A DNA stretch of 64,000 nt, taken from the NCBI RefSeq assembly GCF_902459555.1, contig NZ_CABPSM010000003.1, positions 248,001 to 312,000 on the forward strand, given 5' to 3'. Source of the DNA: Pandoraea horticolens. GTDB lineage: Bacteria; Pseudomonadota; Gammaproteobacteria; Burkholderiales; Burkholderiaceae. Below, in pieces: positions 1-64,000 of this stretch (positions within the stretch are counted from its first letter, which is position 1; each line of letters starts with the position of its first letter). A program made the position numbers and the translations under genes. The notes under the pieces were generated by a model. It made no database searches. It worked only from the letters and a program-made list of their open reading frames with translations, and was not told where the DNA came from.

Positions 1-1310
1 GCGAGTTCAATGCGTCCCGGCAGGTGTTCACGCAGCGCCTGCGCGAGCGCGGCGCGGCGTTCTCCGTAGAGCTGGCGCATGCGCTTGATGTGGCGGCTGA
101 AATGTCCTTGCGTGATGAAGTCGGTGACGGTGGCCTGTTCGATCCAGCCCTGCGCCGGGGACGAGAGCGACGCGCTGGCGATGAACGCGTCGCACAGCGT
201 AGGCGGCACGACCAGATAGCCCAGACGCAAGCCGGGAAACAGCACTTTGCTGAACGACCCGGCGTAGAGCACGCGTTCCCCGCCGTCCAGGCTCTTGAGC
301 GCGGGCAACGGCGCGCCGGTGTAGCGGAATTCGCTGTCGTAGTCGTCCTCGACGATCCAGGCGTCATGCGCCTGAGCCCACGCCAGCAGAGCGAGGCGGC
401 GCGCGAGCGGCAGCGTGACCGATAAGGGTGACTGATGCGAGGGAGTGACGACCGCGAGCCGGGCGTCGGGGGCGGCCCGCTCGCCCGCAGCGACGTCGAG
501 TCCGTCATGATCGACGGCCACCGGCACCAGCGCGGCGCGGCTCATCCGAAGCGCCTCCTGCGCGCGGAAATAGCCCGGATCTTCACACCACACGGCATCG
601 CCCGGACGCAGCAGCACGCGTGCGATCAACGCGAGGGCGCCCTGATACCCGGCGGTGACGATGATCTGTCCGGGTTCGCAATGAATGCCCCGTGCGATTG
701 CCAGATAACCGGCAATGGCTTCGCGCAACGGTGCCCAGCCGATGGCGCTCTGATAGTGCAGCCCTTCGGGAGAAAGATGTCGTGCATGACGTGTCGCGAG
801 CCGTGCCCACAATTTGCGCGGGAATTCGTCGAGGGCCGGCAGGCCGTTCTGCAACGGCAATGGCATACCGAAAGCGTTTAGCGGAATGCTGCTGGGGTTC
901 TCTGGCTGCGCGTGGCTGGGCAACGGTGGCGAGTCGGATCTTTCGCCGGTGTCCGCTTCGGGACGGCTCGACCGGGCAGCGTTGGCTCGCGGCAGTATGG
1001 CTCTCGCGGCGGCCCCGAGACGCGTGCCATCCAACTGTGGATTGACGCGGCTGCCTGCGGCGCCGCGCCCCACGACGAAGCCCTCCGCAACCAGCCGTTC
1101 GTAAGCGGCTTCGACCGTGCCGCGTGCCACGCCGAGTTCACTTGCGAGCGCCCGCGTCGAGGGCAGCCGGCTCGATGGCGCGAGCTTGCCCGAGAGAATG
1201 CCGTCGCGGATGCGCTCGTAAAGCGCGCGGTAAGTGGGAACGCCGGAGGCCTGCGCGGCATCGGCCAGATGCAGGGCCGCGAGTGCGGCAGGGCTGGATT
1301 TTTCGGACAT
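1..1310 (-). CDS. MocR/PdxR-type regulator (GntR HTH + aminotransferase fold), 3' end cut by window edge
   Basis: Reading leftward from the ATG at 1310, an open frame runs uninterrupted to the window edge (about 436 codons, so the C-terminal end is missing). An N-terminal winged-helix GntR segment (roughly residues 20-90, with PTYRALYERIRDGILSGKL and SRLPSTRALASELGVARGT) is followed by a poorly conserved linker and a fold-type I aminotransferase domain. The PLP-lysine motif is recognisable as SFSKVLFPGLRLGY, and EDDYDSEF supplies the usual cofactor Asp/Tyr region. Such proteins are PLP-sensing transcription factors rather than enzymes. It is divergent from the AhpD-like gene at 1546, which is a plausible target. 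The ligand and regulon cannot be read from the sequence. Confidence 0.88.
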   Translation of the reverse strand, partial: MSEKSSPAALAALHLADAAQASGVPTYRALYERIRDGILSGKLAPSSRLPSTRALASELGVARGTVEAAYERLVAEGFVVGRGAAGSRVNPQLDGTRLGAAARAILPRANAARSSRPEADTGERSDSPPLPSHAQPENPSSIPLNAFGMPLPLQNGLPALDEFPRKLWARLATRHARHLSPEGLHYQSAIGWAPLREAIAGYLAIARGIHCEPGQIIVTAGYQGALALIARVLLRPGDAVWCEDPGYFRAQEALRMSRAALVPVAVDHDGLDVAAGERAAPDARLAVVTPSHQSPLSVTLPLARRLALLAWAQAHDAWIVEDDYDSEFRYTGAPLPALKSLDGGERVLYAGSFSKVLFPGLRLGYLVVPPTLCDAFIASASLSSPAQGWIEQATVTDFITQGHFSRHIKRMRQLYGERRAALAQALREHLPGRIEL

Positions 1311-1545
1311 CGCGCAATGCCTCGCGTGGCTTGGGGCTGGATGGTGGCTTGATGGATAAGCCCACCGCGCGCCGTCGGCACCGGTTTCCGGTTGGGCTTG
1401 TGTTGGCCTACCGATTCTATTCGGTTTTGGCTCTTCTGGATGAGACAAGGTGTGCGTATCGTCTGGGGGGTGAATGCATCTTATGCGTGACGACGGCATA
1501 CACCTGTTACCTCGGCATTTTCTGACCTGAAGGGAGAATCGACTC
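1311..1545. promoter_or_regulatory. Divergent intergenic region, MocR gene / AhpD-like gene
   Basis: This 235-base spacer separates two divergent genes and is less GC-rich than its neighbours. The rightward gene has a good ribosome binding site (AAGGGAGA about 8 bases before the ATG at 1546). MocR proteins often bind such divergent spacers, but I could not define direct repeats with confidence. Confidence 0.4.
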
Positions 1546-2001
1546 ATGCAACGCCTGAACTTCATCAACGCTGCTCCGCGCCCGTACGAACATCTGGGCA
1601 CGTTGAGCCACTATTTCCATGACTGCGGCTTGCCGGACGGGCTGGTCGAACTGGTCTGGCTTCGCGCGTCGCAACTCAACGGCTGCGCGTTCTGCATCGA
1701 CATGCACGTGGCCGACGCCCTGAATATCGGCATCGACCCGCGTCGCTTGCATCTGCTTGTCGCCTGGCGCGAGACCGAGTTGTATTCGCCGGCCGAGCGT
1801 GCCGCGCTGGCCTGGACGGAAGCCGTCACCAATGTGCAGGACGGCCATGTGCCGGACGACGTTTTCGACGAGCTGCGCGCCCACTATGACAACAAGCAGA
1901 TCGCCGATCTGACGTTCGCTGTCGCCACGATCAACGCGTGGAACCGGCTGGCGATTTCGTTCCGGTCGGCGCTGCCGAAGACGCCGCAGGGCGTGCGCTG
2001 A
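1546..2001 (+). CDS. AhpD/carboxymuconolactone decarboxylase-family protein
   Basis: A 151-residue protein of the AhpD-like all-helical fold. The redox signature CAFCIDMH (Cys47, Cys50, His54) matches the CxxC-xxx-H active site of alkylhydroperoxidase AhpD-type proteins, so a thiol peroxidase or related role is likely. True CMD enzymes lack this CxxC, so the decarboxylase name would be misleading. The start is fixed by a strong Shine-Dalgarno at 1531-1538. It is transcribed away from the MocR regulator, an arrangement common for MocR targets. The physiological substrate is unknown. Confidence 0.88.
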   Translation: MQRLNFINAAPRPYEHLGTLSHYFHDCGLPDGLVELVWLRASQLNGCAFCIDMHVADALNIGIDPRRLHLLVAWRETELYSPAERAALAWTEAVTNVQDGHVPDDVFDELRAHYDNKQIADLTFAVATINAWNRLAISFRSALPKTPQGVR

Positions 2002-2065
2002 GGCTGCATGAATGACCGCGCGATTCTTGACGCAATGCGAAGCGAAGCGCCGTCTGACGCCAACG

Positions 2066-3736
2066 TCACTGTGCCAGACGCACTTCGCGCTGAAAATCGC
2101 GCGGCATGAGCCGCAGGGCGTCGCGGAAGAACCGCCGATCGGGGGGCGGCAGCATCGGCAGCACGTGGCCCAGCGATCGCGCGGCGTGCAACGCCTGAGG
2201 CGAATCGCCGTCCTGATGCAGCGCAAACCACAACATCTCGAACCACAGGTTGGCGAGCTGCAACGGCTCGAAGCGAACGCGTCCCTCTTCGTGATCGGCG
2301 AGCGTCGTGGCCACCACATCCGTCCATTGCGTGAAACCCTTGGCCCGGGAGAAGGGCGCACCGAACGGCTGCACGGCGTCGAGGAACGCGTCGACGGCGA
2401 GCGGTGTGCTCGCGCGCAAGGTCGCCAGATCGGGGTCGCGTCGCACCGGCACAGCGCCTCGCGCGATACGCAACAAAAAGACGGTATTCCAGACCGAGTT
2501 GCCGCCTACGCCGAAGCGGTCGCAGATCCATTCCGACAGACCGATCCAGCGCAGCGCCTGACGCTGCACGTCGGCGGCGGCGAGGCGTCTGCCGGGATCG
2601 ATGAGCGCACCCTGCCAGAACAGCCACAACGACAGCCCGATGTTCGCCGCGACGTGCTGTGCGAGTTCGATGGAATCGGCTTCGAACGCTGCCTGCAAGG
2701 CGTCGGAGAATGCTGCCAGCGCATTGGCGGCCGACTGCGCCCGTGCGCGCATCGGACCGGGACGTGCGGCGTGCGACTTGTGCAGCAACGCTTGCAGATT
2801 CCGGCTCTCGAAGCGGATGCGCGGATTGTAGACGAGGCAGGGGGCGAGCGAGGCGTCGTCTCCGATGCGTTGCAGGTGCGCAAACGCGCCTGCCTCGTCG
2901 CGCAAGGCATACGCCTGCCACGCCTGCACGATCCAATGCATGGCGCGTAACGTGGGCGAGCCAGGCGGGTTCGCGCCAAAGGTCGCGGCGAGTGTGGCGA
3001 GCGTCTGTTTCGTGCGCGCCGCGTCGCCCATGCGGCGCCACACGATCGTCTCGGCGAGCAGGGCGATGCCGCGTTGCACGTCGTCGACGGCACACACCTG
3101 CGCCGCATGGAACGACGGGATCGCGCCCGTGCGCTGACGCCGCGCTGCGGCACCTTGCGAGGGTGCTTGCGGCGGCGCGAAGAACACGCCGTCCTGCATA
3201 TCGCGCTTGCCAAGCGTCAGGTGATGCCAGAACGCGATGTCCTGCATGACGTAATCGAGCGCGGGCGACTGCGTATCCGCTACGGCATCTTGCGGCAGTC
3301 CGAGAAATGCGGCAATGGCACGACGCGGATCGCCGGGCGTCGTGTCTCCGATCGCCACAACGATGCGCGACATTTCATGCCGGGCCAGCCAGAACGGCCC
3401 TTTGCCCCGGCCGCGCGTCGGCAGCAGACGCACGTCGGCGAGCTGGTCGTCGCCCCAGCCCACAGCGACGCCCCAGCGGGCGAAGTCGGAGAACGCGCGG
3501 CTGACCAGCATGCGCAAATCACCTGCCTCACCCGACTGACCGAAACGGATTTTCAGCGACGCCAGCGAGACAGGCGACGTCTCGTAATGCGCCGCGTAAT
3601 AGACCCGCATCAACAACCACAGGCTCTGGTAGCGCACGGGTTGCGCGTCGATCTTCTGAGGGGCGTCGAGGCGCACGACGAGCGCTGGTGCGTCGACGGT
3701 AGAGGGGGCGAGGTTTGGGGCAGGTGTGTCGGGCAT
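2066..3736 (-). CDS. Large hypothetical protein of unknown family
   Basis: A 556-residue frame if started at the ATG at 3736 (MPDTPAPNLAPSTVD); an upstream in-frame start at 3787 would add 17 residues. I recognise no domain. The N-terminal 200 residues look globular, with aromatic-rich stretches (RYQSLWLLMRVYYAAHYE, ARWGVAVGWGDD). The rest is Ala/Leu/Arg-rich and probably alpha-helical, without a signal peptide or clear membrane segments. The long frame and codon-position GC pattern support real coding. It is divergent from the beta-lactamase and convergent with the AhpD-like gene, with no operon partner. A repeat-type helical scaffold is possible, but that is only an impression. Confidence 0.75.
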   Translation of the reverse strand: MPDTPAPNLAPSTVDAPALVVRLDAPQKIDAQPVRYQSLWLLMRVYYAAHYETSPVSLASLKIRFGQSGEAGDLRMLVSRAFSDFARWGVAVGWGDDQLADVRLLPTRGRGKGPFWLARHEMSRIVVAIGDTTPGDPRRAIAAFLGLPQDAVADTQSPALDYVMQDIAFWHHLTLGKRDMQDGVFFAPPQAPSQGAAARRQRTGAIPSFHAAQVCAVDDVQRGIALLAETIVWRRMGDAARTKQTLATLAATFGANPPGSPTLRAMHWIVQAWQAYALRDEAGAFAHLQRIGDDASLAPCLVYNPRIRFESRNLQALLHKSHAARPGPMRARAQSAANALAAFSDALQAAFEADSIELAQHVAANIGLSLWLFWQGALIDPGRRLAAADVQRQALRWIGLSEWICDRFGVGGNSVWNTVFLLRIARGAVPVRRDPDLATLRASTPLAVDAFLDAVQPFGAPFSRAKGFTQWTDVVATTLADHEEGRVRFEPLQLANLWFEMLWFALHQDGDSPQALHAARSLGHVLPMLPPPDRRFFRDALRLMPRDFQREVRLAQ

Positions 3737-3969
3737 GGCGTCGAGAGGTATCGAGTCGCACCGGGCAGCGGACGACATCCGCAGCATTTACGAAATCTTC
3801 TGATGGGCGCAGCGATGATACGGCGGTTACGTCGGTTACGGTAGCTTTGCTTTGCACCTGTTGAAACGCGCACTATCCTGCAAGCGCTTCCGGGGAGCCG
3901 GCGCCAGGCCAGCGCCACTGCCAACGTTCCTGCCATTCCCATGGCATCCCATGAATTAAGGATAACGAA

Positions 3970-4821
3970 ATGAAAAAGCTGATCTCTCGCTGGCGACGCG
4001 GTGTATTCGGGCTGCGGCTCGTGCTCGCGGCGGTGTCTCCCATGGTGTTCGCTGCCCCGGTGCATGCGGCGGAGCCGGCGAAAGCCGCAACGGTGCGCAT
4101 GACGGAGCGTGCCGACTGGGGCAAGCTTTTCGACGCGGAAGGTGTGAAGGGAACGATCGTGGTGCTCGATGGGCGCACGCAGACGTATCAGGCGTTCGAC
4201 ACGGCACGCGCCGAGCGGCGGATGTCGCCTGCGTCGACGTACAAGATATTCAACAGCTTGCTGGCGCTCGAGTCGGGCGCCCTCGACAACGAGCGAGAGA
4301 TCATTCCTTGGGATGGCAAGCCTCGCCGGATGAAAAACTGGAATGCGGCCATGGATTTGCGCACGGCGTTTCGCGTGTCGTGCCTGCCGTGCTATCAGGT
4401 TGTCTCGCACAAGATTGCGCGTCAGTTCGCGCAGGCCAAGCTCAATGAGGCCGGTTACGGGAACCACACCATCGGACGCGCCGCCGACGCCTATTGGATC
4501 GACGACAGCCTCCAGATCTCGGCACGCGAACAGGTCGATGTCCTGCAACGTCTTGCGCGCGGAACGCTACCGTTCTCGGCGCGCTCACAGGACATCGTGC
4601 GTCAGATGTCGATTGTCGAAGCCAATCCCGACTACGTGTTGCACGGCAAGACCGGCTGGTTTGTCGACAAGAAGCCGGATATCGGCTGGTGGGTGGGTTG
4701 GATCGAGCGCGACGGCAACATCACGAGTGTGGCGTTGAACATCGATCTGAAGGACGACGCCGATGTGCCCAAGCGCGCGCGTATTGTGCGGGCCGTGCTG
4801 AAGAGTCTGCAGTTGATCTGA
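3970..4821 (+). CDS. blaOXA: Class D beta-lactamase, OXA-62-like
   Basis: A 283-residue periplasmic serine beta-lactamase with a signal peptide (basic start, cleavage near residue 33 after PVHA). Class D landmarks are in order: S89-T-Y-K (nucleophile and carbamylatable lysine), S137-C-L where most class D enzymes have S-x-V, Y163-G-N, W176 in the omega-loop region (the tryptophan that stabilises carbamyl-lysine), and K227-T-G. Cys138 and Cys141 sit next to the second motif. The length and these motifs match what I recall of OXA-62 of Pandoraea, a carbapenem-hydrolysing enzyme; allele and spectrum cannot be assigned here. The RBS AAGGA is at 3958-3962. No integron or IS flanks it, so it appears to be an intrinsic chromosomal gene. 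Confidence 0.93.
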   Translation: MKKLISRWRRGVFGLRLVLAAVSPMVFAAPVHAAEPAKAATVRMTERADWGKLFDAEGVKGTIVVLDGRTQTYQAFDTARAERRMSPASTYKIFNSLLALESGALDNEREIIPWDGKPRRMKNWNAAMDLRTAFRVSCLPCYQVVSHKIARQFAQAKLNEAGYGNHTIGRAADAYWIDDSLQISAREQVDVLQRLARGTLPFSARSQDIVRQMSIVEANPDYVLHGKTGWFVDKKPDIGWWVGWIERDGNITSVALNIDLKDDADVPKRARIVRAVLKSLQLI

Positions 4822-4877
4822 ACGGGAAATCGCGCGGCGCGCGCCGGCTTGCGGCACATCCGCGCGATGGATGCGCT

Positions 4878-5510
4878 CTACAGCGCGCGTCCGTGTTTGA
4901 GTGCGGCAGCGATTTCCGCCACGTGACGGCCTTGCGTCTTCGCAATCTTCAGTTCGTTCTGGCTAGGCTGCCGCGAACCGTCGCCTGCGGCGAGCGTGGT
5001 CGCGCCGTAGGGAGTGCCGCCGGTAATTTCCGCCATATTGGTGAGGCCCGGCTCGGTGTACGGCACGCCGACGATGATCATGCCGTGGTGCAGCAGTGTG
5101 GAATGAAAGCTCGTGATCGTCGTTTCCTGACCGCCGTGCTGCGTTGCCGTGCTGGCAAATACGCTGCCGACCTTGCCGACGAGCGAGCCCTTGGCCCAGA
5201 GGCCGCCGGTCTGATCGAGGAAGTTGCGCATCTGCGCGGTCATGTTGCCGAAGCGGGTCGGCGTGCCGAAGATGATGGCGTCGTAATCGACAAGCTGATC
5301 GACACGGGCGACGGGCACGCTCGCGAACGCGGCACGCGCGGCTTTCGCGCCGCTCTTCTCGAGAACGTCGTCGGGTACCAGTTCAGGGACTTGCATCACG
5401 GTGACATCGGCGCCGGCGACGCTGCGTGCGCCTTCGGCGACCGCCTCGGCCATCTTGTAGATGTGCCCGTACATGCTATAGAACACCACCAGGATTTTGG
5501 CGTTGGCCAT
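4878..5510 (-). CDS. wrbA: NAD(P)H:quinone oxidoreductase, WrbA type
   Basis: A 210-residue flavodoxin-like FMN protein that reduces quinones by two electrons, avoiding semiquinones. The N-terminal phosphate-binding loop is in [36 protein letters not shown] and [12 protein letters not shown] are hallmark WrbA motifs around the FMN isoalloxazine. The start at 5510 is chosen because MANAKILVV begins directly at the first beta strand and has an AAGGAGA ribosome binding site; a longer in-frame extension is arginine-rich and lacks support. It is convergent with the beta-lactamase gene with a 56-base gap. Confidence 0.96.
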
Positions 5511-5697
5511 GGGAATCTCCTTTGGGGTCGAAAGACGCCGGCGCCGTGGGCGGTTCGCCTCGCGAGGCAAGCCATTCCATCATAGCCGACGCTCGTGACG
5601 AAACGTCGAATCCATCAGTCGCCAGACGCGTAACGAGACGATTTGCCGCAGTGAGAATGTCGTGGCGTTCTGGGGGGCTGGCGCCGAGACGAGCCGC

Positions 5698-5991
5698 TTA
5701 ACGCAGACGCGAGCCGATGAGGCAGCCCAGGGCGAGTGCCGCCATCAGCACCGTGACGCTTGCCGACACGCCGCCCACCAGCGCGAGTCCGGTGGCGGCA
5801 AGACCATGCGCCAGTAACGCAGCAGGCACGATCAGCACGGCGCTCACGACACACCAGCGCATGACATAGCGCCACATGAAGCGGCTCACGATACGCATCC
5901 GTGCGTCGAGTTGATGCCGCTGCCAGAATGACAGATCGGCGGCCGCGTGAAAGAGCCACAGCGGGCTGAAGTATTTGATGAACAAGTCCAT
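5698..5991 (-). CDS. Small hypothetical inner-membrane protein
   Basis: Starting at the ATG at 5991, this gives 97 residues (MDLFIKYFSPLWLFHAA). Two hydrophobic stretches are visible: one around YVMRWCVVSAVLIVPAALLAHG and one in the C-terminal third (LALVGGVSASVTVLMAALALG). A GTG at 6120 would extend the protein to 140 residues, and neither start has a convincing ribosome binding site. I recognise no family. It lies in the same direction as the LysR gene upstream but 234 bases away. Coding is plausible, not certain. Confidence 0.55.
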   Translation of the reverse strand: MDLFIKYFSPLWLFHAAADLSFWQRHQLDARMRIVSRFMWRYVMRWCVVSAVLIVPAALLAHGLAATGLALVGGVSASVTVLMAALALGCLIGSRLR

Positions 5992-6225
5992 GACGTCACA
6001 CAGGAAGCACAATGCCGGCAGGGCGCGGGCATGTCGTCGAGGCACGATGGCGAGGCAGATGCCGGATAGCACTGTCGCGCATCTGGAGGGAAGTCGACGC
6101 ATGAAGATTGTAGCAGGCACTCACTCACTTCGCGGCGTCATCAGCGAATCGCACGTTCGTTTATCGTGCTGAATTTCGCGCAATGCTCACGAAAACTTCG
6201 ACATCGCGCGGCATCTCCCATCGTG

Positions 6226-7167
6226 TCAGGGTTTGCTTGTCGTTTGGGTGGCAAGTGCGTGCGGCGTGTTGGTGGTGAATTGCTGGATCAACTCCCAGAC
6301 GGACTGTGCGGCGGGGGAGAGGGTGCGGTTCTTGCGGCGCACGAGCATGATGGTGCGATCGAGTTGTGGCACAAGCGGCAGGGCGACCAGGCGTCCGCCG
6401 TTTTCCGGTAACCCTGGCATGGCCGGGAGCGCCAGGGCCGGCATGATGCTGATGCCGATGCCTGCTTCGACCATCCGGAAGACGGTGATGGCATGGCCGA
6501 CTTCCTGCGCCACGTGACAATAGGCGCCATGTTCGGCCAGCGCCCGGTCGATCAATGGCCGGCTGCCCGACGCATAGTCGAGCAGCACCAGCTTCTCCCC
6601 ATTGAGTTCCTTCCACGTCACTTGCGCCTGCTTTGCGAAGCGATGTGAGCGGTCGCATACCACGAGGAACGGTTCGACCATGATGGGCTCGCCGACGAGA
6701 TCGTCCGTGCCTTCCGACGCCACGATGACGCCGAAATCGACCTCGCCGTGCCGCACGCTGTCGGTCGCGAGCGTCTGGACCTGATCGCGCAACATGAGCG
6801 TGATGTCCGGGTAGCGGGCCGCGCAGGCCGAGATGCACTCGGGCATCAGATTGGCGGAGATCGTGGGCGCGCTGGCCACGCGTACCCGTCCGCGACGCTC
6901 TTCGGCCAGACCGTGCGTATCGCGCAGGGCGCTCTCCAACTCGTCCAGCACCCGGGCGAGCGTTGCCGAGAGGCTAGCGCCCACTTCGGTTAGCGTGACC
7001 TCCCGCGTGGTGCGGTCCACCAGCTTGAGTCCGAGTTCTTGTTCCAATTCGCGGATACAGCGGCTCACGGCCGGCTGGGTGAGGCCGATGTCCTCGCCGG
7101 CCCGGCTGAAACTGCCGTGTTCGGCCACTGCGAGGAATACCTTGAGCTGGCGCAGTGAGATATTCAT
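6226..7167 (-). CDS. LysR-family transcriptional regulator
   Basis: A 313-residue protein with the LysR winged helix at residues 2-60 (LRQLKVFLAVAEHGSFSRAGE, LTQPAVSRCIRELEQELGLKL) and a periplasmic-binding-like effector domain to about residue 295. It is divergent from the bile-acid:sodium-symporter-like gene at 7378. In LysR systems this arrangement usually means the regulator controls that neighbour and itself from the spacer, here 210 bases long and AT-rich near the LysR start. The inducer is unknown. The C-terminal tail (TNTPHALATQTTSKP) is short and probably disordered. Confidence 0.92.
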   Translation of the reverse strand: MNISLRQLKVFLAVAEHGSFSRAGEDIGLTQPAVSRCIRELEQELGLKLVDRTTREVTLTEVGASLSATLARVLDELESALRDTHGLAEERRGRVRVASAPTISANLMPECISACAARYPDITLMLRDQVQTLATDSVRHGEVDFGVIVASEGTDDLVGEPIMVEPFLVVCDRSHRFAKQAQVTWKELNGEKLVLLDYASGSRPLIDRALAEHGAYCHVAQEVGHAITVFRMVEAGIGISIMPALALPAMPGLPENGGRLVALPLVPQLDRTIMLVRRKNRTLSPAAQSVWELIQQFTTNTPHALATQTTSKP

Positions 7168-7377
7168 GCGTCTTTGGTATGAATGAATTTTTTAAATGAA
7201 TTTGTATTTTAACTGCCCTTGCGTTCTAATACGTGAAAACCCGTATCGCGAGCGCACACTTCCGGTCACTTTCGATCGCCCGCCGATCGACTGACGACCT
7301 CGCTGGCGGCCGACACGCCGCCGCGTCCCGTGTCCTGGCGAACGGGCTTTGTTTTTTTGACGTATTCGAGATTGACG
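7168..7377. promoter_or_regulatory. Divergent LysR / BASS-carrier regulatory spacer
   Basis: The part nearest the LysR gene (7168-7222) is strikingly AT-rich (runs such as GAATTTTTTAAATGAATTTG), unlike the flanking coding DNA. ATGAAT-like half sites repeat there, as expected for a LysR binding and promoter region. No exact T-N11-A box was fixed. Confidence 0.4.
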
Positions 7378-8451
7378 ATGGCCAGACCGCGTTTCCTTCC
7401 CGACAATTTCACGTTGATGCTTGTGGCGACCGTTGGGCTCGCCAGCTTCCTGCCGGCACACGGCGAGGGCAAAGTTGCCTTCAACCTGCTCACCAACGTG
7501 GCAATTGCCGCATTGTTCTTCCTGCACGGCGCGAAGCTCTCGCGCGAAGCGGTGCTCGCCGGTGCGACGCACTGGCGCCTGCATCTGCTGGTGTTCGCCA
7601 GCACGTTCGTGATCTTCCCGATCGTCGGCGTGGCGCTCAAGCCAGTGCTTTCGTGGATGGTCACGCCGGAGTTGTATCTCGGCGTTCTCTTCCTGTGCAC
7701 GCTGCCGGCCACGGTGCAGTCCGCCATTGCGTTTACCTCGATTGCCCGTGGCAACGTGCCCGCCGCGGTGTGCAGTGCCTCGGCGTCGAGCCTGTTCGGC
7801 ATCTTCATCACGCCGGTGCTCGTCGGCCTGATCGTCATCCATCACGATGGTAATACCGGCGCGTCGCCGTTCGACTCGATCGGCAACATCATGCTGCAAC
7901 TGCTGGTGCCGTTCATTGCGGGGCAACTCTCACGCAAGGCCATCGGCAAATGGGTCGAGCGCAATCGCGCGCTGCTCAAGGTCGTCGATCAAGGCTCGAT
8001 TCTGCTGGTGGTCTACACGGCGTTCAGCGAGGCAGTGAACACAGGCCTGTGGCATCAGATTCCGCCGCTGGCGCTGCTCGGCCTGCTGGGCTGCTGCGCG
8101 GTGATTCTCGCCATCATGCTGGCCGTGACCACGTATTCCGCCCGCTGGCTCGGTTTTTCGCGCGAAGACGAGATCACCATTGTCTTTTGCGGCTCGAAGA
8201 AGAGTCTCGCGAGCGGTATTCCGATGGCCAAGGTGCTGTTCGCGACCGGCTCGCTTGGCGCGATTGTGTTGCCGCTCATGTTGTTCCATCAGATGCAATT
8301 GATGGTCTGCGCAGTGCTCGCGCAACGTTACGCTGATCGTCAGCGCGCGGCGCAGGCGGGCAAGCGCGTGAAGGCCGGGGCGGCCAAGCCGGCAGTTCCC
8401 GTTCCCGATGGCAAGCCCGACAGCAGCGCCAAGGCCGGGGCGGGCCACTGA
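7378..8451 (+). CDS. Bile acid:sodium symporter family carrier (SBF-like, YfeH type)
   Basis: A 357-residue integral membrane protein with about nine or ten hydrophobic segments. It has the conserved features of the SBF-like branch: LFFLHGAKLSREA in the third segment, FLCTLPATVQSAIAFTS in the fourth or fifth, and the cross-over motif FCGSKKSLASGIPMA near residue 270. Related proteins carry organic anions with sodium, but the substrate of this subfamily is mostly unknown. The start at 7378 (MARPRFLPDN) fits the family N-terminus; an in-frame extension to 7330 is unlikely. The C-terminal 40 residues are an Ala/Lys/Pro-rich tail. It is probably controlled by the divergent LysR gene. Confidence 0.87.
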   Translation: MARPRFLPDNFTLMLVATVGLASFLPAHGEGKVAFNLLTNVAIAALFFLHGAKLSREAVLAGATHWRLHLLVFASTFVIFPIVGVALKPVLSWMVTPELYLGVLFLCTLPATVQSAIAFTSIARGNVPAAVCSASASSLFGIFITPVLVGLIVIHHDGNTGASPFDSIGNIMLQLLVPFIAGQLSRKAIGKWVERNRALLKVVDQGSILLVVYTAFSEAVNTGLWHQIPPLALLGLLGCCAVILAIMLAVTTYSARWLGFSREDEITIVFCGSKKSLASGIPMAKVLFATGSLGAIVLPLMLFHQMQLMVCAVLAQRYADRQRAAQAGKRVKAGAAKPAVPVPDGKPDSSAKAGAGH

Positions 8452-8721
8452 GGGAGAATTCGCGGCAAAACGCGGCCCCGCATGCTGCCGAGGGCCCGCT
8501 GTCACACGTTGGTCGTGCGCAAGTGCTAGAATTGCGGTTGTTTCGCTTCTTGACGACCACCCTGGTCCGGCGGCGCCCGACGCATCTGTCCTTCGACAGG
8601 CCCCTCTCGCGCCAGCCCCGAGCATGGCGCGCAGCGCCCCTTGAATCTTCGCGAGTGAGCTTTGATGCGGAATCCTTCCGCGTGGCGGCCCCCGTTTTTT
8701 TAAAAGAGATGTCCCTTCATC

Positions 8722-10221
8722 ATGGCTGATGTAAATGCTGTTCCGACCCCCGGCTTCGATAGCTTCGGGCTACATGCGGACATCTTGCGGGCCATCGCCG
8801 AGCAGGGCTACACCCAACCGACACCGATTCAGGCACAAGCCATTCCCGTCGTGCTGTCCGGGCGCGACGTCATGGGTGCCGCGCAAACGGGGACGGGCAA
8901 GACCGCCAGCTTCTCGCTGCCGATCATCCAGCGCCTGCTGCCCGAGGCCAACACGAGTGCGTCGCCTGCGCGACATCCGGTGCGTGCGCTGATCCTCACG
9001 CCGACACGCGAACTCGCCGATCAGGTCGCCGATAATGTGCGTGCCTATGCAATGCATACACCGCTGCGTAACACGGTGGTGTTCGGTGGCGTCGATATGA
9101 ATCCGCAGAAGGATGCACTGCGACGCGGCGTCGAAATTCTGATCGCGACGCCGGGCCGCTTGCTCGATCACGTCGAACAGAAGACGGTGAATCTGAGCCA
9201 GGTCAGGATGCTCGTGCTCGACGAAGCCGACCGCATGCTGGACATGGGCTTCCTGCCGGATTTGCAGCGTATTCTGAATTTGCTCCCGAAACAGCGCCAG
9301 ACACTGCTGTTCTCGGCCACGTTCTCGAACGACATCAAGAAGCTCGCGTCGAGCTATCTCTCGAATCCGGTCACTATCGAAGTCGCCCGTCGTAATGCAA
9401 CGGCCGATAAGGTCGAGCAGGTCGTCTACGAAGTGGACGAAGACGACAAGCGCGCCGCGGTGGTGCAGATTCTGAACGAACGCGACCTCAAGCAGGTCAT
9501 CGTGTTCGTCAACAGCAAGGTCGGTGCAAGCCGTTTGGCGCGCCAGTTGGAGCGAGAGGGTATCGTGACGGCCGCCATTCACGGCGACAAGTCGCAGAAC
9601 GAGCGCATGCAAGCCCTCGAAGCGTTCAAGCAAGGCGGTATCCGCGCACTGGTGGCGACCGATGTCGCCGCGCGTGGGCTGGACATCACCGATCTGCCGG
9701 GGGTGATCAACTACGACCTGCCGTATAACCCGGAAGACTATGTGCACCGTATTGGTCGTACGGGCCGCGCGGGCGCATCGGGCGAGGCGATCTCGCTGTG
9801 CGCACCGGACGAGCGCAAGCAACTCGTGGAAATCGAGAAACTGATCAAGCGCGAACTCAAGCGCGGCGAACTGGTGATGGAGCGTCGCAGCCGTTCGCGT
9901 GATGATCGCAATGGCGATCGCTACGATCGCAGTGAGCGTACGGATCGCTCGGAGCGCAGCGATCGGAGCGAGCGTCATGGCCGTCACGATGGCCTGCGCG
10001 CTAGCCGTGGTGGCAATTCCGCGCCGCGTCGTGTCCGCCCGGAAGACGAATTTTTCTACAAGCCGTACGAGCCGTCGCCGTCGGCGATTGAGTCGCAACG
10101 CGACAGCCGCTCGTTGCAGGAATCCGTGGCGCCGACCGCTTTTGGCGCATTGCCTGAAAAGGCGCCGAAGCGCCAGGTGGCTGCCCTGCTCGCGGGTTTC
10201 CCTCGCAAGGCCGGCACCTGA
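8722..10221 (+). CDS. rhlE: DEAD-box ATP-dependent RNA helicase RhlE
   Basis: A 499-residue cytoplasmic RNA helicase. The two RecA-like domains carry, in order, the Q-motif ([14 protein letters not shown]), [37 protein letters not shown] and [10 protein letters not shown]. After about residue 385 comes a charged, low-complexity tail with tandem Ser-Glu-Arg/Asp-Arg units ([18 protein letters not shown]) and a final basic end, typical of RNA-binding tails in this subfamily and probably disordered. It is likely involved in RNA remodelling, ribosome maturation or RNA decay. A 270-base leader separates it from the carrier gene, and a strong terminator follows. Confidence 0.96.
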
Positions 10222-10261
10222 GACTGACCTGCCGCGCCATGGTTGTGGTGCGTTGAAAGCG

Positions 10262-10292
10262 AAAAGCCAGCGTAATTGCGCTGGCTTTTTTC
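10262..10292 (+). terminator. Intrinsic terminator after rhlE
   Basis: Perfect stem AGCCAGCG (10265-10272) and CGCTGGCT (10279-10286) with loop TAATTG, extended by A:T pairs and followed by a T-run to 10291. It sits 44 bases after the rhlE stop. The A-run on the other side lets it also serve the LysR gene converging from the right. Confidence 0.93.
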
Positions 10293-10335
10293 ATATTCAT
10301 GGCGCCAAGGGCGATATGTCCCCGTCCGAGGAACA

Positions 10336-11247
10336 TTAGCCTGCCGAGACCTTCGCCAGATGCCCCGCGAGGAAATCCAGAAATGCATGCACCTTCCTGG
10401 AGTGGCGCCGGTTTGGCAGATAGGCTGCATGCACGCTGATGTGCTGGTCCTGCGGATTGATCTCGTAGTCCTCGAACAGTCGCTGCAGACGCCCCGCGCG
10501 CACATCTTCCTGCACCAGCCATTCGGCCAGCAGTGCAACGCCTAGATCATCCAGCACGGCCTCGCGCAGCATATCCGAGCTGTTGGCCGCCAAGCGCCCC
10601 TGAATTTCCACATGCTGAACCGTGCTGCCCTGCCGGAATGACCAACGCTGCGGCCCGGCCTGATAGGCGAAGCGCAGGCACTCGTGCGCGCTCAATTCCG
10701 CGGGCGAGGTCGGCATCCCGCGCTGCTCAAGATATCCATGACTGGCGACCACGTAGCGGTGATGCTCGGCCAGGTGGCGCACGATGAGGTGAGGCTGATT
10801 GGCCGGAGCGCCGATGCGCACCGCTACGTCGATGCGCTCGGCGGCCAGATCGACATAGGCATCCGACAGGACTAGATCCAGCGACACGCGCGGGTGTTCG
10901 CGCAGGAAGCCGGGAATGTGTGGCGCCAGGCACACGCGCGCGAACGTGACCGGCAGCGATACCCGCAGCGGGCCAACCGCTTCCCCTCCCGCATCCGACA
11001 CGCTGCCGTCGGCCTCGTCAAGGTCGGACAGCACCTGTGAAACCTGCTCCAGATAGGCCGCGCCCGCATCGGTGAGCGTCACACGGCGCGTGGAGCGGGT
11101 CAGCAGCGCCGTGCCCAGCGACGCCTCCAGACCATCGATCAACCGGGTCACTGACGATGTAGCCACACCTAGCCGCCGCGCGGCTTTGGAGAAACCACCC
11201 GATTCCGCCACGTCCACGAAGGCGCGCAAAGCTTGCAGTTTGTTCAT
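10336..11247 (-). CDS. LysR-family transcriptional regulator of the DsbA/monooxygenase block
   Basis: A 303-residue LysR protein: HTH at residues 1-60 (LQALRAFVDVAESGGFSKAARRLG, SSVTRLIDGLEASLG), then the effector-binding domain. The subgroup resembles regulators of the AaeR/DsdC-like branch that have a short N-terminus and control neighbouring oxidoreductases. It is divergent from the DsbA-like gene at 11354 across a 106-base spacer that contains an exact tandem repeat, so it most likely controls the block 11354-14928. Confidence 0.92.
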   Translation of the reverse strand: MNKLQALRAFVDVAESGGFSKAARRLGVATSSVTRLIDGLEASLGTALLTRSTRRVTLTDAGAAYLEQVSQVLSDLDEADGSVSDAGGEAVGPLRVSLPVTFARVCLAPHIPGFLREHPRVSLDLVLSDAYVDLAAERIDVAVRIGAPANQPHLIVRHLAEHHRYVVASHGYLEQRGMPTSPAELSAHECLRFAYQAGPQRWSFRQGSTVQHVEIQGRLAANSSDMLREAVLDDLGVALLAEWLVQEDVRAGRLQRLFEDYEINPQDQHISVHAAYLPNRRHSRKVHAFLDFLAGHLAKVSAG

Positions 11248-11265
11248 TTTCTATCTTTGCGTTTT

Positions 11266-11289
11266 TTGCAAATTCACGTTGCAAATTCA
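11266..11289. promoter_or_regulatory. Tandem repeat, candidate LysR operator
   Basis: TTGCAAATTCA occurs twice exactly, at 11266-11276 and 11279-11289 (13-base period), in the spacer between the LysR gene and the DsbA-like gene. The site lies 19 bases upstream of the LysR start and 64 bases before the DsbA start. A TTTGCG/CGCAAAG inverted pair flanks it (about 11256 and 11309). This is an inferred binding region. Confidence 0.5.
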
Positions 11290-11353
11290 AAGAATTCTCA
11301 TTGATCAGCGCAAAGCCTAATCTCACGACAATACCAACGCAAGGATTTTCACC

Positions 11354-12016
11354 ATGCCGTCCGTCGAGATTCAAATCACCTACGACTTCATCTGCCCCTG
11401 GTGCTGGATCGGCCGCCGGCATCTGCAAGCGGCACTGGCGCAGATGCCGGACACAGCGTTCTCTATCCGCTACGTGCCCTATGAACTCAACCCCGGAATG
11501 CCGAAGGAAGGCGCCGACCGGAAGGCCTACCGTAGCGCCAAATTCGGCAGTTGGGCACGCTCTCAGGCGATGGATGCCGACGTGACCCTGGCCGGCCGGA
11601 GCGTGGGCGCCGCATTTCACTACGACCGCGTAACCATCACGCCAAACACGCGCCTGGCCCATCGACTGATGATCTATGCCGCCAGACGGGGCGACGCCGC
11701 CAAGACTGAGGCGCTTTTCGAATCCGTGTTCCACGCCTACTTCTCCGAGGGCCAGGACATCGGCAAGGCCGAAGTATTGGCCGCGTTGGCGGGCCAGGTT
11801 GGCTTTGATGCGAAGGAGGCTCGCGACTTCCTGGACTCACCGGCCGGGGAGCGCGAGGTCGTGGCAGCGGAACTGCAGGCGCAAGCTAACGGTGTGCGCT
11901 CGGTGCCCACCTTGCGTATCGGCAACACGTCCATCAGCGGCGCACAGCCTTCCTCGACCCTAATACAAGCGGTCCGGCAAGCCGCTGCACAAAGCGCCGT
12001 AGCACCTGCCGCTTGA
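11354..12016 (+). CDS. DsbA-family oxidoreductase (FrnE-like)
   Basis: A 220-residue thioredoxin-fold protein with the active site C14-P-W-C17 directly after the first beta strand (ITYDFICPWCWIG) and the helical insertion typical of FrnE/HCCA-isomerase-like DsbA relatives. The cis-Pro loop is visible as RSVPTLRIG near the C-terminus. It has no signal peptide, so it probably acts in the cytoplasm as a disulfide or glutathione-linked oxidoreductase rather than as periplasmic DsbA. RBS AAGGA at 11341-11345. First gene of the LysR-linked block, 24 bases before the monooxygenase. Confidence 0.9.
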   Translation: MPSVEIQITYDFICPWCWIGRRHLQAALAQMPDTAFSIRYVPYELNPGMPKEGADRKAYRSAKFGSWARSQAMDADVTLAGRSVGAAFHYDRVTITPNTRLAHRLMIYAARRGDAAKTEALFESVFHAYFSEGQDIGKAEVLAALAGQVGFDAKEARDFLDSPAGEREVVAAELQAQANGVRSVPTLRIGNTSISGAQPSSTLIQAVRQAAAQSAVAPAA

Positions 12017-12040
12017 GACGCCACCCGAGGGACCACCCAC

Positions 12041-13225
12041 ATGCCAGTCACGCTTTCCGATCGCAGTTCACCCCGCGCCATCATCATCGGCGGCTCCGTC
12101 GGCGGCCTGTTCACCGCCACGGCCTTGCAAGCCATCGGCTGGCAGGTCGATATCTTCGAGCGTTCCCCTCACGAGCTTGACAGCCGTGGCGGCGGCATCG
12201 TGCTGCAGGGCGACGTGCTGCGCGCGTTCCAGTTCGCGGGCGTTAAGACGCAGGGACAACTGGGCGTGCGCTCGGGTGACCGAATCTTTCTGGATCGTAG
12301 CGGCGAGGTGGTGCAGCGCACCTGGATGCCGCAGACGCAGACCTCGTGGAGCATGCTGTATGCCGCGATGAAGCGCCACTTGCCCGCCTCGGCTTATCAC
12401 CATGGCGAGCAGTTCGTGCGTTTCGAGCAGGACGGCGAGCGCATTCGTGCCCACTTCGCCAACGGCCGCGTGGAGACGGGCGACTTGCTCATCGGTGCGG
12501 ACGGCGCGCGCTCGGCTGTGCGGCAGCAAATACTGCCCGGTCTCTCCCCTCGTTATGCGGGCTACGTAGCGTGGCGCGGTCTGCTCGAAGAGGGGGCTCT
12601 GACCGGAGAGGCTGCGGACATGCTGCGCGGCAACTTCGCCTTCCAGCAAGGCCCGGATCACCTGCTGCTCGCTTACCTGGTGCCCGGCGAGGACGAGGCG
12701 ACGGCACCCGGCCGGCGCCGCTGGAACTGGGTTTGGTACGTGAAGGTGCCGCAGGGCGATGCACTGTCGCGCCTGTTGACCGACCGGCACGGCGTGCGCC
12801 ACGCGTTTTCCCTGCCGCCCGGCGCCGTGAAGGATGCCGATGTAGCCTGGCTGCATCAGCGATCACATGAACAGCTCGCGCCCCAGTTCCAGCAACTCGT
12901 CGCGGCCACGCCGGGTCCTTTCCTGCAGGCGATTCTTGATTTGCAGACTCCCCGCATGGTGCTGGGCCGGGCGGTCGTGCTGGGCGACGCGGCCTTCGTG
13001 CCCCGTCCGCATACCGCTGGCGGCACCGCGAAAGCCGCCGCCAATGCGGTGGCGCTGGCGACGGCGCTGCGTGACAGCACGGACACCGATGCCGCACTGG
13101 CGGCCTGGCAGGCGGCACAACTGAGCGAAGGCATCGCCATGACCGACTGGGGGGTGCGTATGGGCAACCAGATCATGCGCATCGCTGCGTCGGACACCGC
13201 GTCCACTGCACCTTTCCAGGAGTGA
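12041..13225 (+). CDS. FAD-dependent monooxygenase (aromatic hydroxylase family)
   Basis: A 394-residue flavoprotein of the p-hydroxybenzoate-hydroxylase fold. FAD-binding signatures: the dinucleotide motif IIIGGSVGGLFTA near residue 15, the DG motif GADGARSAVR near 155 and the GD motif VLGDAAFVPRPHTAGG near 320. The subfamily resembles 2,6-dihydroxypyridine 3-hydroxylase-like enzymes (single-component, NAD(P)H-dependent), but the substrate cannot be named from sequence. It follows the DsbA-like gene closely and ends five bases before the start codon of a degraded MFS gene, suggesting an oxidative detoxification or resistance operon. Confidence 0.87.
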   Translation: MPVTLSDRSSPRAIIIGGSVGGLFTATALQAIGWQVDIFERSPHELDSRGGGIVLQGDVLRAFQFAGVKTQGQLGVRSGDRIFLDRSGEVVQRTWMPQTQTSWSMLYAAMKRHLPASAYHHGEQFVRFEQDGERIRAHFANGRVETGDLLIGADGARSAVRQQILPGLSPRYAGYVAWRGLLEEGALTGEAADMLRGNFAFQQGPDHLLLAYLVPGEDEATAPGRRRWNWVWYVKVPQGDALSRLLTDRHGVRHAFSLPPGAVKDADVAWLHQRSHEQLAPQFQQLVAATPGPFLQAILDLQTPRMVLGRAVVLGDAAFVPRPHTAGGTAKAAANAVALATALRDSTDTDAALAAWQAAQLSEGIAMTDWGVRMGNQIMRIAASDTASTAPFQE

Positions 13226-13230
13226 ACACC

Positions 13231-13540
13231 ATGTCTTGACTTGGGCGCGGTCCTGGCGGTGGCGTCGTTTGCTGCAATGGGTTCGGCACTGTTCCACTGT
13301 TCATTTCGCCGGGCACACAGCAGTAGCTGCCGGTCGCCTGCGCCATCGAGTTCGACCTGGGCTTCCAGGCCGTTCTGCCGAACTGGGTGCGCGGGCGGGG
13401 CTGACTGTGTACCTCACGGTATTCAACGGCACGATGACCGCTGGCAGCATGGACTGGCGCCTCGCGGCGCAGAAAATCGGTGTACCGTAGACCCTGGTGA
13501 TCGGTGCCGTTGGCCTCGTGGTCGGTACCCGAACTGCCAG
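13231..13540 (+). pseudogene. Remnant of an MFS exporter (MFS_3 / EntS-like)
   Basis: An AGGAG ribosome binding site and an ATG at 13231 are followed after one codon by a stop, which suggests that most of the 5' coding region was deleted. Downstream, one frame reads DLGFQAVLPNWVRGRG (about 13350-13400) and, after a one-base shift near 13400, the next frame reads LTVYLTVFNGTMTAGSM...AQKIGVP, a stop at 13488, then TLVIGAVGLVVG. Together these match the late-middle region of MFS_3-type exporters. At least three lesions (deletion, frameshift, nonsense) make it non-functional. Confidence 0.75.
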
Positions 13541-13562
13541 CACCCCACATCAAGGACTTACC

Positions 13563-13880
13563 ATGACCACAGCCTCCACGTCCCCTTCGGTTCAGGACAA
13601 CCCTGCGAAGCATCGCTTCGAGTACGTGTCGCAAGGCGAGCGTGCGGTTGCCATCTACTCGCTGGAGGGCAATGTCATCACCTTCGTCCACACTCTGGTG
13701 CCCGAGGCGCTACAGGGGCAGGGCATTGCGCACCAACTGGTGTTGGCGGGGCTGGCCTCCGCGCGAGAGCGTGGTCTGCGCGTCGTTCCGCAATGCCCTG
13801 TATTCGCGGCGTACATGCGCGCGCATCCCGAGACGCATGATTTACTGGCCGACGAAGGTCGTGCCTTGCTCGGTCTCTGA
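13563..13880 (+). CDS. Small GNAT-family N-acetyltransferase (YjdJ / Acetyltransf_CG type)
   Basis: A 105-residue minimal GNAT-fold protein. The core NVITFVHTLVPEALQGQGIAHQLV contains the acetyl-CoA pyrophosphate-binding loop of this short family, and RVVPQCPVFAAYMRAHPETHDLL matches its characteristic C-terminus. The acceptor is unknown; relatives are often found in stress-related operons. The start at 13563 has an AAGGA site at 13552-13556. It lies just after the MFS remnant and before the zinc-finger gene. Confidence 0.88.
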   Translation: MTTASTSPSVQDNPAKHRFEYVSQGERAVAIYSLEGNVITFVHTLVPEALQGQGIAHQLVLAGLASARERGLRVVPQCPVFAAYMRAHPETHDLLADEGRALLGL

Positions 13881-13965
13881 AGCGCGTCGCATCGGCCGTC
13901 GGAGAAGGCGCTATGGCCGTGGCTTTCATCCACCAGCACCTCGCAACCCTTTGAGGAGAATCGCC

Positions 13966-14274
13966 ATGTCCCGTCACTGCACCCATACCGCCAGCATCCA
14001 CCGCGTCACGCCCAGCGCACTGGGTTGCGAGGAGTGCCTGAAGTCCGGCAGTCCCTGGGTGCATTTGCGGCTGTGCCGTACCTGCGGCCACGTGGGGTGT
14101 TGCGACGACTCGCCCAACCGCCACGCCAGTGCGCACTACCACGAGACCGGCCACCCTATCATCGAGGGCTATGACCCACCCGAGGGGTGGGGCTGGTGCT
14201 ACGTTGACCGCGTCATGCTGGATCTGGGTGACGACACCACGCCACAGAATGGGCCTATCCCGCGTTTCGTCTGA
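13966..14274 (+). CDS. UBP-type zinc finger domain protein
   Basis: A 102-residue protein that is essentially one UBP-type zinc finger: CEECLKSGSPWVHLRLC, then CGHVGCCDDSPNRHASAHYHETGHPI, giving the expected Cys/His ligands. In eukaryotes this fold binds ubiquitin C-termini. Bacterial stand-alone versions are known, but their role is unclear. The start at 13966 has a strong GAGGAG site at 13953-13958. It is 18 bases upstream of the ABM-domain gene and probably co-transcribed with it. Confidence 0.9.
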   Translation: MSRHCTHTASIHRVTPSALGCEECLKSGSPWVHLRLCRTCGHVGCCDDSPNRHASAHYHETGHPIIEGYDPPEGWGWCYVDRVMLDLGDDTTPQNGPIPRFV

Positions 14275-14292
14275 ACGACCCGAAGAGATTTC

Positions 14293-14928
14293 ATGCACCC
14301 TGAAGAAGGCACACCGTCCGTCGAGCCACGCGACCCCTCGCTGCGCAAGGCCTCGCTCGACGACCTGTCGGCCCGCAGCCTGCCGCACCCCGAGAGCGTG
14401 ACGGCAGTCATCCAGCACCATGTGCGCCCCGAGGCCGTCGCAGCCTACGAGCAGTGGCTGAAGCGCGTCGTGCCCATCGCGGAGCGCTTCCCGGGGCACC
14501 GCGGCGTGCTCGTCATCCGTCCCGCGCCCGGCTCTACGCTCTACACCGTGACCCTGCGCTTCGACTCGCTGCCGCATGCGGAGGACTGGTTCCAGTCGGC
14601 TGCGCGGCAGACGTTGCTGGGCGAGGTGATGCCCTTGCTGTCGCGCGATGAGCAGCGCCAGACGGTGACGGGGCTGGAGTTCTGGTTCCACCCGGAGCCG
14701 GGGCAGAAGCCAGCCAAGCGCTACAAGCAGTTCCTGCTGACGCTGTCAGTGATCTTCCCGCTCACGATGCTGGTACCCGTTCCGGTTCGCTGGCTGGCGC
14801 AATGGTGGCCCTGGCTCGGCAATACCTTCCTGGAACACTTGGCGGTGGCCGCCGCTGTGGTGGGACTGATGACCTATGTCCTCATGCCGCGCATCACTCG
14901 GCTGGTTGCGCGCTGGCTGTATGAATGA
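14293..14928 (+). CDS. Antibiotic-biosynthesis-monooxygenase-domain protein with C-terminal membrane anchor
   Basis: A 211-residue protein. Residues 35-135 form an ABM-type ferredoxin-like domain (VTAVIQHHVRPEAVAAYEQW, FPGHRGVLVIRP, YTVTLRFDS). Two hydrophobic segments follow (about 145-168, FLLTLSVIFPLTMLVPVPV, and 178-203, VAAAVVGLMTYVLMPRI), so the catalytic or binding domain is tethered to the inner membrane. It is the last gene of the LysR-linked block. ABM proteins include quinone- and heme-acting enzymes; the function here is unknown. Confidence 0.86.
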   Translation: MHPEEGTPSVEPRDPSLRKASLDDLSARSLPHPESVTAVIQHHVRPEAVAAYEQWLKRVVPIAERFPGHRGVLVIRPAPGSTLYTVTLRFDSLPHAEDWFQSAARQTLLGEVMPLLSRDEQRQTVTGLEFWFHPEPGQKPAKRYKQFLLTLSVIFPLTMLVPVPVRWLAQWWPWLGNTFLEHLAVAAAVVGLMTYVLMPRITRLVARWLYE

Positions 14929-15007
14929 AGCGGGACGCATTGTTGCACCAACGACCTGGCCCGCCGGCATTTTTCATTGGGAGAGCGCAATGGCGAAGGG
15001 CAGGGTT

Positions 15008-15946
15008 TCAGCGCCTGTGCTGCTCGCGCCACGCCAGTGTTGCAGCCGCGAAGAAGGCTTCGCGGTGAGAGACGTTGGCGAGCGACGCCGGTAAGCCGAG
15101 ATGCGTGGCGGCGTCCTTGAGGGCGGCGAGCACGGCGTCAGGCGTATCCAGGACGAGCGGCGCTGCGCCGTTCTGCTTGCTCAGTTTCTCGCCGTCGTCG
15201 GCCATGACCAGCGGTACGTGCAGATAGCGCGGCGTCGGCGCACCGAGGCAGGTTTGCAGATAGATCTGACGTGCCGTCGAGTCCAGCAAATCTTCGCCAC
15301 GCACGATATCGGTGATGCCTTGCGCCTGATCGTCGACGACCACGGCCAATTGGTACGCCCACTGACCGTCGGCGCGCTTGAGCACGAAGTCGCCGACCTC
15401 CGTTGCCAGATCCTGCGTTTGCGTGCCCATCCGGCGATCTTCGAAGCGTATGCGGGCCGCGTCGCCGTCCGGCACCCGCAGACGCCACGCGCGCGCCGTC
15501 TTGCCGTGCAGGCCGTTGCGGCAGGTGCCCGGATAGGCGAGCGTGCTGTGACGGGCATGCACGCGCGTGAGCGAGTCGGCGATTTCGCGTCGCGTGCAAC
15601 CGCAGGGATATACCAGTCCGCGAGCCGTGAGCGAGGCGAGCGCCTGTTCGTACAGGGCGTGCCGCTGGCTTTGCCAGACGACGGGCTCATCCGAATGCAG
15701 GCCCAGACGCGTCAGGGTGGCGAGAATCTCTTCGGCCGCGCCCGGCACGCATCGCGGTTCGTCCAGGTCTTCCATGCGAACGATCCAGACACCGTCATGC
15801 GCACGGGCGTCCAGCCAACTGGCCAGCGCGGTAACGAGCGAGCCGCGATGTAGCGGCCCGGTCGGGGAGGGTGCGAAACGCCCCCGATAGCGGGGGGCAG
15901 CGCTGGCGGCGGGCGGCGTGGCGTCGTGCGCCGAAGCGTGGGCCAC
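15008..15946 (-). CDS. gluQ: Glutamyl-Q tRNA(Asp) synthetase
   Basis: A 312-residue paralogue of glutamyl-tRNA synthetase that lacks the anticodon-binding domain and glutamylates queuosine in tRNA(Asp). The class I signature is in [16 protein letters not shown], the KMSKS-like motif is EKLSKQNG, and the zinc site is visible as CGCTRRE with a downstream YPGTC. A GTG at 15946 gives the family length. It starts nine bases after the trhO stop, so the two tRNA-modification genes are probably one transcript. The frame stays open upstream over trhO, but that extension has no family match. Confidence 0.92.
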
Positions 15947-15954
15947 CGGCGTGC

Positions 15955-16836
15955 TCAGGCAGGCGTGGCGGCGGGAATGGTGCTTTCCGGCGCGTTGGCG
16001 GCGGGCCGGCCGCCAACGCACGCGGGGCAATGCTCGCCTTCGACGTAATCGGGGCCTTGCTGATCCGCGGCTGTCACCACGGCACGGCAGGCGAAGCACT
16101 GCTTGGTCGTCGATGGCGCGAGTTCGGGGGTGAGTGCCGTGCGATAGTCGAACACGAAGCAGTCGCCCTGATAGTGCGCACCGCCCACGTCCTCGAAGTA
16201 CTTGAGAATGCCGCCGTCGAGCTGATACGTGTGTTCAAACCCGATATCGCGCATATAGATCGCTGCCTTCTCGCAACGAATGCCGCCGGTGCAGAACGAC
16301 ACGATGGTCTTGCCCTCGAAGTCTTCGCGGTGTGCTGCGATGACGTCGGGGAATTCCGAGAATTTCGTCAGACGATAGTCGATGGCATTGTCGAACGTGC
16401 CGACATCGATCTCGAAGTCATTGCGCGTGTCGAGCATCACGACCGGGCGGCCTTCGTCGTCCTGGCCGGCGTCGAGCCAGCGTTTGAGCGTGGCAGGGTC
16501 GACACCGGGCGCACGGCCGTCTGCCGGCTTGATGACCGGCATCTTCATCGTGATGATCTCCTTCTTCTGGCGCACCAGCATCCGGCGGAACGGCTGCGTT
16601 TCCGAGATGCTCTCCTTGACCGTGAGATCGGCAAACCGGGCGTCGGCGCGCAAACCGGCGAGGAAGGCGTCGATAGCCTCGCGCGAGCCCGCCAGAAACA
16701 GGTTGATGCCCTCGGGGGCGAGGAGGATGGTGCCCTTCAGGTCGAGCGCCTGACAGTGTTCGAGCAGGGCCGGACGCAGGGTCGCGATGTCGTCGAGCGT
16801 GACGAACTTGTACGCAGCGATATTGACGATAGACAT
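15955..16836 (-). CDS. trhO: tRNA uridine(34) hydroxylase, rhodanese-domain
   Basis: A 293-residue UPF0176/TrhO protein that hydroxylates U34 of tRNA on the way to 5-carboxymethoxyuridine derivatives. It has an N-terminal acylphosphatase-like domain ([10 protein letters not shown]...[18 protein letters not shown]) and a rhodanese domain with active-site loop [11 protein letters not shown] Cys-rich tail ([17 protein letters not shown]) resembles a zinc-binding end. The start at 16836 ([11 protein letters not shown]) matches the family N-terminus. It is divergent from dnaE and upstream of gluQ; both act on wobble-position uridine or queuosine. Confidence 0.95.
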
Positions 16837-17062
16837 GGCAACAAGATTTCGCAAAAGCGTGAAGCAATAAAACGCCATTATCGCCGATTCGGCCCCGAAG
16901 CACTTTGATTTGACACCGGATTTCGCCAAATCGGACGGTATCCGAGGCCCGACATGGAAAAATTCCTAGTGCCTGCACGGTGGTATCCGAAATGCGGGGA
17001 AACGCCGGACGTTTCGTGAAGCGAGGCCCGCTATGCGGGGGCGGCGCGTTACAATACCGCCC

Positions 17063-20000
17063 ATGTCAGAACCTCGCTTCGTCCACCTCCGTCTCCATTC
17101 CGAATACTCGATCGCCGATGGCATCGTGCGGCTCGACGACGTCGTCAAGGCCGCCGCCAAGGACGGTCAGGGCGCGCTCGCGCTGACCGACCTCGCGAAC
17201 ATGTTCGGCGCCATCCGTTTCTACAAGGAAGCCCGCGGCAAAGGCGTCAAGCCGATCATCGGCTGCGACGCCTGGATCACGAATCCGGCCGATCGCGACA
17301 AGCCGTCGCGACTGTTGCTCCTTGCGCGCGACAAGGAGGGCTATCTGAACCTGTGTCAGTTGCTGTCCAAGGCGTGGCTCGGCAATCAGTGGCGCGGTCG
17401 GGCGGAGATCGAGCCGTCGTGGCTTCAGGCCGACGGGCTCGCGCGCGGTCTGCTGGCGCTCTCCGGCGCGCAGATGGGCGATATCGGCGCCGCGCTGGCG
17501 GCGGGCAATCCCGAACTGGCGCTGCAATGCGCGAAGCACTGGGCGAGTGTGTTCCCGGGCGCGTTCTACATCGAGTTGCAGCGCACCGGTCAGGCGGGCA
17601 TGGAAACCTACGTGCAGCAGGCCGTGCAATTGGCGGCGAAAGCCGGGCTGCCCGTCGTCGCCACGCATCCGATCCAGTTCATGACGGCCGACGATTTCAC
17701 CGCGCACGAAGCACGCGTGTGTATTTCGGAAGGTGAGATGCTGGGCAACGCGCGCCGTGTGCGCCGTTTCACGCAGGATCAGAGTTTCCGGACGCAGGAC
17801 GACATGCTCGCCGCGTTCGAGGATGTGCCCTCCGCGCTGGCCAATACGGTCGAGATCGCCAAGCGCTGCAACCTGACGCTTGAACTCGGCAAGCCGAAGC
17901 TGCCGCTCTTCCCCACGCCGGACGGCATGTCGCTCGACGACTACCTCGTGCATCTGTCCAAGGAGGGGCTCGAGACGCGTCTCGCGCAGTTGTTCCCCGA
18001 CGAGGCGGAGCGCGACAAGCAGCGTCCCGATTATTACAAGCGGCTCGACTTCGAGACCGGCACGATCATCAAGATGGGCTTCCCCGGCTACTTCCTGATC
18101 GTGGCCGACTTCATTCAGTGGGCGAAGAACAACGGTGTGCCCGTTGGCCCGGGCCGCGGTTCGGGCGCCGGTTCGCTGGTCGCTTACGCGTTGGGCATCA
18201 CCGACCTCGATCCGCTCAAGTACAACCTGCTGTTCGAGCGCTTCCTGAATCCGGAACGCGTCTCGATGCCCGACTTCGATATCGACTTCTGTCAGGACGG
18301 GCGCGATCGCGTCATTCAGTACGTCAAGGAAAAGTACGGGGCGGACGCCGTCTCCCAGATCGCGACTTTCGGCTCGATGGCCGCCAAGGCGGCGGTGCGC
18401 GACGTCGGCCGTGTGCTCGATCTGGGCTACAACTTCGTCGACGGCATCTCCAAGCTGATCCCGTTCAAACCGGGCAAGCACGTCACCATCGACGATGCGC
18501 TCAAGGAGGAGCCGCAACTCGCCGAGCGCTTTCAGACAGAAGACGAAGTCAAGCAATTGATCGAGTTGGCGCAGCGCGTAGAGGGCCTCACGCGTAACGT
18601 CGGTATGCACGCGGGGGGCGTGTTGATCGCGCCGGGCAAGCTGACGGATTTTTGCCCGCTGTACACGCAGGGCAGCGGCGAAGACGCCAGCGGCGTGGTG
18701 AGCCAGTACGACAAGGACGATGTGGAAGCCGTCGGCCTTGTGAAGTTCGACTTCTTGGGGCTGACAACGCTCACGATCCTGAACTGGGCCGAGCGCTACA
18801 TCAAACGCCTGCATCCAGAGATGGCTGACTGGTCGCTCGATCAGGTCTCGCTCACCGACCCCGCAGCGTTCAGCATCCTCAAGAAAGCCAACACGGTGGC
18901 CGTGTTCCAGTTGGAAAGCCGCGGCATGCAGGGCATGTTGAAGGACGCCCAGCCTGACCGGTTCGAGGACATCATTGCGCTGGTGGCGTTGTATCGACCC
19001 GGCCCGATGGACCTGATCCCGAGCTTCTGCGCCCGTAAGCATGGCCGCGAGAAGGTGGAATACCCGGATCCGCGCGTCGAGCCGGTGCTCCAGGAGACCT
19101 ACGGCATCATGGTCTATCAGGAGCAGGTGATGCAGATGGCGCAGATCATCGGCGGTTACTCGCTCGGTGGCGCTGACCTGTTGCGTCGCGCGATGGGTAA
19201 GAAGAAGGCCGAGGAGATGGCCGAGCACCGCGAGATTTTCGCGAAGGGGGCGGCTGAGAATGGCCTCACGCGCGAAAAATCGGACGAAATCTTCGACTTG
19301 ATGGAGAAGTTCGCGGGCTACGGCTTCAACAAGTCGCACGCGGCCGCATACGCACTTCTCGCGTACTACACCGCCTGGCTCAAGGCGCACCATCCTGCCG
19401 AATTCATGGCCGCCAACATGAGCTTGGCCATGGACGACACGGACAAGGTCAAGATTCTCTACGAAGACTGTCTGTCCAGTGTCAATGGGCTGGGTGTGCT
19501 GCCGCCGGACGTCAACGTATCCGCTTATCGCTTCGAGCCGGCCGATTCGAAGACCGTGCGCTATGGTCTGGGCGCCATCAAGGGCAGCGGTCAGTCGGCG
19601 ATCGAAGAAATTCTGCGTGCCCGCGAAGGCAAGCCGTTCACCGATTTGTTCGACTTCTGCGCGCGGATCGACCGCCGCGTAGTGAATCGCCGCACGATCG
19701 AGGCGTTGATTCGCGCCGGTGCCTTCGACAGCATTCACGAGAATCGTGCGCAGTTGATGGCCTCGGTGCCGATGGCGATGGAAGCCGCCGAACAAGCGAG
19801 TGCTGCTGCCAATCAGGTGAGCCTGTTCGATCTCGGCGACGAAAGCCTGCAAGCGCCGCTGGAGTTGGCGGATGAACCGGCGTGGACCGACAAGCGCAAG
19901 CTGCAGGAAGAGAAGCAGGCGCTCGGTTTCTATCTGTCGGGCCACATGTTCGATTCGTACTCGGACGAAGTGCGCCGCTTCGTGCGCACGCGTATCCGCG

Positions 20001-20647
20001 ATCTCTCCGAGGGGCGCGACAGGCTTGTCGCAGGGGTGATTTCGAGCCTGCGCACGATGATGACCCAGCGCGGCAAGATGCTGATCGTCCAACTCGACGA
20101 TGGCACGGGCACGCTCGAAGTGACGATCTTCAACGAACAGTTCGAGGCGAACAAGCACCTCTTCAAGGAAGACGAACTGCTGATCGTGCAGGGCAATGCA
20201 CGCCCCGACAGCTTTACGGGCGGCTTGCGTTTCACCACCGAAAGTCTGATGGACCTCGGCCGTGCCCGTGCGCGCTTCGCTCGCGCGCTCAAACTGTCGT
20301 TCAACGGTAATGCAGACTGGACGCGCCTGCGCGCCACCCTGCAACCTCACTGCACGATGTACCGCGTGGCGGCTACCGCGAGTTCGGGGGGGGGCGGCTT
20401 CAATGGCGGAGGTGGCTTCAACGGTGGCAGTGGAGGGGGAGGGGGCTTCGGTCGCCGCAATGGCAACGGTAATGGCAACGGCGACGATGACAAGCAAGGC
20501 GGCTTGCCGGTGCACATCGTGTACCGCCGACCGGACGCCGAATGCGAGTCACGGTTGGGCGACGACTGGAAAGTACAGCCGGGCGACGAATTGCTTGGCG
20601 AACTTCGCCAGTGGCTGACACCCGACTCGGTACAGATCATCTATTGA
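17063..20647 (+). CDS. dnaE: DNA polymerase III subunit alpha
   Basis: A 1194-residue replicative polymerase. The PHP domain is at the N-terminus (HLRLHSEYSIADG). The palm aspartates are in PDFDIDFCQDGRD (about residue 405) and in the segment around LESRGMQGML...FEDIIALVALYRPGPM (about 620-650). Helix-hairpin-helix (AGYGFNKSHAAAYALLAY), OB-fold (around residues 1000-1075) and C-terminal regions follow. Unusually, about residues 1102-1145 form a Gly/Asn-rich linker (GGGGFNGGGGFNGGSGGGGG, then GNGNGNGDDD) inside the C-terminal domain. The start at 17063 is the family start, and an upstream in-frame start at 17033 is unlikely. Confidence 0.97.
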   Translation: MSEPRFVHLRLHSEYSIADGIVRLDDVVKAAAKDGQGALALTDLANMFGAIRFYKEARGKGVKPIIGCDAWITNPADRDKPSRLLLLARDKEGYLNLCQLLSKAWLGNQWRGRAEIEPSWLQADGLARGLLALSGAQMGDIGAALAAGNPELALQCAKHWASVFPGAFYIELQRTGQAGMETYVQQAVQLAAKAGLPVVATHPIQFMTADDFTAHEARVCISEGEMLGNARRVRRFTQDQSFRTQDDMLAAFEDVPSALANTVEIAKRCNLTLELGKPKLPLFPTPDGMSLDDYLVHLSKEGLETRLAQLFPDEAERDKQRPDYYKRLDFETGTIIKMGFPGYFLIVADFIQWAKNNGVPVGPGRGSGAGSLVAYALGITDLDPLKYNLLFERFLNPERVSMPDFDIDFCQDGRDRVIQYVKEKYGADAVSQIATFGSMAAKAAVRDVGRVLDLGYNFVDGISKLIPFKPGKHVTIDDALKEEPQLAERFQTEDEVKQLIELAQRVEGLTRNVGMHAGGVLIAPGKLTDFCPLYTQGSGEDASGVVSQYDKDDVEAVGLVKFDFLGLTTLTILNWAERYIKRLHPEMADWSLDQVSLTDPAAFSILKKANTVAVFQLESRGMQGMLKDAQPDRFEDIIALVALYRPGPMDLIPSFCARKHGREKVEYPDPRVEPVLQETYGIMVYQEQVMQMAQIIGGYSLGGADLLRRAMGKKKAEEMAEHREIFAKGAAENGLTREKSDEIFDLMEKFAGYGFNKSHAAAYALLAYYTAWLKAHHPAEFMAANMSLAMDDTDKVKILYEDCLSSVNGLGVLPPDVNVSAYRFEPADSKTVRYGLGAIKGSGQSAIEEILRAREGKPFTDLFDFCARIDRRVVNRRTIEALIRAGAFDSIHENRAQLMASVPMAMEAAEQASAAANQVSLFDLGDESLQAPLELADEPAWTDKRKLQEEKQALGFYLSGHMFDSYSDEVRRFVRTRIRDLSEGRDRLVAGVISSLRTMMTQRGKMLIVQLDDGTGTLEVTIFNEQFEANKHLFKEDELLIVQGNARPDSFTGGLRFTTESLMDLGRARARFARALKLSFNGNADWTRLRATLQPHCTMYRVAATASSGGGGFNGGGGFNGGSGGGGGFGRRNGNGNGNGDDDKQGGLPVHIVYRRPDAECESRLGDDWKVQPGDELLGELRQWLTPDSVQIIY

Positions 20648-20723
20648 TAGCGGGCAGCGTGGCCCGGCGTCGGATGACACTGCCGCAATGCTGTCTGCTA
20701 TTCGGTACAACAAGGAAATCCGG

Positions 20724-21575
20724 ATGTTCTCCATCATCGTTCCGACGTGGAACAACCTCGCGTTGCTGCAGCTATGCGTGCGCAGCATTCGCCAGAATTC
20801 GCGCCATCAGCATCAGATCATCGTCCACGTGAACGATGGGTCGGACGGCTCGCTCGAGTGGGTGCGGGCCGAGGGGATCGAGCATACGGCGTCGCCGGAC
20901 AACATCGGTATCTGCTACGCCGTGAATCAGGCGGCGGCGCTCGCGCGCGAGAAGTACATTGTCTATCTGAACGACGATATGTACTGCTGCCCCGGTTGGG
21001 ACAGTGCGCTCGTCGAGCGAGCCGAAGCCATGCCCGATAAGGCTTTCATGCTCTCAGGCACTATGATCGAGCCGGTCGACACCCACAATCCGTGTGTGCT
21101 CGTGCACGACTTCGGTCGTGACGTCGATACCTTCGACGAAGCGGGGTTGCTCGCTGCGTTGCCGACCTACGCCAAGCCCGACTGGTTTGGCGCTACCTGG
21201 CCGCCGACGCTCGTGCATCGTGACTGGTGGTTCCTCGTCGGTGGCTACAGCACCGAGCTGAGTCCAGGCATGAGCAGCGACAACGATTTCTCGATGAAGA
21301 TGTGGGCCGCAGGGGCACGCCGATTTGTTGGCGTAGGCGCGAGCCTTGTCTACCACTTCCAATGCAAGAGCACAGGCAAGGTTGTGAAGAACGACGGTCG
21401 CACGCAATTCCTGCGCAAGTGGGGCATGACGCAGTCCATCTTCGATCGCTACTATCTGCGTCGCGGCAAGCCAGCGCCGGCAGGCAGCGACGGACGTCTG
21501 CCCGAGCCCGTCGATGACGGCAAGCTGCGTTGGGAGCTGTTCCGATCGCGCGTGAAGCGTGCGCTCGCGAAGTAA
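20724..21575 (+). CDS. Family 2 glycosyltransferase
   Basis: A 283-residue GT-A-fold transferase without a membrane anchor. The nucleotide-binding N-terminus reads FSIIVPTWNNLALLQLCVRSI, followed by VNDGSDGSLEW and the metal-binding NDD in VYLNDDMYCCPGWD. The acceptor-side region contains SSDNDFSMKMWAAG. The sugar donor and acceptor are not predictable, though the neighbouring WaaE-like gene suggests cell-surface glycan synthesis. The start at 20724 has an AAGGA site at 20712-20716. It is separated from dnaE by 76 bases and followed by a bidirectional terminator. Confidence 0.88.
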   Translation: MFSIIVPTWNNLALLQLCVRSIRQNSRHQHQIIVHVNDGSDGSLEWVRAEGIEHTASPDNIGICYAVNQAAALAREKYIVYLNDDMYCCPGWDSALVERAEAMPDKAFMLSGTMIEPVDTHNPCVLVHDFGRDVDTFDEAGLLAALPTYAKPDWFGATWPPTLVHRDWWFLVGGYSTELSPGMSSDNDFSMKMWAAGARRFVGVGASLVYHFQCKSTGKVVKNDGRTQFLRKWGMTQSIFDRYYLRRGKPAPAGSDGRLPEPVDDGKLRWELFRSRVKRALAK

Positions 21576-21595
21576 CGTCGAAAGTGTCGATGTGG

Positions 21596-21625
21596 AAAAA
21601 AACGGACGCCATGTGCGTCCGTTTT
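21596..21625. terminator. Bidirectional terminator between two glycosyltransferase genes
   Basis: Perfect stem AACGGACGC (21601-21609) and GCGTCCGTT (21615-21623), loop CATGT. A seven-base A-run on the left and a short T-run on the right mean it works best for the leftward gene (21658-22440) and also serves the rightward one. Confidence 0.88.
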
Positions 21626-21657
21626 GCTTGAAGGGCGTTGCGTCGGTGCTGTCGGCG

Positions 21658-22440
21658 TCAGACGTCTCCGCGCAGCAGCAGGGCGTACTTGAGGAACGCG
21701 CTGCGCGCATTCATTCGCGCAATCGCGGCACCGGTGGCGCCATCGAGAAACCCACGGCGCAACACGTAGGTGCGCACGAACGCCCATCCGCCATTGATCC
21801 ACGGTTTGAGCGCAGAGACTCGCTTGCCGCGCAACGCCATCTCTTTCGCGCCCGCGCGTGCATAGCGTTGCACTTTGTCCTCGACCTGACGGGCTTCGGT
21901 ATAGCTGTAGTGCAGCAGATGATGGGCAAGTGTGCCGATCTCGCCGTCGACAATCACGCGCTCATGCACGAGATTATCGGAGAAGCAACCGGCCTCGCGC
22001 CGAAACAGCCGCAGCACGTAGTCGGGGTACCAGCCGCAGTGCCGCACCCAGTGCCCGAGGAATTGCGACAGGCGAGGCATGCGATACCCCGTGTGAGTGC
22101 CTTGTTCAATCGCCGTCGCAATGTCGGCGGCCAACTCAGGCGTGATGCGCTCGTCGGCATCGAGCGAGAGCACCCACGGCTGGGTAGCGTGCGACAGGGC
22201 ACGGTTCTTTTGCGGACCGAAGCCGGGCCAATCGGGCGTGACGTGGACTTCGGCGCCTGCGGCGCGTGCGATGTCTGCGGTGCCGTCCGTGCTGGCGTTA
22301 TCGACCACGACAATCTGGGAGGCAAACGACTGCACCGACGCAATGCACCCGGCAATGTTGTGGCGCTCGTTGCGCGTGAGGATCGTCACCGTGAGGGGCA
22401 GACGCGGCAACGAGGAGGCGAGCGGTGTAGCTTCGATCAT
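21658..22440 (-). CDS. WaaE/LgtF-type lipopolysaccharide core glycosyltransferase (GT2)
   Basis: A 260-residue transferase of the beta-1,4-glucosyltransferase WaaE/KdtX-like group. It starts with TVTILTRNERHNIAGCIASV, has VDNASTDGTADIA for the nucleotide site and the DxD motif in LSLDADERITPEL. Family-specific motifs follow: YRMPRLSQFLGHWVRHCGW, YVLRLFRR and NLVHERV. It probably adds a hexose to the inner core heptose region on the cytoplasmic face. Its stop lies 35 bases from the shared terminator. It lies downstream of recQ in the same direction with a 61-base gap. Confidence 0.88.
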   Translation of the reverse strand: MIEATPLASSLPRLPLTVTILTRNERHNIAGCIASVQSFASQIVVVDNASTDGTADIARAAGAEVHVTPDWPGFGPQKNRALSHATQPWVLSLDADERITPELAADIATAIEQGTHTGYRMPRLSQFLGHWVRHCGWYPDYVLRLFRREAGCFSDNLVHERVIVDGEIGTLAHHLLHYSYTEARQVEDKVQRYARAGAKEMALRGKRVSALKPWINGGWAFVRTYVLRRGFLDGATGAAIARMNARSAFLKYALLLRGDV

Positions 22441-22501
22441 GAGAGTTCACGAAATGGCGGCATCGGACCCGCAGGCCGGGGAGTCATCTCGCGTCGTCGG
22501 C

Positions 22502-24310
22502 TCAGGCGTTGAGCAACTCGACGAGCGCTTCGCCGTAGCGTTCGATCTTGGCTTCACCGAGTCCGGTGATGTCGACGAGACCTTCGCGATGGCGCGGGCG
22601 GCGTTGGGCAAGCTCACGCAGCGTCCGGTCGTGCAGGATAACGTATGCGGGCACCTGCTGCGTCTTGGCCATCTCCTGCCGCCAGGCACGCAACTTGTCG
22701 AACAGTTGCTGATCGGCGGGGTCCAGTTCGATGGCCGGCGACGATGCGTAGCCGGCAAAGCGGCTCTTCTTGCCGACAGCGGGACGCTGACGTCGCAACG
22801 AGAGCGTGGTTTCCCCTTTGAGCACCGGGCGTGCGGCTGCATTCAGCGTCAGCGCACCGTACTGACTGCTGTCGGGCTCGATGATGCCGTGAGCGATCAA
22901 CTGACGGAACACTGCGCGCCAGCCCTGATCGTCGAGTTCGCCGCCGACACCGAACGTCGGCAGGGTTTCGTGCCCGAATTGACGAATCTTGTCGGTGCTG
23001 CGCCCGCGCAGCAGATCCACCAGATGCCCGGCGCCAAAGCGCTGACCCGTGCGCAGAATGGCCGAGAGCGCCTTCTGGGCGGCGATAGTGCCGTCGAAGA
23101 CTTCCGGCGGATTCAGGCAGACGTCGCAATTGCCACAAGGCTCGCTCGCCTCGCCGAAATACGACAGCAGCACGGTGCGGCGGCAGCGCGGCGCTTCGCA
23201 ATAACCGAGCAGAGCGTCGAGTTTCTGGCGCTCGATGCGCTTTTGCAGGTCCGGCGCGTTCGATTCGTCGATGCGGCTGCGATGCACCACGACGTCATTC
23301 AGCCCGTAAGTCATCCAGGCTTCGGCGGGTTCACCGTCACGCCCGGCACGTCCCGTCTCCTGGTAATAGGCCTCGAGGCTCTTGGGCAGATCCAGGTGCG
23401 CGACAAAACGCACATCCGGCTTGTCGATGCCCATGCCGAAAGCCACGGTCGCCGACATGACCAGCCCTTCCTCGCGCAGAAACCGCTGCTGGTGCGTGCG
23501 ACGCACCTCTGCATCGAGCCCGGCGTGATAGGGCAGCGCCGGAATGCCTTGCGTTTCGAGCCACGCAGCCGTTTCTTCCACTTTCTTGCGCGACAGGCAG
23601 TAGACGATGCCGGCCTCGCCGCGATGCCGTGCGAGAAAGGCCAGCAACTGCTTGCGGGGATTGTCGCGGTCGACGATCTCGTAACGAATGTTCGGCCGGT
23701 CGAAGCTGGAGACGAACAAGCGCGCTTCGGTCAGGCCGAGGCGCGTCTGGATCTCGTCGCGTGTCGCGTTGTCTGCCGTGGCGGTCAGCGCGATGCGCGG
23801 CACACGCGGATAGCGTTCGTGCAGCGCCGAGAGCTGAATGTACTCGGGACGGAAGTCATGCCCCCATTGGGAAACGCAATGCGCTTCGTCAATGGCGAAC
23901 AGCGCCAATTGTCCGCGTTCGTCGAGCCGGTCGAGCAGATCGAGAAACCGCTCCGTCAGCAGGCGCTCGGGCGCGACGTAGAGCAGATCGAGCTCACCAC
24001 GCGCGGCGCGGCGCTCGGTATCGAGCGCTTCATCGAAGCTGAGACTGGAATTCAGATAGGCGGCGCGCACCCCCGCTTGCAGCAAGGCATCGACCTGATC
24101 CTGCATGAGCGCGATGAGCGGCGAGACGACAATGCCGATGCCGTCGCGCAGCAGCGCGGGAATCTGAAAACAAAGAGATTTGCCACCACCGGTCGGCATC
24201 AGGACGAGAGCATCGCCCCCGTCGGCCACATGGTCGACGATGGCGGCTTGATCGCCACGGAATGCGTTATAGCCGAATACGGTACGGAGGACTTCGAGTG
24301 CGCTTGCCAT
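22502..24310 (-). CDS. recQ: ATP-dependent DNA helicase RecQ
   Basis: A 602-residue 3'-5' helicase. Walker A is in [16 protein letters not shown] and the DEAH box in [19 protein letters not shown]. Domain 2 motifs include [17 protein letters not shown] and [12 protein letters not shown]. The RQC zinc site is formed by CEAPRCRR and CGNCDVC, and an HRDC domain closes the protein ([13 protein letters not shown]...[19 protein letters not shown]). Standard length for proteobacterial RecQ. It is divergent from msbA with a 163-base spacer containing TAGAAT-like elements near 24440. Confidence 0.97.
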
Positions 24311-24473
24311 GGGCGGGAGTATACCGGTTCCACCCGGGCTTCGGCGTGCCAGAGGCCTCGGATTGCGGGCATCGTGGCGAATTTTGCGGCGGCGTCCGAG
24401 TCCGCTCGGGACGTGTCCCGGCGAGACCGGCCGGTACGATAGAATAGCGGTTTTTCCGCCGTCCCCAACCTAC

Positions 24474-26222
24474 ATGAGCGCACCCCACAAGCCCACCGGA
24501 CCGATTTTGCGGCGTCTGCTGGGCTATCTCCAGCCGTATTGGCATATGGGCCTGCTAGCCGTTCTCGCGATGGCGCTCGTAGCCGCAACGGAAGCGGCGA
24601 TACCGGCGGTCCTCAAGCCGGTGCTCGACAAGGGCTTTTCGGGGGGCGATCCGTGGACGCTCTGGTACGTACCCGCTGCCGTGATCGGTTTGGCCGTCAT
24701 CCGTGGGCTGGCGCAGTATTCGGCCAACTACATGCTCTCGTGGGTGTCGAACCGCGTGCTGCTCGATCTGCGCGTGCGCATGTTCGAGCGTTTGCTGCAT
24801 GCGCCGGCTGCCTTTTACCAGCGCGAGACGACCAGCACGCTCATCAACGCGCTCGTCTACGAAGTCAATCAGGTGCTTGGCGTGCTCACCACGGTGCTCA
24901 TCACGCTCGTGCGCGATTCACTGACCGTTGTCGGCCTGCTGGGCTATTTGTTCTACCTGAACTGGCGCCTCACGCTTGTCGTGGCAGTGATTCTGCCGCT
25001 CATCGGCTGGCTCGTCGGCAAGATCAATCGACGCCTGCGCCGCCTGAACCGCGAGCAGCAGACGCTGACCAACGCGCTGTCGTACGTGGTCGAGGAGGCC
25101 GTGGGCGGCTACAAGGTGGTGAAGATCCACAACGGCGAAGCGTATGAAAAGTCGCGCTTCGACAAGATGACCAGCACGCTGCGCGGCTATGCCATGCGTG
25201 TGACCGTCTCGGGCGGCCTGGCGCAGCCGGTTACGCAGGCCCTGGCCTCTCTGGCTCTGGCCATTGTCATCACGGTGGCGATGATCGAGTCGTCCTCGGG
25301 CGAGATGACGGTCGGGGGCTTCACGGCATTCGTCACGGCGTTGTTGCTCGTCGTCTCCCCGCTCAAGCATCTGATGGACGTCAATCAGCCGTTGCAGCGC
25401 GGCGTGACGGCTGCCGAGCTGATTTTCGAAGTCATGGACGTCGAAGTCGAGCCGCTCGGCGGCGAGCGCAGGCTCGAGCGCGCCAAGGGGCGCGTGACGT
25501 TCGATCAGGTGAGCTTCAACTACGGCGCCAGCGAGCGTCCGACACTCGACCGGATCTCGCTCGATGTAGCGCCGGGCGAGATGGTGGCGCTGGTGGGGCC
25601 GTCCGGCAGTGGCAAGACGACGCTGGTCAATCTGGTGCCGCGGTTCTTCGACCCGACCGGCGGGCGGATTCTGCTCGACGATATTGCGCTGACCGACCTG
25701 CGTCTGGCCGATTTGCGTCGCCAGATCGCGTTCGTGAGTCAGGACGTCGTGCTCTTCAACGACACCGTTGCGGCGAACGTGGCCTATGGTCAGGAGATCG
25801 ATGCCGAACGCGTGCAGGCGGCATTGCGCGCGGCCAATCTGGCCGAAGCGGTGGCGGCCATGCCCGAGGGTGTCGAAACGCTCGTGGGCGACAACGGCAT
25901 GCGCCTGTCGGGTGGTCAGCGTCAGCGTCTGGCCATTGCGCGGGCGATCTACAAGGACGCGCCGATCCTGATTCTCGACGAAGCGACATCGGCACTCGAT
26001 TCGGAGTCGGAACGTTATGTGCAGGCTGCGCTCGAAGTGTTGATGGAAGGGCGTACCACGCTGGTGATCGCGCACCGCCTCTCGACCATCGAGCGCGCGG
26101 ATCGCATTGTCGTGCTCGAGCACGGCCGGATCGTGGAGCAGGGCTCGCACCAGGCACTGGTGGCGCATAATGGCCTTTACGCACATCTGCACCGCATTCA
26201 GTATACGCAGCAGGAAGCCTGA
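24474..26222 (+). CDS. msbA: Lipid A export permease/ATP-binding protein MsbA
   Basis: A 582-residue ABC half-transporter that flips lipid A-core across the inner membrane. Six membrane segments occupy about residues 15-320 ([22 protein letters not shown] is the first). The nucleotide-binding domain carries Walker [10 protein letters not shown], the Q-loop FVSQD, the signature [14 protein letters not shown] and Walker [13 protein letters not shown]. The EAA-like coupling region matches the MsbA subfamily rather than drug exporters, and the nearby LPS glycosyltransferase supports the role. The start at 24474 (MSAPHKPTG) begins the conserved region. Confidence 0.95.
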
Positions 26223-26287
26223 CGTCGCATCGCATTGCGAACGTCGGACCTTATCCGCCCTTATCCGCCCGATTTGAGGAGATCACG

Positions 26288-26869
26288 ATGAGCCAGCCGT
26301 CGATCAGTCGTTTCCCCGTGCCCGATCTCGCCGCGCTGCCGGCCGATATTCGGGCGCGTATCGACGAAGTGCAGGAAAAGGCGGGCTTCATTCCGAACGT
26401 GTTCCTCACATTGGCGCATCGTCCCGACGAGTTTCGCGCGTTTTTCGCCTATCACGATGCGCTGATGCTCAAAGACGGCAATCTAAGCAAGGGCGAGCGC
26501 GAGATGATCGTGGTCGCCACGAGCGCCGCGAATCGGTGTCTTTACTGCGTGGTCGCACATGGTGCGCTGGTGCGCATCTATGAAAAGCAGCCGCTGCTGG
26601 CCGATCAGGTGGCCGTCAACTATCTCAAGGCGGACCTCACGCCGCGTCAGAAGGCGATTCTCTCGTTCGCGATGAAGGTTTGCGAGCGCTCCCACGAGGT
26701 GGGCGACGACGATTACGCCACGCTGCGCGAACACGGTCTCGACGACGATGATATCTGGGACATTGCCGCGATCACCGCTTTTTTCGGCATGTCCAACCGC
26801 ATCGCGAATGCGATTTCGATGCGGCCCAACGACGAATTCTTCTTGATGGGACGCGTGCCGCGCAAATGA
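26288..26869 (+). CDS. Uncharacterised peroxidase-related protein (AhpD-like)
   Basis: A 193-residue member of the AhpD superfamily's peroxidase-related group. The CxxC active site is in [13 protein letters not shown] (Cys84, Cys87, His91), and the family-typical N-terminus has [23 protein letters not shown]. Presumably a thiol-dependent peroxidase or alkylhydroperoxidase. RBS TGAGGAG at 26275-26281. Upstream, the 10-base unit TTATCCGCCC is exactly duplicated at 26251-26270. It lies between msbA and rfbB on the same strand. Confidence 0.88.
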
Positions 26870-26900
26870 GGCCGCGCCTGTAACCCTTTATCTGCAACCC

Positions 26901-27965
26901 ATGATCTTTGTGACAGGTGGCGCCGGATTCATCGGTGCAAATTTCGTTCTGGACTGGCTCGCGCAGCATGACGAGCCGGTACTGACTATCGACAAGCTCA
27001 CGTATGCGGGCAATCTGGCCAATCTGGCCAGTCTTGAGCACGACCCGCGGCATCGCTTTGCGCAAGTGGACATTTGCGATCGCGCAGCCCTCGATCGCTT
27101 GTATGCGGAGCACTGCCCACGCGCCGTGCTGCACTTCGCGGCAGAGAGCCATGTCGATCGCTCGATCCACGGTCCCGGGGACTTTGTGCAGACGAACATC
27201 GTCGGCACGTTCACGATGCTCGAAGCGGCCCGCGCTTATTGGGGAACGCTCGATGGCGAGGCGCGCGATGCCTTTCGCTTCCTGCACGTCTCGACGGACG
27301 AAGTCTATGGCTCGCTGAGCCCGACCGATCCGGCGTTCACGGAGACGACCCCTTACGCGCCCAACAGCCCGTACTCGGCATCGAAAGCAGGCTCCGATCA
27401 TCTCGTGCGCGCCTACCACCACACGTACGGCTTGCCGACTCTGACGACCAACTGCTCGAACAACTACGGCCCGTACCAATTCCCCGAAAAACTTATTCCG
27501 CTGGTGATCGCGAATGCACTGGCCGGTAAGCCGCTGCCGATCTATGGCGACGGCAGCAACGTGCGCGACTGGTTGTACGTTGGCGACCACTGTTCCGCGA
27601 TTCGCGAAGTGCTCGCCAGGGGCGCCTTGGGCGAGGTATACAACGTCGGTGGGTGGAATGAGCAGAGCAACCTGTCGGTGGTGAAGCATCTGTGCGTGTT
27701 GCTCGACGAACTGTCGCCGCGTCACGACGGCAAGTCGTATGCCGATCAGATCACGTTCGTCATCGACCGTCCCGGACACGATCGACGCTATGCTATCGAC
27801 GCGCGCAAGCTCGAGCGCGAACTGGGCTGGCGCCCTGCCGAGACGTTCGAGACCGGCATGCGCAAGACGGTGCAGTGGTATCTCACCAACGGCGAGTGGG
27901 TACGCCAGGTGCAGTCGGGCGAGTACCAGCGCTGGATCGAAACGCATTATCAAAAGAACGATTGA
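26901..27965 (+). CDS. rfbB: dTDP-glucose 4,6-dehydratase
   Basis: A 354-residue extended SDR enzyme, the second step of dTDP-rhamnose-type sugar synthesis. The NAD-binding GxxGxxG is in [13 protein letters not shown]. The catalytic region is STDEVYG (Thr and Asp/Glu of the dehydratase triad) and [15 protein letters not shown] (Tyr-x-x-x-Lys). [17 protein letters not shown] is the family signature for this enzyme. It is seven bases upstream of rfbA and clearly operonic. Confidence 0.97.
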
Positions 27966-27972
27966 GGCACGC

Positions 27973-28860
27973 ATGAGTACCAAGCGTAAGGGCATCATTC
28001 TCGCGGGCGGCTCCGGCACGCGGCTGTATCCGGCGACACTCGCCGTCTCCAAGCAGTTGCTGCCGGTGTACGACAAGCCGATGATCTATTACCCGCTGAC
28101 CACGCTGATGCTGGCAGGTATCCGGGACATTCTGATCATCTCGACGCCGCAGGACACGCCGCGTTTCGAGCAACTGCTTGGCGATGGCAGCCAATGGGGT
28201 CTGAGCCTGCAATACGCCGTGCAGCCGTCACCCGACGGTCTGGCGCAAGCGTTCCTGATCGGTGCGGATTTCCTCGGCAACGATCGCTGCGCGCTCGTGC
28301 TGGGCGACAACCTGTTCTACGGTCACGACTTTGCGGCATTGTTGGGGGCCGCGAACGCGCAGGCCGACGGGGCGACAGTCTTTGCCTATCCGGTGACCGA
28401 CCCGGAGCGCTATGGTGTGGTGACGTTCGACGACTCGGGCCGTGCCATCGAGTTGATCGAGAAGCCCACGGCGCCAAAGTCCCGATACGCCGTGACCGGT
28501 CTGTACTTCTGCGACAACGATGTGGTCGAGATTGCGCGCTCGATCAAACCGTCGGCACGTGGTGAACTGGAAATCACCGACGTCAACAATGAGTATCTGA
28601 AGCGCGGCAAGCTGAACGTGCAGATCATGGGGCGTGGTTACGCATGGCTCGATACCGGAACTCATGAGTCGATGCTTGAAGCGAGCACCTTCATCCAGAC
28701 GATCGAGAGCCGTCAGGGCCTGAAGGTGGCGTGTCCAGAGGAAATCGCATACCGGCGCGGCTGGATCGATGCCGCCGCTATCGAGGCGCTGGCGCAACCC
28801 CTTGCCAAAACAGGGTACGGGCAGTATCTGCTGGCGATGCTGCGCGAACGCGTGTTCTGA
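27973..28860 (+). CDS. rfbA: Glucose-1-phosphate thymidylyltransferase
   Basis: A 295-residue nucleotidyltransferase making dTDP-glucose from dTTP and glucose-1-phosphate. The N-terminal signature is [20 protein letters not shown], followed by [16 protein letters not shown]. The metal and substrate residues are in [11 protein letters not shown] and in [13 protein letters not shown]. The start at 27973 (MSTKRKG) is the family start, with GAGGCACGC upstream. Second gene of rfbBAC. Confidence 0.97.
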
Positions 28861-28886
28861 TCGACCCGACTACCGGCACCTTCGTC

Positions 28887-29435
28887 ATGCAATTGATCTC
28901 TACCGCTATCCCGGCCATCAAGGTTGTCGAACCCAAAGTGTTCGGCGATTCGCGAGGCTACTTCTTCGAGAGCTTCAACCAGCGCAACTTCAACGATGCG
29001 CTGGGCGAGACGCTCACGTTCGTGCAGGACAACCAGTCGCGTTCTGCACGCGGCGTGCTGCGAGGTCTGCACTATCAGATCACGCAACCGCAAGGCAAGC
29101 TCGTGCGCGTGCTGCACGGCGAAATCTACGATGTCGCGGTCGATATTCGTGAAGGCTCGCCGACATTCGGCAAGTGGGCTGCGGAAGTGCTGAGCGCGGA
29201 GAACAAGAAGCAGTTGTGGATTCCGGCCGGCTTCGCGCATGGGTTCGTCGTGACCTCGGAGACGGCTGAAGTGTTGTACAAGACCACAGACTATTGGGCG
29301 CCGCAGTTCGAGCGCTGCATCCGCTGGGACGACCCCACGCTGGCCATTCCCTGGCCGCTGGACGGCGTTACCCCCGTCGTCTCGGACAAGGATCGGCAAG
29401 GCATGTCGTTCTCGGACTACAAGCACGAAGACTAG
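28887..29435 (+). CDS. rfbC: dTDP-4-dehydrorhamnose 3,5-epimerase
   Basis: A 182-residue cupin epimerase. Landmarks are FGDSRGYFFESFNQRNF, the catalytic His in RGVLRGLHYQ, and IYDVAVDIREGSPTFGKW followed by LWIPAGFAHGFVV. Third gene of the cluster, 26 bases after rfbA. The expected fourth gene, rfbD (dTDP-4-dehydrorhamnose reductase), is not next to it; the following gene is an unrelated cation transporter on the other strand. Confidence 0.96.
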   Translation: MQLISTAIPAIKVVEPKVFGDSRGYFFESFNQRNFNDALGETLTFVQDNQSRSARGVLRGLHYQITQPQGKLVRVLHGEIYDVAVDIREGSPTFGKWAAEVLSAENKKQLWIPAGFAHGFVVTSETAEVLYKTTDYWAPQFERCIRWDDPTLAIPWPLDGVTPVVSDKDRQGMSFSDYKHED

Positions 29436-29492
29436 TCTTGCGCACGGAGCGCGGCTCTGTGCGGATCGTCACCGGCCGCCGTGGCCTTGTCG

Positions 29493-30776
29493 TCAGTCGA
29501 CGGTGGGGCCGGCGGCCGTTGCATTTGCGGGTGCGGCCTCGCGATGGGCGGCGCTGGCCTCACCCGACACCACCGACGTCTCCCCCGTCACCCGCAGCAC
29601 CCGGACATATCGCAGCGCAAAGCGTGCTGCGAGCGCATCGGCTACGGTCTGCGGAGCGGGCTCCATACCGCCGTCTCCCCGCACGGCCTGAGTGTCCGCG
29701 TATGCAGGTTCACGCAGACTTTCAACGATGACGTCGGCTTCCAACCCATTGTTCAGGTAATGCAGATTGACCTCGTGCAGCGCCAGCGCATTGGCGCGGC
29801 ACAGGGCGTCTGCGGCGCCAACGACCGCTGCGCGCGCAGGCCACTGCTGCAGCGCAGTGCCCTTGGTGTCGCTCTCCGGATCGACGTGCACCAGTACGTC
29901 GAGAATTTGCGGCTCGCGCATGACGGCAGCGCGGGCCTGCTCGGCGATGTAGTGTCCCTCGGAGACCGACAGACGTGCGTCGACGAGGATGTGCACGTCG
30001 ACGACGATCTCGTCGCCCATGCGCCGCGTGCGCAGCATGTCGATGGCACGCACGCCGGGCGTGGCCAGCAGGTGCTCGCGAATGGTGACGGTCGTGGCGT
30101 CGTCAACGCCGCGATCGATCAGGTCCTGCAACGCATTCCAGCCGAACTTCCACCCGGTGCGTCCGATCATCAGGCCCACCAGCGCGGCGGCCAGCGGATC
30201 GAGTATGCGATACCCCGCCAGGTTACCCAGAATGCCGCACGCCACGACGAGCGACGACAGTGCGTCGGAGCGCGCATGCCACGCGTTGGCCACGAGCATG
30301 GCGGAGCGCACGCGTTGGGCTGCACGCAGCATATAGCGGAAGAGTCCTTCCTTGCTGACCAGAACGAATACGGCGACCACGAGCGCTACGATGTGGACTT
30401 CCGGAATCTCTTCCGGATGCAGCAGCCGCTCGATGCCGCGCCACAACATTCCTGCGCCAACCGCCAGGAGAATGACGCCCAGAAACAGCGATGCCGCGTT
30501 TTCATAGCGGCTGTGACCGTAGGGATGATCGGCATCCGGTGCGCGGGCACTGCTGCGGGCGGCGGCCAGCACGACGAAATCGGAAATGATGTCCGAGAGC
30601 GAGTGAATACCGTCGGCAATCAATGCCTGCGAGCGGGCAAAAATGCCGATGACGATCTGCGCCGTCGTGAGCACGATGTTGACCCAGATACTGACCCAGG
30701 TCGAATGGCGTGCGACGGCGTGTTTGTCGAGCGCCTCACTCGACGCCGCCAGATTGTCGTAGTTCGTGTAGGGCAT
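29493..30776 (-). CDS. Cation diffusion facilitator family transporter with long C-terminal domain
   Basis: A 427-residue CDF antiporter for divalent metals. The six membrane segments occupy about residues 28-215. The transport-site motifs are LIADGIHSLSDIISD (first HxxxD-type site) and NAWHARSDALSSLVV (second). The cytoplasmic region is longer than usual: beyond the standard ferredoxin-like dimerisation domain there is a further 100-150 residues ending in an Ala/Glu-rich tail. The metal is not predictable. It is convergent with rfbC and lies 28 bases downstream of rng in the same direction. Confidence 0.91.
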   Translation of the reverse strand: MPYTNYDNLAASSEALDKHAVARHSTWVSIWVNIVLTTAQIVIGIFARSQALIADGIHSLSDIISDFVVLAAARSSARAPDADHPYGHSRYENAASLFLGVILLAVGAGMLWRGIERLLHPEEIPEVHIVALVVAVFVLVSKEGLFRYMLRAAQRVRSAMLVANAWHARSDALSSLVVACGILGNLAGYRILDPLAAALVGLMIGRTGWKFGWNALQDLIDRGVDDATTVTIREHLLATPGVRAIDMLRTRRMGDEIVVDVHILVDARLSVSEGHYIAEQARAAVMREPQILDVLVHVDPESDTKGTALQQWPARAAVVGAADALCRANALALHEVNLHYLNNGLEADVIVESLREPAYADTQAVRGDGGMEPAPQTVADALAARFALRYVRVLRVTGETSVVSGEASAAHREAAPANATAAGPTVD

Positions 30777-30804
30777 GAGTCGGGGTCGGCGTGTTAGGAC
30801 GGCG

Positions 30805-32274
30805 TCACATCAGAATGATGTCGTACTGTTCCTGATGGAACGACGATTCCACCTGAAGCGAAATCGGCTTCCCGATGAAGTCGATCAGCATCGCGAGATG
30901 TTGCGACTCTTCTTCGAGGAACAGATCGACGACTTCCAGCGAGGCGATCAGGCGGAACTCGCGCGGATTGAACTGGCGCGATTCGCGCAGAATCTCGCGC
31001 AGGATGTCGTAGCACAGCGTACGCGGCGTCTTGACCTGTCCCTTGCCCTGGCAGACGGCGCACGGCTCGCACAGCACGTGGGCGAGCGATTCGCGCGTGC
31101 GTTTGCGGGTCATCTCCACCAGTCCGAGCTGCGAGAAGCCGTTCACGGTGATGCGCGTCCGGTCGCGCGCGAGCGCCTTCTTCAGCTCGGCCAGCACCGA
31201 GTCACGGTGCTCGGCGCTTTCCATGTCGATGAAGTCGATGATGATGATCCCGCCCAGATTGCGCAGTCGCAACTGGCGAGCGATCATCAGCGCCGCCTCG
31301 AGGTTCGTCTTGAAGATCGTGTCGTCGAAATTGCGCGCACCGACATAGCCGCCGGTGTTCACGTCGATGGTCGTCATTGCCTCGGTCTGATCGATCATCA
31401 GATATCCGCCGGACTTCAGATCGACGCGACGCGACAGCGCTCGCTCGATTTCCGTCTCCACGTTGTACAGATCGAACAGCGGACGCTCGCCGGTGTAATG
31501 CGTGAGCTTGCCGAGTACCGCCGGCGTGTACGTCGCGGCAAATTCGGCAAGCTTCTGGAACGTCTCGCGAGAATCGACGAGAATCTTGCCGGTCTCTTCG
31601 TGCACGAAGTCGCGCAGCACGCGTTGCGCGAGATTCAAATCCTGATACAGCAGCGCGGGGGCGGGCAGGCGCGTGCTCTGCTCGCCGATGGTCTGCCGCG
31701 ACTTTCGCAAATAGGCGATGTCGTTCGCCAACTCGGCGTCGTCCGCATCCTCCGCAATGGTGCGCACGATGAAGCCGCCTTTCTCGTCGGCCGGCACGAG
31801 CGCCTGGATCCTGCTGCGCAACGCCTCGCGTTCCGCTTCGCTCTCGATGCGCTGCGAGATGCCGATATGCGGCTCTTGCGGCAGATAGACGAGTGTGCGC
31901 CCGGCAATGCTGATCTGCGTAGACAGACGCGCGCCCTTGGTGCCGATCGGGTCCTTGATGACCTGGACCATGAGCGTCTGCCCTTCGAAAACGGTCTTCT
32001 CGATGGGCGGCTGCGGGTGCGGCGTGGAGGTGTCGTTGTTCGTGCGCGGATGCCAGATATCGGCCACGTGCAGGAATGCCGCGCGCTCCAATCCGATGTC
32101 GACGAAGGCCGATTGCATGCCCGGGAGCACGCGCACGACCTTGCCCAGATAGATGTTGCCGACCAGGCCACGCGAGAGCGTGCGCTCGATGTGCAATTCC
32201 TGCACCGCACCGAGCTGCATGAGCGCCACACGGGTTTCCTGTGGCGTGATGTTGACCAGAATGTCTTCGTTCAT
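30805..32274 (-). CDS. rng: Ribonuclease G
   Basis: A 489-residue RNase E/G family endonuclease involved in 16S rRNA 5' maturation and mRNA turnover. The S1 domain with its insertion is at residues 25-130 (GLVGNIYLGKVVRVLPGMQSAF). The catalytic aspartates are in TIDVNTGGYVG and in the IIIIDFIDM segment, and the zinc-link cysteines are in CEPCAVCQGKG. The length and absence of a C-terminal degradosome scaffold favour RNase G over RNase E. The start at 32274 (MNEDILVNITPQETR) is the family start. It follows maf, as in many proteobacteria. Confidence 0.95.
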   Translation of the reverse strand: MNEDILVNITPQETRVALMQLGAVQELHIERTLSRGLVGNIYLGKVVRVLPGMQSAFVDIGLERAAFLHVADIWHPRTNNDTSTPHPQPPIEKTVFEGQTLMVQVIKDPIGTKGARLSTQISIAGRTLVYLPQEPHIGISQRIESEAEREALRSRIQALVPADEKGGFIVRTIAEDADDAELANDIAYLRKSRQTIGEQSTRLPAPALLYQDLNLAQRVLRDFVHEETGKILVDSRETFQKLAEFAATYTPAVLGKLTHYTGERPLFDLYNVETEIERALSRRVDLKSGGYLMIDQTEAMTTIDVNTGGYVGARNFDDTIFKTNLEAALMIARQLRLRNLGGIIIIDFIDMESAEHRDSVLAELKKALARDRTRITVNGFSQLGLVEMTRKRTRESLAHVLCEPCAVCQGKGQVKTPRTLCYDILREILRESRQFNPREFRLIASLEVVDLFLEEESQHLAMLIDFIGKPISLQVESSFHQEQYDIILM

Positions 32275-32316
32275 AAAGTGTCGACCAGACTCGAAATGCT
32301 TGGGCATCGGAACGCG

Positions 32317-32916
32317 TCAGAAGTCGACGCCCGCCTGACGCAATAGCGCGGCAGTCTCGCATAGCGGCAGCCCCATGATGCCTGAGTAGCTGCCATCGAT
32401 GCGCATGATAAATTCAGCGGCCCTGCCCTGAATGCCGTAGGCGCCCGCTTTACCCCTCGGTTCTCCCGAATCGACGTAACGCTCGATTTCCTCCCTGCGC
32501 AGCGGCCGGAACCAGACATGCGAGATGTTGACCGCCTGATGCACCTGCCCATCCGCACACACGGCCACGGCCGTCAGCACGCGATGACGGGTGCCCGACA
32601 GACGAGCGAGCACGGCGCACGCGTCGGCGTCGTCGAAGGGCTTGCCGAGGATGGTGCCGTCCAGACAGACGGTCGTGTCGGCAGCCAGAATGGGCGCGCC
32701 GGGCAGACCGGTGCGCGCCAGACGCGCGAGGGCCGCCTCGGCCTTGGCGCGGGTCACGCGCTGCACATAATCGTCAGGCGGTTCTCCAGGCAGCACGGCT
32801 TCGAGCGCTTCGGCGTCTTCATCGGCTCCCGGCAACAACAGTTCGAAACGAACACCGAGCTGTTGCAACAATTCCTGGCGGCGGGGGCTTTGCGAAGCGA
32901 GATAGATGTACGGCAT
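32317..32916 (-). CDS. maf: Maf-family nucleotide pyrophosphatase (YhdE type, dTTP/UTP)
   Basis: A 199-residue Maf protein hydrolysing non-canonical or excess nucleoside triphosphates. The signature is [19 protein letters not shown]; the catalytic Asp/Lys region is [19 protein letters not shown], and [25 protein letters not shown] closes the fold. The gene order maf-rng favours the YhdE branch (dTTP/UTP pyrophosphatase) over YceF. The start at 32916 begins at the first beta strand, and upstream codons are not conserved in kind. Confidence 0.94.
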
Positions 32917-33109
32917 GGCGGCTTGGCTTGAATTCGTCCAGCCCGGTGCACGGCGTTGCAGGGATTTGCAGCGCGTGTACCGGGCCGCTGGATGGGCTGG
33001 GCGAGGGAACGCCCTATTATGCCGCCTTGCGTCCACGCCCGCCAGCACAGGCGGGGGGCCGGGGCGAATCGGGCGGGCGCCGGGTGCGGGGCATTGCGCG
33101 GTGCCGCGC

Positions 33110-33889
33110 TCAGGCGTCGGCGAGGAAGTCGGCGCCGATCAGGTCGATACGGTCGGTGCAGATGGCGTCCACGCCCCACGCGGCCAGCTCGCGCGCACGG
33201 GCCGGCTCGTTGACCGTGTAGACGAGCATTTGCAGGCCCGCCGCCTTGATCTCGGAGACTTGCGGGCCGTCGAGATGCTTATGGCTCGCGTGCAGCGAGA
33301 CGGTGCCGAGCTTGCGAGCATCGTCGCGCCAATGCGCCGGTACGGCGTCGTACAGCATCCCGCGCGGCAATTCGGGCGCGGCAGCGGCCGCCGCCGCGAG
33401 GGCTTCGTACGAGAACGACGAGAGCAGCGGCGGCTGGGGATGCCCGGCCCACAGCGTCCGGACGGCCTCGGCAACGAGCTTGCCCGTGTCGGCCTCGCGG
33501 CCCGGACACGGCTTGATCTCGACGTTAGCGGCCAGCCCCAGCGCCAGACAGCGCTCGGCAACCTGAGCGAGGGTCGGCATTACCTGACCGGTGAAGCGCT
33601 CGTCGAACCAACTGCCGGCGTCGAGCCTGGCGATCTCGTCGTAAGTCATCTGCGCGGCCGCACCATGACCGTTGCTCGTACGATCGACGGTGTCGTCGTG
33701 CAGCAAAAAGACGACGTTATCCGCCGAGAGCTTGGCGTCGAACTCGACCATGCGCAGGCCAAGCGAGGCGCCCATCTCGAAAGCGGCCAGCGTGTTCTCC
33801 GGCGCCAGCTTGCCGCCACCGCGATGCGAGACGATGCGCGGATAGGGCCAGTGGCGCCATAGATGGGCAGATGTGGAGGTATCGCTCAT
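33110..33889 (-). CDS. ugpQ: Glycerophosphodiester phosphodiesterase
   Basis: A 259-residue GDPD TIM-barrel enzyme hydrolysing glycerophosphodiesters to glycerol-3-phosphate and alcohol. Active-site residues are in [19 protein letters not shown] (HR...ENT) and [28 protein letters not shown] (E/D metal ligands, catalytic His). No signal peptide, so it acts on imported substrate. Its ATG overlaps the ugpC stop (ATGA at 33886-33889), so it is translationally coupled and is the last gene of ugpBAECQ. Confidence 0.95.
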
Positions 33890-34983
33890 GCTTCGACTCG
33901 CTTGCCGGATGCCCGATCGAACAGGTGCAGGGTCTTGGCCGAGATGGCCAGCGGTACTACCGTGCCCGCCGCCGGACGCATCTCGTGAGGCAGACGCACC
34001 GTGACGGGCTGATCGCCCCAACGGCCATGCGCCAGATTGTCGGCACCCAGCAGTTCGAGCTGATCGACGAGGAGGCTGGTCTGTGCGGCGAAGGCGCCCA
34101 GGCCGTTATGTTGTTCGGCGGGCACCAGATGCTCGGGACGCACGCCAAGCACCAGTTCGCGGTTGGCATACGCCATGCTCGTGGGCGGCAGACGCAGTGC
34201 CGGGCCATCGCCGTCCACCTGGAACGTGCGGCCTTCCGAGTCGACACGGCCCTTGAGCAGGTTCATCGCGGGCGAGCCCATGAAGCTCGCGACGAACAGC
34301 GACGCGGGGCGCTCGTACACATCGGTCGGTGTGCCGATCTGCTCGGCATAGCCCTTGTTCATGACGACCACGCGATCGGCCAGCGTCATGGCTTCGACCT
34401 GATCGTGCGTGACGTACAGGCTCGTCGTCTTCAGGCGTGCATGCAGGCGCTGAATTTCCAGGCGCATCTGTACGCGCAGCTTGGCGTCGAGGTTGGACAG
34501 CGGTTCGTCGAACAGGAACACCGCTGGCTCACGCACGATGGCACGGCCCATGGCCACGCGCTGACGCTGGCCGCCGGAGAGTTCGCGCGGCTTGCGTGCG
34601 AGCAGCGGTTCGAGTTCCAGAATGCGCGCGGCGGCGAGCACGCGCTCGTCGATGGTCTTCTTGTCGATGCCGCGAATCTTCAGGCCATACGACATGTTCT
34701 GGCGCACGTCCATGTGCGGATAGAGCGCGTAGTTCTGGAACACCATCGCAATGTTGCGATCCTTGGGTTCCAGTTGATTGACGACCTGCGAGCCGATCAG
34801 GATGCTGCCTTCGCTCACCGACTCGAGGCCAGCAACCATGCGAAGCAGCGTCGACTTGCCGCAGCCCGACGGGCCGACGATGACCACGAATTCGCCGTCC
34901 TGGATGTCGATGTCGACACCATGCAGGATGTAGTTGGTCTGGTCGTAGGTTTTCTTGACGCTATGGAGTTTGAGATTTGCCAT
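33886..34983 (-). CDS. ugpC: sn-glycerol-3-phosphate ABC transporter ATP-binding protein
   Basis: A 365-residue MalK-type ATPase. Walker A is [20 protein letters not shown], the signature is [19 protein letters not shown], and Walker B is [17 protein letters not shown]-terminal TOBE-type regulatory domain (residues 240-360, [14 protein letters not shown]) is present. It energises uptake through UgpA/UgpE; family context and the ugpQ fusion-like overlap fix the assignment to glycerol-3-phosphate rather than maltose. The stop overlaps the ugpQ start, and the gene begins two bases after the ugpE stop. Confidence 0.95.
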
Positions 34984-34985
34984 GA

Positions 34986-35831
34986 TTACTTTTCCGAATC
35001 AACCAGACCGCGCACGAACCAACGTTGCATGAGCAGGACTACCGCGAGCGGCGGCAGCATGGCGAGCAGCGTGGCACTCATGACGAGTTGCCACTGGGTG
35101 GCGGTGTCACCACTGCCGATCATGCTCTTGATGCCCACCACGGCCGTCGTCATCGACGGGGCGTTGGTTACCAGAATCGGCCAAAGGTACTGATTCCAGC
35201 CATAGATGAAGGTGATGACGAACAGCGCGGCGATGTTCGTCTTCGACAGCGGCAGCACCACATCGAAGAAGAATCGCATCGGGCCGGCGCCGTCGATGCG
35301 CGCGGCTTCGACGAGTTCGTCGGGCAGTGTCATGAAGAACTGCCTGAACAGGAACGTGGCCGTGGCCGAGGCGATGAGCGGCACGGTCAGACCCATATAG
35401 CTGTTGATGAGCCCGAGGTTCGAGATCACCTGCACCGTCGGGAAAATCCGCACTTCGACTGGCAGCATCAACGTGACGAAGATCAGCCAGAAGAACAGAT
35501 TCCGCAACGGAAACCGGAAATACACGATGGCGAAGGCCGACAGAATCGACACCGAGATTTTGCCGATCGTGATGACCAGCGCCATGAACAGGCTGTTGCC
35601 GAGCATCAGCCCGAACGGCATGGCCGTATCGCCCGTGCCCTGACCCCACACCGTGGCGAGGTTCTGAAACAGGTGCGTGCTCGGGACGAGCGACAGGGGA
35701 ACGGAGAAGATTTCCTGCTCGTTCATAGTGGCGGCGACGAACGCCACATAGAGCGGGAAAACCACCAGCAACACGCCGATTACCAGCATGACGTGGCAGA
35801 AGATATCCAGGCCGCGACGGTTCTCGATCAT
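34986..35831 (-). CDS. ugpE: sn-glycerol-3-phosphate ABC transporter permease
   Basis: A 281-residue inner-membrane permease with six predicted segments. The EAA loop that docks on UgpC is [23 protein letters not shown] near residue 190. The N-terminus [25 protein letters not shown] and the long periplasmic loop after it ([15 protein letters not shown]) fit UgpE. It overlaps the end of ugpA by four bases, which implies coupled translation of the two permeases. Confidence 0.95.
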
Positions 35832-36724
35832 GCGTATTGCACCTTGCGTTCGATGAATCGGAACTGCACGACCGTGAGCACGATGACGATCGCCATCAGT
35901 ACCACCGACTGGGCAGCCGAGCTGCCGAGGTCGAGCCCCTTGAAGCCTTCCGAGTAGATCTTGTAGATCAGCGTCATGGTCGACTGGCCCGGACCACCGC
36001 CGGTCGCGGCATCGATCACCGGGAACGTGTCGAAGAACGAGTACACGAGGTTGACCACGAGCAGGAAGAACGTCGTCGGCGAAATCAGCGGCAACACCAG
36101 CCCGAAGAAGCGCCGGACCGGACCTGCGCCGTCAATGGCGGCGGCTTCCACGAGCGAGCGCGGAATCGCTTGCAACCCAGCGTAGAAGAACAGGAAGTTG
36201 TAGCTGATCTGCTTCCAGATGGAGGCGAGCACGACGAGGAACATGGCCTGACCGCCGTTGAGCGCGTGATTCCACTCGATGCCGAGCTTTGCCAGCCCGT
36301 AGGTGACGAGACCGATACTCGGGTTGAACAGGAATGCCCACAGCACGGCCGCAATGGCTGGCGCGACTGCGTAGGGCCAGATGAGCAACGTCTGATAGGC
36401 GCGTTTGCCGCGCGTAACGCGGTCGGCCATCGCGGCGAGCAGCAGCGAGATGACCAGCCCGCAGACCGTTACCAGGCCGCTGAAGATCATCGTGGTGCGG
36501 AACGATGCGAGGTAAAGCGGATCGCGCCACAGCGCGCTGAAATTATCGAGTCCGACAAACTCGCTGGACAGCCCAAAGGCGTCTTGTGCCGACGTCGATT
36601 GCCATAGGGCTTCGCCTGCGGGCCATAGGAAGAACACGGCGGTGATGAGGAGCTGCGGCGCGACGAGCGCGTAGGGCAGCCAACCGGTTCCGAAGCGGGG
36701 GCGTTCTCTGGAGTTGTGCGCCAT
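35828..36724 (-). CDS. ugpA: sn-glycerol-3-phosphate ABC transporter permease
   Basis: A 298-residue permease with six segments, including [20 protein letters not shown] at the start. The EAA loop is [54 protein letters not shown] is the family-typical periplasmic region. It pairs with UgpE. It is separated from ugpB by 136 bases that hold a strong attenuator-like hairpin. Confidence 0.95.
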
Positions 36725-36736
36725 AACGTAGTGACC

Positions 36737-36780
36737 AAAAAAAAACCAACCCGGCCCGCGTTGACGGCGGGCCGGGTGGT
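36737..36780 (-). terminator. Hairpin with U-run between ugpB and ugpA (intra-operon terminator or attenuator)
   Basis: On the minus strand a stem of at least 10 GC pairs (36750-36759 with 36767-36776) is followed by nine T residues (36737-36745). It stands 81 bases after the ugpB stop and 12 bases before the ugpA start codon. Such a site lets the binding protein be made in excess over the permeases through partial termination or 3'-end protection. Confidence 0.8.
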
Positions 36781-36860
36781 GTCATTGTAACGTCACGATT
36801 CGCACTGCGAACGCAGGCGATTGGCCCGCGTTGCGTGCGTCACCGTACGTTGGGGGCCGC

Positions 36861-38192
36861 TTAACTGCCCTGCTTCTGGAAGCGGCGCAGCAGATCGTCG
36901 CCACGGGATGCCGCCTTGTCCAGCGCCGCTTTAGGCGTTTGCTTGCCGCTCCACACGCCTTCGAGTTCCTCGTCGATCACCGTGCGGATCTGCGGCATGT
37001 TGCCCAGACGCAGGCCACGTGTGAACGGCAGAGGCGGCTTGTTGAGCATCTGCTTGATGGCCATGTCGGCGCCCGGATTCTTCGCGTAGAAGCCTTGCTT
37101 CTCGGTCAGTTCGTAGGCGGCCTTCGTGACCGGCAGGTAGCCGGTGTCCTGATGCCACTTGGCAGCCACGGCCGGCGAAGCGAGGTACTTCAGGAACTTG
37201 GCCACGCCCTTGTACTCGGCCGGCGACTTGCCTGCGAGCACCCACAGGCTGGCGCCGCCGATGATGGCGTTCTGCGGCGCGCCCTTCACGTCGGCGTCGT
37301 ACGGCATCATGCCCACGCCATAGCTGAACTTGGCGTACTTGGCGATGTTGGCGAGCGCACCCGAGGTGGTCATCGCGATACCGCAGTCGCCGCTGTAGAA
37401 CTTCGAGGTCACTTCATCCTTACGGCCCACGTACGTGAACGTGCCGTCCTTGGCCATGTCGGCCAGGAACTGGATGTGCTTGATCTGCTGCGGGCCGTTG
37501 AAGCTCAGCTTGGCGTCAAGACCGTCGAAGCCGTTGTTCTTCGTGGCGAACGGCAGGGCATGCCATGCGCTGTAATTCTCGAGTTGCGTCCAGCTTTGCC
37601 AGCCCATGGTGAAGCCGCACGACAGACCGGCAGCCTTGAGCTTCTGGGCGTCTGACTTCACGTCGGCCCAGGTCTTCGGCGGGGTGTTCGGATCGAGGCC
37701 CGCCTTCTTGAAGGCGTCCTTGTTGTAGTACAGCACCGGCGTCGAACTGTTGAACGGCATCGACACGAGGTGATTGGTCTTGCTGTCGGCGTAGTAGCTC
37801 GCCACGGTCGGCACGAAGGCCGATTCGTCGAACGGCTCGCCAGCGTCCTTCATGACTTGCCACACCGGCTTCACGGCCTTCTGGGCCTGCATCATCGTGG
37901 CCGTGCCGACTTCGTACACCTGAAGAATGGCCGGCGCGTTGCCCGCGCGGAAGGCGGCAATACCGGCCGCCAGACCCTGCTCGTAGTTGCCTTTGTAGAT
38001 CGGGACAATCTTGTAGTCGCTCTGCGACGCGTTGAAATCGCTGGCGATCTGGTTGACGCGCTCGCCGAGGGCCGATTCCATCGAGTGCCAGAACTGGATC
38101 TCCGTGGCGGCCAGGGCCGAGGTGCTCATGCCGAGCGCCATGACAGCGCCGACGCCGGCCAGGGCGATACTGCGCAGGGAAGGTTGCTTCAT
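36861..38192 (-). CDS. ugpB: sn-glycerol-3-phosphate-binding periplasmic protein
   Basis: A 443-residue substrate-binding protein with a Sec signal peptide ([20 protein letters not shown], cleavage after STSALA near residue 28). The mature start [23 protein letters not shown] and segments such as [28 protein letters not shown] and [20 protein letters not shown] are characteristic of UgpB and carry the aromatic G3P-binding residues. RBS GGAG at 38196-38201. It is the first gene of the operon; the promoter must lie in 38193-38464. Confidence 0.96.
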
Positions 38193-38464
38193 GCCAATCT
38201 CCGATGGTTCACGAGAAGTCTAGTTGTTCGCGATGCGAACCGTGTAGCGCCGGGTAGACTATCACGCTGCCGTGTTTTTTCCACTCGCGGCGCACAATGC
38301 GTGTTGCACGGGAACGTCTGGGGGGGGATTGACAGCCCTCGGAGATGAACTGTCCGACAAGGCGATACGGGCCATTGGCCGCCGGATACAACGCGGCATT
38401 GCACCGCACAAGATGTCTTGACTTATTTCTGACTTATTTTCCCGTCACGCACACCCGGAGATGT
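38193..38464. promoter_or_regulatory. ugp operon upstream region with palindrome and direct repeat
   Basis: Two features stand out in this 272-base spacer. GTTCGC-gat-GCGAAC is a perfect inverted repeat at 38226-38240, about 35-50 bases upstream of the ugpB start codon. TGACTTATTT is repeated exactly at 38419-38428 and 38430-38439 (11-base period), which resembles the spacing of a Pho box but matches it only partly and is in the opposite orientation. No clear -35/-10 pair was fixed. Confidence 0.4.
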
Positions 38465-38935
38465 TCAGACGCGGTGATAGGGATGATTGGCGTTGATACT
38501 CCACGCGCGGTAGAGCTGCTCGGCGAGCAGCACGCGCACCATGCCGTGGGGCATCGTCAGGCTGGACAATCGAATGAGGGTATCGGCGCGGGCCTTGAGA
38601 GCGGGGTCGAGCCCGTCGGCGCCGCCGATCACGAAGGCCACGTCGCGCCCGTCCTGTTGCCAGCCGGTGAGCGATTGAGCCAGGCGCATCGTGGTGAGAT
38701 CCTGCCCGCGCTCGTCGAGGCACACCAGGCGACAGCCGCGCGGCAGGGCCGCATCGATACGCTGCGCCTCGGCAGCCATCACCGTTTCGGCCGTACGGGA
38801 GTTGGAGCGTTGCTCCGGCTTGATTTCCTTGAGTTCGATGCGCAACTCGGGCGGCATGCGCTTGGCGTACTCGGCGAAGGCGGTCTCGATCCAACCGGGC
38901 ATCTTGTGCCCGACGGCAAGAATGAACAGACGCAT
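38465..38935 (-). CDS. rlmH: 23S rRNA (pseudouridine1915-N3)-methyltransferase RlmH
   Basis: A 156-residue SPOUT methyltransferase that methylates pseudouridine 1915 in helix 69 of 23S rRNA. Motifs: [27 protein letters not shown] at the N-terminus; the knotted SAM site in [18 protein letters not shown]; and [24 protein letters not shown] with the HPYHRV end typical of RlmH. It follows rsfS by 24 bases, the conserved order. Confidence 0.97.
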
Positions 38936-38959
38936 GACGGCTGAATCGCGCGCTGCGCC

Positions 38960-39400
38960 TTACTTGGCCTTGCGGCGAGCGGGCGCCGGGGACTCGAGCG
39001 CGTCGTCCTCGTCCTCTTCGTCGTCTTGTGCGCTGGCTTTGGCGCCGGCCTTGGTCCCGGCGGTCTTCAGGCGAACCGGCTTCTCGCCCCAGATCTCTTC
39101 GAGGTTGTAATACTGACGCAGGGCCGGTTGCATGATGTGCACGATGGCGTCGCCCGTGTCGACCAGCACCCATTCGCCCACATCTTCGCCTTCCATGCTG
39201 ACGATATCGCCGCCGGCTTCCTTGACTTTGTCGCGTACGCTCGCAGCAAGTGCCTTGGTCTGGCGGTTGGAGGTGCCGCTCGCGATGACCACACGGTCAA
39301 ACAGGGCGGTCAGGTGCGAGGTGTTGAACACCTTGATGTCTTGGGCCTTGACGTCTTCGAGGGCGTCGACGATCAGGCGCTGCAGTTTACGAATATCCAT
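38960..39400 (-). CDS. rsfS: Ribosomal silencing factor RsfS
   Basis: A 146-residue RsfS/Iojap protein that binds uL14 and blocks subunit joining in poor conditions. The conserved core spans residues 1-110 (LQRLIVDALEDVKAQDIKVFN, FDRVVIASGTSNRQTKALA, WVLVDTGDAIVHIMQP). The last 35 residues form a charged tail with an acidic DDEEDEDDALES run and a basic end (ARRKAK) not present in the short E. coli protein. It lies between nadD and rlmH. Confidence 0.96.
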   Translation of the reverse strand: MDIRKLQRLIVDALEDVKAQDIKVFNTSHLTALFDRVVIASGTSNRQTKALAASVRDKVKEAGGDIVSMEGEDVGEWVLVDTGDAIVHIMQPALRQYYNLEEIWGEKPVRLKTAGTKAGAKASAQDDEEDEDDALESPAPARRKAK

Positions 39401-39455
39401 AGTGCGTCTTTTGGGTGAAACAGGGAGTGCGAAGTAGCGGCCCGCGAGGGGGCCG

Positions 39456-40187
39456 TCAAGCGCGATACAGGTGTTGCGCGCGGATGTACTGCCACACAGG
39501 TTCGGGCAGGTTCGCCGGGGGCGTGGCCGTGTCTGGCGCGTGCGCCAGTGTGGCGCGCAACTCGGTGGCGGATATATCGACAGCGAGTGAGTCGTCGATC
39601 AGGATACCGCCGCATGGCGTGGATTGTACCCCGAGCGCGGACTTTTCCCGTTCGGCGAAGATTTGACGCAGTTCCGGCGAGGCCGTATCGGGGTTGAAAC
39701 CGGGTCGTGCCGCTGCACAGACGTGGGCGTATTCGAACAACTCGCGCCAGGCGTGCCACGTGTCCAGGCGCACCAGTTGATCGGAGCCGATGAGCAGTGA
39801 TAGCGACGCCTGCGCACCGGCGTCGTGGCGGATGTCGCGCAGCGTATCGACGGTGTAGCTCGGCCCCGCGCGCTCGATCTCGCGCGTGCTGACGATCAGT
39901 TGCGTGGACGGTTGCGTGCGCGCCAGTTCGGCGGCGAGCGATTCGGCGGCCAGGCGCGTCATCGCCAGCCGGTGCCCGGCCGGGGTACTGCCTTGCTTTT
40001 GCGGTTGCTGGCCCGCTGGCATCAGGATCAGTTCGTCCAGCGCGAGCGTGCGGGCGAAAAGCGCGCCCAGCGCGAGATGGCCGGTGTGAATCGGGTCGAA
40101 CGTGCCGCCCAGCACGCCAATGCGCCGGATCGAACCAGCGGGCGACATATGGGGCGTTCGCGGTGCTGCCGGGGAAGAGTGGGTCAT
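39456..40187 (-). CDS. nadD: Nicotinate-nucleotide adenylyltransferase
   Basis: A 243-residue enzyme of NAD synthesis (NaMN + ATP). The nucleotidyltransferase signature is GVLGGTFDPIHTGHLALG. SYTVDTLRDIRH and LIGSDQLVRLDTWHAWRELFEYA are standard NadD motifs, and the ISATELRATL segment carries the second ATP motif. The start is either 40187 or an internal ATG at 40148; the first 13 residues (THSSPAAPRTPH) are probably disordered. It is 13 bases downstream of hemF. Confidence 0.95.
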   Translation of the reverse strand: MTHSSPAAPRTPHMSPAGSIRRIGVLGGTFDPIHTGHLALGALFARTLALDELILMPAGQQPQKQGSTPAGHRLAMTRLAAESLAAELARTQPSTQLIVSTREIERAGPSYTVDTLRDIRHDAGAQASLSLLIGSDQLVRLDTWHAWRELFEYAHVCAAARPGFNPDTASPELRQIFAEREKSALGVQSTPCGGILIDDSLAVDISATELRATLAHAPDTATPPANLPEPVWQYIRAQHLYRA

Positions 40188-40200
40188 GCGCGGCTGGCCT

Positions 40201-41136
40201 TTACACCCACTCGCGGCGCACGAGGAAGTCGGTATAGAGCTTCGCTTCCGGCGTGTCCGGCTCGGGCTTCCAGTCGTAATGCCATTTCACGATCGGCGGC
40301 ATCGACATCAGGATGGATTCGGTGCGCCCGCCCGATTGCAGGCCGAAGTGCGTGCCGCGATCCCAGACCAGATTGAATTCGACGTAACGGCCGCGGCGGT
40401 GCGCCTGAAAATCTCGCTCGCGCTCGCCGTACGGTATGCCGCGGCGGCGCTCGATGATCGGCACATAAGCGTCGAGGAAGGCATCGCCCACGCTTTGCAT
40501 GACCGCGAAGCCGGTGTCGAAGCCGCCCCCGGAGAAGTCGTCGAAGAAGATGCCGCCGATGCCACGCGGCTCCTGACGATGCTTCAGATAGAAGTACTCG
40601 TCGCACCACGCTTTGAAGCGCGGATACCACGACGTGTCGAACGGATCCAGCGCGTCCTTGCAGGTCTGATGGAAGTGCTGGCAGTCCTCTTCGAACGGAT
40701 AGTACGGCGTGAGATCCATGCCGCCACCGAACCAGAACGCGGGCAATTCGCCGGGCTTGGTGGCGATCAGGATGCGCACGTTGAAGTGAACGGTCGGGCA
40801 GTACGGGTTGCGCGGATGCAGCACCAGCGAGACGCCGAGGGCTTCGAAGCCGCGTCCGGCCAGTTCGGGACGTGACGCGCTGGCCGAGCCCGGTAGCTTG
40901 TCGCCGACCACGTGGGAGAAGTTCACACCGCCGCGCTCGAAGAAGTTGCCGTCGTCGAGCACGCGGGTACGGCCGTCACCGCGCAGAGGGCTGTCGGCCG
41001 GTCGCTGCCAGTCGTCGGCAAGGAAACGTTTGCCGTCGAGACGCTCGAGCGTCTCGACAATGCGGTCCTGAAGCCCGAGCAGATAAGTTCGCACCGCGCC
41101 GGTATCCGGCGCCGGTGCGGCGTCTTGCGCTGTCAT
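40201..41136 (-). CDS. hemF: Oxygen-dependent coproporphyrinogen III oxidase
   Basis: A 311-residue HemF enzyme of heme synthesis, working aerobically in the cytoplasm. Conserved stretches include [15 protein letters not shown] (His in the active site), [49 protein letters not shown] and [25 protein letters not shown]. The length matches the family. It starts the run hemF-nadD-rsfS-rlmH. A TACAAT-like -10 box lies about 38 bases upstream on the minus strand. Confidence 0.97.
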
Positions 41137-41247
41137 TCTGTGACATCCCCATGCGTGGTAATAATCGCGATTGTACCGGCAGCCACGCGTTCGGGGGCAG
41201 ACCGGGGCGGCAAACGGTGTTGCCGAGTGCCGCCCGAATGACCTGCA

Positions 41248-41433
41248 TCAAGTCCCGGCCGTCAGGGCGTCGGCGCGCCGGAACGCGTTGGCGTCGTACA
41301 CCGTGATGTTGTCGCCGCAGACCTTCGTGTTGCCGGCGTACACGCGCAGATTGTCGGCCGTCGTGAGCGTGGTGACGAACAGACCGATCTCGTCGACCAC
41401 GCCGGTGACGTCAATCGCGGCAGTGCAGCACGA
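41248..41433 (-). pseudogene. Truncated remnant of a small-conductance mechanosensitive channel (MscS family)
   Basis: On the minus strand a short frame without a start codon reads IDVTGVVDEIGLFVTTLTT, then ADNLRVYAGNTKVCGDNITV and YDANAFRRAD, ending at a TGA at 41248. This corresponds to the beta domain of MscS-type channels (pattern V-x-x-I-G-L-F ... DN ... N-x-K ... N ... A-N-x-x-R-R). The membrane part with the pore helix and the C-terminal alpha/beta domain are absent, and upstream codons turn into unrelated Pro/Cys-rich sequence. It is a decayed gene fragment between purD and hemF. Confidence 0.75.
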
Positions 41434-41480
41434 GGGGGCGGCGGGGCAACCGCACGGCCGTCGAAACGGAATCCAAACGA

Positions 41481-41514
41481 CAACGGCCCGGGGGACTTGA
41501 CGTCCCCCGGGCCG
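41481..41514 (-). terminator. GC-rich hairpin after purD
   Basis: A 14-base perfect stem (41481-41494 with 41501-41514; the arms read about ACGGCCCGGGGGAC) stands 50 bases after the purD stop. The following minus-strand sequence is T-rich only in part (TTGTCGTTTGG), so it is a probable but imperfect intrinsic terminator for yebC-purD. Confidence 0.65.
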
Positions 41515-41563
41515 TGGCAGATCGGATCGGCGCTTCAGGGCAAACCTTCAGGCGCCGCCGGTC

Positions 41564-42841
41564 TTACTCCGGTTTGCGCGCCAGTGCGCGGTTGCCGATG
41601 TCGTGGCGATACTGCATGCCGTCGAAACTGATCTGATTGACGGTCTGATACGCCACGCTTTGCGCACCGCGCACGGTGTCAGACAGGCCGACCACGCACA
41701 ATACGCGCCCGCCGGCGACCGTGAGCACGCCGTTCTCGAGCTGGGTGCCCGCATGAAACGTCACGCAATCGCCCGTCTCGGCCGGCACCTCGGAGATCCG
41801 GTCGCCCTTGCGCGGGGTGTCAGGATAGCCGTGGGCGGCGAGTACCACGCCCAGGGCATAACGGCGGTCCCAGTCGAGTTCGACCTTGTCGAGCGTACCG
41901 GCAATCGCATGCTCGACCACCACCGAAAAATCGCCCTTCAGGCGCGCCATGATCGGCTGCGTCTCGGGGTCGCCCATGCGGCAGTTGAACTCGAGCGTCT
42001 TGATGTTGCCTTGCGCGTCGATCATCAGACCCGCGTACAGGAAGCCCGTGAAGCGAATGCCGTCGGTTTCCATGCCACGCACGGTCGGCAGAATGATCTC
42101 GCGCATCACGCGGGCGTGAATCTGCGGCGTGACGATCGGCGCGGGCGAATAGGCGCCCATGCCGCCCGTATTCGGGCCCTGATCGTTATCGAGCAGACGC
42201 TTGTGATCTTGCGACGTGGCGAGCGGCAGCACGTTCTTGCCGTCGACCATCACGATGAAGCTCGCTTCCTCGCCTTGCAGGAACGCCTCGATCACGACGC
42301 GGGCACCGGCATCGCCGAGCTTGTTGTCCGCGAGCATCATGTCCACGGCCTTGTGCGCTTCTTCGAGCGACATCGCCACGACCACACCCTTGCCTGCGGC
42401 GAGGCCATCTGCCTTGATGACGATCGGTGCGCCCTTGGCGTCGATATAGGCGTGGGCGAGTGCGGCGTCGGAGAACGTTTCGTAATCGGCGGTGGGAATG
42501 CCGTGGCGCTTCATGAACGCTTTGGCGAAGTCCTTCGACGATTCGAGCTGCGCGGCTTCCTTCGTTGGGCCGAAGATCTTCAAACCCCGTGCGCGGAAGA
42601 TATTGACGATACCGGCGGCAAGCGGCGTTTCCGGGCCGACCACCGTGAGCGCGATGCCCTCGCGCACGGCGAACTCTGCGAGCACGTTCGGATCGCTGAT
42701 CGGCACATTGCGCAGGCGCTCGTCGAGCGCCGTGCCACCGTTACCCGGTGCGACATAGACCAACTGAATGCGCGGCGATTGGGCAAGCTTCCACGCCAGC
42801 GCGTGTTCGCGGCCGCCCGATCCGACAACCAGAATTTTCAT
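41564..42841 (-). CDS. purD: Phosphoribosylamine-glycine ligase
   Basis: A 425-residue ATP-grasp ligase of purine synthesis (PRA + glycine to GAR). Motifs: [20 protein letters not shown] at the start, [24 protein letters not shown] (ATP-binding), [25 protein letters not shown] (signature) and [18 protein letters not shown] (Mg/ATP). It begins a single base after the yebC stop, implying a two-gene operon, and is followed by a GC-rich hairpin. Confidence 0.97.
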
Positions 42842-42842
42842 C

Positions 42843-43568
42843 TTATTCCTCGATGACGGCGTTGGTGAACACTTCCTGCACGTCGTCGAGGTTTTCGAGC
42901 GCGTCGAGCAGCTTTTGCATCTTCACGGCGTCTTCGCCGGTGAAGACCACTTCCGTTTGCGGTTTCATCGTGACTTCCGCGACTTCGGCCTTCAGACCTG
43001 CCGCTTCGAGCTTTTCCTTCACGGCCTGGAGGTCGTTCGGCGGGCACACGACTTCGAAGCTGCCGTCGTCATTGGTGATGACGTCGTCGGCACCGGCGTC
43101 GAGCGCCACTTCCATCAGCTTGTCTTCCGGGGTGTCCGGCGAGAACAGGAACTGGCCGCAGTGCGTGAAGAGGAAGGCCACCGAGCCGTCGGTGCCCATG
43201 TTGCCGCCGAACTTCGAGAAGGCGTGACGCACTTCCGCGACGGTACGCACGCGGTTGTCCGTCATAGTGTCGACGATCACGGCTGCACCGTTGATGCCAT
43301 AGCCTTCGTAGCGGATCTCTTCGTAGTTGGCGCCGTCCAGACCGCCAACGCCGCGATCGATCGCGCGCTTGACGTTGTCCTTGGGCATGTTGGCGTCGGC
43401 CGCCTTTTCCACGGCCAGACGCAGGCGCGGGTTGCTGTCGACGTCACCGCCGCCCAGACGTGCGGCCACCGTGATTTCCTTGATCAGGCGTGTCCAGACT
43501 TTACCGCGCTTGGCATCTGCCGCAGCCTTCTTGTGTTTGATGTTGGCCCATTTGGAATGACCCGCCAT
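42843..43568 (-). CDS. yebC: YebC/PmpR-family protein (transcriptional or translational regulator)
   Basis: A 241-residue YebC-family protein. The family N-terminus [20 protein letters not shown] is intact, followed by [32 protein letters not shown] and [19 protein letters not shown]. YebC proteins have been described as DNA-binding regulators and more recently as ribosome-associated factors helping translation of proline runs. RBS GGAG just upstream of 43568. First gene of yebC-purD. Confidence 0.95.
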
Positions 43569-43877
43569 GAATTTCTCCGTCGTGCCGCGCTGTGCGGCGA
43601 AGTATGCTCTGCCGGCCCGCGCAGTGCAGCGCGGCCAACCGTTGAAACGGGAGCGCCCGCCACCACCCGGGTCGCGGGCGCCAATTGCCCAATCGCCCCG
43701 TGGGTTCCCATGGATCGTGTCGATTCCATCGGTCCCGCCAATCATTTCGGGCCGGGGCAGTCCGAGCGGCAACCTGCCGCTATAATCGGAGGCAATTTTA
43801 TCATGCCGCCGCACCGTGCCACGGGTGTTTGCTGCGCCGTGTCACGAGCCCCGCCGCGTCCACCGCCGAGGTCTCTC
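43569..43877. promoter_or_regulatory. Divergent spacer between yebC and the HerA-like gene
   Basis: A 309-base spacer with no credible gene. A perfect TATAAT at 43781-43786 on the plus strand is a likely -10 for the HerA-like gene, but no good -35 stands 17 bases upstream. The rest is GC-rich without obvious repeats. Confidence 0.45.
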
Positions 43878-45479
43878 ATGCCCCAGAAGCCCGTGCTGCC
43901 GCAAGCGTCGCCATCCACGCCCCCTTCCGCCTCCGCTGGCGCCGCGAGTTCTGCTCACGAACCGGGCGGCCGGCTCGTCATTGCGCGCAACGACCCGCAT
44001 GTTCTCGGCCTGCTGCCGGCGATGGGCAACCGCCACGGCCTGATTACCGGGGCCACGGGCACTGGCAAGACCGTCACGCTGCAAGTCATGGCGCAAGCCT
44101 TCTCCGACGTTGGCGTGCCCGTGTTTCTGGCCGACGTGAAGGGCGACCTGACCGGCATCACGCAGCCGGGCGTCGAAACGCCCAAGCTCAAGGAGCGCAT
44201 CGCCAATCTCGGCTTCGATACCCCCGACTGGCATGGCAGCCCGGCCACGCTCTGGGATGTTTTCGGCGAGCAGGGTCACCCGGTGCGTGCGACCGTCTCC
44301 GATCTCGGGCCGCTTCTGCTCTCGCGCCTGCTGGGTCTGAACGAGACGCAGACCGGCGTGCTCAACCTTGTTTTCAAGATCGCCGACGACCGCGGTCTTC
44401 TGCTGCTCGACAGCAAGGATCTGCGCGCCATGCTCCAGCACGTGGGCGATAACGCATCGACCTTCACCACGCAGTACGGCAACATCTCGGCCGCCTCGGT
44501 GGGGGCCATTCAGCGCGGATTGCTCACCCTCGAGCAACAAGGGGCGGACAAGTTCTTCGGCGAGCCGATGCTCAATATCGAAGACTTCATGCAAACGGAC
44601 GTGCAAGGGCGCGGCATCGTCAACATTCTCGCGGCAGACAAGCTGCTCGCCGCACCGCGTATCTACGCCACTTTCCTGCTGTGGCTGCTTGCCGAGCTGT
44701 TCGAACGGCTGCCGGAAGTGGGCGACCCCGACAAGCCCAAACTCGTCTTCTTCTTCGACGAAGCGCATTTGCTGTTCAACGAGGCGCCCAAGCCGTTGCT
44801 TGAACGGATCGAGCAGATGGTGCGGTTGATTCGTTCGAAGGGCGTGGGTGTGTATTTCGTGACGCAGAACCCTGTCGACGTACCGGACACCGTGCTCGGC
44901 CAGTTGGGCAATCGTGTGCAGCATGCTCTGCGGGCGTATTCGCCGCGAGACCAGAAGGCGGTGAAGGTGGCGGCGCAGACCATGCGCGCCAATCCGGCAC
45001 TGGACATCGAAACGGTCATCGGTGAACTCGGGGTAGGTGAGGCGCTGGTGTCGCTGCTTGACGAAAAGGGGCGGCCGGCGGTGACCGAGCGAGCGTACGT
45101 CGCGCCACCGGCCTCGCGGATCGGCCCGATTACGCCGCAGGAGCGCACGGCACTGATGGCCACGTCGCTCGTGGCGGGGGTGTATGAAAACGCCGTGGAC
45201 CGCGAGTCGGCATACGAGAAACTCGTTGGGCGCACGCAGACGCGCCAGCCCGACGAGCCGCCGGTCCCCGGTGGCTCGCCCGCGTCCGGCGGCGGTTTGC
45301 TCGATGCCGTGAAGGATTCGCTCGGCGGCCTGCTGGGCGGTGCAGGTGGCTCGCGCAGCAAGGACACGGCCGTCGAAGCCATGGTCAAGAGCACGGTGCG
45401 CACCATCGGCAGTCAGTTGGGCCGCGAGATCGTGCGCGGCGTGCTGGGCAGCATTCTTGGCGGCAACAAGCGCCGGTGA
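43878..45479 (+). CDS. HerA-like ATPase (DUF853 family)
   Basis: A 533-residue AAA+/FtsK-HerA-like ATPase. Walker A is [19 protein letters not shown], Walker B is [17 protein letters not shown], and [29 protein letters not shown] includes the sensor/Arg-finger region. The C-terminal 60 residues are a Gly/Ala-rich tail ending in a GRE-type helix ([16 protein letters not shown]), typical of the DUF853 group. The biological role of DUF853 proteins is not established; relatives of HerA translocate DNA. The start at 43878 removes a long unsupported upstream extension. Confidence 0.88.
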
Positions 45480-45597
45480 GCGTGCCCGTCTGCCCCTGCG
45501 AAAGAGAACGGGCCCGGCAGTCCGATTTCGACGGTGCGCTTTACACCGCGCAGCAAGTCGCCGGAACCTTTGCCCCTCACGGATTCCCCGCTAACGC

Positions 45598-46518
45598 ATG
45601 TCGCTGAAATCGTCGCTGGACCCGGTGCGCAGCAGTGTGGCTCACGACCCGCTGTGGTTACGCGCCGCACCGCTGATCTTTCTGTTTCTGTGGTCGGTCG
45701 GCTTTACCGTGGCGAAGATCGGTCTCGCGTATGCCGATCCGCTCACGTTCCTCGCGTTGCGCTATGGTCTGGTGCTCGTCGTGCTGGCGCCGCTGGCGGT
45801 CGTCATGCGCCCGCCCTTGCCGAAGACGGCCGCCGCATGGGGGCATCTCGTCGTCATCGGTCTGCTTATTCAGGCGCTGTACTTCAGCATGACGTATCTG
45901 GCCCTGCGTCTGGGCGTGTCGGCGGGCAGTGTGGCGTTGATTACCTCGCTGCAACCGATACTCGTGGCATTGGCGGTGCCGCATCTGGTCGGTGAGCGCG
46001 TGAGCGGCCTGAACTGGATCGGACTTGGGTTGGGGCTGGCCGGGGCGGCGCTTGTCATCGTCGCGCGCTCGGCGGTGGAGGCGACCTCCGCGCTGGGACT
46101 GGTGCTGACATTCGTGGCGCTCGGTGCGATCACCTGCGGCACGTTGTACGAAAAGCGCTTCGGCGTGGGTCAGCACCCTGTCACGTCGAATCTGGTGCAG
46201 TACGCCGTGGGCTTTGCCGTCACGCTGCCGCTCGCGGCGTGGCTCGAGCCGATGCACATCGAATGGCATTGGCAACTCGGCCTGTCGCTCGTCTATCTCG
46301 TGATCGGGAATTCGATCGTGGCGATCTCGTTGCTACTGGCGATGATCCGGCGTGGCGAGGCGTCGCGCGTGTCGGCGCTGTTCTTCCTCGTGCCGCCCTC
46401 GGCGGCGCTGGCGGCGTGGGTGATGGTCGGAGAGCATATGCCGCCGCTGGCGTGGGGCGGGATGTTGCTGGCGGCGATCGGGGTGGCGATGGCCACGCGG
46501 CGCAAGGGCCAGTCTTGA
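45598..46518 (+). CDS. EamA/DMT-family transporter
   Basis: A 306-residue inner-membrane protein with ten hydrophobic segments in two EamA repeats (first starting FLFLWSVGFTVAKIGLAYADPLTF, second around ALGLVLTFVALGAITCGTLYEKR). This is the drug/metabolite exporter superfamily; the substrate is unknown. The ribosome binding site is weak. It stands between the HerA-like gene and the convergent upp. Confidence 0.9.
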   Translation: MSLKSSLDPVRSSVAHDPLWLRAAPLIFLFLWSVGFTVAKIGLAYADPLTFLALRYGLVLVVLAPLAVVMRPPLPKTAAAWGHLVVIGLLIQALYFSMTYLALRLGVSAGSVALITSLQPILVALAVPHLVGERVSGLNWIGLGLGLAGAALVIVARSAVEATSALGLVLTFVALGAITCGTLYEKRFGVGQHPVTSNLVQYAVGFAVTLPLAAWLEPMHIEWHWQLGLSLVYLVIGNSIVAISLLLAMIRRGEASRVSALFFLVPPSAALAAWVMVGEHMPPLAWGGMLLAAIGVAMATRRKGQS

Positions 46519-46574
46519 CGGAGACGCCGCCTCCCGGCGGTACCGGGGGGCATTACCTCATGACCTGTCGAGCG

Positions 46575-47225
46575 TCAGTTCTTGGTGCCGAACAGACGGT
46601 CGCCGGCGTCGCCCAGACCCGGAATGATGTAGGCGTGATCGTCCAGGCGCTCGTCGAGCGACGCGACATACAGCTTCACGCCGGGATGGGCGTCGTGCAG
46701 CACCTTCACCCCTTCCGGTGCGGCCACGAGTGCGAGGAACGCAATGTTCTCTTCGGCCACGCCACGCTTGCGCAGCACGTCCACGGCGTGCACGGCCGAA
46801 TAACCGGTGGCCACCATCGGGTCGCACAGAATGAAGCGTCGATCGGTCACATCCGGCAGGCGCACCAGATATTCGACCGGGCGATGCTGCTCGTCGCGAT
46901 ACACGCCGATGTGACCGACGCGCGCCGACGGCACCAGATCGAGCAAGCCGTCGCTCATGCCCACACCGGCGCGCAGCACCGGCACGATGGCGAGCTTCTT
47001 GCCTGCGATGACGGGCGCGTCCATGGCGACCATCGGCGTCTCGATGCGCTCGGTCGTGAGCGGCAGGTCACGCGTGATCTCGTAGCCCATGAGCAAGGTG
47101 ATTTCGCGCAGCAGGCCGCGGAACGTCCGGGTCGACGTTTCCTTGTCGCGCATGTGCGAGAGCTTGTGCTGGATCAGCGGGTGATCGCAGATATAGAGAT
47201 TCGGAAAGCGGGAGTCTTGTTTCAT
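46575..47225 (-). CDS. upp: Uracil phosphoribosyltransferase
   Basis: A 216-residue salvage enzyme converting uracil and PRPP to UMP. The N-terminus [20 protein letters not shown] and [21 protein letters not shown] are family-specific. The PRPP-binding loop is [21 protein letters not shown], and the uracil site lies near the C-terminus ([15 protein letters not shown]). The start at 47225 is the family start; longer in-frame starts are unlikely. It is convergent with the EamA gene and divergent from the SDR gene. Confidence 0.97.
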
Positions 47226-47452
47226 GGCAGCAATCTGAGGCAGGGCCGGTGTGGCCCGCATGGCCGCGATTTTAGCCGATGCGGCTGTTGCCGTTCCGGG
47301 TTTCGGCATGGATTGCTGTAAATCCACGGGCTCCGTGTGCCGTGCATGCTGTGCACGGGACAAAGCAGCATGGGCACGATTCCCTTAGAATCGCTGCAAG
47401 TCGGCGGCACGGCCGCATTTGTCCAATGCTTCACTTGTCTTGAAGGCTGATC

Positions 47453-48232
47453 ATGGATTTGGGAATCAAGGGCCGCACCGCGTTGGTCTGCGGCGCGAGC
47501 AAAGGGCTGGGACGCGCGTGCGCCCAGGCACTGGCCGAAGCCGGCGCGAACGTCGTCATCGTTGCGCGCACCGCCGATGCACTCAACGCCGCTGCCAACG
47601 AGATTCGCGCCGCGACGGCCGTGAAAGTCACGGCGGTGGCCTGCGATATCACCACGCCGCAGGGGCGCGCGCAGGCATTCGCAGCGTGTGCGCAGCCCGA
47701 TATCCTTGTGACTAACGCGGGCGGGCCGCCGCCGGGCGACTTCCGCGACTGGCAGCGCGACGACTGGATTCGCGCGCTCGACGCGAACATGCTCACGCCC
47801 ATCGAACTCATCAAGGCGACCGTGGACGGCATGATCGCGCGTGGCTTCGGGCGCATCGTGAACATCACCTCGTCGGCCGTGAAAGCGCCCATCGACATTC
47901 TAGGGTTGTCCAACGGCGCCCGTTCGGGGCTGACCGGTTTTGTCGCCGGACTCTCGCGCACGACCGTCGCTCACAACGTCACTATCAACAATCTGCTGCC
48001 GGGGGCCTTCGATACCGATCGCCTCGCGGGCACGATGAAGGCGTGGGCCGACAAGAGCGGGCAGACGCTGGACGAAGCGCGTGCCAAGCGGGCCGCCGCG
48101 ATTCCCGCCCGTCGCTTCGGACAGCCGGACGAGTTCGGCGCAACATGTGCGTTCCTGTGCAGCGCACAGGCGGGCTACATTACCGGCCAGAACGTGCTGA
48201 TCGACGGCGGCGCCTATCCGGGCACGTTCTGA
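47453..48232 (+). CDS. SDR-family oxidoreductase
   Basis: A 259-residue classical short-chain dehydrogenase. The cofactor motif is [27 protein letters not shown] is in [14 protein letters not shown], and the active site reads [28 protein letters not shown], where the usual Tyr-x-x-x-Lys is replaced by Leu-Ser-Asn-Gly. The replacement of the catalytic Tyr and Lys suggests an atypical or non-canonical SDR, as in the divergent SDR group also called 'FabG-like'. The C-terminus [21 protein letters not shown] is normal. It is 19 bases upstream of mgsA. Confidence 0.88.
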
Positions 48233-48251
48233 CGCTACAAGGATCGCTGCA

Positions 48252-48665
48252 ATGACAATCTCGACAGTGCCGAAAGTCCGGATTGCGCTCATCGCGCATG
48301 ACAAGAAGAAAGATGAAATTCTGGCGCTCGCGCGCGACTACATCGACGTGCTGCGTCAGTGTGACCTGGTGGCGACGGGCACGACGGGCGGGCGCATCGC
48401 CGCCGAGTTGGGTCTCGATGTCGAGCGCAAGCTCTCCGGGCCCCATGGCGGCGATCTGCAAATCGGGGCGCAACTGGCCGAGGGACGTATCGACATGGTG
48501 TTGTTCCTGCGCGACCCGATGACACCGCAGCCGCACGAACCCGATATCAATGCGCTCGTGCGCGCCTGCGACGTTCACGACGTACCGTGCGCGACCAATA
48601 GCGCAACGGCGCGTCTGTTGCTCGAGCAATTGATCGTACGTCTGGCAGCGCAACCGGCAGCGTGA
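48252..48665 (+). CDS. mgsA: Methylglyoxal synthase
   Basis: A 137-residue enzyme converting dihydroxyacetone phosphate to methylglyoxal and phosphate, an overflow bypass of lower glycolysis. Signature motifs: [50 protein letters not shown] (catalytic Asp) and [23 protein letters not shown] (catalytic His). Typical length. It follows the SDR gene by 19 bases and precedes the quinone oxidoreductase by 40, probably one transcript ending at 49727. Confidence 0.97.
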
Positions 48666-48705
48666 CGCCGATAATCAGCACACCACCCGAATGGAGGGAG
48701 CGAGG

Positions 48706-49680
48706 ATGACTAAAGCAATTCGCATCGAACAGAATGGCGGCCCGGAAGTAATGAAGTACGTGGACGTCGAAGTCGGAGAACCCGGACCGGGCGAGGCGCG
48801 CGTGCGCCATAACGCGGTCGGTCTGAACTATATCGACGTGTACTTCCGCACCGGTCTGTACCCGCAGCCGCTGCCGGCCGGCCTGGGCATGGAGGCTGCC
48901 GGCGTGGTCGAGGCGGTGGGCGAGGGCGTGATGCACGTCAAGCCGGGCGACCGTGTGGCGTATGCGAGCCGTCCGTGCGGCGCCTACGCGCAGGCCCGTG
49001 TGATGCCGGCCGCGCCGTTGGTGCGTCTGCCCGACGCCATCAGCGACGACCAGGCCGCAGCGATGATGTTGCAAGGCATGACAGCGCAATACCTGCTGCG
49101 CCGCACGTACCCGGTCAAGGCGGGAGACACGATCCTCATTCACGCGGCGGCCGGTGGTGTGGGCCTTATCGTGTGCCAGTGGGCCAAGGCGCTCGGCGCG
49201 ACGGTGATCGGCACGGTCGGCTCCGACGAGAAGGCGGCGCTCGTGCGCAAGCACGGTTGCGACTTTCCGATCGTCTACACGCGCGAGAATTTCGTCGAAC
49301 GGGTGAAGGAGATCACGGGCGGCGAAGGCTTGCCGGTCGTCTACGACTCTATCGGCCGCGACACGTTCATCGGCTCGCTCGACTGCCTGCGTCCGCTTGG
49401 CATGATGGTGAATTTCGGCAGCGCATCCGGTCCCGTCACGCAGATCAATACGTCGGACCTCGTGTCGCGCGGCTCGCTGTTCTTCACGCGCCCGACACTA
49501 TTCAATTACACGGCCAAGCGCGCCGATCTGGAAGTGATGGCGAACGAGCTGTTCGCCGTGGTGGCCAAGGGGGCGGTGAAGATCGAGGTCAATCAGCGTT
49601 ACGCGTTGGCCGACGTGGCCCAGGCACACCGCGATCTCGAGGCACGCAAGACCACTGGATCGACATTGCTCATGCCCTGA
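48706..49680 (+). CDS. NADPH:quinone oxidoreductase (zinc-independent MDR family)
   Basis: A 324-residue medium-chain reductase of the QorA type. The N-terminal GroES-like part has KYVDVEVGEPGPGEARVRHNAVGLNYIDVY; the Rossmann motif is ILIHAAAGGVGLIVCQWAKALGATVIGTV, followed by the family YTRENFVERVKEITGG. No zinc ligands are present. The start at 48706 (MTKAIRIEQNGGPEV) has GGAGGGAGCGAGG upstream. Quinone reduction beside mgsA may reflect a carbonyl or redox stress operon. A perfect terminator follows. Confidence 0.94.
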   Translation: MTKAIRIEQNGGPEVMKYVDVEVGEPGPGEARVRHNAVGLNYIDVYFRTGLYPQPLPAGLGMEAAGVVEAVGEGVMHVKPGDRVAYASRPCGAYAQARVMPAAPLVRLPDAISDDQAAAMMLQGMTAQYLLRRTYPVKAGDTILIHAAAGGVGLIVCQWAKALGATVIGTVGSDEKAALVRKHGCDFPIVYTRENFVERVKEITGGEGLPVVYDSIGRDTFIGSLDCLRPLGMMVNFGSASGPVTQINTSDLVSRGSLFFTRPTLFNYTAKRADLEVMANELFAVVAKGAVKIEVNQRYALADVAQAHRDLEARKTTGSTLLMP

Positions 49681-49701
49681 GGGACTGGTGCGGGACAAAA
49701 G

Positions 49702-49729
49702 AAAAGGGACGCCGAAGCGTCCCTTTTTT
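49702..49729 (+). terminator. Intrinsic terminator after the quinone oxidoreductase gene
   Basis: Stem AAAAGGGACGC (49702-49712) and GCGTCCCTTTT (49717-49727) with a CGAA tetraloop, followed by a T-run to 49729. It ends the SDR-mgsA-oxidoreductase transcript and can also serve the YkvA-family gene coming from the right. Confidence 0.92.
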
Positions 49730-49783
49730 CATGGCTGACCTTGTCGTATATGGCTGCATACGGCCGCACGTGGCCGCGCGCGG

Positions 49784-50065
49784 TCAGGCCCGCTGGGTGA
49801 ACACATGCGCGCGGGCATCCTCGCGCACATCGGCCGGCAGACGCTTGATGAGCCAATGCACGACCATGCCGATCACAATGACATCGTCGAGCAGACCGAA
49901 CACGGGAATGAAGTCCGGAATCAGATCGAACGGGCTGATCAGATACACCACGAGCAGCGCCATGGCTGGCAGCAGCCAGCGCGGACGGCGCGGATCGCGG
50001 GCCGCATGCCACAGCACACGGAAATCGTGGCGGGCGATTTGCCACAGACGGAGAAAACGCTTCAC
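49784..50065 (-). CDS. YkvA/DUF1232-family membrane protein
   Basis: A 93-residue protein. The conserved DUF1232 core is the segment MALLVVYLISPFDLIPDFIP, followed by FGLLDDVIVIGMVVHWL, i.e. one or two hydrophobic helices. The GTG at 50065 is preceded by AGGAG at a good distance, so I prefer it to a longer start at 50125. The function of the family is not established. Confidence 0.85.
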   Translation of the reverse strand: MKRFLRLWQIARHDFRVLWHAARDPRRPRWLLPAMALLVVYLISPFDLIPDFIPVFGLLDDVIVIGMVVHWLIKRLPADVREDARAHVFTQRA

Positions 50066-50418
50066 TTGCAGGCTCCTGGTACCGGTATACTCCGCCGAAT
50101 ATGGCGGGCATTCTCGCTTAATCAACGCAAACGTCGCTCAAAATTTGCTGAATATCTCGCAACGTGTTCTGATTGTACGCATTGATGGCTTGGCGTGCCG
50201 GGGGAGGGGGCGAACGCACGATGCGTGACAATTACCTTCGACAGCGCCGAGTCGAGACGGTTTCATGGCGCGTCCCGATGTGACGGACGCCGGCACGTAG
50301 CGCATGGCGATTCGTCTGTATTCCCGGTTGCGGCAGGATCGGGGCGGCGGGATAATTCGCGAGCCGCCGTGGTCAATCCATTTTCCCCCCCCTTCGCCCA
50401 CGCTCTCCAAACGCCATC
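50066..50418. promoter_or_regulatory. Divergent spacer, YkvA gene / PuuD-like gene
   Basis: About 350 bases without a credible gene. The only structure noticed is CCGCC-gaatat-GGCGG (50092-50107), a short inverted repeat 27 bases upstream of the YkvA-family start. The region 50100-50190 is AT-richer and may hold both promoters. Nothing more can be assigned. Confidence 0.35.
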
Positions 50419-51771
50419 ATGACCGACGCTCAAGATCCGAAGTCGCCGCAACAGCCGAACAAACCCGAGTCCGATACGAGCAAGAGCGCAACGCCTGCAT
50501 CGCCCTCGCCGGCGCCGTCAGACTACGTGGAACCCGGCACGCAGGCAGCGCCACGCCCGACCGGCAAGCCTGTGGCGGGTACGGCCGAAGGGTCGGGCGG
50601 CATGCCGCCGAATCCCGACACGCTCACACGTCCGCCGCATGCCACCGACGCTTCTGCGTCCGCCGACGCGCAGGCCGAGACGTCGCAACCGGCGCAGGCA
50701 ATGGCACCCGCTGCGCACACGATCGCAGCACAGGCGGCATCGGACCGGCATCCCATCGGCGCGCCCGCACCGAAGTCGAGCGAGGACGTTAAAGCGGCCG
50801 GCGTCGGCAGCGCTGGCGGCGAACCGCCGCATCAGCCGACGTTCGGCGCCGGTGCGGCGCGACCGGGCAGTCCGTCGTCGATGGGCGGCCAACCCTCGTA
50901 TTTGCAGGCGGGAGATTCGCCGTGGTCGGTACTGCGCCGAATCACGTCCGCACGATTTCGCGCCTGGTACGACCGCGCGGGACAGCGCATCACACAGCGC
51001 ACGCTGAAGATCGGCATCTCGGCGCGCATCTTCCATCCGGAGCCCGGTTCGAAAGGGCTGCGCAGCAAGACGCTGCAATACCTCGAAGAGTCGATCGCGC
51101 ACTGGGTGATGTCGCGCGACGTGCTGGTGTTCATGATTCCGACGGTCGACACGCAGGGTTTGCTGCATCCGAGCCACATCCGTTTGCACGATTACGCGAA
51201 GCATCTCGACGGACTGGTGTTGCAGGGCGGGGCAGACGTGTCGCCGCTCACCTATTCGGAAGTGGCGACCCGCCACGAATGGCAGGGCGACCGCATGCGC
51301 GACATGTACGAACTTGAGTTGCTGCATGAGTTCGTAGAGCAGGGCAAGCCGATTCTTGGCGTTTGCCGGGGCTGCCAACTCATCAACGTGGCGTTTGGCG
51401 GCACACTGCATCAGGACATCGCGTCCGATCTGCCTGAGGCGATTCCGCACGTCACCGAGACGTACGAACATAACCGCCACACGCTGACGTTCCCCGAAGG
51501 CTCGTCGCTCGCGCAGATGTTGGGGCCGGTCGACACGCCGATCGTCAATTCGATTCACCATCAGTCGGTGAGAACGCTGGGACGCGATCTGAGCGTTGAG
51601 GCGATGTGCGCGGAAGATGGCGTGGTCGAAGCCATTCGCTATCGCAAGGCACCGTTCGTGCTGGGGCTGCAATGGCACCCGGAGTTTCACCGCGCGGGCG
51701 GGCCGGAGTTTCTCGATTGCACGCCGGTGCTCGACAACTTCCTGCGTGCCGCGCGCGAAACGCGCTTCTGA
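50419..51771 (+). CDS. Class I glutamine-amidotransferase-like hydrolase (PuuD / peptidase C26 type) with long disordered N-terminus
   Basis: A 450-residue protein. Residues 1-165 are a Pro/Ala/Ser/Gly-rich, probably disordered region. Residues 195-445 form a gamma-glutamyl-gamma-aminobutyrate-hydrolase-like domain: nucleophile in ILGVCRGCQLINVAFGG, oxyanion region in LQGGADVSPLTY, and His-Glu in LGLQWHPEFH. The expected reaction is hydrolysis of a gamma-glutamyl amide, with the exact substrate unknown. The disordered extension is absent from canonical PuuD. It is followed by a perfect terminator shared with the porin gene. Confidence 0.88.
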   Translation: MTDAQDPKSPQQPNKPESDTSKSATPASPSPAPSDYVEPGTQAAPRPTGKPVAGTAEGSGGMPPNPDTLTRPPHATDASASADAQAETSQPAQAMAPAAHTIAAQAASDRHPIGAPAPKSSEDVKAAGVGSAGGEPPHQPTFGAGAARPGSPSSMGGQPSYLQAGDSPWSVLRRITSARFRAWYDRAGQRITQRTLKIGISARIFHPEPGSKGLRSKTLQYLEESIAHWVMSRDVLVFMIPTVDTQGLLHPSHIRLHDYAKHLDGLVLQGGADVSPLTYSEVATRHEWQGDRMRDMYELELLHEFVEQGKPILGVCRGCQLINVAFGGTLHQDIASDLPEAIPHVTETYEHNRHTLTFPEGSSLAQMLGPVDTPIVNSIHHQSVRTLGRDLSVEAMCAEDGVVEAIRYRKAPFVLGLQWHPEFHRAGGPEFLDCTPVLDNFLRAARETRF

Positions 51772-51799
51772 TCTGCGCCGCCAGCGCGTCGGCGTCATA

Positions 51800-51829
51800 A
51801 AAAAGGGCAGCCGCGAGGCTGCCCTTTTT
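51800..51829. terminator. Bidirectional terminator between the PuuD-like and porin genes
   Basis: Stem AAAAGGGCAGCC (51801-51812) and GGCTGCCCTTTT (51817-51828), loop GCGA, with A/T-runs on both sides. It lies between two convergent genes and serves both. Confidence 0.93.
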
Positions 51830-51876
51830 ATGTCAGGAGCACCGGGAGACTGCTGCCGGTGCTCACGCCGCTTTAA

Positions 51877-53040
51877 TTAGAAGCGGTGACGGATACCCGT
51901 GCCCACAACGGTTTGCGAGCTGGTCGACGACATACCGCCGGCAGCGCCGACACCGGCTTGGAGGCCCGTGCCTTCGTTGTCGGAGATGTGCTGGTACGAA
52001 CCGGTCAGGTACACATCGGTGCGCTTCGACAGACGGTAGTCAGCTTGCAGCGTAACGGTGTGGAACTTCGGCTTCTTGTCCGTCGAATCTTGCTTGGCCA
52101 TCGTGTACGTGTACGCGGCCGACAGCGAGACTGCCGGGGTCAGCATGTAGCGACCGTTGACTTCGAAGTTGTCGAACTTCAGGCCGTCGTTGCCGAAAGC
52201 AACTGCGGTGCTGTTGTAGTTCAGACCCGTCAGGCCTTGCACTTGCGTGTGGGTGTACACCAGGCCGACAGTTGCCGGGCCGAAGGCGTAGTTACCACCG
52301 ATACCCCAGACGCGTTGCTTCGACGAGTTGAACACCGAGTCACCGCCGTTCGACGTATCCACTGCACCGCTGGTGTTGTTGTTACCCGGGTTGCCTTGGC
52401 GTTCCAAGTAAGCAGCAGCCACCGTCAGCGGGCCGTTTGCGTAGTTCACGCCGGCGCTGAATGCACGGTTGTTGGCGAAGTCACCAGCCTTGTTCGAGAA
52501 GCCATACAGGCCGCCGAAGGTCAGGCCGTTGTAGTTGGCGCTCGAGTACTTGACCGAGTTGTTCACACGGAACGAGTTGTTCGTGTTGTCGTTATCGTAC
52601 GGGTGCGATGCGATCGTGCCGCCGAACGACGAACCGTTCAGGGTCAGCGGAGCCAGGTAATCAACCAGCGAGTCGTATTGACGGCCGATCGTCACAGCGC
52701 CGAACTTGTCGTTTTGCAGGCCGACGAAGGCTTGACGACCGAACATGCGGCCGTTTTGGCCCGACGTGCCGTTGGCGATCGAGAAACCGTTTTCCAGCAC
52801 GAAGATGGCCTTGTTACCGCCACCCAGATCTTCCGAGCCCTTCAGGCCCCAACGGCTGCCGTTGACCAGGCCGCTCGTTGCGCGGAAGTTCTTCGAGCCC
52901 GAAGCACCTGCCGTGGTCGTCGAGTTGCTGGTGTAAGCGATGCCTGCATCGATCAAGCCGTACAGCGTGACGCTGCTTTGTGCATGCGCGGTCACCGAGA
53001 ACGCGCCGACGACGGCCGCGGCAAGAAGAGTTTTTTTCAT
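51877..53040 (-). CDS. Outer-membrane porin (Burkholderia-type, Porin_4)
   Basis: A 387-residue trimeric general porin with a signal peptide (KKTLLAAAVVGAFSVTAHA, cleavage before QSSVTLYG). The mature N-terminus SSVTLYGLIDAGIAYTSN and the L3-type constriction region are typical of betaproteobacterial porins. The sequence has many alternating aromatic strands and Gly/Asn-rich loops, ending in TGIRHRF with the terminal Phe needed for outer-membrane assembly. It is highly biased toward frequent codons, consistent with abundant expression. An extended upstream region carries a 22-base periodic repeat. Confidence 0.95.
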   Translation of the reverse strand: MKKTLLAAAVVGAFSVTAHAQSSVTLYGLIDAGIAYTSNSTTTAGASGSKNFRATSGLVNGSRWGLKGSEDLGGGNKAIFVLENGFSIANGTSGQNGRMFGRQAFVGLQNDKFGAVTIGRQYDSLVDYLAPLTLNGSSFGGTIASHPYDNDNTNNSFRVNNSVKYSSANYNGLTFGGLYGFSNKAGDFANNRAFSAGVNYANGPLTVAAAYLERQGNPGNNNTSGAVDTSNGGDSVFNSSKQRVWGIGGNYAFGPATVGLVYTHTQVQGLTGLNYNSTAVAFGNDGLKFDNFEVNGRYMLTPAVSLSAAYTYTMAKQDSTDKKPKFHTVTLQADYRLSKRTDVYLTGSYQHISDNEGTGLQAGVGAAGGMSSTSSQTVVGTGIRHRF

Positions 53041-53743
53041 GGTTTAAGCTCCAGTAACGTGACACGAATCGCAGATTCGCGTGAAAACAGAACGCGGCGA
53101 AACAGAACATGTCGAGGTGACGGTTTGTCATTCGCGAACCCGATCAGGTATCGGCACTGCTCTGCTGACAGGGGGCAGTGTATGAGTCACCGCTACTCGC
53201 GCCTATTTCAGAATTCGCAAGAATCTATTTCAGATACGAAAAGAATCTGTCGAACCTGCCGGAAAGCTTTGCCTGATAAGGGATTGCCTTGATTAAGGTT
53301 AGGTGGGAAATAGAGATGCAAGCGATGTGTGTTGCGCTCGGGACACAGTGTGCTGCACATGCCACCGCGTGCGCGAAGCGTTGTCAGCACTGGATTTGCG
53401 CGCGACACGCGTGAATGAATTTGGTTCCGTTGATGCGAAAACATGTCGCAGGTGCAGTGCGCGCAGGCGACGCATCGAACGATAGGGCACTGCCGTGTTG
53501 TCGTGTGCGATGTGATGTGGGACGTGGCGTGACACGTCACGATGCCGGCTGCCTATATAGGTAGAGATCGATGCACGCGTCAGGTCGCTGCCATGCGCAT
53601 GTCATCAAGCAACTTTACACGCGCGTGATGAGGGAAATCCGATATGCCGGCAAGCACGAGAGATGTGTTTGCCCAGAAAAACCCTTTATTTACGTGGTTT
53701 TGCGGACTATTGCGAGTCGCCGAATAATTCATTGCGTCGAATG
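53041..53743. promoter_or_regulatory. Long porin upstream region without coding potential
   Basis: About 700 bases with no convincing gene on either strand. It contains the 22-base periodic repeat at 53203-53248, the imperfect palindrome CCTTGATTAAGG at 53287-53298, the inverted repeat GTGACACGTCAC at 53529-53540 and the perfect 10-base palindrome CCTATATAGG at 53552-53561. Such a dense set fits an extensively regulated porin promoter. The transcription start is not determinable by eye. Confidence 0.5.
53203..53248. repeat. 22-bp periodic direct repeat upstream of the porin gene
   Basis: CTATTTCAGA occurs at 53203-53212 and 53225-53234, and AAGAATCT at 53219-53226 and 53241-53248: the same 22-base spacing for both sub-motifs, i.e. 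two helical turns. The array lies about 160-210 bases upstream of the porin start codon and looks like a tandem binding site for a response regulator of the OmpR type (inference). Confidence 0.6.
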
Positions 53744-53775
53744 ATGACAATGATTTCGGGACGCCGTCCTATACT
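53744..53775 (+). promoter_or_regulatory. Candidate sigma-70 promoter of a small RNA
   Basis: ATGACA (53744-53749; five of six to TTGACA) and TATACT (53770-53775), with a rather long 20-base spacer. A start about seven bases after TATACT would place the 5' end near 53782. No plus-strand gene follows before the terminator at 53828. Confidence 0.55.
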
Positions 53776-53781
53776 ACGTTC

Positions 53782-53856
53782 CGCGAGAAGTAGACTTTTG
53801 CGTTGAGTGAAAAGTCTCCAAACCTTGGCGCGGCCTCATTGGCCGCGCTTTTTTTT
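53782..53856 (+). ncRNA. Candidate small RNA, about 75 nt
   Basis: Downstream of the candidate promoter are two stem-loops. The first pairs AGACTTTT (53792-53799) with AAAAGTCT (53810-53817). The second is a perfect intrinsic terminator: GCGCGGCC (53828-53835), loop TCATT, GGCCGCGC (53841-53848), then eight T residues (53849-53856). No plus-strand gene exists between the PuuD-like gene (which has its own terminator) and this site, and the hairpin lacks a T-run for the minus-strand gene at 53871, so the terminator must belong to a transcript of its own. The exact 5' end and any Hfq dependence are inferred. Confidence 0.65.
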
Positions 53857-53870
53857 GTCCGCGTGATTTG

Positions 53871-55106
53871 CTACGCGAAGTGCCCTGCGCTGAGGGCGTC
53901 ACCGCAATCGCGCACGTGTGGAATGCTCAACTGCTTGAGCTTGCGATATAGCGATGCACGGCAAAAGCCGAGCGTGCGTGCGGCGGCAGAAATGTTCCAG
54001 CGATGTTGTGCGAGCGCTTGCAGAATGCGCTCGCGTTCACTGTCATGACGAGGCATTTGCGCAATCGTCTCGACGGTCTGGACACGCGGGGCCGATACGA
54101 CGGCATTGCTCACGTCGTGTGAGCGCTGCTCCATGAACGTGTCGTTGCCGGACATCCAAGCATGCGAAGACGTGGCAAGTTCCGGCGGCAGATCGTCCGT
54201 ACACAGTAGATTGCCGCTCATCACCGCACATGCGTAGCGTAGCGCTGCGCGTAGTTGACGCAGATTCCCTGGCCACGCATGCCTGAGCAGACACGACAGG
54301 GCGTCCGGGGACACGCGAGCCAGCACCTGATCCTCGTGTAGTCCCGGCCATTCGTCGCATAGCATGCGGGCGATCAGTTCGCGCTTGTCGTCGCGCTCGC
54401 GCAACGTGGGTAATGTGAGAACGCCCACGGCAATGCGGTAGTAAAGGTCTTCGCGGAACGTGCCCCGTGCCACGGCGCTTGCAAGATCCTGATGGGTGGC
54501 GCAGATCAGTTGTACATCCACGGGCACCGCATGACTCGCACCCAGCGGTGTCACTTCGCGCTCCGAAAGCACACGCAACAGTCGCGTTTGCAGTGCGTGG
54601 GGCATGTCGCCGATTTCATCGAGGAAAAGCGTGCCGCCGTCGGCCTGCTGCAATTTTCCTTTCATGCCGCCGGGCAAGGCGCCCGAGAATGCGCCGCGTT
54701 GATAACCGAACAGCTCGCTCTCGACGAGATGCTCAGGCAGCGATGCCGTGTTGATGGCGACAAACGCCTGCGCACGCCGTTCGCTGTACTCGTGCAGTGC
54801 CCTGGCCAGAAACTCCTTGCCCGTTCCCGTCTCACCGAGAATCAGCACAGGCAGCCCGCGATCGACGAAGCGTTTGCCGCGCGTGAGCAAATCGCGCATG
54901 CGGGCGTCGGTGCCGCACAGGGCATCGATGGCGAGATATTCGGGGCGCATCTGGCGTGCAGCGGCGGGGGCAACCGGCACACGGGCGATGCGTTCGGCGA
55001 GGGCTGCGATATTCGCGAATGCGGTATTGGCGCTGGCCGTGCCGATGGGGCTGGCGTGGCCGACAGGTCGAGCGGGGGCAGGCGCTACAGCAAGGTGAGC
55101 GGGCAT
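53871..55106 (-). CDS. Sigma-54 enhancer-binding-type AAA+ regulator without sensory domain
   Basis: A 411-residue protein. After about 60 disordered N-terminal residues comes a complete sigma-54 AAA+ module: Walker A in LILGETGTGKEFLARALHEYS, the loop motif GAFSGA (Thr-to-Ser variant of GAFTGA), Walker B in GGTLFLDEIGDMPHALQTRLL, and the FREDLYYRI region with the sensor and Arg-finger segment. A Fis-type HTH closes it (ERILQALAQHRWNISAAARTLGFCRASLYRKL). There is no GAF, PAS or receiver domain, so activity is probably controlled by expression or a partner. RBS AAGGAGA before 55106. Divergent from the LysR gene. Confidence 0.9.
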   Translation of the reverse strand: MPAHLAVAPAPARPVGHASPIGTASANTAFANIAALAERIARVPVAPAAARQMRPEYLAIDALCGTDARMRDLLTRGKRFVDRGLPVLILGETGTGKEFLARALHEYSERRAQAFVAINTASLPEHLVESELFGYQRGAFSGALPGGMKGKLQQADGGTLFLDEIGDMPHALQTRLLRVLSEREVTPLGASHAVPVDVQLICATHQDLASAVARGTFREDLYYRIAVGVLTLPTLRERDDKRELIARMLCDEWPGLHEDQVLARVSPDALSCLLRHAWPGNLRQLRAALRYACAVMSGNLLCTDDLPPELATSSHAWMSGNDTFMEQRSHDVSNAVVSAPRVQTVETIAQMPRHDSERERILQALAQHRWNISAAARTLGFCRASLYRKLKQLSIPHVRDCGDALSAGHFA

Positions 55107-55245
55107 GACTTGTCTCCTTCTCGTATTGGTACGAAAGGTCGCCGTCGGTGGCTTGTGGCCTGGCGTTCCCTGACGTCTTTTTATGTCGCAGCCAGCTCGG
55201 GTGGCCAACCGCCAATGCAGGATACGACCACATAGTAATAACTTC

Positions 55246-55284
55246 CAATACAATATTGATGCGCTATTAATACCTGTGGGGTAT
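55246..55284. promoter_or_regulatory. Two inverted repeats upstream of the LysR gene at 55288
   Basis: CAATA-caa-TATTG (55246-55258) and ATACC-tgtgg-GGTAT (55270-55284). The second ends four bases before the ATG at 55288 and covers the only purine-rich stretch (GGGG) that could act as ribosome binding site, so binding there would also block translation initiation. They lie in the spacer shared with the enhancer-binding protein gene. Confidence 0.45.
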
Positions 55285-55287
55285 CAA

Positions 55288-56232
55288 ATGATCGAACTGC
55301 GTCATTTCCAGTACTTCGTGGTGCTCGCGGAGACTCTGCATTTCGGCCGTGCGGCCCAGCAGTTGCATATCTCGCAGCCGCCGCTGTCGCGTCAGATTGC
55401 GTTGATGGAGGCGGAACTGGGGGTGCTGCTGTTCGAGCGCACGCGCCGCAGTGTGCGGCTCACGCGTGCAGGCGCACGCTTCTATCAGGACGCCGTGGAA
55501 ATCCTGAACTCGGTCGAGCGGGCACGTCGCAATGCCGTGGCGGCGAGCCGGGGCGAGGATGGCGCGATCACGGTGGGCTTCATGATGTCCTCGGCGTACA
55601 ACATCCTGCCTGCGCTGACGCGCACTTACGCCGCTGCGTATTCGCGGGTCGACATGAAGCTGGCGGAAACGCTCCCCAACTTACTGGCCGAAGCGGTGCG
55701 TGCGGGGCAGACCGACGTTGGCATCATGTACCGCCCCGAAGACCTCACCGGGCTCGATACCGCGACAGTGTTTCGCGAGGAGATGGTGGCGGTACTGCCG
55801 CGCACGCACGCGCTCGCCAAGGCGCGCGTGCTCGACGCCTCGCAACTGGCCGAAGAGTCGTTCGTGAGCATTCCGCGCGAGATCGCGCCGCTGGTCTACG
55901 ATCTGGTCGTCGACCACTGCCGTCGCGTGGGATTTTCGCCGCACATCCGGCTGGAAACCAACTTGCAGCAGACGATTATCAATCTGGTGGGGGAGGGCCT
56001 TGGTGTGGCGATGGTGCCGATGTCGATGAGCAGTGCGAGTGCGTCGGGCAGCGCGGTATTCAAGCCGTTGCGCAACGCGCCGGTGGCGGAGGTGGCGCTG
56101 CTGTGGAGCCGAGACAATCACAACCCGTGCGTCGCGACGTTCGTCGAAAACGCGAGAACAGTGTGGCGTGAGATGCAGCGCGCACCGGGCGCACGGCTGG
56201 TGCCCGACAGCCCAGACACCGGTGTGCGATGA
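55288..56232 (+). CDS. LysR-family transcriptional regulator
   Basis: A 314-residue LysR protein of the CynR/BenM-like branch: HTH at residues 3-60 (LRHFQYFVVLAETLHFGRAAQQLHIS, QPPLSRQIALMEAELGVLLFERT) and an effector domain with GEDGAITVGFMMSSAYNILP. The start at 55288 is the family start; the RBS is poor and overlapped by a palindrome. Its target is not obvious: neither neighbour is an enzyme gene transcribed away from it, apart from the divergent enhancer-binding protein. Confidence 0.92.
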   Translation: MIELRHFQYFVVLAETLHFGRAAQQLHISQPPLSRQIALMEAELGVLLFERTRRSVRLTRAGARFYQDAVEILNSVERARRNAVAASRGEDGAITVGFMMSSAYNILPALTRTYAAAYSRVDMKLAETLPNLLAEAVRAGQTDVGIMYRPEDLTGLDTATVFREEMVAVLPRTHALAKARVLDASQLAEESFVSIPREIAPLVYDLVVDHCRRVGFSPHIRLETNLQQTIINLVGEGLGVAMVPMSMSSASASGSAVFKPLRNAPVAEVALLWSRDNHNPCVATFVENARTVWREMQRAPGARLVPDSPDTGVR

Positions 56233-56336
56233 GGGCGCCCGGAGGGCTGGTTGACGCGAAGCGGTGACAGCCGGCCAAGCGCAGTCGTTGCCGCAACGTG
56301 CTACGCGGGTGGAAATTCCGCGGCCCTGCCGGTTGA

Positions 56337-57059
56337 TTACACTCGGTCGCCCAGCACTGTGGCTCGCGTAAAGGTTTCGATGTTGTCCAGCAATGCATCG
56401 AGGGCTTCACCTGCGCGTTTCACGTCGCCGGCAGCAATCGCTTCGGCGACTTCCGCATGCAGTCGCGCCATGGTCGGCAGGTCGGCTGCTTCTTTGTAGT
56501 GGTAATACCAGAAGCGGCGTGATAGCCCGTGCATCAGGCGCATTGCTCCTTCGGCGAATTCGTTGCGTGCGGCGACAAGACACAACTCGTTGAACTCGCG
56601 GTCGGCACGAATGAACTCCACATCCTTGCCGCTGCGGGCGGAACTTCTGAACTCCTTTGCCAGACGCGTGAAGTGTTCGCGTTGCTCTGCCGTGGCCTTC
56701 TTCGCCGCGCTTCTGGCAATCAGTCGTTCGACCTCGCGTCGCGTTTCCAGCAGACGCAACTGCTTGGAGACATCCATCGGGGGCACGAGCAGGCCGCGCT
56801 GTGGCAACACAATAATCAAATGTTCCCGGGCCAGCCGCTGAATGGCTTCGCGAATCGGGGTGCGGCCGAACCCCGTCATTTCGCTCAACTGCAACTCCGA
56901 CATTGTTGAACCCGGGGCCAGCCGCAGCGTCACTATCGCTTCTTCGATCCACTCGTAGGCCATGTCGACCATTCTGCCGCGAGGGATCACGTCCACTCGT
57001 TCATCGAGCGCCGCGGCTTCTGATTTTCCCGTCCGTCGGGTCGCTTTCTTTGTCGCCAT
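56337..57059 (-). CDS. GntR-family regulator with FCD ligand-binding domain
   Basis: A 240-residue repressor-type protein. The winged helix is at residues 25-95 (YEWIEEAIVTLRLAPGSTMSELQL, GFGRTPIREAIQRLAREHLIIV) and the helical FCD domain fills the rest (RLLETRREVERLIAR, ADREFNELCLVAARN, ARLHAEVAEAIAAGD). In many FCD proteins the second motif has His where this one has Asn (D-x-E-F-N), so a metal ligand may be altered. The start at 57059 (MATKKATRR) follows a basic disordered tail. It is divergent from the alpha/beta hydrolase and is the natural candidate to bind the three CTAATATRTTA sites of the cluster. Confidence 0.92.
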   Translation of the reverse strand: MATKKATRRTGKSEAAALDERVDVIPRGRMVDMAYEWIEEAIVTLRLAPGSTMSELQLSEMTGFGRTPIREAIQRLAREHLIIVLPQRGLLVPPMDVSKQLRLLETRREVERLIARSAAKKATAEQREHFTRLAKEFRSSARSGKDVEFIRADREFNELCLVAARNEFAEGAMRLMHGLSRRFWYYHYKEAADLPTMARLHAEVAEAIAAGDVKRAGEALDALLDNIETFTRATVLGDRV

Positions 57060-57175
57060 TTGGTCAATGCCCAGAGCAAATGTTAATTGTATATCACCTG
57101 CTTCTGGCGATAGCGGCGACATGTCCCGGTCTTCAACACACCTCATACCTCGGGCTTTCCCGGTATGCACATTGC

Positions 57176-57203
57176 TTGTTTGAATAAACTGATGTGCTAT
57201 TAT
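57176..57203 (+). promoter_or_regulatory. Candidate promoter of the hydrolase-dehydrogenase operon
   Basis: TTGTTT (57176-57181), a 16-base spacer and TATTAT (57198-57203). The predicted start point near 57210 falls inside the palindrome 57209-57224, so occupation of that site would block the promoter. Confidence 0.5.
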
Positions 57204-57208
57204 TGGTC

Positions 57209-57224
57209 AACTAATATATTACTG
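57209..57224. promoter_or_regulatory. GntR operator site 1 (AACTAATATATTACTG)
   Basis: Imperfect palindrome, 14 of 16 bases identical to the perfect site at 61000-61015. It is 17 bases before the hydrolase start codon and lies in the spacer shared with the GntR gene, so it could serve both directions. Confidence 0.65.
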
Positions 57225-57240
57225 GAATGAAGGGGCGGCG

Positions 57241-58002
57241 ATGGACATCACGAGGGTGGGGAGGCCGGACGGCTTCCCTGTGGTTGCCTTGCATGGCATT
57301 CAGGGAACGAGCGACTCGTGGATTCCGCTTGCAACGGCGCTCGGCGATACGTTCCGTTTCATCTTGCCCAACATGCCGGGACGCGGCGACGCAGGCCCCC
57401 CGCTTGCCGCACACGCGTGCAGTGCCTGCGAGTTCGCGCGCGTCACCAGCGAGGTCATCGAACAAGAGGTCGGCCATCGCGCCTACGTTCTGGCCGGCTG
57501 GAGCATGGGTGTCTCCGTGATCCTCGAGCTCATGGAGCATTTGGCGGACGGCACGGCGCGGCATTCTCCGCCGGTCGCCGTTGTCCTCATGTCGGGCACC
57601 GCACAGTTGAACGAGGTGGCCTGGTTTGCGTCGACCGACGAGACTGCGCTCCTCACCGAGATCAGGCAGCGCGAGGCACGTCTGAGGCTAAAGAGAGCAG
57701 CGGACCCGCATGTCGTGGCCTGGACCTGGAGCGCGCTAAAGCCAGTCTCGCATCTGTCGAATCTGGCGCATGTCGGCGTGCCTGCCCTCATCGTCCACGG
57801 CAGCGACGACGAAGACTGCCCACTCGATCACGCGCATCGCATGCGCGAAGGAATCCGTCGCGCATCATTGCATGTGATTCCTAGCGGGCGTCACTCGATC
57901 CTGACGGAGAACACCTGTGAGGTCGGCATCGCCATGCGAGATTTCCTGGCGTCGCACTGCGCGGAGCCAAGGCCACTAATCGACCAACAGGAAAATTCAT
58001 GA
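57241..58002 (+). CDS. Alpha/beta hydrolase
   Basis: A 253-residue alpha/beta-hydrolase. The oxyanion region is ALHGIQGTSDSWIPL, the nucleophile is Ser88 in AGWSMGVSV, the acid is probably Asp190 or 192 in IVHGSDDEDCP, and the His is His218 in SGRHSILTEN. No signal peptide, so cytoplasmic. It could be an esterase, a C-C hydrolase or a lactonase; the family cannot be told by eye. RBS is AAGGGG-like. It overlaps the dehydrogenase gene by four bases (ATGA), and site 1 sits on its promoter. Confidence 0.88.
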   Translation: MDITRVGRPDGFPVVALHGIQGTSDSWIPLATALGDTFRFILPNMPGRGDAGPPLAAHACSACEFARVTSEVIEQEVGHRAYVLAGWSMGVSVILELMEHLADGTARHSPPVAVVLMSGTAQLNEVAWFASTDETALLTEIRQREARLRLKRAADPHVVAWTWSALKPVSHLSNLAHVGVPALIVHGSDDEDCPLDHAHRMREGIRRASLHVIPSGRHSILTENTCEVGIAMRDFLASHCAEPRPLIDQQENS

Positions 58003-59264
58003 GGATCGACGATTGCGTCCACTTTTGTGCGCCCTCCCGGCTCATCATCGAGCTGGGTTATCGCCACAAGCTCCCCAACCTTCTGCAAGCCCTGGGCTAC
58101 CGGCGGGGGCTGCTCGTCACCGACAGCTTCTTTGCCGAGAAAACACTCTGGGTGAAGGAGTACGTGACGGCGTGCGAACGCCTGGGGGTGCATGTGGACG
58201 TCTATGCTGGCGGTCAGCCCGACCCGACCACGGATCTGTGCGATCGCGCGACGGCCGAACTGCGCATCGCCCAAGGGGGCCAGTTGCCGGATCATATCGT
58301 CTCGCTAGGCGGCGGCAGCAACATCGATCTGGCCAAGGCGTTGTGCGTCACGCTTGCGGCGGGCCGCCCCATTCGCGACTTCGGAGGCGGCGTAGCAAGC
58401 GATGCGCCCGTCATCGACCACATCGCTGTGCCAACGACAGCCGGCACGGGGGCGGAACTCACCCCCGGAACCATTCTGTTCGATCCGGCGACCGGCATCA
58501 AAACCGCCGTGATGGACAATCGGCTACGTCCGGTCGTCGCCGCCATCGACCCCGAACTCACATTCACATGCCCGCCCAAGGTCACGGCGGAATCCGGCAT
58601 CGACGCCCTGACGCACGCGCTCGAATCGTTCGTTACGCTCGACTCCGATCGATTCGATCGGAACGGCTCCTTCGATCCCGGCTACAGCGGTCGCAGCGGT
58701 CTGACCATGATCTTTGCGCGCGAGTCGATCCGGCTAGCCACCGCCTATCTACTTCGTTGTTACGAAGATGGTAACGACGTGGAGGCGCGCGTCGGCATGT
58801 GCTATGCGAGCGTCTACGCGGCAATGTCGTATGGGAGCGCCGGACTCAATGCGGTTCATGGCATTGCTTATGGCGTCGCCGCGCTGACGCACAAGTCCCA
58901 CGGCGCCACGAATGCGGTTGTCCTGCCGTATGTCGTCGATGCGCTGCGCGAGTCGCGCCACGCCGAACTCCTCGAAGTGGCCCGAATGTTCGGCATCAAG
59001 ACTGACGACGAAGTGCGGGCCGTTCGCGAGTTGCCCCACAAATTGCGCGAGCTTGTCGGCAAGCTCGGCATCCCCACTGATCTCAATGCCTTCGGCATTT
59101 CCCAGGGATCGCTGAGGGATTTGCTCATCGATTCACTTGGCGTGACTCGGTTGGCCAAAGCATTCCCGGTCGGGAATATCGAAGAGTGCTACGCGGAAAT
59201 CATCGACAACGCGTGGCGTGGAGGTCTTCGAGACGAGAAGACAGAGAGACGGCCGGCAGCCTGA
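57999..59264 (+). CDS. Iron-containing (type III) alcohol dehydrogenase
   Basis: A 421-residue Fe-ADH. The NAD-binding GGGSNIDLAKALCV, the family motif VPTTAGTGAELTPGTI, and the metal ligands in TAESGIDALTHALE (Asp/His) and NAVHGIAYGVAALTHKSHGATNAVVLPY (two His) are all present. Related enzymes reduce aldehydes, hydroxy-acids or maleylacetate; the substrate here is not predictable. Start overlaps the hydrolase stop (ATGA), so the two are translationally coupled and likely consecutive pathway steps. Confidence 0.9.
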   Translation: MRIDDCVHFCAPSRLIIELGYRHKLPNLLQALGYRRGLLVTDSFFAEKTLWVKEYVTACERLGVHVDVYAGGQPDPTTDLCDRATAELRIAQGGQLPDHIVSLGGGSNIDLAKALCVTLAAGRPIRDFGGGVASDAPVIDHIAVPTTAGTGAELTPGTILFDPATGIKTAVMDNRLRPVVAAIDPELTFTCPPKVTAESGIDALTHALESFVTLDSDRFDRNGSFDPGYSGRSGLTMIFARESIRLATAYLLRCYEDGNDVEARVGMCYASVYAAMSYGSAGLNAVHGIAYGVAALTHKSHGATNAVVLPYVVDALRESRHAELLEVARMFGIKTDDEVRAVRELPHKLRELVGKLGIPTDLNAFGISQGSLRDLLIDSLGVTRLAKAFPVGNIEECYAEIIDNAWRGGLRDEKTERRPAA

Positions 59265-59359
59265 TCAACGCGATTCCCATCGATTCGACAGGTCGCTGCC
59301 GCCGCGCAAAGACACAATTCGCCATTCGGCCGGACGCACCGGTCACTTTGCGTTTCGAT

Positions 59360-59375
59360 GTCTAATATGTTAGAT
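59360..59375. promoter_or_regulatory. GntR operator site 2 (GTCTAATATGTTAGAT)
   Basis: Inverted repeat TCTAA-tatg-TTAGA (59361-59374), 12 of 16 bases identical to the perfect site at 61000. It stands 36 bases before the MFS start codon, between the alcohol dehydrogenase and MFS genes, suggesting a second promoter there. Confidence 0.6.
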
Positions 59376-59410
59376 GACTATCAGTAGAATACAACGGAGG
59401 AGACACAAGC

Positions 59411-60793
59411 ATGGATATGTCCGCAGCCGCGTCGCGGCTAGGTGTTGACGTCGTCGCGCGTCTAGAGCGACTCCCGATGACGAACTATCAACGAACGCTT
59501 TTCTCTATCATCGCCACCGCCTGGTTCTTCGATTCCATGGATCTCGGGTTGATGACGTTTGTACTCGGTTCGATCAAGGCGGAGTTCGGCCTTTCCGCCT
59601 CGCAGGCAGGACTGCTCGCCAGTTCCAGCTTTCTCGGCATGTTCGTGGGCGCCGCCACCGCGGGGCTTCTTGCGGACAAGTTCGGGCGCAAGCCGGTCTT
59701 TCAGGTCAGCATGCTCTTCTGGGGGGCCGGCAGCCTGATGTGCGGCTTTGCTCACAATGTCGAGTCGCTGATGATGTACCGCGTCCTGCTCGGCTTCGGT
59801 ATGGGCATGGAGTTCCCGATCGGTCTCTCGATGGTTTCAGAGATCGTTCCTGCCAGAAGTCGCGGCAAGTATGTGGCCATCCTCGAAGGTTTCTGGCCCA
59901 TCGGCTTCATCGCGGCTGGCGCATTTTCCTACTTCATGCTCCCGGTGATCGGGTGGCGCGGCATCTTCATCGCGTTGGCGATCCCGGCCGTTTTCGTGTT
60001 CGTGGTCAGGCGAATGGTGCCCGAATCGCCTCGTTGGCTGGAAGACACAGGGCGCATGAAGGAAGCGGCGGACGTGATGAACCACATCGAAGCCAAAGTG
60101 GAGACGGCCTATGGCCGTAAGTTGCCAGCGCCCGTCGTCGTGCCGGGCGTGCGGCACCAGCAGACCGGCCGGAAGGCGCTCTTTTCGGAGATATGGCGCG
60201 GCGTGTATGCGAAGCGAACGGTCATGCTGTGGACCACCTGGTTCTTCGCGCTGTTGGGCTACTACGGGCTGACAACGTGGTTGGGGGCATTGCTGCAGCA
60301 GGCCGGATACGAGATCACCAAATCCGTGCTCTACACCGTCTATATCTCACTGGCAGGCATCCCCGGCTTCCTTTTCTCTGCCTGGTTGCTGGAGAAATGG
60401 GGACGCAAGCCGACCTGCGCATTGATGCTGCTTGGCAGTGCGCTCGCCGCCTATCTATACGGTCAGGCGGCAGGCAACAAGGCACCGATCGAGCAGTTGA
60501 TTGCCACAGGGCTATTGATGCAGTTCTTTCTCTTCGGCATGTGGTCTGTGTTGTACGCCTACACACCGGAGCTTTACCCGACCCGTACCCGTGCAACGGG
60601 CTCGGGTTTTGCCTCCTCCATCGGACGCGTCGGCTCTCTCGCCGGCCCTTTCGCCATTGGCGTGCTGCTCCCGACCTGGGGACAAACGGGGGTGTTCACC
60701 ATGGGGGCTCTGTCCTTCGTGATTGCCGCGCTGGCCGTACTGCTGCTTGGCGTCGAGACGAAGGGCCGTTCGCTGGAGGACGTTTCGCACTGA
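59411..60793 (+). CDS. MFS transporter (aromatic acid:H+ symporter / sugar-porter-like)
   Basis: A 460-residue carrier with twelve predicted segments. The between-2-and-3 motif is GLLADKFGRKPVFQVSM, and EIVPARSRGKYVAILEGFW and YTPELYPTRTRATGSGFASS are MFS signature regions. The long central loop (residues 205-260) and general pattern resemble the carriers for niacin, benzoate or 4-hydroxybenzoate, but I cannot assign the solute. RBS GGAGGAG at 59397-59403. Site 2 lies upstream. It is probably the import system of the cluster's substrate. Confidence 0.9.
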   Translation: MDMSAAASRLGVDVVARLERLPMTNYQRTLFSIIATAWFFDSMDLGLMTFVLGSIKAEFGLSASQAGLLASSSFLGMFVGAATAGLLADKFGRKPVFQVSMLFWGAGSLMCGFAHNVESLMMYRVLLGFGMGMEFPIGLSMVSEIVPARSRGKYVAILEGFWPIGFIAAGAFSYFMLPVIGWRGIFIALAIPAVFVFVVRRMVPESPRWLEDTGRMKEAADVMNHIEAKVETAYGRKLPAPVVVPGVRHQQTGRKALFSEIWRGVYAKRTVMLWTTWFFALLGYYGLTTWLGALLQQAGYEITKSVLYTVYISLAGIPGFLFSAWLLEKWGRKPTCALMLLGSALAAYLYGQAAGNKAPIEQLIATGLLMQFFLFGMWSVLYAYTPELYPTRTRATGSGFASSIGRVGSLAGPFAIGVLLPTWGQTGVFTMGALSFVIAALAVLLLGVETKGRSLEDVSH

Positions 60794-60824
60794 CCCGCTG
60801 TTGGAGATTTACCTGTTCTTGACC

Positions 60825-60846
60825 CGGCGGGGCGCGGTCCCCGCCG
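60825..60846. terminator. GC-rich hairpin after the MFS gene
   Basis: CGGCGGGG (60825-60832), loop CGCGGT, CCCCGCCG (60839-60846), 32 bases after the MFS stop, without a T-run. Could be a Rho-assisted terminator or 3'-end stabiliser. Confidence 0.4.
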
Positions 60847-60999
60847 CGCGGAACTGCGGCGTCGACCGCGCCTGAAGCCAGTGGGGCCGGTCGACGCACC
60901 TTCTCCGGTACCCACGGCACGAACGTCCATCCCGAATCACTTCATCGATTCCACTTTCCCAAACAGTGAATGCCATTCAGATGATTTTTGTTTTCATTT

Positions 61000-61015
61000 A
61001 ACTAATATATTAGTT
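61000..61015. promoter_or_regulatory. GntR operator site 3 (perfect palindrome)
   Basis: AACTAATATATTAGTT, a perfect 16-base palindrome in the AT-rich segment before the hydroxylase gene. It is 45 bases before that gene's start codon and overlaps the likely promoter (a TTGTTT box at 60988). This is the best copy of the three. Confidence 0.65.
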
Positions 61016-61059
61016 GTTTATTTTGTAATTCGCGTTGATTCAGACACAGGAGACAAGTC

Positions 61060-61869
61060 ATGGTTACAGAGCGTCAGTTGAAGTTCAGGGAACAATACAA
61101 GTCCGACATAAGCCCGATGTACAACGGCATGCTGCATATCATCGTGATGTATGTCGTGGCGATTGGCGCGGTATGGTATGCCGTCAGCCGTTTGCAGAAT
61201 CCGACTTGGGAATGGTGCCTGATCGTTCCGGTTTTTCTGACAGGCAACTTCGTCGAGTGGTTCATGCATCGATTCGTCATGCACCGTCGCGTGGATGTGT
61301 GGGGCCTGCGCGAGATCTACAACCGGCATACACGCCAGCATCATCAGTACTTCACCGACCAATTGTCGACGATCGACACGACGCGTGAGTTCCGAATCGT
61401 GTTCTTCCCATGGCGCGTGCTGATGACGCTTGGTGTTGGCGGCGGGGTCGTCGGTTATGCGACCTCATGGATACTGAACGCCAACGCTGGCTGGATGGTG
61501 TTCCTGACCATGGTCGGTCAGTACGTCATTTATGAAACCTTCCACTACTGTTGCCACTGTCACGAGAACTGGTTCGTGCGTAACATGCCGTTCATCAACA
61601 CCATTCGGCGCCATCACACCGCCCACCACAACATGGGCATCATGATGAAATACAACATGAATCTGACGTTCCCGATTGCCGACTGGTATATGGGAAGCAG
61701 CGATTTGCGTCGGGGCTTGATCGGCCATCTTTTCAATGGCTACAGCGAAAAGCACATCAAGAGCGAATTGAAACCGATCATCGCAAAGTTCAAGGACGAT
61801 CACTCGCAAGTCACGCTGGACGGCCCGATCCTCACCGACGAGGAACGCAGGGCAATGACGGCCCTCTGA
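61060..61869 (+). CDS. Membrane di-iron hydroxylase (fatty acid hydroxylase / sterol desaturase superfamily)
   Basis: A 269-residue membrane protein with two or three hydrophobic stretches (MLHIIVMYVVAIGAVWYA, WCLIVPVFLTGNFVEW, VFLTMVGQYVIYE). The eight-or-more-His metal signature is visible: HRFVMH (70-75), HTRQHH (90-95), ETFHYCCHCH (about 160-170) and RRHHTAHH (about 188-195). Such enzymes hydroxylate or desaturate hydrophobic substrates using O2 and an electron donor. RBS is GGAG at 61049-61053. Its promoter carries the perfect operator. Substrate unknown; a bulky hydrophobic compound is likely. Confidence 0.88.
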   Translation: MVTERQLKFREQYKSDISPMYNGMLHIIVMYVVAIGAVWYAVSRLQNPTWEWCLIVPVFLTGNFVEWFMHRFVMHRRVDVWGLREIYNRHTRQHHQYFTDQLSTIDTTREFRIVFFPWRVLMTLGVGGGVVGYATSWILNANAGWMVFLTMVGQYVIYETFHYCCHCHENWFVRNMPFINTIRRHHTAHHNMGIMMKYNMNLTFPIADWYMGSSDLRRGLIGHLFNGYSEKHIKSELKPIIAKFKDDHSQVTLDGPILTDEERRAMTAL

Positions 61870-61919
61870 CCGGTATGCCACCACGCGCGATGCGCGAGCG
61901 TCTGTCGCGCGTCGGGGCC

Positions 61920-61957
61920 ACCGCGATAGACAGGACTCGCCCCGTGTCTATCGCGGT
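61920..61957. terminator. Long stem-loop between the convergent hydroxylase and SDR genes
   Basis: A 13-base perfect inverted repeat, ACCGCGATAGACA (61920-61932) with TGTCTATCGCGGT (61945-61957), loop 12 bases. It stands between two convergent genes. No T-run follows, so it may work as a Rho-dependent or bidirectional 3' end. Confidence 0.6.
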
Positions 61958-61984
61958 CATGCGGAAAGATTGGACGGCGCCGCG

Positions 61985-62740
61985 TCAGATCTCCAGAATC
62001 CCGGCGGCGACGAAGCCGCCGTCGACCGGCAGGATGTGGCCGGTGACATACGACGCGTCGTCCGAGGCGAGGAAGCTCACCGCACCTGCGATTTCGCTCG
62101 GTTGCCCGTAGCGGCCGAGTGGCGTCGTCTCCGTATAGTTGCGTCGTGAAACGTCGGAGTGAAGCACCTGCGTGAGCGGCGTGTCGATGGGGCCGGGGGC
62201 GACGCCGTTGGCGGTAATGCCGAAGGGCGCGAGTTCGATGGCCATCTGGCGTGTGAGACCGATGACGGCGGCTTTCGACGTTCCATAAGCCGTGCGTCCC
62301 GCGCTGGCCAGAATGCCCGCCACGGACGCCAGATTGACGATCCGTCCCCAGTGCTGTTCGCGCATGAGTCGCGCGGCGTGCTGCCCGCACAGCAGTGTGC
62401 CCGTGAGGTTCACGTTCATCACCTGGTGCCAGTGATCGAGCGGATAGTCGAGAAACGGGAACGTCTTGGCGATCCCCGCGTTGTTCACGAGCACATCGCA
62501 ACGGCCATACCGTTGCGCGATCTGAGCGAAGCCATCGGCAATCGATGCGGCGTCGCCCACATTCATCCTCAGCGCCCACGCCTTGCCGCCTGCCGCGTTC
62601 AGCTTCGCCGCCGTATCGCCCGCCGCGTCTTCGTTCAGATCGGCGACAACGACCGTCATGCCGTCATTCACCAACCGTTCGCAGATAGCGGCGCCGATAC
62701 CCATGCCGCCGCCTGTAACAACTGCTACCTTCTCCGTCAT
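61985..62740 (-). CDS. SDR-family oxidoreductase (FabG-like)
   Basis: A 251-residue classical short-chain dehydrogenase: VAVVTGGGMGIGAAICERL, DVLVNNAGIAKTF, active site ASVAGILASAGRTAYGTSKAAVIGLT with Ser, Tyr and Lys intact, and TANGVAPGPIDTPLTQ. Reduces or oxidises a hydroxyl/keto group with NAD(P). RBS AGGAG before 62740. It follows the TRAP permease gene in the same direction after a 101-base gap that holds a 14-base hairpin; it probably belongs to the catabolic cluster. Confidence 0.92.
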   Translation of the reverse strand: MTEKVAVVTGGGMGIGAAICERLVNDGMTVVVADLNEDAAGDTAAKLNAAGGKAWALRMNVGDAASIADGFAQIAQRYGRCDVLVNNAGIAKTFPFLDYPLDHWHQVMNVNLTGTLLCGQHAARLMREQHWGRIVNLASVAGILASAGRTAYGTSKAAVIGLTRQMAIELAPFGITANGVAPGPIDTPLTQVLHSDVSRRNYTETTPLGRYGQPSEIAGAVSFLASDDASYVTGHILPVDGGFVAAGILEI

Positions 62741-62774
62741 GCTATGGACTCCTAAATTTATTGACTTCTACAGC

Positions 62775-62809
62775 ACGGGCTCCGCCGCCAGCAGCGCGGC
62801 GGAGCCCGT
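62775..62809 (-). terminator. Strong hairpin between the TRAP permease and SDR genes
   Basis: A 14-base perfect stem (62775-62788 with 62796-62809; arms read ACGGGCTCCGCCGC and its complement) and a 7-base loop. No T-run follows on the minus strand, so it may be an mRNA-processing or partial-termination site inside a transporter-enzyme transcript. Confidence 0.6.
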
Positions 62810-62841
62810 CGGTAATATCGAGAAACGTTAGTGGGGGTGTC

Positions 62842-64000
62842 TTACTTCAGAAAGCCGATCGAGATCCAGGGGATGAAGACCACGATAAGCAGTGCGATGA
62901 GCAGCGCGCCCATGTAGGTCCACATCCGGTTGAACACCTTGTCCGGCGACGTTTTGCCAATGGCGCACGCGGCGTAGAAACCGACGCCGAGCGGCGGTGC
63001 GAACAGGCCCATGCCCATCGACAGGATCACGACCATCGCGTAATGCACGTCGTGAATGCCCAGCGAGCGGGCGACCGGAAAGAGCAGCGGCCCGAACAGC
63101 ACGATGGCCGGAATGCCTTCCAGCACACTGCCCAGCACGATGAACACGACCATCGAGATGAGCAGGAAGCCGATCTGTCCGCCCGGCACACCATGCATCA
63201 GCCCGACGAGCTTGGCGGAGAAGCCCGACTGCGTGAGCGCCCAGGCCATGGCCGTGGCCATGCCGATGATGAGCAGGATGGCGCCGGAAAGTGCCGCCGT
63301 TTCCGTCAGAAGCGGATATAGGCGCTTGAAGTTCAGGTGCTTCTTGAAGGCATGGACGAGCAGGCCGATCACGATCGTGTAGGCGATACCGATCGTGGAC
63401 ACTTCCGTCGCCGTGGCGGCGCCTTCGATCACGGCCGTGCGGATCAGAATCGGCAAGGCGAGTGCCGGCAACGCCACGATGAACGTCTTGCCGATCACGC
63501 TCCACGGCGCACGGCGTGCCGCACTGGGGGCCTCTTTGCGCGAGCGCGTGAAGCACACCACGACGATGGCCAGCGTGGCGATGACGGCAGGCAGCAGGCC
63601 GCCGACAAAGAGCGCGGTGATGGACACGCCGCACACCGCACCGATGGTGATGAGCACGAGACTGGGCGGAATCGTCTCCGTCATGGCGCCGGTCGACGAG
63701 AGCAGTGCGACGAGGTCTTCCGGTTTCGATCCGCGCCGCTGCATCTCGGGGAAGAGGGCCGGCGCGACGGCTGCCATGTCGGCAGCCTTCGATCCGGAAA
63801 TTCCCGAGACCAGGAACATCGCACCGAGCAGCACGTATTGCAGGCCGCCGCGCACATGGCCGAGCAGCGAGGCCATGAATTCGATCAGGCTGCGGGCAAG
63901 CCCGCTCATCTCGATCAGCGCGCCGAGCAGCACGAACAGCGGCACCGACAGCAGGATGAGGCCCGACATGCCCTCGTCCATGCGACTGACGACGATTTGC
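62842..64000 (-). CDS. TRAP transporter large permease (DctM), 5' end cut by window edge
   Basis: The frame is open to the right edge (codons before the ATG at 63981 read QIVVSR, which matches the DctM run VSRMDEGMSG), so the N-terminal part lies outside. About 386 codons are visible with roughly ten hydrophobic segments, including VPLFVLLGALIEMSGL, GISGSKAADMAAVAPALFPEM and VVILSMGMGLFAPPLGVGFYAACAIG. DctM carries organic acids with sodium, with DctP as binding protein. Upstream genes (DctQ, DctP) would be beyond 64000. It precedes the SDR gene. Confidence 0.9.
   Translation of the reverse strand, partial: QIVVSRMDEGMSGLILLSVPLFVLLGALIEMSGLARSLIEFMASLLGHVRGGLQYVLLGAMFLVSGISGSKAADMAAVAPALFPEMQRRGSKPEDLVALLSSTGAMTETIPPSLVLITIGAVCGVSITALFVGGLLPAVIATLAIVVVCFTRSRKEAPSAARRAPWSVIGKTFIVALPALALPILIRTAVIEGAATATEVSTIGIAYTIVIGLLVHAFKKHLNFKRLYPLLTETAALSGAILLIIGMATAMAWALTQSGFSAKLVGLMHGVPGGQIGFLLISMVVFIVLGSVLEGIPAIVLFGPLLFPVARSLGIHDVHYAMVVILSMGMGLFAPPLGVGFYAACAIGKTSPDKVFNRMWTYMGALLIALLIVVFIPWISIGFLK

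Follow-up and report, generated by a model that had tools for sequence, protein, structure and literature searches.

Three similar 16-bp palindromes lie upstream of three catabolic transcription units in the stretch of Pandoraea horticolens DNA analysed here (the window, 64,000 nucleotides), which raises the question of whether one nearby regulator controls all three units through them. We consider it very probable that they serve as operators for the FCD-type GntR repressor whose gene lies at 56337-57059, and this repressor would silence the three units until an effector releases it. Within this account the sites, their uniqueness and conservation, their co-occurrence with the regulator gene and their position relative to promoter elements were computed; we infer the binding, the dimer, the sign of regulation, the effector and the substrate. 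This type of gene control is well supported and ordinary for bacteria, and the docking sequence is slightly unusual.

Genes of the cluster and the predicted operators

The cluster combines a GntR/FCD regulator with enzymes and a carrier (Table 1). Pfam searches agree with the first-pass annotation, made from the sequence alone, which had described the units as hydrolase-dehydrogenase, MFS carrier and hydroxylase. The regulator has an N-terminal GntR winged helix (PF00392, 53.7 bits, cut-off 27) and a C-terminal FCD domain (PF07729, 73.7 bits, cut-off 24.3), and both domains assign it to the FadR subfamily of the GntR family. As its start codon, the ATG at 57059 is more likely than an alternative GTG at 57170. 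The metal site of FCD domains consists of an Asp plus histidines. At these positions the regulator has an invariant N157 where His is usual, an invariant H201 and a nearly invariant H187, and the last His is replaced. The MFS protein scores 293.4 bits against TIGR00895 (aromatic acid/H+ symporters), under the NCBIfam cut-off of 418.55.

Table 1. Positions of genes, probable promoter and predicted operators in the window
Feature	Position	Strand	Description
GntR/FCD regulator, proposed repressor	56337..57059	-	240 aa; PF00392 and PF07729 over cut-off
Probable hydrolase-unit promoter	57176..57203	+	TTGTTT, 16 nt, TATTAT with TG before it; read by eye
Operator 1 (predicted)	57209-57224		AACTAATATATTACTG; between divergent GntR and hydrolase genes, over likely start point
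Alpha/beta hydrolase	57241..58002	+	253 aa; PF00561/PF12697
Iron-containing alcohol dehydrogenase (Fe-ADH)	57999..59264	+	PF00465/PF25137; overlaps hydrolase stop, one unit with hydrolase
Operator 2 (predicted)	59360-59375		GTCTAATATGTTAGAT; 5' of MFS gene
MFS transporter, sugar/aromatic-acid porter type	59411..60793	+	460 aa; PF07690/PF00083
Operator 3 (predicted)	61000-61015		AACTAATATATTAGTT, perfect palindrome; 5' of hydroxylase gene
Membrane histidine-rich hydroxylase (likely di-iron), sterol desaturase/FA_hydroxylase superfamily	61060..61869	+	269 aa; PF04116 below cut-off

The hydroxylase scores 27.6 bits against PF04116, for which the cut-off is 31, and a relative that is 61% identical to it (locus L100) passes with 34.6 bits. 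Histidines H70, H75, H90, H94, H95, H162, H166, H185, H186, H189 and H190 are kept in 65 of 65 sequences, and their clusters are likely to represent a two-iron site. The conserved histidine clusters are shared with the PF04116 superfamily (sterol desaturase / fatty acid hydroxylase); the window protein differs from the superfamily in its score and in the linkage of its gene to a hydrolase and an Fe-ADH. A nod-box hydroxylase of Mimosa symbionts is stated in PMC5789663 to share less than 40% identity with its counterparts in other bacteria.

The exact operator core is confined to the cluster. The first-pass annotation had described three copies of a 16-bp palindrome, and all three are present where it placed them, but only the third is perfectly palindromic (8 of 8 pairs, against 6 of 8 in operators 1 and 2 each). 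The sites end 16, 35 and 44 nt before the start codons for operators 1, 2 and 3. The shared core that it proposed, CTAATATRTTA, is found at exactly these three places in the whole genome (6,008,490 bases; a fourth row of the scan is the opposite strand of operator 3), and thus the random scatter that it had named as evidence against a regulon is not seen. A reversed control pattern has one match in the same genome. Markov models trained on positions 1-53000 of the window predict 0.01-0.07 exact matches per genome; this background is too low, because 27 of 32 genus genomes have one or more matches to the reversed control, a pattern that contains TATAAT. With up to one mismatch, CTAATATATTAG occurs at three places in the genome, all in the cluster, and its control at two. 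At two mismatches the signal is lost (17 places versus 20 for the control), and in the window alone there are 7 matches versus a mean of 1.78, a number reached by 2 of 100 shuffles. Since the two-mismatch counts reach background and some shuffles equal the window, the number of matches alone is modest evidence, and the case for the sites rests on uniqueness, clustering and conservation. The same counts are what could be said for chance AT-rich sequence in GC-rich intergenic DNA as the source of the palindromes, an explanation whose probability is close to negligible, given exact sites that are cluster-confined and kept across many genera.

Conservation and co-occurrence with the regulator gene

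The sites are kept upstream of orthologous genes both in Pandoraea and in more distant relatives, a comparison that the first-pass annotation had proposed. The GntR gene is found in 16 of the 32 genus genomes, and the sites are present in the same 16 and in none of the other 16 (Fisher 3e-9, a value that ignores relatedness, close species being non-independent). All 43 rows of exact matches listed for the genus adjoin the GntR gene. In five of the 16 Pandoraea loci the hydroxylase gene lies about 50-112 nt 3' of the MFS gene and has no site of its own.

Outside Pandoraea, 49 loci were scored for sites with up to two mismatches upstream of a gene. A site precedes the hydroxylase gene in 41 of 47 loci (0.33 expected), the hydrolase gene in 24 of 31 (0.28 expected), the MFS gene in 16 of 26 (0.15 expected) and the GntR gene itself in 22 of 49 (0.22 expected). 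Only 2 of 32 have one before Fe-ADH (L066 and L071), both lacking a preceding hydrolase gene, and across 50 loci there are 48 in which Fe-ADH has no separate site. Gene order is reshuffled among the loci, and the site stays before whichever gene opens a unit; where an ABC transporter takes the place of the carrier, a variant site precedes the ABC operon. There are exceptions at this threshold. The hydroxylase genes of L053, L101, L102, L104 and L111 have no site, which operon position does not explain; in L104 a two-mismatch site lies some 90 nt upstream of the matched part of the gene, and the start estimate passed over it. The hydrolase genes of L079, L080, L090, L092, L096, L099 and L113, and the remnant in L035, also have none.

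Among 349 genomes of the family, the hydroxylase is found at 59% identity or more in 44, and all 44 have the GntR gene. Three others have a hydroxylase relative (39-44%) with no GntR match, and seven have a GntR relative (43-53%) with no hydroxylase match. A loose scan at one mismatch finds the site in 208 of the 349 and is not discriminating by itself. In one genus (taken as Cupriavidus) the mean number of places it finds is 3.4 for the 20 genomes that have the GntR gene and 1.2 for the 29 that lack it. Co-occurrence in genus and family thus supports the earlier assignment of the GntR protein to the sites. It is very unlikely that they belong to another regulator, either an unlinked protein or the LysR-type neighbour (55288-56232) whose gene adjoins the cluster in the window, with GntR as a bystander. 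The LysR gene (at least 98%) adjoins the cluster in only 4 of the 16 Pandoraea loci, while the GntR gene does so in all 16, and in genomes with no close relative of the window GntR, all 17 exact sites listed for the CTAATATATTAG core adjoin other genes of the GntR family.

The first-pass annotation had also suggested looking upstream of the TRAP operon for a fourth site, and none is found there at up to two mismatches. For this reason, and because the SDR-TRAP block adjoins the cluster in only 4 of the 16 Pandoraea loci, the block is probably outside the regulon.

Promoter elements and mode of control

The position of the sites in two of the three units suggests repression. A strict sigma-70 promoter scan found no promoter, so the promoter assignments rest on conservation. 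The extended -10 element TGCTATTA(T/C) lies directly before operator 1 in 15 of the 15 Pandoraea loci shown, the locus with the hydrolase remnant (L035) having been left out. The TAATAT of operator 3 is likely to be the -10 box from which the hydroxylase is transcribed. The window itself has a weak -35 there, and in 24 of 54 loci a TTGACA-like box (at least 5/6) is spaced 16-18 nt from the TAATAT of the hydroxylase operator, on its upstream side. A second TTGACA-like peak is seen at spacer 6 (5 of 54 loci at 5/6), which is too close for a -35. The proposal that GntR represses all three units is supported by operators over the -10 box (hydroxylase) or start point (hydrolase unit); for the MFS gene, no promoter could be located at operator 2. 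Some FCD regulators are activators. Together with the unlocated MFS promoter, this leaves a small chance that GntR acts at these operators as an activator or dual regulator, but in the other two units an activator bound over -10 or +1 would block polymerase.

Under repression, a dimer would occupy each palindrome, covering the hydroxylase -10 or the hydrolase-dehydrogenase start point, and at operator 1 it would sit between its own gene and the hydrolase unit. As long as inducer is absent, the import carrier, membrane hydroxylase, hydrolase and dehydrogenase would all stay silent. The probable effector is the imported substrate or a hydroxylase product; it would take the repressor off the DNA, and the whole small catabolic pathway would come on together. 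Derepression by a pathway intermediate is typical of the subfamily, where small acid ligands release the regulator from its operator. Literature searches identified neither the substrate of the cluster nor the motif. Since the inducer is likely to be near the pathway substrate, it may provide a lead to the substrate of this uncharacterised hydroxylase pathway, and the concrete regulator-operator pair is suited to a simple binding test.

The predicted operator within the FadR subfamily

The operator CAACTAATATATTAGTTG is without GT...AC, and site counts over the loci give the consensus CAACTAATATRTTAGTTG. According to PMC4494728, the usual FadR-subfamily operator is TKGT-N2-3-ACMA, with BioR and NanR named as exceptions. 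The window operator does not match this pattern, which is usual and not defining; its core TAATATATTA has A-A where the consensus has K-G. In other respects the system resembles the local catabolic repressors of the subfamily that the paper covers (DgoR, GlcC, LldR, MdcY and UxuR), with a GntR HTH and FCD domain, short AT-rich palindromes, a divergent gene with one site between, and catabolic and transport neighbours. The BioR site, given there as TTATMKATAA, is likewise a mostly A/T palindrome without GT...AC. BioR differs from the window system in sequence and in gene context. The context of BioR is biotin. Literature searches for TAATATATTA with GntR found no match, but RegPrecise and paper supplements were outside the search, so an earlier record may exist; the only work matching CTAATATATTAG concerns, to judge from the titles, Bacillus cereus and Candida.

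In related genomes the core CTAATATATTAG also stands beside the genes of GntR/FCD regulators whose neighbours are of galactarate type or another sugar-acid type (L114-L128, L132 and L133; Pfam typing of the neighbours covered L116, L122 and L127). These regulators are only 25-32% identical to the window GntR, and their sites have different flanks, in most cases CCAAC...GTTGG or CAC...GTG. The passages of PMC5507952 on the galactarate regulator GguR contain no motif. Because the same core stands beside such distantly related FCD regulators, a gap in the published operator rule of the subfamily is suggested. We give even chances to a broader reading, that several separate FCD clades in Burkholderiales share a CTAATATATTAG operator class off the GT...AC rule, and that the window clade is a dedicated, co-inherited switch of an undescribed O2-dependent pathway around the histidine-rich membrane hydroxylase.

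The window GntR has Leu56 at a position where Arg is usual in the FadR subfamily, according to an alignment with E. coli FadR. The regulators of L114-L118 weaken the idea that Leu56 causes the odd operator: read by eye, they carry Arg at this position, and their palindromes share the core.

A predicted GntR regulon in Pandoraea

The three units of the source genome form a real, conserved GntR/FCD regulon. Sequence evidence argues strongly for the GntR protein as the regulator of their operators, and control is likely to be by repression. The genes lie in the order LysR regulator, GntR/FCD regulator (minus strand), alpha/beta hydrolase, iron-containing alcohol dehydrogenase (Fe-ADH, overlapping the hydrolase gene), MFS carrier, and histidine-rich membrane hydroxylase, followed by SDR and TRAP permease genes on the opposite strand. 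The hydroxylase is assigned by family as a putative di-iron enzyme. It scores slightly below the Pfam cut-off for PF04116, a 61% identical relative at locus L100 scores above it, and its eleven clustered histidines are conserved in 65/65 sequences. A sequence search against solved structures up to E = 1 gave no match to the hydroxylase.

The first-pass annotation had placed three palindromes sharing the core CTAATATRTTA before these units, and they were confirmed at those positions. Exact cores are confined to the cluster, with no random scatter: these are the only three in the source genome (68 contigs, 6,008,490 bases). Markov models put the number of exact matches expected in a genome at 0.01 to 0.07, an underestimate of the background, since the reversed core, a control that contains TATAAT, matches once in the source genome and at least once in 27/32 genus genomes. 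With two mismatches, 14 more places are scattered through the source genome, and the total of 17 is not above the control's 20. At this level the window has one extra place, at 7226; both strands give 7 rows versus a shuffle mean of 1.78, and 7 was reached in 2 of 100 shuffles.

The regulator gene and the core occur together. In a sample of 32 genus genomes, with Pandoraea as the named close relatives, 16 encode the GntR protein at 72-100% identity, and the same 16 contain the exact core; all 43 exact-core rows listed fall no further than about 4.1 kb from that gene. The core is found in none of the 16 genus genomes without the gene, 15 of which have best GntR relatives of about 35% identity or less, while one small genome has none. 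Fisher's test of the match gives p = 3e-9, which overstates the evidence because the species have common ancestry. The proposed conservation of sites with orthologous clusters holds in the genus (16/16) and beyond. A hydroxylase of at least 59% identity is found in 44 of 349 Burkholderiaceae genomes, all 44 of which have the GntR gene; seven further genomes have a 43-53% GntR relative alone, and three a 39-44% hydroxylase relative alone. A fourth site had been suggested before the TRAP operon, and none was found, at up to 2 mismatches, for the minus-strand SDR/TRAP genes (61985-64000). These genes adjoin the cluster at high identity in just 4 of 16 Pandoraea loci.

Sites and gene order in other lineages

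Searching genome contigs with the GntR protein yielded 58 loci, 9 from Pandoraea and 49 from elsewhere, the latter including near-duplicates such as two from Herminiimonas.

Cluster features in the window, and genes with a site (at most 2 mismatches, at most 200 nt upstream) in the 49 non-Pandoraea loci
Feature	Position	Loci with site/loci with gene	Shuffle expectation
GntR gene (-)	56337-57059	22/49	0.22
Operator 1	57209-57224		
Hydrolase	57241-58002	24/31	0.28
Fe-ADH	57999-59264	2/32	0.03
Operator 2	59360-59375		
Half-site-like ATYAG	59374-59384		
MFS gene	59411-60793	16/26	0.15
Operator 3	61000-61015		
Hydroxylase	61060-61869	41/47	0.33
SDR matches		0/9	0

Gene order varies between lineages. 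Six loci of Paraburkholderia type and Caballeronia (L081-L086) have the genes in the order hydrolase, Fe-ADH, hydroxylase, MFS, GntR, and sites stand ahead of the hydrolase and the hydroxylase. Five metagenome-assembled genomes (L100, L105, L107, L108, L109) yielded only the GntR and hydroxylase genes of the cluster, with a site in between. Hydrogenophaga and two relatives have an ABC transporter operon with the variant site CAACTGCTATATTAGTT(G/A) ahead or at equal distance; the Hydrogenophaga operon additionally holds an SDR, a hydrolase, and a 38% identical hydroxylase. At the Pandoraea locus L035 the hydrolase match has shrunk to about 160 nt, and the operator is still present ahead of the Fe-ADH gene. 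Plasmids of Cupriavidus, Hydrogenophaga, Indioceanicola, and Halomonas (L137, L136, L138, L134) carry hydroxylase relatives (38-46%) close to DUF6166 genes, and three of these plasmids also have ABC or TRAP carriers there. Operator versions with one or two mismatches lie nearby, an alphaproteobacterium included.

Among 66 loci, the hydroxylase site has at most 2 mismatches in 54, has 3 in two (L101, L111), and is absent in ten. Five of the ten are Pandoraea loci where the hydroxylase lies about 50-112 nt from the MFS gene and has lost its own site, and in L097 and L106 it is downstream of an ABC operon whose head carries one. The other three (L053, L102, L104) have no explanation from operon position; L104 has a 2-mismatch site about 90 nt ahead of the matched part, which was missed because of the start estimate. 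At up to 3 mismatches, sites are absent from 7/49 hydrolase and 10/45 MFS loci; five of these MFS genes (L081, L082, L083, L085, L087) follow the hydroxylase in the same direction. L053, a Methylobacterium nodulans plasmid, has a cluster of GntR (50%), MFS, and hydroxylase genes with different palindromes such as TGTGATATATCACG, and its operator has perhaps changed jointly with its regulator. A further different palindrome there, CGTGATATATCTTG, was seen by eye. In L101, a betaproteobacterial metagenome-assembled genome, an exact operator at 10681 precedes, by eye, a uroporphyrinogen-decarboxylase-like gene, with the hydroxylase more distant.

Promoter overlap and mode of control

Site counts give the operator motif CAACTAATATRTTAGTTG. 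A flanking C at -8.5, a position that had no part in site selection, occurs in 42/49 hydroxylase sites. In 24/54 loci a TTGACA-like box (at least 5/6) lies 16-18 nt ahead of the TAATAT of the hydroxylase operator, which therefore includes the -10 box; the window's own hydroxylase promoter has a weak -35. A TATAAT-like hexamer (at least 5/6) ends 7 nt before CTAATA in 12/41 hydrolase loci and 4 nt before it in 7/41, so the hydrolase operator spans the start point. The first-pass annotation also had site 1 covering a predicted transcription start. A repressor bound at either operator would block polymerase, and both placements are consistent with repression. The MFS promoter could not be located relative to its operator. 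The GntR gene is probably under its own control, because a single site between divergent genes commonly serves both, according to one account (PMC4494728).

The ATYAG directly downstream of operator 2 lies 11 nt past the operator's TTAG, about one helical turn, and recurs at the equivalent place in 15/15 Pandoraea loci with an MFS operator. It is possibly an extra repressor contact.

Operator class

The regulon is ordinary in kind, and its predicted operator falls outside the usual consensus. We take HTH position 28 to be Leu56 of the window GntR, from alignment to E. coli FadR; by eye, no member of a 34-sequence alignment has Arg there. The same account (PMC4494728) describes a FadR-subfamily consensus of TKGT and ACMA boxes spaced by 2 or 3 nt, names BioR (TTATMKATAA) and NanR as exceptions, and links a G/C pair at the K-G place to Arg at HTH position 28. 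The window's sites have A-A where the consensus has K-G. Leu56 as the simple reason for the odd operator is made less likely by loci L114-L118, whose regulators have Arg at that position yet an identical operator core.

Similar operators accompany more distant regulators. From genomes without a close relative of the window GntR, all 17 exact CTAATATATTAG sites among the matches listed were fetched, together with three hand-chosen one-mismatch CTAATATGTTAG sites. Among these matches, a GntR-family reading frame (stop to stop) starts within about 120 nt of the site at 20/20; Pfam verified GntR and FCD domains in all four of the frames tested with it. The regulators are 25-42% identical to the window GntR. 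At L116, L122, and L127 the neighbouring genes point to a pathway, being of galactarate dehydratase, mandelate racemase, and dihydroxy-acid dehydratase type, and L130 has no such pathway-type or catabolic neighbour among the genes tested. In L129-L131, which belong to a single genus of the family, the operator core lies directly at the gene of a 41-42% GntR relative.
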